Under the pieces are notes generated by a model that saw only the letters and a list, made by a program, of their open reading frames with translations, was not told where the DNA came from and searched no databases. This document shows positions 1 to 49,285 of a DNA stretch of 49,285 nt, one piece after another. The position numbers and the translations under genes were made by a program. Within the stretch, counting starts at the first letter, position 1; the number at the start of each line of letters is the position of its first letter. Source of the stretch: Nitrospirae bacterium JdFR-85 (GTDB lineage: Bacteria > Nitrospirota > Thermodesulfovibrionia > Thermodesulfovibrionales > JdFR-85). The DNA is taken from the NCBI GenBank assembly GCA_002011745.1, contig MTOU01000003.1, forward strand, positions 1 to 49,285. The letters run 5' to 3'.

Positions 1-446
1 GGGTATTGAAGAATGATGAGATAACGAGGGATATACCTGTGATAGTGGTATCAGTGCTTGAGGACAAACAGAGGGCATTGATGTTGGGAGCAAGTGATTA
101 TATAACAAAACCTGTGGATGAAAGGGAGTTATTTGAGAAGATAAGGAGAGTAATGGGAGAGAGGACAGAGAGACGCAGAAAGGTGGTGATGATAATAGAT
201 GGTGATAGTGAGACTATGGTACGTTTAGCAGAGGCTATGAGAGAGAAGGAGTTTGAAGTAATAGAGAGTAGAGGGGATAGAGAAGAGATAGAAGATGGGC
301 TTAAAAAGTCACCTGATCTTATTTTAGTGGATGTGGATATATTGGAGAGCTTTAAGGAGTTGCTTGAAAAAGAGGAGATAAGACAACGGTTGATTAATAC
401 GAGATTTGTATATATGATAAAAGGAGGCAGAGAAAATGTGGAGTAA
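1..446 (+). CDS. Response regulator, 3' part (5' end outside window)
   Basis: The reading frame is open to the left edge (the first in-frame codon is at 3-5), so the true start lies upstream. What is visible is the second half of a CheY-like receiver domain: the beta-4 strand, a GASDYITKPV segment with the conserved lysine, and the last helix. A second receiver-like unit follows after about residue 57. It has an acidic pair (IDGDSE), a possible phospho-acceptor aspartate (LILVDVD) and a lysine in YMIKGG, but then stops, so the second unit lacks its last helix-strand-helix. No DNA-binding or enzymatic output domain is seen. It may be a tandem-receiver protein in a signalling relay, or the decayed end of a longer regulator. 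The receiver assignment is firm; the role is unknown. Confidence 0.75.
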   Translation, partial: VLKNDEITRDIPVIVVSVLEDKQRALMLGASDYITKPVDERELFEKIRRVMGERTERRRKVVMIIDGDSETMVRLAEAMREKEFEVIESRGDREEIEDGLKKSPDLILVDVDILESFKELLEKEEIRQRLINTRFVYMIKGGRENVE

Positions 447-473
447 TGCAAGTTTATGCTAATATAAAAAGTT

Positions 474-1271
474 ATGAAAGAACTATCTATTGATCTGCTC
501 AGAGATATTGGTGCTCAACTTAGAGGAATACTTCCTCAGATGAGATTTGCCCATGATGCAGGTAGAGTCCTCAAAAGAGGAGCTTCTGGAGATAAGACCT
601 TTCAGATAGACAAAATAGCGGAAGAGACGGTTTTCTCAATGCTTGAGAGTTTAGAGATTCCCCTTACTCTTGTGTCTGAGGAGATGGGAGTTATTGAAAT
701 AAAAGGAGGGGGTGAGACAGTTCTTATTGATCCAATTGATGGAAGCAAGAATGCGGTCTCGGGTATACCTTTATTCTGTACTTCCATTGCAGTTAGTGAA
801 TCTGAAAGGCTGAAAGACCTAAGACTTGCCTATATTCTTAATATATTGACCGGAGATGAGTATTGGGCTGTAAGAGGTGAGGGGAGCTATCTGAATGGTG
901 ATCCCATCAGTACAGATCCTTCTACGGATATAAAGGTGGTCCTGTATGAGACGCAGGCTCCAGGAAGAGATATCCAAAGGATACTTCCCCTTCTGGCACT
1001 TTCAAACAGGACCCGCTGTTTTGGTTCTACAGCCCTTGACCTCTGCTTTGTTGCAATGGGTGCAGCCAGTGTATATATAAATCCTGCTCCTACAAGGAGT
1101 TTTGACTTTGCAGCAGGAGTGCTGATAGTCAAGGAGGCAGGTGGAGTGGTAACATCTCCTGCGGGAGAGGAGGTTTCGGAGATGGAGCTGTCTATGAAGA
1201 AGACATCGCCTCTTCTTGTCTCTGCGAATATTGATATCCACAAAAAGGCCCTCCAGGTGCTGAAAGGATAG
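474..1271 (+). CDS. Inositol monophosphatase family protein (IMPase/FBPase-like)
   Basis: This Mg-dependent sugar-phosphate phosphatase has 265 residues, the usual family size. The metal-binding signature is visible in order: SEE at 68-70, DPIDGSKN at 86-93, and a third aspartate at 211 in a SFDFAAG segment followed by KEAGG. Family members hydrolyse myo-inositol 1-phosphate, fructose 1,6-bisphosphate or 3'-phosphoadenosine 5'-phosphate, and sequence alone does not decide among them. The start ATG has no clear Shine-Dalgarno sequence; TAATAT, preceded by TGC, lies 8 bases upstream. The next gene begins at the base after this stop codon, so the two are probably co-transcribed. Confidence 0.85.
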   Translation: MKELSIDLLRDIGAQLRGILPQMRFAHDAGRVLKRGASGDKTFQIDKIAEETVFSMLESLEIPLTLVSEEMGVIEIKGGGETVLIDPIDGSKNAVSGIPLFCTSIAVSESERLKDLRLAYILNILTGDEYWAVRGEGSYLNGDPISTDPSTDIKVVLYETQAPGRDIQRILPLLALSNRTRCFGSTALDLCFVAMGAASVYINPAPTRSFDFAAGVLIVKEAGGVVTSPAGEEVSEMELSMKKTSPLLVSANIDIHKKALQVLKG

Positions 1272-2135
1272 ATGTCAGAAAGGGATATTATCAAAGAGTT
1301 GCGTATCCTGAACAGAAATCTTGAGAAACTGCTAAAGCATTTGGTGCCCCAAATAGACCCTTCAGTATTTGAGCAGTTCAAAGCCTTTAAGGCAGAAAAT
1401 CTTTCTGGAAAACTTATCCTAAGAGGCATATCCTATGTGGACCCCATTAGGCTACATGAACTAAAGGGTATCGATAGAGTTATTGAGAGGGCAAAGAAGA
1501 ATACAGAGATGTTCCTTAAGGGACTGCCTTTTAATGACATGCTAATATATGGTCCGAGAGGCACAGGAAAGTCATCAGTAATTAAAGCACTGTTTAATGA
1601 GTACTCAGATAAAGGGTTGAGAATTGTGGAGATGTCTCAAGAGGCGATGCTCTGTCTGGATGAGTTGATAGAGCTTGTAAGAGACAGAAAGGAAAAGTTC
1701 ATACTCTTCTGTGATGATCTGTCCTTTGAGAGACCTGATAGACAATACCTATCCCTTAAAGGTTTGCTTGAAGGTGCTCTTGTAGCAAGACCACATAATC
1801 TGGCTGTCTATGCCACTTCAAACAGGAGACACCTTATTGTGGAGAGAGTGTCCGATAATCTTCCTATGGAGAAGAATGGCGAACTACATCCTTCTGACTC
1901 CCTTGAGGAAAAGGTCTCCCTTAGTGACAGATTTGGCCTCAGACTGTATACAGGCCATTTTGGTATGGAAACCTATCTCGAGATTGTAGAAAACTATGTG
2001 GGGCAGAGGGGATTGAGGATAGATTGCAATATTTTGAGACAGAGGGCACTTCAATGGGCCCACGAACATGGAAGCTTCTCTGGCAGAACAGCCCGCCAGT
2101 TTGTGGATGCCCTTGAGGGAGAGCTGTCTCTATGA
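1272..2135 (+). CDS. DUF815-family ATP-binding protein
   Basis: This P-loop ATPase of the AAA-like DUF815 family has 287 residues. A Walker A motif (GPRGTGKSS) lies near residue 94 and a Walker B strand (FILFCDDLSF) near 143-152. A sensor-like stretch with TSNRRH follows, then a C-terminal helical lid. The N-terminal 40 residues look helical. The family is widespread, but its cellular role is not established. It starts immediately after the phosphatase stop, and its own stop overlaps the uppP start by four bases, so it belongs to one transcription unit. The family call is firm; the function is unknown. Confidence 0.85.
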   Translation: MSERDIIKELRILNRNLEKLLKHLVPQIDPSVFEQFKAFKAENLSGKLILRGISYVDPIRLHELKGIDRVIERAKKNTEMFLKGLPFNDMLIYGPRGTGKSSVIKALFNEYSDKGLRIVEMSQEAMLCLDELIELVRDRKEKFILFCDDLSFERPDRQYLSLKGLLEGALVARPHNLAVYATSNRRHLIVERVSDNLPMEKNGELHPSDSLEEKVSLSDRFGLRLYTGHFGMETYLEIVENYVGQRGLRIDCNILRQRALQWAHEHGSFSGRTARQFVDALEGELSL

Positions 2136-2902
2136 TACTTGGGCCTTTGCTGCTTGGCATTGTACAGGGTTTAACAGAATTTATTCCTGTAAGTAGCACT
2201 GCACATCTTATTATTATCCCTTATTTCTTAGGATGGTCAGGCACAATTGACACTCTCGAGTTTGATGTGGCCCTTCACGGAGGTACCCTTTTGGCGCTCC
2301 TTATCAGTTTCAGAAAAGAATGGTTATCAATACTAAGGGGAAACAGAAACCTTCTTCTGGCCCTGGGTGTGGGTACTGCTCCGGCTGCAGTTGCTGGTCT
2401 TACCATGGAAGAAGTTGTGGAATCAACTCTGAGGAATCCCTGGATAATTGCCAGCTCTCTTGTGATTATTAGTATATTTATGTTACTGGCAGAGAGGGTT
2501 AGAACTAATAGAGACTTTGGGAGTATTACTGTAAAGGATGCCTTTATTATAGGAATTGCACAGGCAGTGGCACTTGTACCTGGGGTGTCAAGATCAGGTA
2601 TAACTATATCTGCAGGGCTTCTTAGAAGGATAGATAGGGTATCTGCAGCAAGGTATTCCTTTGTGCTCTCCATGCCTGTAGTAGCTGGTGCAGTGGTGCT
2701 TGAAGGTACAGATATATTAAAAGCCCCTGGAGAGTTTGATTATTGGCAGGTCTTAATAGGTTTTTTTACATCCTTTGTTTCCGGCCTTTTATGTATAAGG
2801 TTTTTACTGTGGTTTTTTCAGAGATTCTCTCTGAAAGTGTTTGTTTACTATAGGTTCGCCCTTGCTGGTATAATATTATTGTTATTATGGATTCAAGGTT
2901 AA
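2132..2902 (+). CDS. uppP: Undecaprenyl-diphosphatase UppP (BacA family)
   Basis: This integral membrane enzyme removes a phosphate from undecaprenyl pyrophosphate, recycling the lipid carrier used for peptidoglycan and O-antigen assembly. Both family motifs are present: GLTEFIPVSSTAHL near the N-terminus (catalytic Glu at about 16) and LVPGVSRSGIT near residue 147. At 256 residues with several hydrophobic spans it matches the usual length. The start overlaps the preceding stop (ATGA), and the 3' end overlaps ftsK by 16 bases. Loss of this activity is classically linked to bacitracin sensitivity. Confidence 0.95.
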   Translation: MILGPLLLGIVQGLTEFIPVSSTAHLIIIPYFLGWSGTIDTLEFDVALHGGTLLALLISFRKEWLSILRGNRNLLLALGVGTAPAAVAGLTMEEVVESTLRNPWIIASSLVIISIFMLLAERVRTNRDFGSITVKDAFIIGIAQAVALVPGVSRSGITISAGLLRRIDRVSAARYSFVLSMPVVAGAVVLEGTDILKAPGEFDYWQVLIGFFTSFVSGLLCIRFLLWFFQRFSLKVFVYYRFALAGIILLLLWIQG

Positions 2903-4923
2903 AGAGAATCAAGGAAGAGATAGTAGGTGTCTTCTTCACCCTTTTCAGTGTGTATGTGGCAATCACTCTTGTAAGTTACTACAAATGGGACCCTTCCTTT
3001 TTTACTGAGAGTGCTGGTCCTGTTAAAAACTATGGAGGTGTGGTCGGTTCCTATCTCTCAGACACATTGATAAGTATTTTCGGCTATATGGCCTATCTTG
3101 TGCCTTTGTTCTTAGGAGTTTTTGGTATAAAACGTCTTCTTGGAAAACAGAGGCGAAGGGAGTTTCTGATAGGAGTATTGCTGTTGATGTTATCTGTACC
3201 AATACTTCTTTCTCTACTTTCCTATACCCTGCACTGGAAGAGCACTCTGGTGCCTCCAGGTGGTCTTATTGGAGAGGTCTCTTCAAAAACCCTTGTCAGG
3301 TTCTTCTCGGTGCCTGGTGCTTATATATTTGTCCTCTCTCTCTTCTTCTCTTCCCTGGTTATAATCAGTCCTCTGTCTGCAAGGGAATTTCTCACAAAAA
3401 TATCTGAGATGAGAAGTAAAAAAGAGACTCCAAGACCAACCCTTTCTACAGAAAAAGATGAGCCCAGGATAAAATACCTCAAAGAGACCCAGAGGACTGA
3501 GGAGGGACCGGCAGTAGAGGCACCTCAGCAGAGTGGTCCATACAGACTACCCTCAATAGAGCTTCTACATACCTATCAGAAAGTGCCTGGCCCATCCAAA
3601 GAAGAACTTCTTGAAAGGGCCGAACTTTTGGAGGAAAAGCTGGCAGATTTTAATGTGACAGGTAAGGTGACCCAGGTACATCCTGGCCCTGTGGTGACCA
3701 TGTATGAGTTTGAACCTTCACCAGGCATAAAGATCAGCAAGGTTACCTCACTCGCCCATGACCTTGGCAGAGCCCTTGGAGGGCTGAGTGTGAGAATTGC
3801 AACTATACCAGGCAAAACCCAGCTTGGTATAGAGGTGCCAAATCGCCAGAGAGGAATAGTATATCTGAAAGAGATCATAGGTTCTGAAGTGTTCAGAAAG
3901 AGCACATCTCTGCTTACTCTCGCCCTTGGTAAGGATATCTATGGGAGGGCAGTAGTGGCTGACCTCTCAAAGATGCCCCATTTACTTGTTGCAGGCACCA
4001 CCGGATCAGGCAAAAGTGTACTTATCAACTCCCTTGTTATGAGTATTCTCTACAAGGCCTCTCCTGAGCAGGTAAAGATGCTGATGATAGACCCTAAACT
4101 CTTGGAACTGTCCAGATATGATGGGATAGCTCACCTTATAACCCCTGTTATTACCAATCCAAAGGATGCCACTGTGGCGCTCAAGAAGATGGTTCTTGAG
4201 ATGGAACGGAGATACAGGTTAATTGCTGAGAAAGGGGCGAGGAATATAGAAAACTACAACCGTCAGGTGCCGGACGAGGAGAGAATACCCTATATGGTAG
4301 TGATAATTGATGAGCTTGCTGATCTGATGTTCACGGCCTCAAAGGAGGTTGAGAACTCTATAGTCAGACTCGCCCAGATGGCTCGTGCCTCAGGCATACA
4401 TTTAATAGTTGCCACACAGAGACCCTCTGTGGATGTGATAACAGGAATAATAAAAGCGAACTTTCCCACAAGAATAGCCTTTCAGGTGACCTCCAAGGTA
4501 GACTCACGTACTATTATAGATGTACAAGGTGCTGAGCAGTTGATAGGGATGGGAGATATGCTTCTTATGATGCCTGGAGCAAGGCTCCGGAGGCTTCATG
4601 GTGCCTATGTGTCCGAGGATGAGGTAAGGGCTGTTGTTGAGTTTATAAAGACACAGGCAGAGCCGGACTATACTCTCTTTGAATCCATCGAGTCTGAAGC
4701 AGAGATTGAAACTGAGCTTGACAGAGAAGAAAGAGACGAACTTTACCAGAGAGTGATAGAGTATGCAGAATCAGTGGGTGAGATCTCTATTTCTTCTATA
4801 CAGAGACGATTCAAGATCGGTTACAACAGGGCAGCCCGGATAATGCAGATGCTGGAGGAGGATGGCCTTGTAGGACCTCCCAAAGGTGCGGGCAAACCGA
4901 GAGATTTCATAGGCAGATCCTAA
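2887..4923 (+). CDS. ftsK: DNA translocase FtsK/SpoIIIE
   Basis: This septum-localised DNA pump clears chromosomes and helps dimer resolution at division. Four hydrophobic segments occupy roughly residues 10-165, followed by a short charged linker (about 170-220), much shorter than in E. coli FtsK. The RecA-like motor then has Walker A (GTTGSGKS, 370-377) and Walker B (VVIIDELADL, with DE at 475-476). The last 70 residues form the winged-helix gamma domain that reads polar DNA signals (SISSIQRRFKIGYNRAARIM). The 678-residue length fits the short-linker type. The start lies inside the end of uppP. Confidence 0.95.
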   Translation: MDSRLKRIKEEIVGVFFTLFSVYVAITLVSYYKWDPSFFTESAGPVKNYGGVVGSYLSDTLISIFGYMAYLVPLFLGVFGIKRLLGKQRRREFLIGVLLLMLSVPILLSLLSYTLHWKSTLVPPGGLIGEVSSKTLVRFFSVPGAYIFVLSLFFSSLVIISPLSAREFLTKISEMRSKKETPRPTLSTEKDEPRIKYLKETQRTEEGPAVEAPQQSGPYRLPSIELLHTYQKVPGPSKEELLERAELLEEKLADFNVTGKVTQVHPGPVVTMYEFEPSPGIKISKVTSLAHDLGRALGGLSVRIATIPGKTQLGIEVPNRQRGIVYLKEIIGSEVFRKSTSLLTLALGKDIYGRAVVADLSKMPHLLVAGTTGSGKSVLINSLVMSILYKASPEQVKMLMIDPKLLELSRYDGIAHLITPVITNPKDATVALKKMVLEMERRYRLIAEKGARNIENYNRQVPDEERIPYMVVIIDELADLMFTASKEVENSIVRLAQMARASGIHLIVATQRPSVDVITGIIKANFPTRIAFQVTSKVDSRTIIDVQGAEQLIGMGDMLLMMPGARLRRLHGAYVSEDEVRAVVEFIKTQAEPDYTLFESIESEAEIETELDREERDELYQRVIEYAESVGEISISSIQRRFKIGYNRAARIMQMLEEDGLVGPPKGAGKPRDFIGRS

Positions 4924-4966
4924 CTATAAATTTTTTTTAATTTCCTATAAACAGCCGTAAATAGAC

Positions 4967-4996
4967 TTGACTTCTTAATTACGTTAATGTTATTAC
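4967..4996 (+). promoter_or_regulatory. Candidate promoter of the rnf operon
   Basis: TTGACT at 4967-4972 is followed after 18 bases by TATTAC at 4991-4996, a moderate sigma-70-type match in the 156-base gap between ftsK and rnfC. The implied transcript start is near 5003, giving a leader of about 77 bases. It is the best candidate I see in the gap, but the -10 box matches at only four of six positions. Confidence 0.35.
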
Positions 4997-5025
4997 TTAT
5001 AGGCTTTTTAAACCTGAGAGTTTAG

Positions 5026-5043
5026 TTCTCCATTTCTGGAGAA
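5026..5043 (+). promoter_or_regulatory. Hairpin in the rnf leader
   Basis: TTCTCC (5026-5031) and GGAGAA (5038-5043) form a perfect six-pair stem with a six-base loop. It sits between the candidate promoter and the rnfC ribosome binding site (AAGGAGG, 5069-5075). GGAGAA resembles a Shine-Dalgarno sequence, so the stem might affect ribosome loading or transcript stability. A short stem like this can arise by chance. Confidence 0.3.
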
Positions 5044-5079
5044 AGGATTTACGACTGATTTCTGGCAGAAGGAGGTCCA

Positions 5080-6387
5080 ATGGCACTTTTAACATTTAAA
5101 GGCGGTGTCCATCCTCCAGAGCATAAGGAACTTTCAAACAGGATTCCCATTCGTGATGCCACTGTTCCTAAACAGGTTGTTATTCCACTGCAGCAGCATA
5201 TTGGAGCTCCTACCAAGTGTCTTGTTGAGATAGGACAGGAGGTAAAAAAGGGAGAGGTTATAGGAGAGCCAACAGGTTTTGTATCAGCCCCTGTTCATGC
5301 CTCTGTTTCTGGTAAGGTGGTTGCGATAAAGGATGTGCCTAATGCGATGGGGAGAATGGTTCCATCTGTAATTATTGAGAATGATGGAAAAGAGGAGTGG
5401 ACACAACTTGAAGATCATCCCGATTATATGAAACTTTCCCCTGAGAAACTAAGGGAGAAGATTCAGAAGGCAGGAATTGTAGGTATGGGTGGTGCAGCAT
5501 TTCCTACCCATGTGAAGCTGTCTCCTCCTAAAGAGAAGCCGATTGATATTGTGATCATCAATGGTGCAGAATGTGAGCCCTATCTTACGGCAGATCATAG
5601 GGTGATGGTAGAGAATCCTAAGGAGGTAATTGAAGGATTAAAAATAATAATGAAGATCCTTGGAGTACAGAAAGGCTATGTAGGTATAGAGAATAACAAG
5701 CCTGATGCCATAGAGAAGATGAAAGAGGCTGCCTCTGGAGAACCGAATATAGAGGTGGTGGCATTGCAGGTGAAATACCCCCAAGGTGCAGAGAAGATGC
5801 TTATAAAGGCTATTACAGACAGAGAGGTGCCTGCAGGAGGACTGCCCATGGATGTGGGTGTAGTGGTTCAGAATGTGGGTACGGCCTTTGCCATTTATGA
5901 AGCATGCCGTTATGGGAAGCCATTGATAGAGAGAGTGGTGACTGTTACAGGTCTTGGAGTAAGTTCTCCAGGAAACCTGAGGGCAAGGATAGGGACACCT
6001 GTAGGAGACCTGATAAATGAGTGTGGTGGGTTTAGTAATGGACCTATGAAGGTTATTCTTGGAGGCCCTATGATGGGATTTGCCCAGTTTACCCTTGATG
6101 TGCCTGTAACAAAGGGGACATCAGGTGTGCTGGTTCTTAGTGAGAAAGAGTATGTGCCTTCTGAAAAATATGGTCCCTGTATCCGTTGTGGCAGATGTAT
6201 AGATGTTTGCCCCATGGGGCTCATGCCCTCAATGTTGAGTATCCTTTCAGAGAAGGAGTTTTTTGAGGATACGAAGGAGTACAATCTTTTTGATTGCTTT
6301 GAATGTGGTACCTGTACATATGTATGTCCATCGAAGAGGCCGATTGTACAGTTGATCAGACTTGCAAAGTCCCTTGTAAAGAGATAA
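5080..6387 (+). CDS. rnfC: Rnf complex subunit RnfC
   Basis: This is the peripheral subunit of the ion-translocating ferredoxin:NAD+ oxidoreductase and is thought to hold the NADH/FMN site. A glycine-rich loop (GIVGMGGAAFPTHVK) lies near residues 130-145. Two [4Fe-4S] motifs lie near the C-terminus: CIRCGRCIDVCP (about 367-377) and CFECGTCTYVCP (about 406-416). The 435-residue length matches the compact RnfC form, without the long repetitive C-terminal tail of enterobacterial RsxC. The start is fixed by a strong AAGGAGG four bases upstream. It is the first gene of a six-gene operon ordered C-D-G-E-A-B. Confidence 0.96.
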   Translation: MALLTFKGGVHPPEHKELSNRIPIRDATVPKQVVIPLQQHIGAPTKCLVEIGQEVKKGEVIGEPTGFVSAPVHASVSGKVVAIKDVPNAMGRMVPSVIIENDGKEEWTQLEDHPDYMKLSPEKLREKIQKAGIVGMGGAAFPTHVKLSPPKEKPIDIVIINGAECEPYLTADHRVMVENPKEVIEGLKIIMKILGVQKGYVGIENNKPDAIEKMKEAASGEPNIEVVALQVKYPQGAEKMLIKAITDREVPAGGLPMDVGVVVQNVGTAFAIYEACRYGKPLIERVVTVTGLGVSSPGNLRARIGTPVGDLINECGGFSNGPMKVILGGPMMGFAQFTLDVPVTKGTSGVLVLSEKEYVPSEKYGPCIRCGRCIDVCPMGLMPSMLSILSEKEFFEDTKEYNLFDCFECGTCTYVCPSKRPIVQLIRLAKSLVKR

Positions 6388-6416
6388 TTAAATAATATTT
6401 TTTAAGGAGTGGTAGG

Positions 6417-7427
6417 ATGGCGGTTGCAAAGAAACAGCAGGAACTTGTTGTAACAGTATCTCCACACATAAGAAGTGAGGAGACAGTTTCAAAAATAATG
6501 TGGACTGTCTCTATCAGTCTTATGCCTGCCTTTATTATGGGGGTTTACTATTTTGGACCAAAGGCTCTTTTAGTGACGGCCCTCTGTATTGTTAGTGCTC
6601 TCTTCAGTGAATGGTTGGTTGAAAAGATGGCGGGTAGAGAAATAACAATCTCTGATGGGAGTGCCTTTTTGACAGGACTTCTGCTTGGTATGAATATGCC
6701 GGCATCGGCCCCATTTTATATTCCTCTAATTAGTTCATTTGTGGCAGTAGCTATTACAAAACAGCTCTTTGGAGGTCTTGGTTACAATATCTTCAATCCT
6801 GCCCTTGTGGGAAGGGCCTTTGCACTTATTACATGGCCCCGTGCTATGACTACATGGATAGAGCCTACAGCAGCATTTGTGGGGATGGATGCTAAGACAA
6901 CAGCCACTCCTCTCGGGATCCTGAAGGAAGAAGGTATGCACAAGCTTCTTGAGGTGTTTGGTGACAAGATGAGCCTTTATACCCAGCTTCTTGTAGGACA
7001 TAAGGCTGGCTCCCTTGGTGAGGTCTCTGTGATAGCGATATTAATTGGTGCAGCCTTTCTCCTTTATAAGAGATATATTACATGGCATATCCCTGTATCT
7101 TATCTTGCCACAGTGGCGGTGATTGCCTGGGTGTTTGGTGGCAAGGAGGGTCTTTTTACAGGAGATCCTCTTGTGCATCTTCTCAGCGGTGGTCTTATGC
7201 TTGGTGCCTGGTATATGGCTACTGACTATGTGACCTGCCCTTCAGTAAGAAAAGGACAGATTGTTTTCGGAATAGGTTGTGGTTTTCTCACCATGCTTAT
7301 AAGGTTAAAGGCAGGTTATCCTGAAGGTGTTATGTTCGCAATACTGCTTATGAACTGTTTTACTCCCCTGATTGATAGAAATCTCAAGTCAAAGGTGTTT
7401 GGTGCAAGAAAGGAGGCTGGAAAATGA
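6417..7427 (+). CDS. rnfD: Rnf complex subunit RnfD
   Basis: This integral membrane subunit, related to NqrB, carries covalently bound FMN in known complexes and takes part in ion transport. It has 336 residues with about nine or ten hydrophobic helices. A TTATPLG stretch near residue 162 contains the likely flavinylated threonine, by analogy with the family site. AAGGAG lies seven bases before the ATG. The 3' end overlaps rnfG (ATGA). Confidence 0.95.
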   Translation: MAVAKKQQELVVTVSPHIRSEETVSKIMWTVSISLMPAFIMGVYYFGPKALLVTALCIVSALFSEWLVEKMAGREITISDGSAFLTGLLLGMNMPASAPFYIPLISSFVAVAITKQLFGGLGYNIFNPALVGRAFALITWPRAMTTWIEPTAAFVGMDAKTTATPLGILKEEGMHKLLEVFGDKMSLYTQLLVGHKAGSLGEVSVIAILIGAAFLLYKRYITWHIPVSYLATVAVIAWVFGGKEGLFTGDPLVHLLSGGLMLGAWYMATDYVTCPSVRKGQIVFGIGCGFLTMLIRLKAGYPEGVMFAILLMNCFTPLIDRNLKSKVFGARKEAGK

Positions 7428-8203
7428 CCTTTAAGGATATACTGAAAATAACATTTAATCTGGTTGTCCTTTACCTTGCTGGAGGATTGCTTCTTGCTGC
7501 TGTGTATGCAAAGACCTCTCCGATTATATACAAAAACAATGAATTAGAAAAGGCCCGGGCCCTTAAAGAGATGATGCCTGAGGCAGATGAGATATGTTAT
7601 ATCTTTGAGTTTACAGATGAAAGACTTAACAAGCTCAGAGACAAGGGTGTGCCAGAGGAGATAATCAATAAACTCAAAGAACTACAGAATGAGAAGATGA
7701 TAAAAGGAAAGGAAGAGTTCTTTAAGACTCTGGAAGAAATGCTTGGTGCTGAGGCCGTAGAGAATTATAAATCGTTGCTATTTAAGACACTGAAGGCAAA
7801 TGATTGGTATCCTCATGGAAAGCATGCAGAGTACTTCATAACAAAGAAGGATGGACAGGTGATAGGCTATATTGTTCAGACTTTTGGTAAGGGATACTCA
7901 AGTTATATAAACATTCTATTCTCAGTAGATACTGGTTTTATTGTCCAGAAGATAGAGATACTGCACCATGCAGAGACTCCAGGACTTGGAGATGAGATTG
8001 AACTTGACTGGTTTAAGAATCAGTTCAAGGGTAAGGATATTGAACATCTGAAGGTGGACAAAACAGGTACTAAAAAGGAGTATATACAGGCTATCACAGG
8101 AGCAACCATATCCACAAGGGCTGTCTCTGAGGATGGTATAAAAAATGGTATTTTATTCTTACAAAAAGCTTTGAAAGGAGAGGTGGAACATGGAAGTGCC
8201 TGA
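7424..8203 (+). CDS. rnfG: Rnf complex subunit RnfG, enlarged
   Basis: This is the membrane-anchored flavoprotein subunit. One N-terminal hydrophobic helix (about residues 8-28) precedes an FMN-binding domain with the flavin attachment motif (ITGATIST, about 223-230). HHAETPGLG is also typical. At 259 residues it is longer than the usual 180-215. The extra length is a charged, helix-rich segment at about 50-115 rich in Lys, Glu and Leu (DERLNKLRDKGVPEEI and onward). The ATG overlaps the rnfD stop. The identity is firm; the role of the insertion is unknown. Confidence 0.94.
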   Translation: MTFKDILKITFNLVVLYLAGGLLLAAVYAKTSPIIYKNNELEKARALKEMMPEADEICYIFEFTDERLNKLRDKGVPEEIINKLKELQNEKMIKGKEEFFKTLEEMLGAEAVENYKSLLFKTLKANDWYPHGKHAEYFITKKDGQVIGYIVQTFGKGYSSYINILFSVDTGFIVQKIEILHHAETPGLGDEIELDWFKNQFKGKDIEHLKVDKTGTKKEYIQAITGATISTRAVSEDGIKNGILFLQKALKGEVEHGSA

Positions 8204-8831
8204 AGAAAAGATCAGTTATCTCCAACTAATAAAGAATGGAGTTTTTAAAGAAAATACCATATTTAGATTGGTTATTAGTCTCTGTCCCTCTATTGCAGTG
8301 ACAACGAGTATTAAAAACGGATTCCTGCTCGGTATTGCAGTGCTCTTTGTTCAGACCATGGTTAATACCACTGTAGGACTTTTACGTAATTTCATCCATC
8401 CGAGAATAAGGATTCCTATATTTATGTTGATTATCTCAGGTTGGGTGAGTGTTGTGGATATGCTTATGGCTGCATATGCAAGGGAGACATATAAAGAGAT
8501 TGGACTATATATTCAGATAATTGTTGCCTTTGCATCAATTCTTGCAAGGGCAGAGATGTTTGCAAGTAAACACAGGGTTGATTATTCCTTCTTTGATGGT
8601 TTTGGTTCAGGTCTTGGCTTCTTAATCGCCCTTGTGATAATAAGTTTCTTTAGAGAACTTCTTGGTAAAGGTACTCTCTTAGGATATTCTATTGTTCATG
8701 CAAAGCCGTTGTTAATCATGGTAATGCCTACAGGAGGATTCTTGGTAGTGGGGCTTTTGATGGGATTCTTCAACTGGATTGATATGAGGTTTTATGGGGG
8801 CAAAGGTGCAGGTGGTGCAGGTGGTCACTGA
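8190..8831 (+). CDS. rnfE: Rnf complex subunit RnfE
   Basis: This 213-residue polytopic membrane subunit is related to NqrD and RnfA. About six hydrophobic helices and the family stretch SLCPSIAVTTSIKNG are visible. In known complexes RnfA and RnfE form a paired inverted membrane core holding an iron-sulfur site. The start lies 14 bases inside rnfG and is served by AAAGGAG. The C-terminus ends in an unusual glycine-rich tail (YGGKGAGGAGGH). Confidence 0.95.
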   Translation: MEVPEEKISYLQLIKNGVFKENTIFRLVISLCPSIAVTTSIKNGFLLGIAVLFVQTMVNTTVGLLRNFIHPRIRIPIFMLIISGWVSVVDMLMAAYARETYKEIGLYIQIIVAFASILARAEMFASKHRVDYSFFDGFGSGLGFLIALVIISFFRELLGKGTLLGYSIVHAKPLLIMVMPTGGFLVVGLLMGFFNWIDMRFYGGKGAGGAGGH

Positions 8832-8879
8832 TAATTTCACTGATGTTAAAGATTATTTAATAATAAATGGAGGCGGGGT

Positions 8880-9473
8880 ATGAGCAGTGAGTTTACTAAG
8901 CTCTTTGAGTTATTTATAGCAGCTTCAATAATCAACAATTTTGTATTTACTCGATTCCTTGGATTATGTATCTTCTTTGGTGTGTCAAAAAAGATGGAGA
9001 CAGCTATAGGTATGAGCATAACCTTCACATCTGTTATGGTTATTGCTGCGGCCTTAAGCTGGGTTGTTTATCAGTATGTGATGATTCCCCTTGAGATTAC
9101 ATTCCTGAAGATTGTTATATTTATTGGTATAGTTGCGGCCTTTGTCCAGGCATCAGACACAATAATGAGAAAAGTAAGTCCAGGGCTTTACTATAAACTC
9201 GGTGTCTACCTTGCGTTGATATCCACGAACTGTATAATTATAGCAGTGCCTCTTATAAATGCAGGTGAGAAGTATAACTTTCTGGAGAGTCTCTCCTTTG
9301 GACTCGGTTCAGGTATTGGATTTGCACTTGCTCTGATTATTATGGCAAGTATCCGTGAGAAGATGGAGCTTGCTAATGTACCAAGGCCTTTCAGGGGGAT
9401 GCCTATTGCTTGGATAACAACAGCACTTATAGCACTTGCATTTACAGGTTTCTCTGGTATAATAACTCTATAA
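8880..9473 (+). CDS. rnfA: Rnf complex subunit RnfA
   Basis: This 197-residue integral membrane subunit, related to NqrE, has about six hydrophobic spans. It shows the characteristic N-terminal IINNFVFTRFLGLC, whose cysteine is a candidate ligand of the membrane iron-sulfur cluster in the A/E pair. TGGAGG lies a few bases before the ATG. It is the fifth gene of the operon, 48 bases after rnfE. Confidence 0.96.
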   Translation: MSSEFTKLFELFIAASIINNFVFTRFLGLCIFFGVSKKMETAIGMSITFTSVMVIAAALSWVVYQYVMIPLEITFLKIVIFIGIVAAFVQASDTIMRKVSPGLYYKLGVYLALISTNCIIIAVPLINAGEKYNFLESLSFGLGSGIGFALALIIMASIREKMELANVPRPFRGMPIAWITTALIALAFTGFSGIITL

Positions 9474-9520
9474 AGAGGGACGTGGTCCCGGAAGAATAGT
9501 AACACCTGGAGGTTAATGCT

Positions 9521-10690
9521 ATGGATTTGAAGAATATTATAGAGATACTAAATTTTATAAGTGGATTTGATTTAGGGGGACTGATAAATCATATACCTCT
9601 GCCAAAGATAGGTGTTGGAGGCGGGATCGAGGCAAGAGAGACGGTTGATATTATGCAGACCCTCAAGTTTACTTTTGTGTTTGTATTAGGTACAGGTGCA
9701 GTCTTTGGACTGGGACTTGCTTTTGCTGCGAAGAAGTTTTCAGTGAAAAGAGACCCACGGATAGACCAAGTTAGGGAGTATCTTGCAGGAGCCCATTGTG
9801 GTGCCTGTGGATTTCCAGGATGTGAACAATATGCAGAGGCTGTGGTATTGAATCCAGATGTGGCTCCGAACCTCTGTACCCCAGGTGGTGAGAGGGCAGC
9901 AAAAATAGTGGCTTTGATAACAGGTAAAGAGCCTGTGGTTGCAGAGCCTAAGTTTTCAAGGATAATGTGTCAGGGAGACTGGGACAGGGCAGTTAGGAGA
10001 TTCAAGTATGAGGGTGTTCATGATTGTCGTGCAGCAGTACTTGCAGGTGGCGGAGACAAGGCATGTATATACGGATGTCTCGGTTATGGCACCTGTGTTA
10101 GAGCCTGTCCCTTTGATGCAATCCATATGAATGAACATAATCTGCCTGTAGTAGATGTGAGCAAATGTACAGGATGCAGAAAGTGTGAAGCTGCCTGTCC
10201 CAAAAAAGTTATTGAGGTTCTGCCTGGTAGCAAAGCGGTACTTGTTGCCTGCCATAGCAAAGACAGGGGGGCTGATACAAGAAAGAACTGTCAGGTGGGT
10301 TGTATTGCCTGTGGTGCCTGTGTAAAGGTCTGCCCCTTTGATGCTCCAAGTATTGATAATTATGTCTCAAAGATAGACCTTGAAAAGTGTCGTGTCTGTG
10401 GTCTCTGTGTTACAAAGTGTCCAACTAAGGCGATAGTGGATCATATGCCTACAAGGCCCAAGGCATTTGTGATTGAGGACAAGTGTATAGGCTGTAACAT
10501 TTGTATGAAGATCTGTCCTGTAAATGCTGCCTATGGAGAGATGAAGAAGGTTCATACAATCAATCAAGAGAGATGTATTGGTTGCGGGCTCTGTACTGCT
10601 AAGTGTCCGACACAGGCCATAGATGGTACCTTTAATGCAAAGGAGGTCTTTGAGAAGGCTGCTAAGAAGAAGATCAAAAAGGCAGCTTAG
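9521..10690 (+). CDS. rnfB: Rnf complex subunit RnfB, multi-ferredoxin form
   Basis: This is the electron-entry subunit for ferredoxin. A hydrophobic helix lies at about residues 48-70, then the RnfB-specific motif (HCGACGFPGCEQYAEAV with a later cysteine). After that come six CxxC-type ferredoxin motifs: CIYGC...GTCVRACP, CTGCRKCEAACP, CQVGC...GACVKVCP, CRVCGLCVTKCP, CIGCNICMKICP and CIGCGLCTAKCP. That makes about seven [4Fe-4S] clusters, against three in the short enterobacterial form. About 45 residues before the membrane helix are unusual. The start is supported by GGAGG at 9508-9512; a shorter version could begin at the internal Met just before TLKFTFVF. Confidence 0.95.
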   Translation: MDLKNIIEILNFISGFDLGGLINHIPLPKIGVGGGIEARETVDIMQTLKFTFVFVLGTGAVFGLGLAFAAKKFSVKRDPRIDQVREYLAGAHCGACGFPGCEQYAEAVVLNPDVAPNLCTPGGERAAKIVALITGKEPVVAEPKFSRIMCQGDWDRAVRRFKYEGVHDCRAAVLAGGGDKACIYGCLGYGTCVRACPFDAIHMNEHNLPVVDVSKCTGCRKCEAACPKKVIEVLPGSKAVLVACHSKDRGADTRKNCQVGCIACGACVKVCPFDAPSIDNYVSKIDLEKCRVCGLCVTKCPTKAIVDHMPTRPKAFVIEDKCIGCNICMKICPVNAAYGEMKKVHTINQERCIGCGLCTAKCPTQAIDGTFNAKEVFEKAAKKKIKKAA

Positions 10691-10718
10691 GAGAGAGGTT
10701 TTTAAGGACACTCTCCTA
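10688..10718. repeat. Inverted repeat between convergent rnfB and DUF3617 gene
   Basis: TAGGAGAG (10688-10695) and CTCTCCTA (10711-10718) form a perfect eight-pair stem with a 15-base loop, covering the rnfB stop codon and the stop region of the opposing gene. It could act as a symmetric end-of-transcript structure for both operons. Neither side has the long T-run of an intrinsic terminator, so a terminator role is uncertain. Confidence 0.35.
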
Positions 10719-11124
10719 TGCGTCTGCCTGTGAGATAGTTTGTCATTTTCATCTTGCCCTGCGAAGGGTCATTTATTGTTGTCTCTATAATGCCCTCAAA
10801 GGTAGTACCTCTGTATGTTACTTTACCCTTGCTTATTACTGTGCCTTTACTGCTTTCGCATTTCATAGTCCAGTAGAATGTGTTTCCCTTGGTATTACTC
10901 TGGATTAGCTGACACTCGTTGTCTTCAGTTTTTTGAGGCACCATATTATCTTTGGTAATACATTGGGTATGCGTCATTGGTGGCATCTGCATAGGCATTC
11001 CTGTCATCTCCATCCGTGTGGTAATCTCCCATAGTCCCTCCTTCATATCTACCCCTGCAAGGGTGTCTGTTGTCCATAAAAGAGCTATAATGAATGCTGA
11101 AATGAGTCCAATCTTTTTATACAT
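10702..11124 (-). CDS. DUF3617 family secreted protein
   Basis: This 140-residue protein has a clear signal peptide (MYKKIGLISAFIIALLW, cleavage likely after DTLA). The mature part begins GVDMKEGLWEITTRMEMTGMPM, typical of the DUF3617 family: a Trp-containing start, a Met/Pro-rich stretch and two conserved cysteines, CITKD and ECQL. It is probably periplasmic; its function is unknown. I place the start at the ATG at 11124 because GGAGG lies five bases upstream of it and the signal peptide begins there. A longer frame to 11184 has no such support. The gene is convergent with rnfB. Confidence 0.8.
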   Translation of the reverse strand: MYKKIGLISAFIIALLWTTDTLAGVDMKEGLWEITTRMEMTGMPMQMPPMTHTQCITKDNMVPQKTEDNECQLIQSNTKGNTFYWTMKCESSKGTVISKGKVTYRGTTFEGIIETTINDPSQGKMKMTNYLTGRRIGECP

Positions 11125-11281
11125 GACCGCCTCCTTCAGTAGATAGTCTATCCTCATTATACTTTTAAAACCCCTGTATGTCAACAGATTTTATATTCTC
11201 ATTGTTGGTTGTTGACTTTAGAAGGGGGTTTATGATAATAATATTGAGTAGTCTTCTTTTGGAGAGTGGAGGTCTATATCT

Positions 11282-11545
11282 TTGAATATTCTTTTAAGAA
11301 TTATAAACCAATTTAGACAGAGGGGTGAGTACTACTACTATCGTGGTAAATACAGAGAACTGAGAAAAGAGGTAGATAGATTAAAGAATTATTTTTATCA
11401 TAAAATTGCTGTAATGGAGAAGGAGACAGATACAAAGCTCAGGCATCTTGAATCAAGGATTAAAGAGCTGGAGGCATACAAGCAGAAGGCAGAGATTGCA
11501 ATAAAGATGCTTGAGACCTTGGAGCCTGATAATCGTAAGAACTGA
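11282..11545 (+). CDS. Small coiled-coil protein, unknown function
   Basis: This 87-residue protein begins at a TTG codon with GGAGG nine bases upstream (11268-11272). After about 30 residues rich in Tyr and Arg it becomes a continuous charged amphipathic helix (EVDRLKNYFYHKIAVMEKE and on to KMLETLEP), which should form a coiled coil. There is no signal peptide, cysteine or recognisable domain. It ends two bases before tRNA-Gly, so the same transcript may carry the two tRNAs. I do not recognise a family. The ribosome binding site and regular helix argue that it is real. Confidence 0.6.
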   Translation: MNILLRIINQFRQRGEYYYYRGKYRELRKEVDRLKNYFYHKIAVMEKETDTKLRHLESRIKELEAYKQKAEIAIKMLETLEPDNRKN

Positions 11546-11547
11546 CT

Positions 11548-11623
11548 GCGGGCGTAGCTCAGCTGGTAGAGCACAACCTTGCCAAGGTTGGGGTCGCGGG
11601 TTCGAATCCCGTCGCCCGCTCCA
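11548..11623 (+). tRNA. tRNA-Gly (anticodon GCC)
   Basis: A full cloverleaf can be drawn: acceptor GCGGGCG paired with CGCCCGC, anticodon stem CAACC/GGTTG, loop TTGCCAA with GCC at 11581-11583, and a T arm with GGTTCGAATCC. The 3' CCA is encoded, giving 76 nucleotides. Confidence 0.97.
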
Positions 11624-11656
11624 TAGATTTTATGTTAAAATAAACTTACTCTCTTT

Positions 11657-11732
11657 GGCGGCGTACCCAAGTGGCTAAGGGAGAGGTCTGCAAAACCTTT
11701 ATTCGCCGGTTCGAATCCGGCCGCCGCCTCCA
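11657..11732 (+). tRNA. tRNA-Cys (anticodon GCA)
   Basis: Acceptor GGCGGCG pairs with CGCCGCC. The anticodon loop CTGCAAA gives GCA at 11690-11692, followed by a normal T arm and encoded CCA. It lies 33 bases after tRNA-Gly, probably in the same transcript, and 21 bases before hypF. Confidence 0.97.
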
Positions 11733-11753
11733 GAAGATGTGATACCACCCTGC

Positions 11754-14024
11754 ATGTCTCGCCTTAGACTGAATATAAAGGGAAGGGTTCAGGGAGTTGG
11801 ATTTAGGCCTTTTGTCTTCAACCTCGCCAAAAGACTCAATCTAAATGGCTATGTAAAGAACACCTCAAAGGGTGTTGTTATTGAGATCGAGGGAGGAAGA
11901 ACAGAGGAATTTGTAGAGCTTCTTCAGACATCTCCTCCGCCTCTGTCCAGAATAGAGGAAATTCAGAAAGAGGTTCTGGAGGATGTAGGCTTCAGTGAGT
12001 TCAAGATACTCAGTAGCGAGGATGAGGGAAGCTTTACCCATGTAAGCCCTGATGTCTCTATCTGTGAAGATTGTAGAAGGGAGTTGATGACCCCTTCTGA
12101 TAGGAGATACCTTTATCCCTTTATAAACTGTACAAACTGTGGTCCAAGATACTCTATTACACTCAGACTCCCTTACGATCGTCCAAATACCACAATGGCA
12201 CCTTTCAGAATGTGTCCTCGGTGCAATGAAGAGTATCACAATCCTGAGGACAGAAGATTTCATGCACAGCCAAATGCCTGTCCCATGTGTGGTCCCTCAC
12301 TTAGACTCATTGTAAATTCTCCTGGGTTTGATAAGTTTAAAAACCTGTCTCCCTTAGAGGCTGTTATAAGGATTTTGAAAAATGGGGGAATTGTTGCTAT
12401 AAAGGGCCTTGGTGGATTTCATATTGCCTGTAATGCAGAGGACAGAAGAGCGGTTGTAGCCCTTAGACATAGAAAAGGCAGAGGCAATAAGCCCTTTGCT
12501 CTCATGGCACCTGACATTGAGACTATAGAGAGATACTGTTATATTGAGCCAGAGGAGAGGAGACTGCTACTTTCAGAACAGAAGCCTATTGTCCTTTTGA
12601 GAAAAAGAAGTCCTCTTCTGCCCGATGAGATAGCTCCCCAGAACAGGTATCTGGGATTTATGCTGCCATATACACCTCTTCATTATCTCCTCTTCTGTCA
12701 TCCTATTGAGGAAGACAGAAGAAATTTCTCTGTTCTTGTGATGACAAGTGGCAATCTCTCTGAGGAACCAATAATTCATAAAGACGAGGATGCTCTGAAG
12801 AGGCTTTCACACATTGTGGATGCCTTTCTTCTTCATAATAGGGAGATATTCATGAGAGTGGATGACTCAGTGGTTACATCAGAATTTTTTATCAGGAGAG
12901 CAAGGGGATATGTGCCTGAGCCGGTAAAGCTTCCTACAGATACAGGGGAGTTTCTCGGAGTGGGTGCTGATCTTAAGAATACATTTACACTCACCAAGGA
13001 AGGGTATGCCATAGTTAGTCAGCATATTGGGGATATGGATAACTATGAAACACTTCAGTTCTTTGAAGAGGTTCTGGATAATCTATCAGGCCTTTACAGA
13101 ATCACTCCAGAGGCGATTGGAGCAGACCTGCATCCTGACTACTATAGCCGTAGATGGGCAGACAGGCAAGGGCTTCCAGTCTTTTATTTTCAGCACCACT
13201 ATGCCCATGTAGCCTCTGTGATGGCAGAACATAATCTGACTGAAAAGGTTATTGGAGTTGTTTTTGATGGTACAGGTTATGGAACAGATGGAACTATTTG
13301 GGGCGGTGAGTTTATAGTGGCAGACTTGGAAGGCTTCCAGAGAAAGGGTCATTTAAGGTGTATGCCTCTTCCTGGTGGTGAAGCCTCTATTAGAGAGCCT
13401 TGGAGGACGGGGCTCTCTCTGTTAAGAGAGACCTTTGGAGAGAATACCGAGGCCTGGATAGAAAAGCTGGGAATAACAAAGAGGGTGCCTGTGGAGAGGA
13501 TATCCAAGATTTTGAAAGTGATAGAGAACCCTCAACTCTCTCCTCTAAGTTCAGGTTGCGGAAGGCTCTTTGATGCAGTAGCCTCTCTGATGGGGGTTAA
13601 GGATATTAATACTTTTGAGGCAGAGGCCCCAATGGCACTTGAGGCACTTGTGGTTGAAGGTGTCACCAGCTTCTATCCTTTTGATATAATTGAGGAGGAG
13701 GTCTTTATAGTGGATTACAGGCCCTTAATAACCAGCCTTGTTGAAGACCTTATCAAGGAGGAGCCCCTTAGTTCTGTGGCAACAAAGTTTCATAATTCAG
13801 TGGTAGAGATGGTTGCTGAGGTAACAGAGAGGCTTTCTGAGTCTACAGGTCTTAAAACAGTTATTCTCTCTGGAGGAGTGTTTCAGAATCTTTATCTAAT
13901 CAGAAGAGTGGTTCAGAGACTTAAACAAAGAGGCTACAGAGTGTTTTATAACAGGATGCTGCCTCCAAATGATGCATGTATATCTCTGGGTCAGGTGTAT
14001 CTACTTGCATGGAGGCATTCATGA
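11754..14024 (+). CDS. hypF: Carbamoyltransferase HypF, NiFe-hydrogenase maturation
   Basis: HypF makes carbamoyl-adenylate from carbamoyl phosphate and transfers the carbamoyl group to HypE, the first step toward the cyanide ligands of NiFe hydrogenases. Domains in order are an acylphosphatase-like unit (GRVQGVGFRPF), two zinc-finger units (CEDC...CTNC and CPRC...CPMC), a YrdC-like domain (about 200-385) and a Kae1-like carbamoyltransferase domain with HHYAHVASVMAEH. The length of about 756 residues is normal. I chose the ATG at 11754 because the family begins about ten residues before VQGVGFRPF. A GTG at 11739 would add five residues, and neither start has a clear ribosome binding site. It overlaps hypD by four bases. 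Confidence 0.93.
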   Translation: MSRLRLNIKGRVQGVGFRPFVFNLAKRLNLNGYVKNTSKGVVIEIEGGRTEEFVELLQTSPPPLSRIEEIQKEVLEDVGFSEFKILSSEDEGSFTHVSPDVSICEDCRRELMTPSDRRYLYPFINCTNCGPRYSITLRLPYDRPNTTMAPFRMCPRCNEEYHNPEDRRFHAQPNACPMCGPSLRLIVNSPGFDKFKNLSPLEAVIRILKNGGIVAIKGLGGFHIACNAEDRRAVVALRHRKGRGNKPFALMAPDIETIERYCYIEPEERRLLLSEQKPIVLLRKRSPLLPDEIAPQNRYLGFMLPYTPLHYLLFCHPIEEDRRNFSVLVMTSGNLSEEPIIHKDEDALKRLSHIVDAFLLHNREIFMRVDDSVVTSEFFIRRARGYVPEPVKLPTDTGEFLGVGADLKNTFTLTKEGYAIVSQHIGDMDNYETLQFFEEVLDNLSGLYRITPEAIGADLHPDYYSRRWADRQGLPVFYFQHHYAHVASVMAEHNLTEKVIGVVFDGTGYGTDGTIWGGEFIVADLEGFQRKGHLRCMPLPGGEASIREPWRTGLSLLRETFGENTEAWIEKLGITKRVPVERISKILKVIENPQLSPLSSGCGRLFDAVASLMGVKDINTFEAEAPMALEALVVEGVTSFYPFDIIEEEVFIVDYRPLITSLVEDLIKEEPLSSVATKFHNSVVEMVAEVTERLSESTGLKTVILSGGVFQNLYLIRRVVQRLKQRGYRVFYNRMLPPNDACISLGQVYLLAWRHS

Positions 14025-15109
14025 CAGTGACTGAAGAGACAAGGTTGTTTCTTGATGCTATTAAGAGACTCACAGAGAAGATAGGCAGACCAGTGAAGCT
14101 GATGGAGGTTTGTGGAACCCATACTGTCTCAATTTTCCGTAATGGTATAAGAGCCCTTCTACCTCAAGAGATAGTGCTTTTGAGTGGTCCAGGCTGTCCT
14201 GTGTGTGTTACTCCTATTGAAGATGTAGATAGGGCAGTGGCTCTATCCCTGAATGGTGAGGTGATACTTACTACATTTGGGGATATGATGAGAGTGCCTG
14301 GTTCAAAATGGTCCCTTTACCATGCCCGTTCAGAGGGAGCAGATATAAGGGTGATCTATTCTCCAATGGACTGCTTAGATATATGTAGAGAGAATCCAGA
14401 CAAAAAGGTGGTCTTCTTCGGAACGGGTTTTGAGACCACTTCACCCTCTGTTGCGGCAACACTGCTTGAGGCTGAACATAAAGGTGTGGAAAACTTTTAT
14501 CTTTACAGTTGTCATAAACTGGTTCCTCCTGCGATCAGGGCATTGCTTCTTGATCCAGAGACAGATATAGACGGATTTATACTGCCAGGGCATGTGAGTA
14601 CTATTATAGGCTCAAAGCCCTATGAGTTTATCTCAGAGGAGTTCCATAGACCTGCTGTTATCACTGGTTTTGACGGGAGAGATATTATACAGGGGATACT
14701 GATGCTTCTTTTGCAGATCCAGAGGCATGAGGCAGCAGTGGAGGTCCAGTATACCAAGGCTGTGAGACCTGAGGGTAATACAAAAGCAGTAAAACTTATG
14801 GAAGAGGTCTTTCAGGTGGTGGATACTTACTGGAGAGGAATAGGTTTGATTCCTAACAGTGGACTTGAACTGAGAAATGAGTTTAGTCATAGAAATATAA
14901 AGAAAACAGTAAAGGTTGATATAGAGCCTGCAGAGGAACCCAGGGCATGTCGTTGTGGAGAGGTTTTGAAGGGCAAGAAGATGCCGCCTGAGTGTCCCCT
15001 CTTTGCAAAGACCTGTACTCCTGAAAGTCCTGTGGGTGCCTGTATGGTGAGTACAGAGGGCAGTTGTGCTGCCTATTACAGGTATGGGTCATCTTTTCGA
15101 AGAGAGTAG
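14021..15109 (+). CDS. hypD: Hydrogenase maturation factor HypD
   Basis: This iron-sulfur scaffold acts with HypC to assemble the Fe(CN)2CO unit of NiFe hydrogenases. Signature motifs are CGTHT (31-35), GPGCPVC (56-62), and the C-terminal cysteine set in CRCGEVLKGKKMPPECPLF and GSCAAYYRYG that holds the [4Fe-4S] cluster. The start at 14021 overlaps the hypF stop (ATGA) and has GGAGG five bases upstream, so the longer frame from 13976 is not needed. The 362-residue length is typical. Partners hypC and hypE are not in the window. The 3' end overlaps convergent larB by 21 bases. Confidence 0.95.
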   Translation: MTVTEETRLFLDAIKRLTEKIGRPVKLMEVCGTHTVSIFRNGIRALLPQEIVLLSGPGCPVCVTPIEDVDRAVALSLNGEVILTTFGDMMRVPGSKWSLYHARSEGADIRVIYSPMDCLDICRENPDKKVVFFGTGFETTSPSVAATLLEAEHKGVENFYLYSCHKLVPPAIRALLLDPETDIDGFILPGHVSTIIGSKPYEFISEEFHRPAVITGFDGRDIIQGILMLLLQIQRHEAAVEVQYTKAVRPEGNTKAVKLMEEVFQVVDTYWRGIGLIPNSGLELRNEFSHRNIKKTVKVDIEPAEEPRACRCGEVLKGKKMPPECPLFAKTCTPESPVGACMVSTEGSCAAYYRYGSSFRRE

Positions 15110-15835
15110 GTTTATCTTGTGGGCTACACAGGCAGCTCCAAAACCATTGTCTATGTTCACGACCACCACAGAAGGTACACAGGAGTTGAGCATTGAAAAC
15201 AGGGCAGTAAGTCCTCCAAATGATGTGCCATAACCACTGGATGTGGGTACCCCAATCACAACCTTGTCTGTAAAGGAGGCCACCACTGTTGGCAGTGCTC
15301 CTTCCATTCCAGCTACTGCAATCAAGACATTTGCCCTTTGAAGCAGTCCCATGTAGTTCACAAGTCGGTGGATACCTGCTACTCCTACATCATAAATGGT
15401 TTCTACATTGCTGCCCAGAAACTGGGCAGTAACTGCTGCCTCTTCAGCTACTCTTATATCTGAGGTTCCTGCTGTAACTACAACAATTAGCCCAGTACGA
15501 TTTTTATTGCCACCAGCCACAATTGTACCAGAACGTCTGTAGAATTTTGCCTCCTCTATGGCAAGGGCATCATAGATCTGTCTGTTTGCTCTTGTGATTA
15601 ATACCTGCCCACTCTTCTCATAGATCCTCTGTGCTATATTCACAACATCTTCAATTTCCTTGTCCTTTGCGAAGACCACCTCTGGTATTCCCTGTCTGAG
15701 ATGTCTGTGATGGTCAATATGAGAGTTATGGATTTTCTCAAAGGGCAGCTTTTTTATTATGTTAATTGTGTCCCTTAATGATATGTCGCCGTTTTGTAGT
15801 TTTTTTAGGAGGGCTTTTAGTGACTCCTCATCCAT
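15089..15835 (-). CDS. larB: LarB, pyridinium-biscarboxylate synthase family (PurE-like)
   Basis: LarB carboxylates nicotinic acid adenine dinucleotide, starting synthesis of the nickel-pincer nucleotide cofactor of lactate racemase and relatives. The helical N-terminus is followed by a PurE-like domain with VVTAGTSDIRVAEEAA and IAVAGMEGALPTVVAS, and PTSSGYGTSFGG near the C-terminus. The 248-residue length is typical. No larC or larE is seen nearby, so the protein either works with partners elsewhere or serves another use. It begins eight bases inside the upstream zinc-ribbon gene, so those two are co-transcribed. Confidence 0.9.
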   Translation of the reverse strand: MDEESLKALLKKLQNGDISLRDTINIIKKLPFEKIHNSHIDHHRHLRQGIPEVVFAKDKEIEDVVNIAQRIYEKSGQVLITRANRQIYDALAIEEAKFYRRSGTIVAGGNKNRTGLIVVVTAGTSDIRVAEEAAVTAQFLGSNVETIYDVGVAGIHRLVNYMGLLQRANVLIAVAGMEGALPTVVASFTDKVVIGVPTSSGYGTSFGGLTALFSMLNSCVPSVVVVNIDNGFGAACVAHKINLLSSKR

Positions 15836-16094
15836 AGTTAGATGACCTTTTATTCTTTACTACAAGCCATGCTACTGGTATGATTTCAGTCTCCTCCCTC
15901 CGGTCATTCTCAACAGGCTGTGAGGACTTTCTCCGATCTATTATGAACTTCATATTAGAGAAAGAGGGACAGACAGAAAAGAGGTTTGGATTAAAGATTA
16001 GATATCTCTCCACATCACAGTTAGGACAGAAATCCTTCTGAGAGGAGTCTGCGGTGTAAGTAGTAAGTCCACATTTGGGACAGGTATAAATCAT
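15828..16094 (-). CDS. Small zinc-ribbon protein
   Basis: This 88-residue protein has an N-terminal CPKC...CPNC zinc ribbon (cysteines at about 5, 8, 23 and 26) followed by a polar C-terminal part with no recognised fold. AGGAGGG lies just upstream of the ATG. It overlaps larB by eight bases, so it is probably translated in the same unit. I do not recognise a family with a known role. Confidence 0.65.
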   Translation of the reverse strand: MIYTCPKCGLTTYTADSSQKDFCPNCDVERYLIFNPNLFSVCPSFSNMKFIIDRRKSSQPVENDRREETEIIPVAWLVVKNKRSSNYG

Positions 16095-16153
16095 TCTACC
16101 CTCCTGAAAAAAGAATGTCTATTATTAAACAAAATAGATTTTAAAAATGTCAA

Positions 16154-16840
16154 TTACAATTTGTATTTAATTTCTGCCTCTGATTTTCTCAGGTAAAGGG
16201 GTACAAGTCTCTCAGGGTCTGAAAATTCACCTCTTTCTGCCTTCTGTAATCCACACAGGGCAACCATTGAACCCATAGGATGATTCAAAGGTTCGGGTCT
16301 GAAGAATGCCTTCTTACCGAGGTAATTTATTATTACATCTCTGTAAAGCAAGGCACCAGAGCCAAAGAAAACAGTCTCTCCCTTTATGGCTGATAGAATC
16401 TCCTCAGCAGGTGCTACACTTTCAGGAACTATTTTTATGAGTTTATTATTGTTCTGTTTAAAGACTGCTCCATATACCTCTTTTTTACGGGCATCTAATA
16501 ATGGGCATATAAGCTTATCGGTAGGCAGCATCATAGATGCGAATGCTTCTAAGGTAGAGACTGCTACTACAGGTTTGCCTGAAGCAAAAGAAAGTCCTTT
16601 TACTGTGCTTAACCCTACCCTGAGACCAGTAAATGAACCAGGCCCTATAGAGATAGTAAAAAAATCCAGATCTTCAATACTGATTGAGGCACTGGAGAGC
16701 AGAAAGTCCACTGTTTCAAGTAGCTTCTCAGAGTGTCTTCTGTGTGTTCCAAGCCGTGCCTCTCCAATCAGTCCCTCATTGGAACTGTAGACACATACAC
16801 ATCCTACCTCTGTGGCTGTATCAATGGCAAGGGTCAACAT
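16154..16840 (-). CDS. tsaB: TsaB, tRNA threonylcarbamoyladenosine complex subunit
   Basis: TsaB is the ASKHA-fold partner of TsaD, needed for the t6A37 modification of ANN-decoding tRNAs. The N-terminal phosphate-binding strand (LAIDTATE) and the signature IGPGSFTGLRVGLSTVKGL are clear. At 228 residues it fits the family. It has no Shine-Dalgarno sequence; an extended -10 element lies eight bases before the ATG, inside the end of the preceding gene. Confidence 0.95.
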   Translation of the reverse strand: MLTLAIDTATEVGCVCVYSSNEGLIGEARLGTHRRHSEKLLETVDFLLSSASISIEDLDFFTISIGPGSFTGLRVGLSTVKGLSFASGKPVVAVSTLEAFASMMLPTDKLICPLLDARKKEVYGAVFKQNNNKLIKIVPESVAPAEEILSAIKGETVFFGSGALLYRDVIINYLGKKAFFRPEPLNHPMGSMVALCGLQKAERGEFSDPERLVPLYLRKSEAEIKYKL

Positions 16841-16848
16841 TAAAAAAC

Positions 16849-16857
16849 ATTATAACA
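16849..16857 (-). promoter_or_regulatory. Extended -10 element before tsaB
   Basis: Read on the minus strand, TGTTATAAT is a perfect TGn-TATAAT. It is followed by eight bases and then the tsaB ATG (16840). Transcription would start within one or two bases of the start codon. It overlaps the last codons of the flavin-subunit gene (16850-17680). Confidence 0.5.
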
Positions 16858-17680
16858 ATCTATATCTCTTTATTTCCTCATAACTGAACACAGGCCCGTC
16901 TGTACAGATATACTTTTCCGAGGCATAACAATGGCCGCATTTGCCCACTCCACACTTCATATGGGCTTCAAGAGTGGTAATAATATTTGATAGAGGCATT
17001 CCAAAGCGGTAAAGATCAAGCATCGATGCATTTATCATTACTGGAGGTCCACATATATAGGCTACTGCTCTCTTAAAATCTACATCTATATGATGCCACA
17101 GGGTTGTTACCACTCCTATATTTGCTGTCCATCCATCTTCTGGACTGTCTACAGTAAGAACCACCTTTATTCCTTCTTTTTCCCATTGGGTAAATTCTTC
17201 TCGGTATAATAATTGAGAGGGAGTCTTAGCTCCATACAGGAGACTGATGTGTCTCACTTTTTTACGATGCTTTATCAACCAATGGATAGCTGCTCTCAAG
17301 GGTGCCAAACCGATTCCTCCTGCTATGAGTATTACATCTCTGTTTATCGAAAGCTCCATAGGGAAGGCCCTTCCATAAGGTCCTCTAAACCATAATTCGT
17401 CACCCTCTTTAAGTCTGTGTATTGCATTGGTTACAAAACCTACTTTCCTGATGGACAGTTCCAAAATCTCTGGTTTCTCAGGTAGAGAGCATACTGATAT
17501 AGGCACTTCTCCATATCCCCATACTGAGACCATAAAAAACTGGCCAACACCGTAGCTTAGAGGTTTTTCTGAGCGGATACGATAAAAATTCACATCCTCT
17601 GTCAAGGGAACTATACTCTCAATTCGTCCCTTAATAGGCAGGTATATATTATTCTTTCTGTTCGATGATCTTCTCTTCAT
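16850..17680 (-). CDS. FAD/NAD(P)-binding oxidoreductase subunit (HydG/AsrB-like)
   Basis: This ferredoxin-NADP+ reductase-type protein of 276 residues has a FAD-binding barrel (VPISVCS near residue 79), an NAD(P)-binding motif (GGIGLAPLR) and a C-terminal [2Fe-2S] site with cysteines at 243, 248, 251 and 259. It matches the gamma subunit of archaeal-type sulfhydrogenases and anaerobic sulfite reductase subunit B. In this operon, next to a formate dehydrogenase catalytic subunit, it would pass electrons between the iron-sulfur subunit and NAD(P). It overlaps the upstream gene by 32 bases. Confidence 0.88.
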   Translation of the reverse strand: MKRRSSNRKNNIYLPIKGRIESIVPLTEDVNFYRIRSEKPLSYGVGQFFMVSVWGYGEVPISVCSLPEKPEILELSIRKVGFVTNAIHRLKEGDELWFRGPYGRAFPMELSINRDVILIAGGIGLAPLRAAIHWLIKHRKKVRHISLLYGAKTPSQLLYREEFTQWEKEGIKVVLTVDSPEDGWTANIGVVTTLWHHIDVDFKRAVAYICGPPVMINASMLDLYRFGMPLSNIITTLEAHMKCGVGKCGHCYASEKYICTDGPVFSYEEIKRYRLL

Positions 17681-18701
17681 TGTCTGCCAATGCCTTTATC
17701 TTTATTGCCACAGTTGCCATATCAATCTTTGCTGGACAGACAATAGTGCACCTGCCACAGCCAACACAACCAAAGCTCCCTATCACCTCAGGGTAATGAA
17801 CCAGTTTATGATAATACCATCTCTTGGTTCTCATTACCATTCTTTCATTAGGTAGAACCCCGCCTGCCAATCGGGTGAATCCCTTAAAAAGGCAGGCATC
17901 CCATATTCTTGCCCTTTCTATCTCATCACCAAAGACCCTGTCAATCACTGTGAAGCAGGTACAGAGGGGACATTCGTAAACACATCCACCACACTCAAAA
18001 CATCTCGTAGCAACCTTCTCCCAGAAAGTGTCTCTCACCTTTCCTGTAATAATCATTGAGCGAACCCTCTCAAGACTTATTCTCTTCTGAAATCTTGCCA
18101 TTGCACTCAATTGAACCTCAAACTGATCATCGTAATCTGTCCTTGTAGGCTTACTAAATATAAAGGAATATGCCTTTATGGCTCTTATGCCCTGCTTGGA
18201 AGCAGCTTGGACAAGGTATCTCTCACCCAGGTCTGTTAACTGGATATCATAGTCTTCTCGTAGATAGGGTCCTGTGCCTATGCCTGCGCAGAAGCATGTT
18301 GGTTCAGGATTATTGCATACAATTGATATGAGCAGTGTATTTGCTCGTCTATTACTGTAGAAGGGGTCTTCAAATCTGTCAAGGAAAAATCTGTCAAGCA
18401 GTCTCACAGCAGAAACATCACAGGACCTTACACCGAAGACCACCCTTTTTCTCTTAATTGAAAGTTCTTCAACTTTGCTGTCTCTCTTGTTGAAGAGCTT
18501 TTCGTACTGTGGAAATAAGAATTCTTTTGGACCCGGAATGAGTGCAGGTAGATCAAGAAAAATTTCATGTATTCTCTCTATGGATTCAAATACAATATCA
18601 CCTCCTGGCTTTCTCAGGGGCCCAATAAGATCTGCCTCCTTTCTCAGTTGTCTCAGCCAGTATGATAGATGATTCTTATCAAGTATCCATTCTGAACTCA
18701 T
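17649..18701 (-). CDS. 4Fe-4S dicluster electron-transfer subunit (HydB/AsrA-like)
   Basis: This 350-residue iron-sulfur protein has two C-terminal ferredoxin motifs, CFECGGCVYECP (234-244) and CVGCGRCTIVCP (312-322), with further cysteines at 246-249 (PLCTC). The N-terminal part resembles the beta subunit of sulfhydrogenases and anaerobic sulfite reductase subunit A (GVRSCDVSAVRLLDRF; CFCAGIGTGPYL). It probably bridges the formate dehydrogenase catalytic subunit and the flavin subunit. Its start overlaps the fdhA stop by four bases. Confidence 0.88.
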   Translation of the reverse strand: MSSEWILDKNHLSYWLRQLRKEADLIGPLRKPGGDIVFESIERIHEIFLDLPALIPGPKEFLFPQYEKLFNKRDSKVEELSIKRKRVVFGVRSCDVSAVRLLDRFFLDRFEDPFYSNRRANTLLISIVCNNPEPTCFCAGIGTGPYLREDYDIQLTDLGERYLVQAASKQGIRAIKAYSFIFSKPTRTDYDDQFEVQLSAMARFQKRISLERVRSMIITGKVRDTFWEKVATRCFECGGCVYECPLCTCFTVIDRVFGDEIERARIWDACLFKGFTRLAGGVLPNERMVMRTKRWYYHKLVHYPEVIGSFGCVGCGRCTIVCPAKIDMATVAIKIKALADNEEKIIEQKE

Positions 18702-20776
18702 CTTGTCCTGAAAGCCTTAATCTCTGTTTTAAGGATTTTCTCAGTTTCTTCCGGTTCTATTTTAACAGCAGAGACCTTGTACTCTGGTATCTTCACTTCA
18801 GGATCAAGAGCGGCACTTGTGAGGATATTTGCAGCAGCCTCGCGGAAGTGAAAAGGCACGAATACGATGCCCTTAGGAACACGTTCTGTAACAATAGCCA
18901 TAAGGGTGATACTACCCCTACGTGAGCTTATTTTTACCCTTGAACGGTCTCTGATCTCAAGGGCCTCTGCATCCTCAGGATTTATCTCTACAAACGGCTC
19001 TGGTTCCTCCCTCTCAAGTACAGTGGTCCTTCTGCACATTGTGCCTGTATGATAATGGAAGTAGGTTCTTCCTGTGGTGAGGATTAAGGGGTAATTATCA
19101 TCAGGCATCTCCTCGGGCAGTTTGAAGTCCACAGTGAGAAAGGTTCCAAGTCCTCTTGCGAATTTCTTTCTGTGCAGATATGGGGTGCCTGGATGTTTCC
19201 GGTCAGGACATGGCCATTGAAGTCCATAGCCTTCTTCAAGGCGATAATGAAGTATCCCTCCATAGGAGGGGGTAAGGAGTGCTATCTCTTCCATTATCTC
19301 ATATGTATCTCTATATTGCATGGGGTATCCCATTGCAGTGGACAGTTCTGTAATTATCTGCCAGTCTGCTTTGGCATCACCTGGAGGTGGAATAGCCTTT
19401 CTTATTAGTTGTACACGTCTTTCAGTGTTTGTAAAAGTGCCGTTTTTCTCAGCAAATGATGCTGCAGGAAATACCACATCTGCAAATTCTATGGTCTCAT
19501 TGGGAAAAATATCTTGAACAATAAGAAACTGAAGTTTTTCAAAGGCCTTTACTACCTGATTTAGGTCAGGATCAGACAAGAGGGGATTCTCTCCCATTAT
19601 GTACATTGCCTTAAGTTTCCCATCAAGTATAGCTTCTGTCATTTCAACAACTGTTAGGCCTGGTTTTTCAGGCAGTCTCCTCCGCCATGCCCTTTCAAAC
19701 TTCTGGCGCGCCTTAGGGTCAGTAACCTTCTGATATCCGGTATAGACATTGGGAAGCACTCCCATATCACAGGCGCCCTGGACATTATTTTGACCTCTCA
19801 AAGGATTCAGACCTGACATGGGAAGCCCTATATGTCCTGTGAGCATGACTAAGTTTGCCAATGCCTTTACATTGTCAACACCTGTGATATGTTGAGTAAT
19901 ACCCATTGCATAAAAGAGCATTGATCTTTTTTCTGCGGCATAAACCCTAGCGACTTTTCTAATATCAGAAGCAGGTACTCCTGTGAGCTTCTCTACTCTG
20001 TCTGGAGTAAACTCCCTTAGTCTGTTTTCAAAGATCTCGAGGTTTTCTGTTCTTCTCATTACAAACTCTCTATCTACCAGTCTTTCTCCAAGAATCACAT
20101 TCATTATGCCCATCAGAAGGGCAACATCTGTTCCACTTCTGTGTCTGAGATGTATACTTGCAAATTCTGCAATCTTTGTTTTTCGAGGATCTGCAACTAT
20201 AAGAGTCGCTCCCTTGTCAACTGCCTCAAGCATATGCATTGCGATCATAGGATGCTGTTCTGTGGTGTTTGAGCCGATAACGAATATCACACGTGCATCC
20301 CTTATCTCAGATATGGAGTTGGTCATTGCACCAGAGCCAAAAGCAGCGGCAAGTCCTCCCACTGTAGAAGAATGGCATAACCTTGCACAGTGATCAATGT
20401 TGTTCGTTCCTAACACAGCCCTTGTAAATTTCATTATTAGATAATTTTCTTCATTGGTACACTTTGCAGAGCCAAGCACTCCAATGGAGTCATTACCATA
20501 GAGAGAGATTATCTCCTGTAATCTTCTTGCAGTATACTCCAGAGCTTCTTCCCATGTTGCCTCTTTTAGGGTGCCGTTTTTTCTTATAAGAGGAGTCCTT
20601 AACCTGTCAGGATGCTGGATGAACTCATAACAGTTCCAGCCTTTTATACATAAGGTGCCGCGGTTGACAGGATGGTTTCTGCTTGGTGAGACACCAATAA
20701 TCCTGCCTTCTTCCACATGCAGATAAAGACCACAACCACAGCCACAATAGGGACATACTGTCAGAACCTTTAACAT
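18698..20776 (-). CDS. fdhA: Formate dehydrogenase catalytic subunit, Cys form
   Basis: This molybdopterin (Mo or W) oxidoreductase of 692 residues is predicted to oxidise formate to CO2. The N-terminal [4Fe-4S] ligands are C8, C11, C15 and C43. The active-site stretch DHCARLCHSSTVGG places Cys134 (codon TGC, 20375-20377) where many formate dehydrogenases carry selenocysteine, followed by the conserved His135. The C-terminal dinucleotide-binding domain is complete (TTGRTYFHYHTGTM). There is no extra N-terminal multi-ferredoxin domain, so electrons must leave through the two co-transcribed subunits. There is no Shine-Dalgarno sequence, and TATAAT lies nine bases before the ATG. A related molybdopterin oxidoreductase role cannot be fully excluded. 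Confidence 0.88.
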   Translation of the reverse strand: MLKVLTVCPYCGCGCGLYLHVEEGRIIGVSPSRNHPVNRGTLCIKGWNCYEFIQHPDRLRTPLIRKNGTLKEATWEEALEYTARRLQEIISLYGNDSIGVLGSAKCTNEENYLIMKFTRAVLGTNNIDHCARLCHSSTVGGLAAAFGSGAMTNSISEIRDARVIFVIGSNTTEQHPMIAMHMLEAVDKGATLIVADPRKTKIAEFASIHLRHRSGTDVALLMGIMNVILGERLVDREFVMRRTENLEIFENRLREFTPDRVEKLTGVPASDIRKVARVYAAEKRSMLFYAMGITQHITGVDNVKALANLVMLTGHIGLPMSGLNPLRGQNNVQGACDMGVLPNVYTGYQKVTDPKARQKFERAWRRRLPEKPGLTVVEMTEAILDGKLKAMYIMGENPLLSDPDLNQVVKAFEKLQFLIVQDIFPNETIEFADVVFPAASFAEKNGTFTNTERRVQLIRKAIPPPGDAKADWQIITELSTAMGYPMQYRDTYEIMEEIALLTPSYGGILHYRLEEGYGLQWPCPDRKHPGTPYLHRKKFARGLGTFLTVDFKLPEEMPDDNYPLILTTGRTYFHYHTGTMCRRTTVLEREEPEPFVEINPEDAEALEIRDRSRVKISSRRGSITLMAIVTERVPKGIVFVPFHFREAAANILTSAALDPEVKIPEYKVSAVKIEPEETEKILKTEIKAFRTR

Positions 20777-20785
20777 GATGTTTTA

Positions 20786-20791
20786 ATTATA
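20786..20791 (-). promoter_or_regulatory. -10 element upstream of fdhA
   Basis: A perfect TATAAT on the minus strand lies nine bases before the fdhA ATG. No good -35 box is found at 16-18 bases; a TTGTCA is about 20 bases upstream. The implied leader is only a few bases. This promoter would be divergent from the selC promoter. Confidence 0.35.
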
Positions 20792-20810
20792 ACTCTTTTT
20801 AAATAATTAA

Positions 20811-20839
20811 TTGACAAAGTTTTGGAAATCCTTTAAAAT
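20811..20839 (+). promoter_or_regulatory. selC promoter
   Basis: A consensus TTGACA (20811-20816), exactly 17 bases of spacer and TAAAAT (20834-20839) form the best sigma-70-type promoter in the window. The expected transcript start, about seven bases after the -10 box, falls at 20846-20847, the very 5' end of the tRNA. The primary transcript may therefore need almost no 5' trimming. Confidence 0.7.
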
Positions 20840-20846
20840 CAAGTTT

Positions 20847-20944
20847 GGGAGTGGATGGGGCTCTGGTGTCCCCCCTGGACTTCAAATCCAGTGTTCCCTG
20901 CCACAAGCGGGGAAGGTGGGTTCGATTCCCACACACTCCCGCCA
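20847..20944 (+). tRNA. selC: tRNA-Sec (selenocysteine, anticodon TCA)
   Basis: This 98-nucleotide tRNA has anticodon loop CTTCAAA with TCA at 20882-20884, so it reads UGA. Hallmarks of the Sec tRNA are present: an extended acceptor (GGGAGTGG against ACACTCCC, seven canonical pairs plus a G-A mismatch at the eighth), a long variable arm with an eight-pair stem (TTCCCTGC/GCGGGGAA), a long G-rich D stem, discriminator G and encoded CCA. The T arm is GTGGG TTCGATT CCCAC. Its presence means the genome should encode SelA, SelB and Sec proteins, though none is in this window. Confidence 0.95.
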
Positions 20945-21047
20945 ATTATAATATTTGAAGATAGAATTCTGGGTTCAGAAGTTTATTGTAGTTCTATTTG
21001 AGGAAAGGATTAAACGATAAAACAAAAAGAAAGGAAATGTTTAAAAG

Positions 21048-21524
21048 ATGTTAAGGGTTGGTATAGGGTATGACAGTCATAGGCTCATGGAAGGTAGAAC
21101 ACTTATTATTGGTGCAGTAGAAATTCCCTTTGAGAAGGGATTGGCTGGCCATTCTGATGGTGATGTCTTGATACATGCCATAATAGATTCTCTCCTCGGT
21201 GCTACAGGAAAGGAAGACATTGGTGTCCATTTCCCTGATACTGATCAGACCTGGAAGGATGCCGCCTCTTTGGAACTGTTGAGATATATTCTCAGAATGC
21301 TCAGGTCAGAGGGCTGGGATATACTTAATGTAGATTGTGTTCTGATTGCTGAAAGGCCTAAGTTGAGACCTTTTATATCACAAATGGTTGAGAAACTACA
21401 GGGAGTGGGGCTAAAGAGAATAAATATTAAGGCAAAAACAAACGAAGGGATGGGATTCATAGGCAGAGGTGAAGGCATCGCTGCAATAGCAGTATCTCTT
21501 ATCTCCAGACAGGCAGATATTTAA
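21048..21524 (+). CDS. ispF: 2-C-methyl-D-erythritol 2,4-cyclodiphosphate synthase
   Basis: This enzyme forms the cyclic diphosphate in the non-mevalonate isoprenoid pathway. The metal ligands Asp9, His11 and His43 are in place (GYDSHRL, GHSDGDVLIHAI), and the C-terminal FIGRGEGIAAIAV is conserved. At 158 residues it is full length. The spacing to selC (103 bases) allows read-through from the selC promoter. It is the first gene of a run that continues with trmD, rplS, rnhB and pyrE. Confidence 0.96.
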   Translation: MLRVGIGYDSHRLMEGRTLIIGAVEIPFEKGLAGHSDGDVLIHAIIDSLLGATGKEDIGVHFPDTDQTWKDAASLELLRYILRMLRSEGWDILNVDCVLIAERPKLRPFISQMVEKLQGVGLKRINIKAKTNEGMGFIGRGEGIAAIAVSLISRQADI

Positions 21525-21533
21525 CCTTTGATA

Positions 21534-22313
21534 ATGAGATTTGAAGTTCTCACAATATTCCCTAATATTATAAAGGCTTATTTATCTGAAGGTATTCTGA
21601 AGAGGGCTATTGAGAGGGGTGTGTTTGAGGTGGATATTATAAACATCAGGGATTTCACTACAGATAAACATAGACAGGTGGATGATTATCCTTATGGTGG
21701 TGGCGCAGGCATGGTTATGAAGCCCGAACCTATCTTCAGAGCTATGGATCACCTTAAAAGAGACGGAAAAAAAAGATATGTGTTGCTACTGTCTCCTTCA
21801 GGAAGGGTATTTAATCAGGCCTTGGCAGAGGAGTACGCAGAAAGGTTTGAATGTCTTACCCTTATATCGGGCAGATATGAAGGGGTGGATGAAAGGGTCA
21901 AGACCATAGTGGATGATGAAGTATCCATTGGGGATTATGTGCTCACTGGCGGAGAACTGCCTGCTTTGGTTATAATAGATGCTGTTGCAAGACTGTTGCC
22001 TGGCACGGTTGGGGATATGATGTCTGTATCAGAGGAGTCTTTTACATCAGGTATTCTTGAGTATCCTCAATATACAAGGCCGGCAGAGTTTAGAGGATTG
22101 AAGGTGCCTGAGGTTTTATTAAGTGGTAACCATGAGGAGATAAGAAGATGGCGAAGAAAGGAGGCATTAAGAAAGACTTTAAATAGAAGGCCAGATTTAC
22201 TGGAGAAAATAAAACTGTCTGATGAAGATCTTAGATTAATACAGGAGATAAGGGAGGAGGAAAATGGACCTGATCAGAGCAGTAGAAGAGACATATCTGA
22301 GGGAGATACCTGA
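21534..22313 (+). CDS. trmD: tRNA (guanine-37-N1)-methyltransferase TrmD
   Basis: TrmD methylates G37 of tRNAs with G36, preventing frameshifts. The knotted SAM site is visible ([13 protein letters not shown] and [14 protein letters not shown]), and the N-terminus [10 protein letters not shown] is canonical, which is why I prefer the ATG at 21534 over a TTG six bases earlier. The last 50 bases overlap rplS, so the C-terminal tail ([15 protein letters not shown]) is encoded over the start of L19 and is probably not conserved. Confidence 0.96.
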
Positions 22314-22620
22314 GTTCTCAATAGGGGATACCATAAGGGTTTATGTGAGAGTTGTTGAAGGTGACAAGGAGAGAATACAGCCCTTTGAGGGTGTGGTGAT
22401 TGCAAGAAGAGGCAGTGGTATTAAGGAGACAATAATGGTGAGAAAGGTCTCCTATGGTATAGGAGTAGAGAGGATATTTCCACTACACTCACCAGTTATT
22501 GAGAAGATCGAGGTTATAAGAAGAGGTGATGTACGCAGGGCGAAACTCTATTATCTGAGACATAAGAAAGGCAAGGCAGCAAAGGTCAAAGAGAAGGATA
22601 TTTTCAGAAAAAGTGAATAG
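22264..22620 (+). CDS. rplS: 50S ribosomal protein L19
   Basis: This 118-residue protein has the canonical L19 pattern ([54 protein letters not shown]). The ATG is set by GGAGG at 22255-22259 and lies 50 bases inside trmD. The usual upstream partners rpsP and rimM are absent here; ispF takes their place. The last bases overlap the GTG start of rnhB. Confidence 0.97.
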
Positions 22621-23227
22621 ACTTTTTGAGTTTGACCGTAAATTAAGATCAAGGGGCTTCAGGATAATTGCAGGAGTGGATGAGGCTGGCAGAGGTTGTC
22701 TGGCTGGTCCTGTAGTAGCTGCATCTGTGATTCTACCCGATGATGTCCAGATTGAAGGTGTAAGAGACTCAAAGAAGCTCAGTTCTCAGAAGAGAGAGAA
22801 GGTATTTAAAGAACTCCGAAGCAAGGCACTCTCAATAGGGATTGGTATTGTTGGGCCTTCAGAGATTGACAGGAGTAATATATACAAAGCAACCGTTGAG
22901 GCGATGCTTCTTAGTCTTATGAGGTTGAGGATAAATCCTGATCTTGTTGTTATTGATGCAATGAGACTGCCTGTACAGGTGAGCCAGCTTTCACTTCTTA
23001 AAGCAGATGACCAGAGTGCCTCTGTAGCAGCAGCATCCATAATTGCCAAGGTGGTCAGGGACAGGATTATGAAGGCCCTTCATAGGAGGTATCCATGGTA
23101 TGGATTCAACAGACATAAGGGATATGCCACAAGGGAACATATCAGGATGTTAAGACAGATTGGTCCAAGTCCTGTACATAGACATACCTTTTCGCCACTC
23201 AGAGAACTCCCTCTTTTCGGAGATTAA
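22613..23227 (+). CDS. rnhB: Ribonuclease HII
   Basis: RNase HII cleaves RNA in RNA-DNA hybrids and removes misincorporated ribonucleotides. The catalytic signature DEAGRG is at residues 23-28, with the acidic residues of VVIDAM and KADDQ further on, and [16 protein letters not shown] near the C-terminus. The start is a GTG overlapping the end of rplS by eight bases. At 204 residues it is full length. Confidence 0.95.
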
Positions 23228-23234
23228 AATTTAG

Positions 23235-23798
23235 ATGAGTTTAGAAGAGAGAGAAAGATTAATAAGGCTGATTAAAGAGAGGTCTTTCTTATACAGTGAG
23301 AAGGAAGAGTTTCTGCTTTCCTCAGGTGCGCGCAGTAGATACTACTTTGATATGAAGAAGACTACTTATTCTCCAGAGGGTCAGTATCTGATAGGAAGGC
23401 TCTTTTATGAAAAGATAAAAGAGCTTGGTCTTTATTCCCGTCATATTGGAGGTCTCACCCTTGGTGCAGACCCTATAGCTACTGCAGTAGCCCGATATTC
23501 ATATGATATGGCAGACCCTATAGAGGCCTTTGTTATCAGAAAGGAGCCAAAGAGACATGGAGTAATGAGACAGATTGAAGGGTATATAAATCCTGGTGAT
23601 AAAGTGATTATAGTAGAGGATGTAGTTACCACAGGAGGTTCTACGTTGAAGGCCATTGATGTGGCTTTAAGCCATGGACTTGAGATAGAGGCAATAATTG
23701 TATTGCTGGACAGGTGTGAATTAAATGGTAGGGAAAATATAGAAAGAAAGGGATTCCCTTTTTATAGTATTTTTACAATAAAGGATATTATTGATTAA
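23235..23798 (+). CDS. pyrE: Orotate phosphoribosyltransferase
   Basis: PyrE joins orotate to PRPP in pyrimidine synthesis. The PRPP-binding loop VEDVVTTGGS (127-136) and the mobile catalytic loop region (RKEPKRHG, about 102-109) are present. At 187 residues it is full length. It lies seven bases after rnhB and is the last gene of the ispF-pyrE run. Confidence 0.93.
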   Translation: MSLEERERLIRLIKERSFLYSEKEEFLLSSGARSRYYFDMKKTTYSPEGQYLIGRLFYEKIKELGLYSRHIGGLTLGADPIATAVARYSYDMADPIEAFVIRKEPKRHGVMRQIEGYINPGDKVIIVEDVVTTGGSTLKAIDVALSHGLEIEAIIVLLDRCELNGRENIERKGFPFYSIFTIKDIID

Positions 23799-23865
23799 TG
23801 TGTCTAACTTACACTATGTTGTGGCAAAATAGATACACTTTTGTTAGTAAAAAACTGATTTTTTG

Positions 23866-23890
23866 CCAGATAAAAACTGGTCTATTTTTT
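23866..23890 (+). terminator. Weak candidate terminator after pyrE
   Basis: CCAG (23866-23869) and CTGG (23877-23880) flank an A-rich seven-base loop and are followed by a T-rich run ending in six Ts. The stem is only four strong pairs, so efficiency would be low. It is the best terminator-like structure in the first 100 bases after pyrE. Confidence 0.3.
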
Positions 23891-23926
23891 GCTATTATTT
23901 TTGCTTCAGCAGGTTATGAAAGATAA

Positions 23927-23979
23927 TTTAGTTGTTTAGTATTATTTAAACTGTTTAGGATTATTAAGAGACAACTAAA
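23927..23979 (+). repeat. Nested inverted and direct repeats upstream of porin promoter
   Basis: TTTAGTTGT (23927-23935) and ACAACTAAA (23971-23979) are a perfect nine-base inverted repeat. Partly within it are two direct copies of a 14-base unit, TGTTTAGTATTATT (23933-23946) and TGTTTAGGATTATT (23952-23965), with one mismatch and a 19-base period. They end about 20 bases before the porin -35 box, where activator sites usually sit. Confidence 0.45.
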
Positions 23980-23985
23980 AAAGAG

Positions 23986-24014
23986 TTGAAAATATAAATG
24001 TGTTTGGGTATAAT
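23986..24014 (+). promoter_or_regulatory. Porin promoter
   Basis: TTGAAA (23986-23991), 17 bases, and TATAAT (24009-24014) make a near-consensus promoter. Transcription would start near 24021, giving a leader of about 178 bases before the GTG at 24199. The 400-base gap between pyrE and the porin (23799-24198) holds this promoter, the repeats upstream of it and two hairpins downstream. I see no other conventional gene in the gap. Confidence 0.65.
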
Positions 24015-24152
24015 AATGCACAAAGTTTTTGGAAAGAAGGAGATGGTTTGTTTTATACATTAATTTTGTGAAGGAGATTAAATAGTTAAAGGGGGTGATA
24101 GAAGAGTTTGTAGGCAAAATAGGGTTCTGTATAATAAAGGTAATTCATTTAA

Positions 24153-24195
24153 ACCCTGTCTTACAGGGTCGAATGCTAACCTGAAGGAGGGTTAG
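24153..24195 (+). promoter_or_regulatory. Two hairpins in the porin mRNA leader, one around the ribosome binding site
   Basis: Hairpin 1 is ACCCTGT (24153-24159) with ACAGGGT (24163-24169): seven perfect pairs and a three-base loop. Hairpin 2 is CTAACC (24176-24181) with GGTTAG (24190-24195); its loop and 3' arm contain the porin Shine-Dalgarno AAGGAGGG. Closing hairpin 2 would partly hide the ribosome binding site three bases before the GTG start. A 29-codon open frame beginning with GTG at 24095 stops at 24182-24184, inside the loop of hairpin 2. Its own ribosome binding site is poorly placed, so I do not call it a gene. Confidence 0.45.
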
Positions 24196-24198
24196 AGA

Positions 24199-25365
24199 GT
24201 GAAAAAGTATTTAGCAATAATCGTAGGTGTTCTTTTAGTAGTAGCAATGGCTGCCACTGTTTATGCTGAGATCACAATAGGTGGTGATGCAAGGGTAAGA
24301 GGCGTATTGAAGAGGAATTTTGACTTTGTTGATGCTGCTGATGATGTAGGTGATGCTGATTATTGGGATCAGAGGGTAAGGATTAAGCTTACTGCCAAGG
24401 TTGCAGGAAATGCTGAGGTGAGAACCAGGTTTACCCTTATTGAGGGTGTATGGGGTAAAGATGGAGATCATCCATTTGATGGTGTGAATGGAAATGTAAG
24501 ATTTGATAATGATGATTATGCCTATCTACATGTACCAGTCGGTGGTGTCACAATTGATGTAGGTCGTCAGCTTGCAAACTGGGGTAACAAATTCCTTATC
24601 TGGGCTACAGGCAAGAACCGTCTTAAGGTTACTTACAAGGCAGGAAGTGTAAAGGTTGGAGGTTTTATAGATAAGAATGTAGAGAACAAGGCATCAACAA
24701 GTACGGCTGATGATCCAGGTGATAGGGATGACTATGGTGCCTTTATAGTTAACAACTTTGGTGCTTTCAAGGCAGGTCTGCTTGGTGTATACTTCATCGA
24801 TGATGATCAGCCTTCTGATAAGGATACAGGCGTGATTCTTGATGTGTTCTTTACAGGTAAGGTTGGCAATCTCGGAGTTGCAGGAGAGCTTGCATACAAG
24901 GGTGGTGACAAGTTCGAGAACAACGATGACCCTCAGCACGGTGGCTTCATAGCAATCTCAAGCAGTATGGATGCCCTTACAATAGCTGGTGCAGTTGCTT
25001 ATGCCAGCAATGGTTATGAGGCAAATAAGTACTTCACTCCAACACTCTTCTTCGGTACATCCCAGCCTACTGCACTGATGAACTTCAGCTCTGTGGTTGA
25101 TGAGACCACATATGCTGCTCTGCTCGGTGTTAACTACAAGGTCTCCAGTGCTCTCGGCGTAATGGGTAAGATCGCCTATGCAGACCTGAATGGTATGGGT
25201 GTGAATGGAGATGGAAGCATTGTAGAGATTGATGCTGGTTTGAAATACAAGATCTCCAAGAACACAACCTACAGCATAGACTTTGCATATGGAATTCCTA
25301 ATGATCTGTCTGTAGAGGATGATGCTCCAATCGCTCTTGCCCACAAGCTCGAGATCAAGTTCTAA
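24199..25365 (+). CDS. Outer-membrane porin-like beta-barrel protein
   Basis: This 388-residue protein has a clear signal peptide (MKKYLAIIVGVLLVVAMAAT, cleavage likely after VYA). The mature part alternates hydrophobic and polar residues as in a beta barrel and ends in phenylalanine (LAHKLEIKF), the usual outer-membrane assembly signal. The sequence is rich in Asp and Gly, with acidic loops (DDVGDADYWD; DDDQPSDKD). It starts with GTG behind AAGGAGGG. The strong promoter, long leader and strong terminator suggest an abundant, regulated, single-gene transcript. The substrate is unknown. Confidence 0.8.
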   Translation: MKKYLAIIVGVLLVVAMAATVYAEITIGGDARVRGVLKRNFDFVDAADDVGDADYWDQRVRIKLTAKVAGNAEVRTRFTLIEGVWGKDGDHPFDGVNGNVRFDNDDYAYLHVPVGGVTIDVGRQLANWGNKFLIWATGKNRLKVTYKAGSVKVGGFIDKNVENKASTSTADDPGDRDDYGAFIVNNFGAFKAGLLGVYFIDDDQPSDKDTGVILDVFFTGKVGNLGVAGELAYKGGDKFENNDDPQHGGFIAISSSMDALTIAGAVAYASNGYEANKYFTPTLFFGTSQPTALMNFSSVVDETTYAALLGVNYKVSSALGVMGKIAYADLNGMGVNGDGSIVEIDAGLKYKISKNTTYSIDFAYGIPNDLSVEDDAPIALAHKLEIKF

Positions 25366-25389
25366 GGAATTTGTAGGATAGAAGTCTTA

Positions 25390-25424
25390 AAAAGGCGGGT
25401 TCTGTGAGAGGACCCGCCTTTTTT
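25390..25424 (+). terminator. Strong intrinsic terminator after the porin
   Basis: The stem runs from GGCGGGTTCT (25394-25403) to AGGACCCGCC (25409-25418), ten pairs with one G-T wobble and a five-base loop, followed by six Ts. The A-run before the stem makes it partly symmetric. Confidence 0.9.
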
Positions 25425-25450
25425 ATGTCTAAAGGAGGGGTTTTGAAAAT

Positions 25451-26764
25451 ATGCATATAGGTATTATAGGTACAGGTTATGTAGGACTGGTTACTGGAGC
25501 ATGTTTTTCAGAATTTGGTGTCTTTGTAACCTGTGTTGACAGAGATGAGAAGAAGATATCCCAGTTAAAGAAAGGGATTGTCCCCTTTTATGAACCTGGG
25601 CTTGAGGAACTTGTGAGGAGGAATCTTCGGGAGGGTAGACTCCATTTCAGCACAAAAATAAAAGATGCTGTAGAGTCTTCATTGGCTGTATTTATTGCGG
25701 TAGGGACACCTCCAAGGGGTGATGGTTCTGCAGACCTGAAATATATTAAGGAGGTTTCAAAAGAGATAGCAAAATATATGGACAGCTACAAGGTGATAGT
25801 AACAAAGAGTACAGTTCCTGTTGGCACTGGTAAAAAGATAAAAGACTGGATCAGTAAAAATCTTAAGAAGGATATAGAGTTTGATATAGCATCAAATCCC
25901 GAATTCCTGCGAGAAGGCTCTGCAATTGAGGACTTTATGAGACCTGACAGGGTTGTAATTGGTGCAGAGAGTCCTCAGGCAGTGGCTATATTAAAGGACC
26001 TTTACAGGCCTCTTTATCTCATTGAGACCCCTTTTGTGATAACCAATATTGAGACTGCGGAACTCATAAAGTATGCCTCTAACTCCTTTCTTGCAACCAA
26101 GATCTCCTTTATTAATGAGATGGCCCTTCTATGTGATAAGATAGGAGCGGATGTGCATGTGGTGGCAAAGGCGATGGGGCTTGACAGGAGAATCGGTCCC
26201 AAGTTTCTTCATCCTGGCCCTGGATATGGTGGTTCATGTTTTCCGAAAGACACAAGAGCATTGATTAGCATCGGAGAATCCCTTGGGGTAGAACTGAAGA
26301 TAGTAAGTGCTGTTGTACAGGTGAACGAGAGGCAGAAGAGGACAATGGTCGAGAGGATAAGATCTGTTATGGGTACTCTGAAAGGAAGAAAGGTTGCCAT
26401 ACTGGGGCTCTCTTTCAAACCCAATACAAATGATATCAGAGAGGCTCCTTCTATGTATATAATTGGAGAGTTGCTTAAAGAGGGTGCAAAACTCTATGCA
26501 TGTGATCCTGTTGCAACAGAGGATATGAAGGCAGTGTATCCAAAGGTGAAATATACCAAGGATGTATATAAGGCTGTGAAGGATGCAGAAGCAGTGGTTC
26601 TGGTTACAGAATGGAATCAGTTTAGAAATATGGATCTTAGAAGAGTTAAAACCTTAATGAAAAAACCCAACTTTTTTGACCTGAGAAATGTATATGAACC
26701 AGAGAGAATGGCCTCTCTGGGATTCAATTACTACTGTGTGGGGCGTAACTTAAAGATGCTTTAA
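25451..26764 (+). CDS. ugd: UDP-glucose 6-dehydrogenase family protein
   Basis: This NAD-dependent enzyme is predicted to oxidise UDP-glucose to UDP-glucuronate (a related UDP-sugar is possible) for polysaccharide synthesis. The N-terminal dinucleotide fold is GIIGTGYVGLVTGACF. The catalytic Cys263 sits in GYGGSCFPKD, and a C-terminal UDP-binding domain follows (LGLSFKPNTNDIREAPS). At 437 residues it is full length. The GGAGGGG ahead of the start is fair. The 3' end overlaps the convergent channel gene by 15 bases. Confidence 0.93.
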   Translation: MHIGIIGTGYVGLVTGACFSEFGVFVTCVDRDEKKISQLKKGIVPFYEPGLEELVRRNLREGRLHFSTKIKDAVESSLAVFIAVGTPPRGDGSADLKYIKEVSKEIAKYMDSYKVIVTKSTVPVGTGKKIKDWISKNLKKDIEFDIASNPEFLREGSAIEDFMRPDRVVIGAESPQAVAILKDLYRPLYLIETPFVITNIETAELIKYASNSFLATKISFINEMALLCDKIGADVHVVAKAMGLDRRIGPKFLHPGPGYGGSCFPKDTRALISIGESLGVELKIVSAVVQVNERQKRTMVERIRSVMGTLKGRKVAILGLSFKPNTNDIREAPSMYIIGELLKEGAKLYACDPVATEDMKAVYPKVKYTKDVYKAVKDAEAVVLVTEWNQFRNMDLRRVKTLMKKPNFFDLRNVYEPERMASLGFNYYCVGRNLKML

Positions 26765-27454
26765 TTCATCCTCTTCTTCCTCTGATTTCCCTTTTAAGGT
26801 CTTTTCAAGATAATCCTTTGCCAAGTCCTTTCCTGCAAGACCGAAAGCAAGCGCAAGAGCAAAAACCATGCCGCCAAAAATTAGACTGAAGGCTATAATT
26901 ACTGTATCCTTGCCAATACCGAGCTGTTCAAGTGCCATTGTGACAGTAAGAACAATTATGCCAGTTTTGACTGTTTTGCTCAATAGCCTTGAGAATTTTA
27001 TACCTGCATTAACCGAGGCTATAAGTACCGCTCTTGCGAAGAAATTACTGAGTATGTAACCAATTGTTATTAAGAATGCTGCTACAAAGAGATTGGGTAA
27101 ATATAGAAAGAACTGTTGAAGGAGATTTTCTACTGCAGGTATTCTCAATGCATACAGTGCCATGATTATAAAATTGATCAATACAAGCCAGAAGAATATT
27201 CTCCCAATCAAGTTGGAAGGGGTATCTTTGACCCCTCCTTTCTGGAGAGCCTCTGTAAGACCAACTCTATGGCAGAATCTATCTGTATTAAGCAATTGGA
27301 GCAGTTTTGTAAGAGCCTTTTTGATTATCCATCCCACAGCAATACCAAGGGCAAGGATTATCAAAGAACTCAGTAGATTAGGCATGAAGTCTACAAGCCT
27401 CTGAAAGAAGTCTCTTAATGGCTCAGTTATTATTTTATTAAATACCCCTTTCAT
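26750..27454 (-). CDS. Small mechanosensitive-channel-like membrane protein
   Basis: This 234-residue protein has four or more hydrophobic helices and repeated conserved-TM-helix units (LLSSLIILALGIAVGWIIKK; FVAAFLITIGYILSNFF). It ends in a glycine-rich helix (FALALAFGLAGKDLAKDYLE) like the pore helix of MscS-family channels. It lacks the cytoplasmic beta domain of MscS, so it is the short CmpX-like type. An acidic tail (KSEEEEDELKHL) follows. It lies 11 bases after the glycosyltransferase on the same strand. Confidence 0.8.
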   Translation of the reverse strand: MKGVFNKIITEPLRDFFQRLVDFMPNLLSSLIILALGIAVGWIIKKALTKLLQLLNTDRFCHRVGLTEALQKGGVKDTPSNLIGRIFFWLVLINFIIMALYALRIPAVENLLQQFFLYLPNLFVAAFLITIGYILSNFFARAVLIASVNAGIKFSRLLSKTVKTGIIVLTVTMALEQLGIGKDTVIIAFSLIFGGMVFALALAFGLAGKDLAKDYLEKTLKGKSEEEEDELKHL

Positions 27455-27465
27455 AATCTCCTCCT

Positions 27466-28743
27466 TTATTCTTCTTCCTCTTCAAACCATCTGTCAAGTA
27501 AATAATCCTTCTCTTTCTCAAATGCTAAGCACAGGTCATCCAGCCGTTTCTCTACCTCATCAGCATTACTCTCCCAGGTTTCTATAATAAAAGATGCTAC
27601 TTTCCCAAGATAAAGTGGTGTAAGTGACTTAATAATATGTTCAGGGCTCATGAGTTTCCGATGATAGGCGACTGCAAAGCTGTATATGATCTCTGCCCAT
27701 ACATCATCTGGGAAACGAAATTTATCAGTGGATAGTTCTTCAAAGGTCTGTAGAAACCACATCAACTCTCCAGGCAAAAATGATTCATAAAGCTGTGAGA
27801 GTTCTTTCACTCCAAGCCTGAACTTATGGAGCATTCCCTCAAGATTTACTTTTATAGGTTCAAGACCAACAGTATAAACAAAGCCAAAAGTAGGCACAGG
27901 TTCAGAACCCTTTATATTTCTCCAGACATGCTGATACTCATCCATTAGGCTGAATGTGGCTCCTACAACCTGGTGTAGCATTACAGACAGATCAGAACCA
28001 GGGTCCTTAGGGTCATGTATCTTTGCACCGAGAAATGCCTGACAGACCTTGAATCCATTGGCAACAGCAGTTGTGGTCATCCAGATGTCTATCCCATAAC
28101 GTGCTACATCCGTATTCCATACATCTTTAGTAAGATAAAAAGAGGCAAGTTTTCCTGAGAAACCAAAATCTCCACCTATTGGTTGCCGAATTCTTTTTCC
28201 ATAAAGTGCCCTTGTGAGGGGATAGACAATGGTGTTTGTTATGGTACCGTCGTATTTATGTCTATGATAATAAGGGGCAACATAGTCATAATCTGCATCG
28301 AGTATGGGTCTCAAAAGCAACTCAATCCACTCAGGTGTGATGCTTCTGAGGTCAGAGTCCACCACTGCACAGGCCTTTGCATTAAGGGCCTTTGCTATCT
28401 CAAAGATTGTTCTGAAGGCGCTCCCCTTGCCAGGAATGCCCTCGTAGGGTGTGACAATCTTATAAAAATTTCCCACTCTGTGTTGAACAAGAATTGAATT
28501 AAGGTCAATAGAAGTCTGCTTTACAATCTCCATTGTTCCATCTGTAGAGCCACCATCAGAGTTTACAAGCAGAGAGCGCATCTGGGGAAAGTACTTGGTC
28601 AGACCTGCCTGAACAGCCCTCACCACATGACCAATTGTCCTGGCATTGTTGTAACTGGGGATGCCTACAAGCAGGTCTACCTCTTTTATCTCTTTGATCT
28701 TTTGTTGAACTTCTTTTCTTAGAAGGACAGTCTGTTCAGGCAT
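27466..28743 (-). CDS. GT-A glycosyltransferase, GpgS/MgS-like
   Basis: This 425-residue cytoplasmic nucleotide-sugar transferase shows GIPSYNNA at 27-34, PGKGSA at 104-109, a metal-binding DSD at 129-131 and QPIGGDFGFSG near 187. This combination is reminiscent of glucosyl-3-phosphoglycerate and mannosylglycerate synthases, which make small compatible solutes. The acceptor cannot be read from sequence. The C-terminal 150 residues are helical and end in five glutamates. It has no Shine-Dalgarno sequence; an extended -10 element lies 11 bases before the ATG. The next gene downstream is a channel-like protein, so osmotic adjustment is a reasonable inference. Confidence 0.75.
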   Translation of the reverse strand: MPEQTVLLRKEVQQKIKEIKEVDLLVGIPSYNNARTIGHVVRAVQAGLTKYFPQMRSLLVNSDGGSTDGTMEIVKQTSIDLNSILVQHRVGNFYKIVTPYEGIPGKGSAFRTIFEIAKALNAKACAVVDSDLRSITPEWIELLLRPILDADYDYVAPYYHRHKYDGTITNTIVYPLTRALYGKRIRQPIGGDFGFSGKLASFYLTKDVWNTDVARYGIDIWMTTTAVANGFKVCQAFLGAKIHDPKDPGSDLSVMLHQVVGATFSLMDEYQHVWRNIKGSEPVPTFGFVYTVGLEPIKVNLEGMLHKFRLGVKELSQLYESFLPGELMWFLQTFEELSTDKFRFPDDVWAEIIYSFAVAYHRKLMSPEHIIKSLTPLYLGKVASFIIETWESNADEVEKRLDDLCLAFEKEKDYLLDRWFEEEEE

Positions 28744-28754
28744 AGATATTAAGT

Positions 28755-28763
28755 ATTATACCA
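28755..28763 (-). promoter_or_regulatory. Extended -10 element of the glycosyltransferase gene
   Basis: On the minus strand TGGTATAAT is a perfect TGn-TATAAT, with 11 bases to the ATG (28743). The predicted leader is four or five bases. The divergent partner element is at 28781-28789. Confidence 0.5.
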
Positions 28764-28780
28764 GAAAGTAATCCTCTTTT

Positions 28781-28789
28781 TGATATAAT
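28781..28789 (+). promoter_or_regulatory. Extended -10 element of the radical SAM gene
   Basis: TGATATAAT is a perfect TGn-TATAAT. Only six bases separate it from the ATG at 28796, so the expected transcript start is the A of the start codon itself. No -35 box is visible at the right distance, and no Shine-Dalgarno sequence is present. Confidence 0.55.
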
Positions 28790-28795
28790 CCTTTC

Positions 28796-30121
28796 ATGAA
28801 ACAGAGATACAACTTTCTTCTTATAAATCCCTGGATATATGATTTTGCAGCAGTGAATATGTGGGCAAGGCCTATGGGGCTTCTGAAGGTGGCAGAGTTT
28901 CTTTCTTCTTACAATGTTACGCTTTACTTTATAGACTGTCTTGACAGCTTTCGTATAAAAAGATTCAATATGGGTAAGTATCCAAAAGAGCCTTTGCCAG
29001 CGCCTCCAATACTAAAAGGGATAAAGAGAAGGTATGGAAGGTATGGAATCTCAGAGCATGAGTTCCTTAAAAAGATTAAAGAAATACCTTCTCCTTATGT
29101 AGTGCTTGTGACAGGTATAATGACTTACTGGTATCCAGGAGTAAAAAGAGTGATCCAGTTGTGTAAAGAGGTCCACCCCGATGTGCCTTTAATACTTGGT
29201 GGCATATATCCCACTTTAATGAGCACTCATGCAGAGGTAGAGACAGGAGCTGACTTCATCTACACTGGAAGAGTTGACACAAAACTACTGGCCATGCTTG
29301 AGTCAATAGGGATAAAACTGGAGAAAGCTACAGAAAAAAGGCCTTATTACAGACTGGGTTTTTATAAAAGGATGGGCTATGCTCCACTGCTCACATCCGA
29401 GGGCTGCCCCTTCAGGTGTAGTTATTGTGCTTCAGGGATCCTGTGGAGGGAGTTCAGACAGAGGCCGGTAGAGGAGGTGCTCAGGGAAATAGAGGAACTT
29501 GTAGAGATTGGTGTAAGAGACTTTGCCTTTTATGATGATGCGCTTCTGTACAGAAGAGAGGAGCATATAAAACCTCTACTGAAGGGGTTAAGGAAGATAT
29601 TACAGAGACTTCCCTCCCATAGAAGACCAAGGTTTCATACTCCGAATGGTCTTCATGCCAGGTATCTTGATTCTGAGATAGCCCATCTTATGCGAGAGAC
29701 AGGGTTTAAGACCATAAGGATGGGGCTTGAGACGGTGAATCCAGAAAGGCAGCGTATAATCGGTGGAAAAGTATATAATGAGGAACTAAGACAATCAGTA
29801 GCATATCTGAAGGAGGCAGGTTTCAAAAAAGAGGAGATCGGGGTGTATCTGATGTATGGATTGCCTGGACAGCATCTGGAAGAAGTGTGGGAGGGTGTAA
29901 AGTTTATTATGAGACTTGGTGTAAGGGTGTATCTTGCTGAGTACTCTCCAATACCAGGTACAGAGGACTGGAGAATGTTGGTTGACAAGGGAGTAATAAA
30001 GGAGGACATTGACCCTCTTTTGACGAACAACACCGTCTTTTCACTCCTTTTTTCAGGTTACAGTGAAGAGGACATAAAGAGACTGAAGGACTTTGTCCTG
30101 GAATACAACCGTGCTGATTAA
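28796..30121 (+). CDS. B12-binding-domain radical SAM protein
   Basis: This 441-residue enzyme has an N-terminal cobalamin-binding-like domain (about 1-170, VVLVTGIMTYWYPGV; LILGGIYPTLMS). The radical SAM core carries the cluster motif CPFRCSYC with C204, C208 and C211. Conserved core parts include FYDDALL and GLETVNPERQ. Members of this large class methylate or rearrange unactivated carbons, or modify RNA or lipids; the substrate here is unknown. It lies between a glycosyltransferase and RNA-processing genes, which gives no strong hint. The 3' end overlaps the convergent methylase gene by four bases. Confidence 0.85.
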   Translation: MKQRYNFLLINPWIYDFAAVNMWARPMGLLKVAEFLSSYNVTLYFIDCLDSFRIKRFNMGKYPKEPLPAPPILKGIKRRYGRYGISEHEFLKKIKEIPSPYVVLVTGIMTYWYPGVKRVIQLCKEVHPDVPLILGGIYPTLMSTHAEVETGADFIYTGRVDTKLLAMLESIGIKLEKATEKRPYYRLGFYKRMGYAPLLTSEGCPFRCSYCASGILWREFRQRPVEEVLREIEELVEIGVRDFAFYDDALLYRREEHIKPLLKGLRKILQRLPSHRRPRFHTPNGLHARYLDSEIAHLMRETGFKTIRMGLETVNPERQRIIGGKVYNEELRQSVAYLKEAGFKKEEIGVYLMYGLPGQHLEEVWEGVKFIMRLGVRVYLAEYSPIPGTEDWRMLVDKGVIKEDIDPLLTNNTVFSLLFSGYSEEDIKRLKDFVLEYNRAD

Positions 30122-30843
30122 GAAAGCATCTGTCTTACTTCTTCAGTATACTCACCTTTACTGCTGTAGACAATCAGTGGATGTTCCAGCCTTAGTTCAA
30201 TACCTCCATTTTTTACTGCCTCCACAAGAACCATTGTGGCATTCCTGTGAAGTAAGGGATATATGGGCCTTATCCGTTTTGGTTCAAGCCTCTGGTTCCT
30301 CATGAGAGAGACGAGTTCTCCCATTCTCTGGGCATGATAGATGATATAGAAATAGCCCCTATTTTTAAGTATAGATGAGCAGACACAGAGTAGTTCTTCA
30401 AGAGTGAGTGTAAGCTCATGTCTTGCAAGGGCTCTTTCATCATAAGGACTGACTGCTCCTGTGCCTGAAGCCCTAAAAGGTGGATTTGTAACCACCATAT
30501 CATATCTCTCTCTATGTTCGCCCTGTATATCCCTGATGTCTCTTCTGAATGCCTCTACTCTTTTGTCCAGTCCATTTAGGGTTATATTGGTTTTACAAAG
30601 TTCGTAGAGGCTGTCTTGGATCTCGTAGAGGTGGACAGTGGTCCATGGAAAGGATTTTGCTATGATGAGCCCTATTACTCCGGAGCCGGCTCCAAGATCG
30701 GCTATTAGCTTTATTCTTTTATGAACCTTTACAAATCTTGCAAGCAGAATAGCATCAAGAGAAAATCTGTATCCTTTTTTCCTTTGGTAAAGTTTGATAT
30801 TACAAATGCTGTCAAGTGTAAGATCATCCATCCTTTTTTGCAA
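30118..30843 (-). CDS. tRNA1(Val) adenine-37 N6-methyltransferase-like protein
   Basis: This 241-residue class I SAM-dependent methyltransferase resembles TrmN6 (YfiC). The N-terminal segment KLYQRKKGYRFSLDAILLA is typical of that family. The SAM motif is IADLGAGSGVIGLI and the catalytic motif is VVTNPPFRASG, the NPPF signature of N6-adenine methylases. The ATG at 30843 overlaps the upstream RNase HI-family gene by 20 bases; a second Met at 30831 is an alternative start. Confidence 0.85.
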   Translation of the reverse strand: MQKRMDDLTLDSICNIKLYQRKKGYRFSLDAILLARFVKVHKRIKLIADLGAGSGVIGLIIAKSFPWTTVHLYEIQDSLYELCKTNITLNGLDKRVEAFRRDIRDIQGEHRERYDMVVTNPPFRASGTGAVSPYDERALARHELTLTLEELLCVCSSILKNRGYFYIIYHAQRMGELVSLMRNQRLEPKRIRPIYPLLHRNATMVLVEAVKNGGIELRLEHPLIVYSSKGEYTEEVRQMLS

Positions 30844-31255
30844 GTCTGATTCCTTCTTTTGAGAGTCTGTCGGCTTCAGTGTTTACATCTCTTGGGATAT
30901 GTTGTATCTCGCTGCTGGAGAACTTCTGAAGCAGTGAGAGGGTCTTTCTGTAAAGGGGCTGAAGTCTCTCATTTTTTACCTTGTAAAGACCCTTTAGCTG
31001 TTTTACCACGAGTTCTGAATCAAGCATCACCTTTACTCTTTGAGCCCCCATGCTGAGGGCCATCTCTAAAGCCTTTATAAGTGCGGTGTACTCTGCTACA
31101 TTATTGGTGGTAATACCAATATGCTCAGAGAGGGTAGCCTTTTTGTTGTCCATCACCACAACAACACCAATTCCTGCAGGGCCGGGATTACCACTGGATG
31201 CACCATCTGCATACACGATAGCAGTTTTGCTGATAGAATGGCTATCTTTTGGCAT
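30824..31255 (-). CDS. Ribonuclease HI family protein
   Basis: This 143-residue protein with RNase H fold has catalytic acids in YADGASSGNPGPAG (Asp), NNVAEYTALIKAL (Glu), MLDSELVVKQL (Asp) and NTEADRLSKEG (Asp). It belongs to the short class lacking the basic handle of E. coli RnhA. The ATG overlaps the stop of the upstream zinc-ribbon gene (TAATG). Together with rnhB at 22613 the window carries genes of both RNase H types. Confidence 0.88.
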   Translation of the reverse strand: MPKDSHSISKTAIVYADGASSGNPGPAGIGVVVVMDNKKATLSEHIGITTNNVAEYTALIKALEMALSMGAQRVKVMLDSELVVKQLKGLYKVKNERLQPLYRKTLSLLQKFSSSEIQHIPRDVNTEADRLSKEGIRLAKKDG

Positions 31256-31959
31256 TAATTCTTGCGATAAAGGAATCTACCACACTGGGGACAGGTGAAG
31301 AGCTCTTCTCTGATTTTCAGTTCTACATAAAGCTGTGGAGGTATACTCATATAACATCCCTGACAGACCTCATCCTTTGCCTCGGCCACTGCTACACCAT
31401 TGCCCTTCTCAAGGAGATTCATATAGATGGAGTACACTTCTTTATCGAGATTACTTATAATGGAGTTTCTCTTCTTGAGCAAATCAGATACCTCTTTTTC
31501 AAGTAGTGCCTTCCTGTCTTCTATCTCCTTCTGTTGCTTGGTTATCTTTTCTTTCTCATTCTGGATCTCACTCTGGATCTGTTTCATATTTCTGTTGAGT
31601 TCGTCTGCTTTTTCCATAAGATAGAGAATATCATCCTCAATGAGGTATTTCTTCTTTTCAGCCCTTTCTATCTCTTTAATATGTGCCTGATACTCTTCAT
31701 TTGTCTTTATCTCAGAGGTCCTCGCCTTTAGCTTTTCAATCTTATCAATGGCTTCTTGAAGCTCTATCTCTTTCTGTCTCCGCTTTTTTTCTATAGCCTC
31801 TGCCTTTGTTTTTACCTCTCTGAATCGTTCTTCAACTGAAGAGATAGCCCTTTCGAGTTTTTTAAGTTCAGAAGGGATAGCCTCTATCTCCCGCCTTTTC
31901 TGGATGATTAGAGAATCAATCTCCTGAAGAGCTATAAGGTGGGTGAGGGTCTGATTCAT
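31255..31959 (-). CDS. C4-type zinc-ribbon coiled-coil protein (CdsZ/DUF164 family)
   Basis: This 234-residue protein consists of a long coiled coil (about 10-175, rich in Lys and Glu) followed by a zinc ribbon with CQGC near 201 and CPQC near 226, and the family stretch CYMSIPPQLYVELK. Such proteins are widespread and often sit beside RNase HI-like genes, as here. Their molecular role is not settled. It starts the three-gene run 31959-30118. Confidence 0.85.
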   Translation of the reverse strand: MNQTLTHLIALQEIDSLIIQKRREIEAIPSELKKLERAISSVEERFREVKTKAEAIEKKRRQKEIELQEAIDKIEKLKARTSEIKTNEEYQAHIKEIERAEKKKYLIEDDILYLMEKADELNRNMKQIQSEIQNEKEKITKQQKEIEDRKALLEKEVSDLLKKRNSIISNLDKEVYSIYMNLLEKGNGVAVAEAKDEVCQGCYMSIPPQLYVELKIREELFTCPQCGRFLYRKN

Positions 31960-32058
31960 TTCTGTATTAACTCCGGCACCTTTCTTTCAATACTCAACCT
32001 TATCCTACACTCCATTCACTTTGTAGCATCTACACCTGAAACCAGAATAGACACCTTA

Positions 32059-32135
32059 TGGTGGGCCCACCAGGACTCGAACCTGGGACCAACCGGTTAT
32101 GAGCCGGTAGCTCTAACCAGCTGAGCTATGGGCCC
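32059..32135 (-). tRNA. tRNA with CAT anticodon (elongator Met, or Ile2)
   Basis: Read on the minus strand, acceptor GGGCCCA pairs with TGGGCCC. The anticodon stem is ACCGG/CCGGT around loop CTCATAA, with CAT at plus positions 32099-32101. The T arm is normal and CCA is encoded, giving 77 nucleotides. The fully paired acceptor and the lack of three G-C pairs next to the loop exclude the initiator tRNA. Elongator Met and lysidine-modified Ile2 cannot be separated with certainty by eye. Confidence 0.93.
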
Positions 32136-32150
32136 TTCTCAAATAACTAT

Positions 32151-32178
32151 TTTATAAAAAATTCAATCACTATGGCAA
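32151..32178 (-). promoter_or_regulatory. Promoter of the CAT tRNA
   Basis: On the minus strand TTGCCA (32173-32178), 16 bases and TATAAA (32151-32156) form a fair promoter. Transcription would start near 32144, about nine bases before the tRNA 5' end. Confidence 0.45.
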
Positions 32179-32182
32179 GTTA

Positions 32183-32869
32183 TTACTTGTTCTGTTGTCT
32201 TTTAATCTGCTTCAGGCGGGCTTGAGCCTTAACTGCTGTGTTGGTTCCAGGAGCCAGTTTTATAACCCAGCGGTACCCCTTTTCTGCCTCTTCAATGTCT
32301 CCTAGGTGGAGCTTTGCCTCTGAGTAAATATATAGAAAGTAGGGGTTATCAATTTTTCCTGTTTCTATAAATCTACGGATACGATGATAATGTATCTCAA
32401 TTATCCTTTTCCACATTTTCTTGGAATAATAATATGTACTAAGAAGACTCTCTATTCTATTTCTCACAGAAGAAGATGGATACTTCATTATGAACTCCTT
32501 GTATGTTCTCTCTGCCCTGTCCAGTTGAGGAGGTTTGTAGTCCCTGAGATAGAGGATTATGAGGTAGACATAACTCTCCTCTGTAAGAGGAGATTGAGGA
32601 TACTCTTTTATTATCTTCTGGTACAAGGCCTCTATCTTTTTTATACTTTCAGGAGTAAGAGGCCCTTTCTCTCTGATTTCAAGAACCTTTTTGAACACTT
32701 CAAGAGATGCCTTCCTCTGTTCCTCAAGAGATAAGGTCATTTTTGTTGTGTCCTCTACAGTGGTGGTCTTCCTCTCTGTGGGAGTCTCAGGAGTACCCTG
32801 CCTTGAAACAGAAGGTAGGCATCCTGTGAGGATTATAACAAAGAGATATATCAGATATTTTTCTCTCAT
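32183..32869 (-). CDS. Lipoprotein with TPR-like helical repeats
   Basis: This 228-residue protein begins with a lipoprotein signal (MREKYLIYLFVIILTGC; lipobox LTGC). A Ser/Thr/Pro-rich linker follows, then helical repeats (ALYQKIIKEYPQSPLTEESY; YKEFIMKYPSSSVRNRIE; AEKGYRWVIKLAP) like those of outer-membrane assembly lipoproteins and TPR scaffolds. I place the start at 32869 because the signal peptide begins there; the longer frame to 32977 runs back over the previous gene. It follows the TPR membrane protein by 22 bases. Its role is not known. Confidence 0.75.
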   Translation of the reverse strand: MREKYLIYLFVIILTGCLPSVSRQGTPETPTERKTTTVEDTTKMTLSLEEQRKASLEVFKKVLEIREKGPLTPESIKKIEALYQKIIKEYPQSPLTEESYVYLIILYLRDYKPPQLDRAERTYKEFIMKYPSSSVRNRIESLLSTYYYSKKMWKRIIEIHYHRIRRFIETGKIDNPYFLYIYSEAKLHLGDIEEAEKGYRWVIKLAPGTNTAVKAQARLKQIKRQQNK

Positions 32870-32891
32870 GAGTTCTTTAATCTTAACACTA

Positions 32892-34622
32892 TTATTTAGA
32901 TAGAGTCTTAAGTGCCTGTATGGCCCTTTTGTATCCAAGATCTGCAGCCTTTCTGAAGTCCTCCATCGCCTTATCATGGAGTCCCTGACTCAGGTACCCT
33001 AATCCCCGATGATAGTATGCCTTACCAAAATCAGGTTTCAACTTTATTGCTCTGTTCAGGGTTTCAATTGCTTTCTGGTAGTTGCCAAGTTTACCATAGG
33101 CAATACCAAGATTGTAATAATATATCCCTTCTTCAGGATGGAGTTTTATTACCTTCTGGAGGATCTCAATAGCCTGCTGGTGAAATCCCAGTTTTCCATA
33201 TGCTATGGCAAGATTGTTATAATTGTCAGGGTTTCTTGGGTTCAATTCAATCGCTTTTTTGAGATAAAAGATTGCTTTTTTATACTGTCCAGTCTTTCCA
33301 TAGGCCACTCCCAGGTTTGTATAAGCCATTGCTACATCCGGATATCTCTTGAGTTCTGTATACCATAAAGTAAAAGGGTCATGCCAGATGCTTGTCTGTT
33401 TCACAGTAAGAAATGCTAAGGTGAATATTATAGTCAGTGCTAAAACCCTTGCCCCTAAAACAAGAGATTCTTTCCAGAAGGGGCTGCCTTTCAAGATATG
33501 AGATGCTCCAAGTCCTATAAGAAGGAAAGGTCCAAGGGATGGGAGATAGGTGTATCTGTCTGCTGCTGACTGGACACCCACCTGTATAATACCAAGCACA
33601 GGTAGTAGCGTTATCAGATAGTAAGCCCAAAGGATGAGAAGCCATTTTATGTTTCTCTTCCATAATAGAACACAGAGAGTTGTTATACCAATGACTATCA
33701 GAAGAGAGCCTCCGAACTCAAGGGAAAGAAAGGATACATTTTGGGGATAAGGGTATACAGGGCTTAACCCCATGGGTAAGAGCATTTTGTAGAGGTAGAA
33801 GACAATGCCTCTTGTAGCAACAAGTAGTCTTGTTGTAAATGGGTGGGCCTCAAGGGGCAAAAGGCCACCTCCTGCCTCTTGGGCGATAATGGTAACAACA
33901 GAAGATGCACCACTTAAAAGTACAAAGGGGAGTTTTTCGGAAAACTCTCTTCTTATGTTAAACCTCTTCAGAGGATAGATGTCAAGAAGAATCAATACCA
34001 CTGGTAGACTCACAGCCATTGGTTTGCTCAGAAGAGCAAGTATGAAGCAGAAGAGACTTAATAGGTAGTATTTTTTCTGGTGTTTCTCTGTATACTCCAG
34101 ATACCATAAGAGTGTGGATATATAGAAAAATCCACATAAGAGGTCTTTCCTTTCAGAGACCCAGACTACTGATTCGACCCGTAGAGGATGGATCCCGAAA
34201 AGCAGTCCTGTTAATACAGCAACCAGAATATAGTTTGTCTTTCCAGAGAGTGTCTTTTTCTTGTAGGTGAGGAGTCTGTAAATGAGTAGCACTATAAGCA
34301 GGGTGTTGATTGAATGGATAATTATACTTGTCAAATGATGTCCTAAGGGGTTTAAACCCCATATAGCATAGTCTATGGCATGAGAAAGCCATGTGAGAGG
34401 ATGATAGTTTGAGGCATGGAAGGTGGTGAACATCCATTTGAGAGATTCCAGATTCAGCTTTGTGATATTTGGATTCTCGTATATATATTGACCATCATCC
34501 CAGTTTACAAAGCCGTTCTGCAAGGCAGGCAAAAAGACCACAAAGGTTATGGCTGCCACAGCAGCCGCTGCAAAGGGAAGGATTCTTTTGTTCACTAAGC
34601 CAGTAAAGTCTTCTTTTTTCAT
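32892..34622 (-). CDS. Polytopic membrane protein with C-terminal TPRs (GT-C/TMTC-like)
   Basis: This 576-residue protein has about ten or eleven membrane helices in residues 1-410. The first outer loop has an acidic pair ([16 protein letters not shown]) like GT-C-fold sugar transferases of the PMT/TMTC type, which use lipid-linked sugars. About four TPR units follow (for example [20 protein letters not shown] and [20 protein letters not shown]), nearly identical in places. A glycosyltransferase role using the polyprenyl-phosphate sugar made by the upstream DPM1-like enzyme is plausible. The start overlaps that gene by four bases. Confidence 0.75.
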
Positions 34623-35383
34623 TGTGCCTTTAGTTTTGCTCCTTCAGGGTCAAAAAGTCTCGATCTTATAATACCCCACTTGTGGAATCTGTATTTTAGG
34701 GAAGTGGCAAGAACCCCTATACCATATTTTACACTCTCTACAAAACCTACTGTGGAAGCATCCTCAAAATACCTTGCAGGACAGGATATTTCCCCAATGG
34801 AGAAGTTGAAATAACATGCCTGGGCAAGCATCTGATTATCAAAGACAAAGCCATCCGAGTTCTCATGAAGAGGCAGCGTTTCGAGAACCTTTCTTGAGAA
34901 TGCCCTGTATCCTGTATGGTATTCTGAGAGTTTCTTGCCAAGCAAAAGATTCTGAATACATGTGAGCACCCTATTGGAAATATATTTATATAGAGGCATC
35001 CCACCCTTTAGGGCACCTTCTGAGAGTACCCTTGAGCCTAAGACAACATCATACTGCCCAATAGCTATCAATGAGGCCATAGCCACTATGAGTTTTGGGG
35101 TATATTGATAATCAGGGTGTAACATAACCACCACATCAGCACCCAGTTTTAGGGCCTCCATGTAACAGGTCTTCTGATTTGCTCCATATCCTCTGTTCTG
35201 CCGATGTACCACTGTTCTTATGTTCAACTCTTTTGCAATCTCCACGGTACGATCAGAACTGGCATCATCCACAAGAATTATATCATCCACATACTCATGG
35301 GGTATCTCCTCATAAGTTTTTCGCAGTGTCTTTTCTGCATTATATGCAGGCATTACTACAACTACTTTCTTGCCATGAATCAT
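34619..35383 (-). CDS. Family 2 glycosyltransferase (polyprenyl-phosphate sugar synthase type)
   Basis: This 254-residue GT-A enzyme has [13 protein letters not shown], the first acidic site [11 protein letters not shown], and HPDYQYTP as metal site. It continues with HTGYRAFS, typical of dolichol-phosphate-mannose synthase-like enzymes. No membrane helices are evident. It probably makes a polyprenyl-phosphate-linked sugar for the membrane glycosyltransferase encoded just downstream. It overlaps both neighbours by four bases, indicating a translationally coupled set. Confidence 0.85.
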
Positions 35384-36396
35384 TTGACAGCCTCACCTGT
35401 TTTTATAGCATATATCTCTATTGTGCCACCTTTACGTAGGAGAGATTCAACTGCTGACATAAGGAGGGCTAAGGGTATGAGGGGAGGTGTTATACATGCT
35501 GTTGAAAGAAACTGTAATAATAGCTTTGGTTTTGGACTCCCTGAGATGAGGTTCCTTCGTATGGACTTAGATTTGAGTATATTATACAGAAAATTATGCT
35601 CAAAACCCAGGATATTCAGAAAACTCTGAAGATATCCAAAAGGATTGAACTCAAAACTGAAGTGTCGGACCTTTACAACCCTGAATAATTCTTTCTCTAA
35701 TAATATCCTGAGGCTTTTGAGAGAGAAGTGATAAAGATGATAGGGTATGTCAAGATGAAACCAGTATCTTCCAAATGTCCTTGCCTGTAGGCTGTCAAAA
35801 TTAGGCACTGCTATTGCAAGAAGTCCCCCTGGTTTAAGAAGCTTATAACATTCTTTTATAGTAACAAATGGTTCTGATATATGTTCGAGTACATGCCAGA
35901 GTGTAATCACATCCATAGATTCTTTTTCAAATCCTGCGTTTCTGATATCTCCGGTTCTTATATCAAGACCGAGTATGTCTCGGGCATGGTAGGCTGTCTC
36001 ATCATTTAACTCTAAACCGTAAGTCTTCCATCCATTGTCTCTTAGCATTGCAAGAAATACGCCTCTTCCACAACCTATATCCAATATCTGTCCCTTGGGT
36101 ATAAATTTTTTGATTCTTCTTTTTCTTTTTTCTCTGAAATGCCTAAGTACCTTTTCTACAGGACCTACAAATCTTGAATGGTTATCTCTGTATATTTCCG
36201 AGGAGTATAGCTTCTCGAGTAGTTGATGCTCTGGTGCAGGTTCTGTTATCCCCAGCCCACATTCTCTGCATCTGTAAATTCTATAATATAAGCCCTCAAA
36301 TGAAAGTTTCTCTATAAAGGGGCTTTGATTCATTGGAGTGTCACATATGGGACATCTATCCCACAGGTGGTTTATATTATCTGCGTTCTTCTTCAT
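35380..36396 (-). CDS. SAM-dependent methyltransferase with N-terminal zinc ribbon
   Basis: This 338-residue protein starts with a zinc-ribbon (CPIC...CREC, cysteines at about 15, 18, 39 and 42). A class I methyltransferase domain follows ([26 protein letters not shown]). Enzymes of this build are common in surface-polysaccharide loci and are thought to modify sugars or lipid-linked glycans. A hydrophobic stretch lies near the C-terminus. No Shine-Dalgarno sequence is seen, and an extended -10-like element (36412-36420) lies 15 bases before the ATG. Confidence 0.82.
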
Positions 36397-36411
36397 CTGA
36401 GTATTTATAAA

Positions 36412-36420
36412 ATAATACCA
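36412..36420 (-). promoter_or_regulatory. Extended -10-like element before the methyltransferase gene
   Basis: TGGTATTAT on the minus strand matches TGn-TATAAT with one change and lies 15 bases before the ATG at 36396. It implies a leader of about eight bases, too short for a normal ribosome binding site. Confidence 0.35.
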
Positions 36421-36476
36421 TAAATCCCTTAACTAAATATAAAAGGGGTTTGGAGAGATAGCAGATTGGAACCCAA

Positions 36477-37757
36477 TTATGAGATAAATAGGTCTGCTTC
36501 CCTTGAGAGTTTCTGTATCTCAACAAGAAATTTCTCTCTATCAAGTTTTGTTCCCTTTAGTGTCGAGAGTTCTGAAGATATAATCTCCTCTGAGGCTGAA
36601 TTATTGGCAATTCTATCTGAAGAGGCTATCAGTCTTAACATGCCATAATACTTTTCTGAGTCTTCAGGAGCATGATGGAATCTTATTGTAGTCTTTATTA
36701 CATCCGAGAATTTCCATTTTTCAGCAAGAAGGGCACCTACCTCTGCATGGAAGTCTTTTAATATTTCGTTTAGGGCTTCATCAGAAATCCTATAATGGTT
36801 TATGTTTTCTAAGAGAACTGTTTTGCCAATATCATGTAACAGTCCACACACAAATGCCTCTTCAGGGTCTTCTGCACAATAAGGAGCAAGTGCACGTGCA
36901 ATAAAGGCTGTTGTCAGGGAGTGTTTTAAGATATTTTTAATCTTATTCACATTGTGTGGACTTATACCACTTAAGGCATGTACTGTTGCAACACTGATAA
37001 GGGACTTTAACCCTATGTATAAAACAGCCTGATGAAGAGAGGTGATTCTACCATGTTTTGCATAATAGGCACTGTTGACAATCTTCAGGATCTTTGAGGT
37101 TAAGATCTGGTCAGCCATTATAATCTTGACAATCTCATTAGTTGAGGTATCATCCCTTTCTAAAGCCTTGTTAAGTTTCATAACTATGTCAGGCACTGGT
37201 GGCAGATCTACTCTACCAGCGGATATATCATCTGAGATTTTCTTAATAATCCTTTTTTCATTAATAGGGATACTCTTTTTAGACTCATCAAAAAGTTTTA
37301 AGGATTGAAGTAGTATAAATGATATATTTAACTTGACCGGTCCATTTATTACATTCGGGGGAACGGAATCTACAAACTCAAAAATGCCTCCCTCCCATCT
37401 TAATGTATCAAGGAAGGCAGCCTCTACCATCTCTTTTAGGATTGTCTCGAGGGTTTTGAGATCAATCAGGCCTTCGGATATGAGATAACCTGTAAAGGGA
37501 ATACCAAGATGTCTGCTCTTCTGAAGCGCCTTTTTGAGTGTATTGGAATCAACCAGTTTTTTCTTGAGAATACACTCTCCAACCCGTTCTTCTTTTTTAT
37601 TGGATGATACAAAGATAATCTTTCCATCCTGTAAATAAAATCTTTTTTTTATATTTCCATCTGTGATGGTGAGAGTGCCTGTTTTGTTGCTTATCTCAAT
37701 CCATTGCAGTATATCAGAAAGAGGCATTAATGTGAGATTGCCTTTTATGTAAGCCAT
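36477..37757 (-). CDS. DUF4388 (PATAN) plus HDOD domain signalling protein
   Basis: This 426-residue protein has an N-terminal DUF4388/PATAN unit (about 1-150; LSDILQWIEISNKTGTLTIT), often found in two-component and motility or polysaccharide control. A C-terminal HDOD domain follows (about 190-390; LPPVPDIVMKLNKAL, IVNSAYYAKHGRITSL, GLLHDIGK). HDOD proteins scaffold signalling complexes and usually lack proven hydrolase activity. AGGAAG precedes the ATG. It stands alone between the polysaccharide genes and a divergent membrane protein gene. Confidence 0.87.
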   Translation of the reverse strand: MAYIKGNLTLMPLSDILQWIEISNKTGTLTITDGNIKKRFYLQDGKIIFVSSNKKEERVGECILKKKLVDSNTLKKALQKSRHLGIPFTGYLISEGLIDLKTLETILKEMVEAAFLDTLRWEGGIFEFVDSVPPNVINGPVKLNISFILLQSLKLFDESKKSIPINEKRIIKKISDDISAGRVDLPPVPDIVMKLNKALERDDTSTNEIVKIIMADQILTSKILKIVNSAYYAKHGRITSLHQAVLYIGLKSLISVATVHALSGISPHNVNKIKNILKHSLTTAFIARALAPYCAEDPEEAFVCGLLHDIGKTVLLENINHYRISDEALNEILKDFHAEVGALLAEKWKFSDVIKTTIRFHHAPEDSEKYYGMLRLIASSDRIANNSASEEIISSELSTLKGTKLDREKFLVEIQKLSREADLFIS

Positions 37758-37854
37758 AAAATCTTCCTTTCTAAATCTGCTTTCTGATTTTTACTATCGG
37801 ATAATTCCTTTCTACTCTTTAGTCAATATCAGAAGTTATGACCTTTCTGAATTA

Positions 37855-37863
37855 TGGTAAAAT
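37855..37863 (+). promoter_or_regulatory. Extended -10 element of the 37884 gene
   Basis: TGGTAAAAT matches the extended -10 form with one change. It lies 20 bases before the ATG at 37884, with AAGGG (37876-37880) between them as a short ribosome binding site. Confidence 0.4.
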
Positions 37864-37883
37864 ATTTTCAATTTTAAGGGTAT

Positions 37884-39716
37884 ATGCTTGTAAAGATTTA
37901 TCATAAATTTCTTCTGTTCTGGCTTCTCCTTTTAGTGTTTCTCAGTTATGCGAACAGGGTAGATGATCTTGATCTCTGGTGGCACCTGAAGAGTGGAGAA
38001 CTGATCTATAAGAACCTCAGCATCCCAGAAGAGGACCCTTTCTCATTCACATACTCTTTGCCTGCAGAGGTAAGCAGACTCGGAATAGATGAGGTTCCTT
38101 CTGAAGAGCGTCCCTCTGAAGAGGCTAACTGGTTCTGGGCTACCAGTCTTAAGAGAAACTGGCTTTCACAGGTTCTCTTCTATCTGACTTATCTTGGTGG
38201 AGGATTCATAGGTTTGGGTATTCTGAAATCCTTACTTTTTATGTCAGCTTATATGGTTCTTTATCTCACTATGCTCAGAAGAGGCGCAGACCATGCAGTA
38301 GCATTTATTGTGCTCTGTCTTGTCGCCTATATAGGACATCATTTCAATTACACAAGACCCCAGCTGTTCTCTTACCTTCTACTTCCAACCACCCTGTACT
38401 GCCTCTATGACCTTAGGAGAGGAGGTAGATTTATTTATATTCTTCCTTTAGTGACGCTCCTTTGGGCCAATCTTCACGGAGGGTATATACTCGGATTAAC
38501 AATTATGGGGAGTTTTACTTTTGTAGAAGCTCTTAAATATTTGATTGAAACTAAGACTCCTTTTTCTATTGGCTCTACAATAGAGAGAGACCAGCTCAGG
38601 AAACTTATTATCATAGTGATTCTTTCTATAATAATCACACTTCTTAACCCAAACACCTATCTCACCTTTTTATTTCCATGGTATCAGCAACAGAGTCTTT
38701 TCAGGAGTATAGAGGAATACCATAGACCCATGCTCTATGAATATCACTCTTACTGGTTCATGCTCTCTGCAGTGATAATTATGGTTCTGGTACTCTCAGT
38801 AACGAGGCGTATGGACCTTACAGAACTGTTGATCTTAACAGTTGTGATCATACCATCTCTGAAGAGCAATAAGTATATAATATATTTTGCCCTTGTATCT
38901 GGGGTCTTTTTGTCCTATGCCCTTAGTAGTGTAATCCAGAATTTTAAGTGCTGGATATCAGAGAGGTTAACCCTGTTCAGGAGAGATTTCAGTATTCCAG
39001 TGGCAGTGGTACTTTCATTGGTAATGGTTGCTGTCTCAGCTAAGACAGTCTCTACAGGTGTACTCCGTTTTGATACAAGACAGTGGATGTATCCTACAGG
39101 AGCAGTGGCATTTATAAAGGATGTGAGACCTCAGGGGAGGATGTTCAACCTTTATAACTGGGGAGGATACCTGATATGGGAGCTTTATCCTGAATACAGA
39201 GTATTCATATATGGTAGAACTCTGAATGAGACTGCCTTCTTCCATTATCATCAGATACTCAAGGCAACTAAGGGACATGGTGTTGAGAGAGCGCTCTGGA
39301 GGAGACTGTTGGATGCGTATAAAATCAATTTTATTGTTACACCTGCTGTGAGCACTTCAGGTTATGTATTCCCCCTTGTTGACAGAATATCCTTAGACAG
39401 TGAGTGGAAACCTGTGTTTGCAGATGGTAAGGCCCTTGTGTTTGTAAGAAATCGGCCAGAAAATAAGGACCTTATAGAGAGATATGAGATCCCCTTAGAT
39501 AGGATATATGACGAGATAATAGCCGAGTGTGAAAGGGGTATAGAAAAGTATCCTGCCACATGGGGGTATTATGAAACCTTAGGATATGCCTATATGAAGA
39601 AACATAGGCTAAAGGATGCCTTAAAGATGTTTGAGAAGTATCTAAGCATGAATCCATATAATCAGAAGGTGAGATACACCTATGAACTTCTAAGGAGATA
39701 TCTCTCTCAATCTTGA
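37884..39716 (+). CDS. Polytopic membrane protein with C-terminal TPR
   Basis: This 610-residue protein has around ten membrane helices (for example FLLFWLLLLVFLSYANRV and AVVLSLVMVAVSAKTVSTG). An early outer loop carries DDLDLWWHLKSGELIY, the acidic DxD-like region found in GT-C-type glycosyltransferases. A periplasmic-type domain follows, ending in a TPR (YETLGYAYMKKHRLKDALKM). The exact role is unknown; a membrane glycosyltransferase or oligosaccharide-modifying enzyme is plausible. It is convergent with the next gene, with a 27-base overlap. Confidence 0.7.
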   Translation: MLVKIYHKFLLFWLLLLVFLSYANRVDDLDLWWHLKSGELIYKNLSIPEEDPFSFTYSLPAEVSRLGIDEVPSEERPSEEANWFWATSLKRNWLSQVLFYLTYLGGGFIGLGILKSLLFMSAYMVLYLTMLRRGADHAVAFIVLCLVAYIGHHFNYTRPQLFSYLLLPTTLYCLYDLRRGGRFIYILPLVTLLWANLHGGYILGLTIMGSFTFVEALKYLIETKTPFSIGSTIERDQLRKLIIIVILSIIITLLNPNTYLTFLFPWYQQQSLFRSIEEYHRPMLYEYHSYWFMLSAVIIMVLVLSVTRRMDLTELLILTVVIIPSLKSNKYIIYFALVSGVFLSYALSSVIQNFKCWISERLTLFRRDFSIPVAVVLSLVMVAVSAKTVSTGVLRFDTRQWMYPTGAVAFIKDVRPQGRMFNLYNWGGYLIWELYPEYRVFIYGRTLNETAFFHYHQILKATKGHGVERALWRRLLDAYKINFIVTPAVSTSGYVFPLVDRISLDSEWKPVFADGKALVFVRNRPENKDLIERYEIPLDRIYDEIIAECERGIEKYPATWGYYETLGYAYMKKHRLKDALKMFEKYLSMNPYNQKVRYTYELLRRYLSQS

Positions 39717-41384
39717 GAGTTCCAGAATACTAAAATGGTCTACTCTTGCAATCTCAAGCTTTTTGTATATCTTCATTACAGCTCTTTCCCTAAGAGGGAC
39801 AGAGCTCAAAAGAGAGATAACCTTTTTATCATGAGGAGCAAAAAAGAATGGTAACTCTATGGGTGGAATATGAAAATGGTACCAATTAAGGAGTAGATGG
39901 GTCACACCAAATTCACTATGAAGCCTTCTTAGGGCCTCTAAATCATCAGACAGGTATGCATCAATCACTGCAGAGGCCCTCTTACGCATCTGGAGAGTGT
40001 ATCCTGTATGGAACGCCTGGTAGGTTTCATATCCTACAAGGATTCTTCTTCTGCTGAGCAGAGGGATTGTATCCACATCCTGTGGCCATCCTGCTATGAG
40101 TGCCTTCTTAGGAATATGGTTTCTTATATAGAGAAATAGATCTTTATTGCCTTCTTCACTGTAGAGGCCTCTGCCTGGGAAGGTTCTGTCAATTAGAAAG
40201 ACTATAAGGATTAGAAACACCAGGATAGCACCTAATATGGTTGAGTCTATCTTTTTTATAGTAGGAATTCTGACAAATACTGTCTTGGAGACTTCATAAA
40301 GGCCTATAATAAACCCTGTATGAAGTAGAATCGGCAGTATATAGAGGAGTACACGTTGGGGAAGATGTAGATATGAGTATGCCAGACAGGCGAGCTCATA
40401 GGCTAAAGAGGCACTTAAAAAGAAAACAAGAATCCAAACCTGTCTCTTTCTGAGCATCCATAATATCCAGCCAAAGGATCCTAAAAGAATCAGTGAAGCT
40501 TTAATAACTATGTTAGCTCTGACAATCCCGCTTCCTGTAAAGGCTCTTTTAACAGAATGAATAATCTGCTCTGCAAGAGAAGGGAAGGGCGGTCTATCCT
40601 CAGGTCCATATCTGCCTTCAGGACCTGTCTCTGGATACAGGTGCATATTGCTCCATGTAATCCTTTCTCCATACTGGCTCGAGACAAAAAATATCTTTGG
40701 CACTACAGCAGCCCCAACCATAGTTACGATTAGTATCAAGATCAGAAAACGTTTTCTTGTTGTAAGTGGTAGAGATTTAGAAAAAAGAAGAAAGAGAAAG
40801 AATGTGATACCACAGGGAAGCAGAGGCGGTGGATAAAAAAGTGCCTGAAAAAGGAGCATGAGAGCCATGAGTCTTATGTCTCTTCTCAGTAGTCCCCATA
40901 GAAACCCTGCTACCAGTGGATAGGAGAATGCCCTTGGCAGCCCTCCTGCTATACGGTCAAGATATATATATGAGCAGAAGGCTGCAAGAAGGCATAGTAG
41001 TCCTGTGATAGAGTCTCCCAAGGTCTTTCCAATAAGAAAAAGAAAAAGTAGTAGTAGAATAAAGAGTACTTCCTGTAGATATCTGGAAAACTCTAAGGGA
41101 TCCCAGATATATCCAGCAATGCTATAAAGTAAAGAGAATCCTAAGGGTATATTGGTGTCGAGATAATAATTGGCTATGTAGTCATCTTTGAAAACTGGTG
41201 TGCCTTCTTCACGATAAAATTCGAATATCTGCTGTCTCTGGTCATCATTTATAACCCATGGATTATGGACTATTTTGTGATGTTTTATCAGTGGAGGCCC
41301 CAGAGCAGCAATAAAAACAAGGAGGAGTATAAAAAAAACAAGATTGTATAGCTCTTTTTGAGAAGACATTTCTCTGGGTTTCAT
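39690..41384 (-). CDS. Polytopic membrane protein, GT-C-like, unknown function
   Basis: This 564-residue protein has about ten to twelve membrane helices (VFFILLLVFIAALGPPLIK; VLFILLLLFLFLIGKTLG; ILGAILVFLILIVFLID). It has an acidic outer loop (VINDDQRQQIFEF) and a C-terminal soluble part (ALIAGWPQDVDTIPLLSRRR) like that of the neighbouring 37884 protein and other GT-C-type proteins. No Shine-Dalgarno sequence is seen at 41384; an internal Met at residue 6 could be the true start. The function is not recognised. Confidence 0.65.
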   Translation of the reverse strand: MKPREMSSQKELYNLVFFILLLVFIAALGPPLIKHHKIVHNPWVINDDQRQQIFEFYREEGTPVFKDDYIANYYLDTNIPLGFSLLYSIAGYIWDPLEFSRYLQEVLFILLLLFLFLIGKTLGDSITGLLCLLAAFCSYIYLDRIAGGLPRAFSYPLVAGFLWGLLRRDIRLMALMLLFQALFYPPPLLPCGITFFLFLLFSKSLPLTTRKRFLILILIVTMVGAAVVPKIFFVSSQYGERITWSNMHLYPETGPEGRYGPEDRPPFPSLAEQIIHSVKRAFTGSGIVRANIVIKASLILLGSFGWILWMLRKRQVWILVFFLSASLAYELACLAYSYLHLPQRVLLYILPILLHTGFIIGLYEVSKTVFVRIPTIKKIDSTILGAILVFLILIVFLIDRTFPGRGLYSEEGNKDLFLYIRNHIPKKALIAGWPQDVDTIPLLSRRRILVGYETYQAFHTGYTLQMRKRASAVIDAYLSDDLEALRRLHSEFGVTHLLLNWYHFHIPPIELPFFFAPHDKKVISLLSSVPLRERAVMKIYKKLEIARVDHFSILELSRLREISP

Positions 41385-41401
41385 GGAATCAATTAGAGAA
41401 G

Positions 41402-41962
41402 CTATACCTTAAATTCCTCGGATGCCTTTTTTGCCTCTTTTACAAGGGCATAAATTTTTTCATAGTCGAGATGCTCTTTCTCTTCTGTTAAGAGGGAATC
41501 GAGTTTTTCAATTGGTTCTTTAATATTTTTGACCTTCTGGCCCAGCATCTCAAGAGTAGTATTTATGGCATTTGCAAGATCATGAACCTCATCTCCCTTT
41601 CTCAACACAAACCTAACTGTAAGGTCTCCACTTCCAACCTTTTCTTTAAGGTCTCTCTCAATTCTGTATAAAGGGCCTGCAATTCTGTGTGGGAAGAATA
41701 TGCCTATGGCCAGAGCAGCAATAAGTGCTATAAACAGGGAGCCAACTACTGCAGGCAGAAGATAGTCAAGAAAGTTCTTTGCCTGGATATGAAACTGACG
41801 ATATGTGGAGGCGATTTCTCTGTTGCTGTAAATATAAAATATGATTCCCATCAATCCTACACTCACGGAGATGATGAGGAGTATCTTCAACAGGAGTCTG
41901 ACCTGCATCTGTCTCTTTACAGAGAAGTTTATCCGTTTTCTTCTGTTTTTATTTACTCTCAT
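41402..41962 (-). CDS. HAMP-domain membrane protein without output domain
   Basis: This 186-residue protein has two membrane helices (ILLIISVSVGLMGIIFYIY and VVGSLFIALIAALAIGIFF) flanking a short outer loop. A HAMP linker follows (PHRIAGPLYRIERDLKEKVG; LRKGDEVHDLANAINTTLE), then a short helical tail. No kinase, methyl-accepting or cyclase domain is present. GGAGG lies upstream of the ATG at 41962, which I prefer over the longer frame to 41992. It lies 64 bases downstream of the cytochrome gene on the same strand, so it may signal in concert with it. Confidence 0.8.
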   Translation of the reverse strand: MRVNKNRRKRINFSVKRQMQVRLLLKILLIISVSVGLMGIIFYIYSNREIASTYRQFHIQAKNFLDYLLPAVVGSLFIALIAALAIGIFFPHRIAGPLYRIERDLKEKVGSGDLTVRFVLRKGDEVHDLANAINTTLEMLGQKVKNIKEPIEKLDSLLTEEKEHLDYEKIYALVKEAKKASEEFKV

Positions 41963-42026
41963 CTGTCCTACCTCCTTAAGAATTATAAGCAATTTAAAGG
42001 TGTTTTCAATATATCTTCAGGTTGTT

Positions 42027-43157
42027 TTATTTAGTATAAATCGATTCGTCATGACACTTGAGACAAAGGTCTTTCCTGAAATCAAACCGTGCCAGAAAGG
42101 GTTTGTCACTACCATGAGGGGAATGACAGGTGGCACAGGTTATTATACCATCCTCAATTGTGAACATATCTTCAGCTATTCTTACATTCTCCTCTGTTGC
42201 TTTTACACCAATAGGATGCGAGACTGTAAAGGTATGGCAGTTTTCACATGCCTCAATAGTAGCATATCTACCCAGGGTAAAGTGACGAACAACCTCTTCG
42301 GGTTTTTCTTCTCTTTCAGAAAAAGAGATATAACAATAAGAGGGGATATTGGCCTCTATCCACAGAAATATTCCTTCTCTTCCTTCTATCCTAAAAAATT
42401 CTGCCTTTTTAAGTGCCGGTTTAACTGTAATATCCAGGTCTGTCTCTTTTCCCGCTTTTTCCTTGGATGTGTCAATGATAATTTCTGATGATTCTACTCT
42501 ATTGCCAAAGAGGTCCTCTGAAATGGCCTTACATATATATATGTTTTTATAACTGAGGCCCGAGACTTTGATCCTGTGTGTCCAAGAATAAATCTCAGAA
42601 TCTTCAATCCTAACAGGAGATTCTTCTGAATCTTTTTTGTGACATTCTACCGAAGTGGTGGCAGGTGTGTCTGTTTCCCAAAAAAGGGTAACACTCATAA
42701 AGACCCCTCTTTTGATCTCTTCAGGTAAAACCTCTGAAAGGCTTTTTAAAGGCTTGAATCTATTGCTGTAGTCTTTTGCTTTTGAAGGGATAACTTTGAG
42801 TATGAACGGCTCTGACTGATTGTTGTCTTCGTTAGAGAGGATCAGCTCTGCTTTATAAGTCTTGTCTTTTTCGAGATTCTCGATATGTAGGATAAAATTG
42901 TTAAGTGGTGTAGAGGTCTCAAGCAGAATCTTGGGAGGCAGAGCCTCAGAGGTCTCTTCTTCTACATGGCATACCTTACAGTCAGCCAGCACTATAGAAT
43001 GTATGTATGGACTATTTGATGCCTTATCATATACATCTTTATGACATTCTATACATTCACTTTTGCCTGATTCATCAGGTGCTTTAGAGGAAACAGGTGA
43101 AGAGATAAGAATGCTTAATATTATAATAGCTGTTGCAAGAATCCCTAAAGATCTCAT
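42027..43157 (-). CDS. Secreted pentaheme c-type cytochrome
   Basis: This 376-residue protein has an N-terminal signal peptide (MRSLGILATAIIILSILIS). CxxCH heme motifs are at 35-39 (CIECH) and 60-64 (CKVCH), and three more lie near the C-terminus at 304 (CENCH), 341 (CATCH) and 365 (CLKCH). The C-terminal part resembles doubled-CxxCH cytochromes. Between the heme groups lies a region of about 230 residues predicted to be beta-rich and possibly fibronectin-III-like, with WETDTPATTSVE. It probably resides in the periplasm or at the cell surface and carries electrons. TAAGGGA precedes the ATG. Confidence 0.85.
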   Translation of the reverse strand: MRSLGILATAIIILSILISSPVSSKAPDESGKSECIECHKDVYDKASNSPYIHSIVLADCKVCHVEEETSEALPPKILLETSTPLNNFILHIENLEKDKTYKAELILSNEDNNQSEPFILKVIPSKAKDYSNRFKPLKSLSEVLPEEIKRGVFMSVTLFWETDTPATTSVECHKKDSEESPVRIEDSEIYSWTHRIKVSGLSYKNIYICKAISEDLFGNRVESSEIIIDTSKEKAGKETDLDITVKPALKKAEFFRIEGREGIFLWIEANIPSYCYISFSEREEKPEEVVRHFTLGRYATIEACENCHTFTVSHPIGVKATEENVRIAEDMFTIEDGIITCATCHSPHGSDKPFLARFDFRKDLCLKCHDESIYTK

Positions 43158-43212
43158 TCACAAATCCCTTAGGCAAAGGTATGCTCAGCCATGATACTTT
43201 GTAGCTAAGCTA

Positions 43213-43240
43213 ATTTTATACTTCGGTTTTATTTTATCAA
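43213..43240 (-). promoter_or_regulatory. Cytochrome gene promoter
   Basis: On the minus strand TTGATA (43235-43240), 16 bases and TAAAAT (43213-43218) form a fair sigma-70-type promoter about 55 bases before the cytochrome ATG. It shares two bases with the AT-rich palindrome at 43239-43256. Confidence 0.45.
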
Positions 43241-43256
43241 AACTTTAAAAAGTTTT
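43239..43256. repeat. AT-rich palindrome at the cytochrome -35 region
   Basis: AAAACTTT (43239-43246) and AAAGTTTT (43249-43256) are perfect eight-base arms separated by two As. The site lies in the divergent gap between the cytochrome and the polysaccharide regulator and touches the cytochrome -35 box. It may be a protein-binding site, but AT-rich palindromes also arise by chance. Confidence 0.35.
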
Positions 43257-43290
43257 CCACAACTTTGATTTTTTAGGGCTTTATATGTTA

Positions 43291-43307
43291 TGTTCATATT
43301 ATGAACA
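43291..43307 (+). promoter_or_regulatory. Operator-like 17-base palindrome over the regulator start codon
   Basis: TGTTCATA-T-TATGAACA is a perfect palindrome with eight-base arms and a single central base. The ATG of the MarR-type regulator (43301) lies in its right arm. TATGTT (43289-43294) with TTGATT (43265-43270) could be its promoter, so a bound repressor would block transcription. The position suits autoregulation by the encoded protein. Confidence 0.5.
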
Positions 43308-43906
43308 ATTCACAGAAATCTGATACAGAGGAGTATAGGGCTTTACAGATCCTTGACGAGCTTTCAAATAATAACTCTCTTACTCAGAGAGAACTGAGCA
43401 AGCGGCTTGGAATTGCCTTGGGACTTGTGAATTCATATATAAAGAACCTGATAAAAAAGGGTTATATAACAGTAAAATCCATACCCCCTAAGCGATATGT
43501 CTACTATCTTACACCAAAGGGTTTTACAGAAAAGACCCGCCTTACATATCGTCTTTTACAGGATTATACAAGAATATATCGTGAAGCAAGGGCTAATCTC
43601 AAAAAACTATTTCAAGAAATCCAGTCCGAGGGTACAAGAAGGGTTGTCTTTGCTGGTGCAGATGAGGTGGCTGAAATAGCATATATTACCCTTCAGGAGA
43701 CTAAGCTTGAACTGGTAGGAGTAATGGATGATTCACAAATAGGTAAGGAATTCTTTGCCTTTAAGGTACATCCACTTAAGAACCTTCTGCAGACAGAATA
43801 TGATGTGGTGATTATAGCCTCCTATCTTAAGCGAGGCCAACTCTATGAAGCCCTTAAAGAGTTGGGGATAGAGGAGAAGAAGATAAAGAGTATTTTTGTA
43901 CAATGA
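43301..43906 (+). CDS. EPS-associated MarR-type regulator with nucleotide-binding domain
   Basis: This 201-residue protein has an N-terminal winged helix (LTQRELSKRLGIALGLVNSYIK; a wing near SIPPKRYVYYLT) of the kind often encoded first in exopolysaccharide/O-antigen loci. A linking helix and a C-terminal Rossmann-like domain follow (RRVVFAGADEVAEIAY; VGVMDDSQIGKEF; DVVIIASYLKRGQLYEAL) that may sense a nucleotide or sugar nucleotide. There is no Shine-Dalgarno sequence; the start codon sits inside a perfect palindrome. The stop overlaps the flippase start (ATGA). Confidence 0.85.
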   Translation: MNNSQKSDTEEYRALQILDELSNNNSLTQRELSKRLGIALGLVNSYIKNLIKKGYITVKSIPPKRYVYYLTPKGFTEKTRLTYRLLQDYTRIYREARANLKKLFQEIQSEGTRRVVFAGADEVAEIAYITLQETKLELVGVMDDSQIGKEFFAFKVHPLKNLLQTEYDVVIIASYLKRGQLYEALKELGIEEKKIKSIFVQ

Positions 43907-45246
43907 AACTTTTAGAAAAGACAGAGACAGTCTTTGCTGCTACATCTCATACCAGAGAGATTTTAATAGGGTCTGGCTGGTCTTTCATGTTTAAAGTCCT
44001 TGCCTTAGGACTTGGATATATATCTACTTTAATAATATCAAACTTCTTTGGTGCCAGGGTGGTAGGGCTCTTTAATCTCTCTGCAACTGTTGTGACTATT
44101 GTGGTAATGTTTTGTCTAATGGGGTTTCCCACATCCATTTTAAGATTTGTTGGAGAGTATCAAGGTGACAGGGCTATTATTAGTATATTAGTACGTATGA
44201 TATTGATAAGTATTTTCACATCTTTTCCTTTTCTGATTGTAGGCTTTATCTTTGCAGATGAGATATCTATCCATGCCTTTCACGATGAAAGACTAAAGGA
44301 TTTCTTAAGGGTAATGTTTGTAGGTATTCCATTTGTAGTTGTTACAAATATACTGATTGAGTTCATACGGGGACTGAGGCTTATTAGAGTTTCTGAGACA
44401 CTTAGGAATTCTAATGTGTTATTTAGTCTTCCAGCTATAGTAATATTAGTTTTTCTATTGAAGTTCAATGATCTTACGCCTGCTGTAGCATACCTTTTTG
44501 CCTCAATAGCAGTTTTTACCATAGCTGTCTTTTATGTGCAAAAAACGGTTAAAAAATTGGAGTTTTATAAAAATACAGCCATTCAATATAAAAAAATAAT
44601 AAAAGTCTCTCTTCCAATGTTGATGACTGCTTCCATGTTTCTGATCACAGGTTCTGTTGATAAGCTCATGCTTGGATACTTCATGGGGCCTAAGGAAGTA
44701 GGTATCTATTCAGTGGCCTTCAGGGTGGCTGCACTGACGAGTATGATCCTGATGGCCATTAATACCATTGTGGCACCAAAGATGGCAGAACTTTACTGGG
44801 CTAAGAGATACAATGAACTGAAAAATATGGTGAGATTTTCTGCTAAGTTAATCTTTTTCTTATCCTTTCCGATACTTCTCTGCTTTATTATCTTTGCAAA
44901 GCCTATACTTTCACTTTTTGGACAGGAATTTGTTGCAGGGAAATGGGTATTGATAACTATTAGTGCAGGAGAGTTTATTAACGCTACCACTGGTCCAGTA
45001 GGATATTTTCTTGATATGACCGGTCTTCAGGTAGTACGTCGTAACCTGGTTTTCTTGTATATGCTTATGAATGTTTCCTTGAATTATATTCTTATTCCTG
45101 AGTATGGCTACAATGGTGCGGCTGTGGCTACAGCATTTACGCAAGGACTTTTTAATATAGCGGCTCTTATTTATGTATGGGTGAAAAGAGGGATTTTTAC
45201 TGGCTACATTCCTTTTGTTAGATTTGGTCAAGGAGATGTGCAATGA
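43903..45246 (+). CDS. wzx: Oligosaccharide flippase (Wzx type)
   Basis: This 447-residue polytopic membrane protein has about 12-14 helices and belongs to the polysaccharide-transporter/MATE-like superfamily (VVGLFNLSATVVTIVVMFCL; MGPKEVGIYSVAFRVAALTS). It is predicted to move undecaprenyl-linked repeat units across the inner membrane. It is tightly coupled to the regulator upstream and the sulfotransferase downstream by four-base overlaps. The membrane flippase family is firm; the exact glycan is unknown. Confidence 0.85.
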   Translation: MKLLEKTETVFAATSHTREILIGSGWSFMFKVLALGLGYISTLIISNFFGARVVGLFNLSATVVTIVVMFCLMGFPTSILRFVGEYQGDRAIISILVRMILISIFTSFPFLIVGFIFADEISIHAFHDERLKDFLRVMFVGIPFVVVTNILIEFIRGLRLIRVSETLRNSNVLFSLPAIVILVFLLKFNDLTPAVAYLFASIAVFTIAVFYVQKTVKKLEFYKNTAIQYKKIIKVSLPMLMTASMFLITGSVDKLMLGYFMGPKEVGIYSVAFRVAALTSMILMAINTIVAPKMAELYWAKRYNELKNMVRFSAKLIFFLSFPILLCFIIFAKPILSLFGQEFVAGKWVLITISAGEFINATTGPVGYFLDMTGLQVVRRNLVFLYMLMNVSLNYILIPEYGYNGAAVATAFTQGLFNIAALIYVWVKRGIFTGYIPFVRFGQGDVQ

Positions 45247-46166
45247 GACAGCAACTTCCAGATTTTTTGATTGTAGGTGCAGCTAAAAGCGGGACGACAT
45301 CTTTGGCAAATTATTTATCTGAACATCCTAATATATTTATCCCTAATGTGAAAGAACTACATTTTTTTGCATTTGCCAATGATTCTCCTAAGTTTAGTAC
45401 TCCTCATATATTAGGTCCTGTTCTTATTACCACTTTATCTGAGTATCTAAGTTTCTTCTCTTCTGCTCCTATAAATGCAGTTTTAGGAGAAGCTTCAGTG
45501 TCTTATCTTTACCAAAGATTATACAAGAGAGTAATTTCTAATATAAAAAAATATCATTCAAGATGGAAAGAAATAAAAATTATTATTATTCTTAGAGAAC
45601 CAGTTGAAAGGGCATTTTCACATTATGTAACACGACTTAATGATTTAGAAAGATTACCATTTAAAGAAGCTGTTTGGGCATGGCAAGAAAGAGAGAAAAA
45701 AGGATGGACTATAGCATATGATTACTTAGGATTAAGCTTTTATTATGAACCAGTAAAGGCATATGTTGAGACTTTTGATTATGTAAAAGTCTATCTTTAT
45801 GAAGATTTACAAGAAAGACCTTTGTGGTTAGTAAAAGATATTTTTAAATTTCTTGAAGTAGATAGTGATTTTATTCCTCAAAATCTGGGAAAGAAATATA
45901 ATGTTTCATTTGCAAATAAAAGTGATTTGCATCATATGTTATATAAACTTTATTGTACAGGTATAAAATATAATCCCTTAAAGCCTGCTATGAAAAGAAT
46001 ATCCGAGCAGACAAAAGAAAAAATTCATATGTGGATAAAGAAACAACTTTTTGTTAAACCACAACTTGATAAGGAAGTAAGAGAATCTTTAAAAGAAGTT
46101 TTCAGAGAAGACATTCTTAAACTCCAGGATCTTATAAAAAGAGACCTCTCACATTGGTTAAAATGA
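45243..46166 (+). CDS. PAPS-dependent sulfotransferase
   Basis: This 307-residue protein of the heparan-sulfate-type sulfotransferase family is predicted to move sulfate from PAPS to a glycan. The 5'-phosphosulfate loop is AAKSGTTSLANYL (about 13-25), and the 3'-phosphate strand and helix are LREPVERAFSHYVTRL (about 118-133). Its DNA is visibly richer in A and T than the upstream genes. It sits between the flippase and sugar-nucleotide genes, so the surface glycan is probably sulfated. Confidence 0.85.
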   Translation: MRQQLPDFLIVGAAKSGTTSLANYLSEHPNIFIPNVKELHFFAFANDSPKFSTPHILGPVLITTLSEYLSFFSSAPINAVLGEASVSYLYQRLYKRVISNIKKYHSRWKEIKIIIILREPVERAFSHYVTRLNDLERLPFKEAVWAWQEREKKGWTIAYDYLGLSFYYEPVKAYVETFDYVKVYLYEDLQERPLWLVKDIFKFLEVDSDFIPQNLGKKYNVSFANKSDLHHMLYKLYCTGIKYNPLKPAMKRISEQTKEKIHMWIKKQLFVKPQLDKEVRESLKEVFREDILKLQDLIKRDLSHWLK

Positions 46167-46177
46167 AAGGAGACAGT

Positions 46178-46594
46178 ATGGGAAGACTTAAGAACTGTAA
46201 GATTATTCAATTGCCAAAGATAACAGACAGAAGAGGCAATATTACATTCATTGAGAATAATAGACACATTCCTTTTGAAATCAAAAGGGTCTATTATCTT
46301 TATGATGTTCCCGGAGGAGAGAGCAGAGGCGGTCATGCTCATAAGCAGCTTCATCAATTTATAATTGCAGCCAGTGGTAGTTTTGATGTTGTGCTTGACG
46401 ACGGCTTTGAAAGAAAGCGGTTTCATCTAAATAGATCCTATTATGGTCTCTACCTCTGTCCTATGGTATGGAGGGAGTTAGATAATTTCTCTACAGGTGC
46501 TGTATGTTTAGTACTTGCTTCAGAATTTTATGATGAAAAGGACTATATTAGAGATTATAGTGAATTTAAAAGGTTGGTAAAAGGAGAAAAATAG
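46178..46594 (+). CDS. fdtA: dTDP-4-oxo-6-deoxyglucose 3,4-ketoisomerase (FdtA/QdtA type)
   Basis: This 138-residue cupin moves the keto group of dTDP-4-keto-6-deoxyglucose from C4 to C3, preparing it for amination. Cupin residues are in [19 protein letters not shown], and the family start [19 protein letters not shown] is clear. I chose the ATG at 46178 because AAAGGAG lies five bases upstream; a longer frame from 46154 runs into the sulfotransferase. FdtA and QdtA differ in product stereochemistry and cannot be told apart by eye. Confidence 0.85.
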
Positions 46595-46595
46595 A

Positions 46596-47159
46596 ATGAA
46601 AGGCGTATTTATTCATCCAAAGGCTATAGTAGAATCTCAGGATGTTGGAGAAGGAACAAAAATATGGGCTTTTGCTCATGTTCTTAAGCATGCCAAGATA
46701 GGAAAGAACTGTAATATATGTGACCATACTTTTATCGAGAATGATGTGATTATAGGAGATAATGTTACTATTAAAAATGGGGTTTATTTGTGGGATGGAA
46801 TAAGGATTGAAGATAATGTTTTTATAGGCCCAAATGCAACTTTTACAAATGATATTCGTCCAAGAAGTAAGGTATATCCAGAACAGTTCCTCAAAACCCT
46901 TGTAAGGATAGGGGCAAGTATAGGGGCAAATGCTACTGTTCTTTGTGGGATTACCATAGGTAAATGGGCAATGGTGGGAGCAGGGAGTGTGGTGACCAAG
47001 GATGTGCCAGACTATGCATTAGTATATGGAGTACCTGCAGAGGTTATAAATTATGTATGTGAATGTGGTAAGGACTTGGAATTCAAAAATGATATAGCAG
47101 AGTGTGAGTGCGGAAAGGTGTTTAAAATCATAAATAAGTCTGTAGTGAGAAAAAAATGA
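46596..47159 (+). CDS. fdtC: Sugar N-acetyltransferase, hexapeptide-repeat type (FdtC-like)
   Basis: This 187-residue left-handed beta-helix acyltransferase has hexapeptide repeats throughout ([51 protein letters not shown]). A C-terminal cysteine-rich tail follows ([16 protein letters not shown]). Such enzymes acetylate the amino group of dTDP-3-amino-3,6-dideoxyhexoses. It starts one base after fdtA and overlaps the aminotransferase by four bases, supporting a common pathway. Confidence 0.85.
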
Positions 47160-48250
47160 TTGAATTTGTAAGAATTAAAGATGAATTGATAGAAATAGAA
47201 AAGGCTATTCAAGGAGTTATAAAAAGAGGATGGTTTATCTTAGGTGAGGAAGTAGAAAACTTTGAAAGAGAATTTGCTCACTATCTGGGTGTAAAATATG
47301 CAGTCTCTGTTAATTCTGGCTCAGATGCCCTTTATCTTGCAGTCAAGGCTCTTGGGATCGGTCCTGGCGATGAAGTAATAACGGTGGCACATACTTTTAT
47401 ATCAACAGTAGATGCAATAACAAGAAATGGGGCTACGCCCGTGTTTGTGGATATTGAGCCAGACACATACTGTATAGATGTTACTCAGATAGAAGAAAAG
47501 ATTACAGACAGAACAAAGGCTATAATACCTGTTCATCTTTATGGCCATCCAGCAGATATGGACCCTATAATGGAGATTGCAAAAAGATACAATCTTTATG
47601 TTATAGAGGATGCCTGCCAGGCCCATGGTGCTGAATACAAAGGTAAAAAAGTGGGCAGTGTTGGCCATTTAGGATGTTTCAGTTTTTATCCTGTAAAGAA
47701 TCTCGGTGCTTATGGCGATGGAGGAATGGTAGTTACTAATAATGAAGAATTAGCAGAAAGGATCAAAATGTTGCGCAATTACGGTCAGAAGAAAAAGTAT
47801 TTTCATGAGTTCATAGGAATCAATAGCCGCTTAGATGAGATCCAGGCTGCGGTATTGAGAGTAAAACTGAAGTATTTAGATGAATGGAACAACAAAAGGC
47901 GAGAAATTGCAACTTTGTATAACAGAGCACTTAAAAGATTAAATGTGGTTACTCCTGTAGAACGGGATTATGCAAAACATGTGTATCATCTGTATGTGAT
48001 AAGACATGAAAATAGGGATAAACTTCAGAGATATCTTCTTGAGAGAGGTATCCAAACCCAGATTCATTACCCTGTACCCGTGCATAAACAGAAGGCATAT
48101 TTAGAAAGACATTTACAAATAAAATTGACTGTAACTGAAAGAATATGTGGAGAAATAGTTTCTTTACCTATATATCCTTGGATAAATTTAGAAGATGTGA
48201 GAGTTGTTATTGATACTATAAATAGCTTTTTAAGTCAGACAAAGGTGTAA
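47156..48250 (+). CDS. fdtB: DegT/DnrJ-type sugar aminotransferase (FdtB-like)
   Basis: This 364-residue PLP enzyme aminates the C3 ketosugar made by FdtA. The PLP lysine lies in [17 protein letters not shown] (about 178-194), and the family stretches [14 protein letters not shown] and [11 protein letters not shown] are present. With fdtA and fdtC it would give dTDP-3-acetamido-3,6-dideoxyhexose (Fuc3NAc or Qui3NAc). The rmlA/rmlB genes that make the precursor are not in the window. Confidence 0.9.
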
Positions 48251-48254
48251 AAAA

Positions 48255-49184
48255 ATGCATCAGTATGAATATACACCTTTGGTAAGCATTATAATTCCTG
48301 CTTATAATCACGAAAAATATATTGAAGAGGCAATTAAAAGTGTGGGGACAGACTTATCGGAGTATTGAGATGATAGTTATTGATGATGGTTCTATAGACA
48401 GAACACCTGAAATATTAGCAAGATTACAAAAAGCTTCGCCTTTTGAATTCAAATTTATTAGACAAAGGAATTTAGGACCCTCAAAGACTTTAAATAAAGG
48501 TATCCGTCTCGCTCAAGGTGAGCTTGTATCTTTTTTAGCTTCTGACGATTTTTACTCAAAGGATAAAATAGAGAAGCAGGTAGAATGTTTTAGAAGGAAT
48601 TCCAGACTGAAGATTGTTGTAGCAAATGGAAGGCAGTATAAGGATGGAAAAACATTAAAAAGAATTCATTCAGAGAGAACTATTAGAATTCTTAATTCAG
48701 ATAAAAATACCATTTTGAGATATTTATATACTGAAAGCACATCTTTTTTTTGTCAGACTGCCTTATATAGAAAAGATTTTCTTTTTAAGGTCGGTCTTTT
48801 TGATGAAGAAGTTTTAGCAGATGATTGGGTTTTAAATATAAGAATATTTCAGAATATAAAAGATGAGAGTGAATATGCATACCTTGACGAGGATGTTGTC
48901 TATTATCGTCAACATGAATCCAATTTCATGGAGATATAGAAAGACATAATATGCTGAAGTTACAAGTCATTGAGAAATATTGTCCTCAAAAGTATAGAAA
49001 AGAGGCAGAAGGAAATATTTACTATGAAATTGCTAAATCATATATTATACATGATAAGTTTTTACAATCTATGAAATTTTTTTTAAAAAGCAATATTAAT
49101 AATTTTTGTTTAAAAAGATTATTTGAGTATTCAGTGATTATTTTATACAAAATTAAGAAGTTGACAATAGATAGAACTAAATGA
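48255..49184 (+). pseudogene. Family 2 glycosyltransferase broken by two frameshifts
   Basis: Three reading-frame pieces line up as one glycosyltransferase. Piece 1 (48255-48368) starts MHQYEYTPLVSIIIPAYNHE and reads ...EEAIKSV, then leaves frame. Piece 2 resumes at about 48343 with WGQTYRSIEMIVIDDGSID and continues through FLASDDFYSKDKI to YYRQHESN before a stop at 48937-48939. Piece 3, back in the first frame, reads ERHNMLKLQVIEKYCPQK and ends at 49184. The first break fits loss of one two-base unit in a GTGTGTGG run; the second lies between 48924 and 48938. The pieces together match a whole GT2 protein of about 310 residues. This is either real decay or sequence error. Confidence 0.75.
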
Positions 49185-49187
49185 ATA

Positions 49188-49285
49188 ATGCTACCTAAAG
49201 TTTCCATAATGATTCCCACATACAATCAGAGCAGATACATATCTGATGCTATTGAGAGTGCGTTAGCTCAGGATTATTCTAATAT
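49188..49285 (+). CDS. Family 2 glycosyltransferase, 5' part (runs off the window)
   Basis: From the ATG at 49188 the frame reads [20 protein letters not shown] and stays open to the edge (32 codons seen). The pattern of V-S-I-M-I-P-T-Y-N is the classic first strand of GT-A glycosyltransferases. It starts four bases after the previous stop, continuing the polysaccharide locus. Confidence 0.75.

Follow-up and report, generated by a model that had tools for sequence, protein, structure and literature searches.

A conserved dyad over the start codon as the predicted autorepressor operator of a winged-helix regulator heading a polysaccharide operon

The window (the whole stretch of DNA that was analysed, 49,285 nucleotides) carries a polysaccharide operon whose first gene encodes a regulator and whose downstream genes overlap or nearly touch one another (Table 1). 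The 17-base palindrome with a start codon described in the first-pass annotation was read from the window sequence at 43291-43307 as TGTTCATA-T-TATGAACA (perfect 8+1), with the ATG at 43301-43303 in its right arm opening a 201-aa frame. Going upstream from this ATG, an in-frame stop is first met after 27 bases, with no alternative start between. A divergent gene with multihaem-cytochrome motifs lies 143 bases upstream of the regulator, and the divergent intergenic region holds a second inverted repeat, AAAACTTTAAAAAGTTTT, at 43239-43256, which is AT-rich, possibly due to chance, and was not seen in the upstream regions of relatives.

Table 1. Features of the regulator locus and the operon behind it (positions in the window).
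Feature	Position	Strand	Remarks
Predicted -35 element, TTGATT	43265..43270	+	Starts at -36 from the A of ATG
Predicted -10 element, TATGTT	43289..43294	+	-12 to -7; overlaps the left operator arm
Predicted operator dyad, TGTTCATATTATGAACA	43291..43307	.	Conserved core GTTCA-N5-TGAAC at 43292-43306
Predicted transcription start, first base of the start codon	43301..43301	+	From the -35/-10 spacing and the absence of Shine-Dalgarno motifs
Regulator, 201 aa	43301..43906	+	N-terminal MarR/PadR-like winged helix, long helix 72-109, C-terminal Rossmann-like domain ~112-201
Wzx-type flippase	43903..45246	+	Overlaps the regulator stop codon
Sulfotransferase	45243..46166	+	
FdtA-like sugar ketoisomerase (PF05523)	46154..46594	+	
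Hexapeptide sugar acetyltransferase	46596..47159	+	
DegT/DnrJ sugar aminotransferase	47156..48250	+	
Family 2 glycosyltransferase	48322..48939	+	

Perfect 8+1 palindromes were expected by chance (three in the window, with a mean of 1.0 per shuffled window), and palindrome length by itself was dropped as evidence; the site stands beyond chance because it is conserved. Although the palindrome is perfect over 17 bases, as first annotated, its conserved portion is narrower, namely (T/C)GTTCA-N5-TGAAC(A/G), and the inner TA/TA pairs vary among relatives. In the genome search and the comparison of orthologous loci proposed in the first-pass annotation, the exact GTTCA-N5-TGAAC core has a single copy in the 2.33-Mb genome of the source organism, at the regulator start, and recurs near the start of most homologues.

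Homologues were collected by protein and not by dyad. The long-form loci of the same order all carried the dyad or a variant of it differing by one to two bases at the start codon, and a further 80 loci were taken from Nitrospirota, Desulfobacterota/Geobacteraceae, Alphaproteobacteria and one gammaproteobacterial bin, which gave 97 testable loci in all, the effective number being somewhat lower because some genomes came into the set by two routes (e.g. L003/L050). The exact core was found within -150 to +60 in 92 of the 97, compared with a mean of 0.03 of 97 for the permuted-arm control (59 permutations), and outside this interval just 10 copies of the core occurred in the other 837 kb. The five loci without an exact core comprise four with a near match and one whose arm contains a run of N. 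A later protein search added 30 Geobacteraceae loci, some perhaps from species already present in the first set, and all 30 have the core. In 85 of 98 loci the right arm has an in-frame ATG, GTG or TTG at one fixed position. The arm columns hold 1.4-2.0 bits of information and the centre and flanks mostly less than 0.5; the loci used for these columns were picked by a dyad score of at least 8/10, so that the arm values are somewhat favoured, and the count of 92 of 97 is free of that choice. Codon 2, for Asn, is AAC in 84 of 85 genes, compared with 53% AAC at other Asn codons of the same genes, so that the DNA is constrained here and not the protein alone. A genome-wide regulon of the exact site in the source genome was rejected, as there is no second exact copy and one-mismatch matches lie near the control. 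Site counts per genome were barely above those of the reversed pattern in many genomes and, being near control, were weak as evidence of co-occurrence; since such counts add little, the support for an operator is positional.

The dyad also has a fixed register to the predicted promoter in Nitrospirota and Desulfobacterota, with TTG at about -36, a -10 element from -13/-12 to -7 (TATGTT, TATTGT and similar) and the start codon at the expected +1. Of 84 relatives, 79 have TTG[ACT] at -38 to -35 and two have Shine-Dalgarno-like 4-mers, and the window has the same promoter layout (TTGATT, 18 bases, TATGTT, six bases, ATG). The predicted promoter spacing thus sets +1 at the start codon with no Shine-Dalgarno motif, as in leaderless genes. 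Because the -35/-10 spacing is fixed and Shine-Dalgarno motifs are absent, we infer with good support that the mRNA is leaderless, and the dyad would then probably cover both its -10 element and its start codon. The -10 hexamers are weak and lie partly within the arm, so that promoter conservation could account for some of the conservation of the left arm.

The position and number of the dyads vary among groups. In a group of Nitrospirota a second dyad lies 15 bases further on, inside the gene, and the protein starts with MNVQ or MNVH and has a further Asn at residue 7. An additional dyad lies 49-60 bases upstream in some Desulfobacterota, and in Alphaproteobacteria the dyads upstream of the start come in pairs, spaced by about 21-28 bases. 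The dyad of Chelatococcus and Bradyrhizobium is off the start codon and TTGAC overlaps its arm, which argues that the dyad is no coding or start-codon artefact. Extra sites were found at further promoters within the polysaccharide locus itself, namely before an asparagine-synthase-like gene in Bradyrhizobium, before a cytidylyltransferase-like gene in a deltaproteobacterial bin, and before a flippase gene in a genus mate of the source organism, behind the stub of a second regulator copy. These extra sites and variations fit an operator and are not expected of a hairpin or of coding constraint. Short MarR_EPS genes had an N5 dyad at most 250 bases upstream in 8 of 19 cases (controls 0), all eight belonging to the 15 Nitrospirota ones.

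Several side observations concern these loci. In locus L054, 1622 bases upstream of the regulator, a second dyad is followed by a regulator-copy stub (MNKDSEAEGYRVLRR) and then directly by a flippase gene, as if an operator had been kept after its regulator gene decayed. Four short forms on Rhodobacterales plasmids (L177-L180) show by eye GTTCA-N4-TGAAC, with spacing one base less than elsewhere, about 80-120 bases upstream of MarR_EPS genes. The source genome contains a decayed MarR_EPS gene of the short form, interrupted by several in-frame stops (G000:C23:3832-4128, L027). In some loci a NusG paralogue directly follows the regulator (L107:6589-7146 and L121:6588-7106), which suggests paired control of initiation and elongation.

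Three other explanations of the dyad were weighed. The -10 element and the start codon overlap the arms, and conservation might accordingly reflect no more than a -10 sequence and a conserved Met-Asn start, the symmetry being incidental; this is the least probable of the three and hardly credible, given that GTTCA at -9 to -5 is nearly invariant next to variable bases just before it, that the Asn codon is almost always AAC, and that second dyads occur 15 bp on within the coding sequence or 49-60 bp upstream. A hairpin formed by the RNA around the start codon, controlling translation of the regulator, would account for an inverted repeat that spans the start codon in most relatives, yet it is judged extremely unlikely: its left arm would lie outside the RNA if transcription starts at the A of ATG as predicted, its 5-bp arms are weak and so invariant that no compensating changes argue for pairing, and in Alphaproteobacteria and short-form genes the dyad is in the promoter region, off the start codon.

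It is also very improbable that a different regulator binds the site while the MarR-like protein acts elsewhere. These genomes do encode further winged-helix proteins, but the dyad accompanies the MarR-like genes, long-form and short-form alike, from phylum to phylum, and the exact dyad is nowhere else in the source genome. On the comparative sequence evidence, the dyad very probably serves as operator for the regulator gene that starts within it and is a predicted autorepressor site.

The regulator passed the cut-offs of the MarR families PF01047 and PF12802 (28.6 bits vs 24.6 and 34.4 bits vs 27), and all 17 aligned members matched the MarR family. It had been called an EPS-type MarR, of which the resemblance stands and the strict assignment does not, the score against TIGR04176 (MarR_EPS equivalog) being 74.1 bits, under the 88-bit cut-off; the polysaccharide-locus position expected of TIGR04176 was found (flippase, FdtA, acetyltransferase, DegT and GT2 downstream). 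The full predicted model has a mean pLDDT of 86, and its residues 1-100 match PadR/MarR winged helices with Z up to 14. All 96 members share the helix-turn-helix residues Q29, R30, L40, G41, L42, N44, Y46 and K48, in keeping with an unchanged half-site. The C-terminal Rossmann-like domain proposed from the sequence was recovered by structure prediction and fold comparison: modelled alone it reached a pLDDT of 96, with structural matches to 2g6t (Z 12.9), Rex (Z 9-11), succinyl-CoA synthetase alpha, WbaP and PerB/PglB acetyltransferases. Pfam gave no reliable family for this domain alone, PF02629 appearing in 1 of 77 members (E 0.027); a PDB sequence search with the domain found nothing, and a PDB search with its profile gave a weak match to 2g6t only. 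G119 and E125 do not vary among the 96 members; GxGxx[GA], a motif bearing on NAD(H) binding of the Rex kind, occurs in 23 of the 96 and is absent from the window protein (GADEVA). From the modelled fold, the domain could bind a nucleotide-like ligand, and its suggested role in ligand sensing is plausible, if a guess; the ligand might be a sugar nucleotide.

The protein shares with MarR_EPS a related winged helix and the polysaccharide neighbourhood, and many short MarR_EPS members carry the same half-sites upstream; it differs from them in falling below the cut-off, in its extra Rossmann-like domain and in a predicted operator lying over the start codon, MarR_EPS sites being further upstream and, in the Rhodobacterales short forms, spaced by N4 instead of N5. 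Its predicted build resembles that of Rex, with a winged helix followed by a Rossmann-like domain within about 200 aa, and so does its predicted palindromic operator; the C-terminal alignment with Rex is equalled in closeness by other Rossmann proteins. Unlike Rex, its N-terminal domain matches HTH_24/MarR, the Rex DNA-binding domain being absent from the families listed in the Pfam scans, its Rossmann glycine motif is mostly altered in the family, and its predicted half-site is GTTCA. The Rex operator half-site is TTGTGAA. CrtR of Corynebacterium glutamicum differs in its isoprenoid ligand and carotenoid genes, and we know of no Rossmann domain in it. CrtR is a MarR-type regulator of a biosynthetic locus, and the paper on it contains the terms leaderless, operator and autoregulation (PMC5401885). 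We know of no report of the present operator; no published operator or studied member of the present regulator family was found in the open-access literature searched, and the novelty of the operator is provisional.

The autorepression of the polysaccharide locus first proposed is supported by comparison, nearly every homologue having the dyad at its promoter or start codon, and control of the locus is supported by the recurrence of the dyad at further promoters there in some genomes. As the dyad sits over the -10 element and the start, we likewise infer repression rather than activation with good support, the dyad presumably being bound by the encoded regulator. A dimer of the winged-helix protein would bind GTTCA-N5-TGAAC, lie over the DNA from the -10 element to codon 2 inclusive and block RNA polymerase at a single promoter, from which the regulator and the downstream polysaccharide genes are predicted to be transcribed as one leaderless mRNA. 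How tightly the DNA is held would probably be set by a small molecule in the Rossmann-like domain. We give an even chance to the broader proposal that Rex-like repressors with a MarR-type head, across Nitrospirota, Desulfobacterota and Alphaproteobacteria, make polysaccharide operons respond to a nucleotide-type metabolite, acting at an operator that is merged with the start codon of a leaderless transcript and so dictates the first residues of the protein (Met-Asn, or Met-Asn-Val-Gln/His-x-x-Asn with a second operator in the gene). The predicted operator GTTCA-N4/5-TGAAC of this widespread family would predict targets in polysaccharide loci, and since the gene was found in 47 of the 48 Geobacteraceae genomes sampled, binding and transcript start could be tested in laboratory organisms. 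The locus would offer a clear example of a DNA operator that constrains protein sequence.
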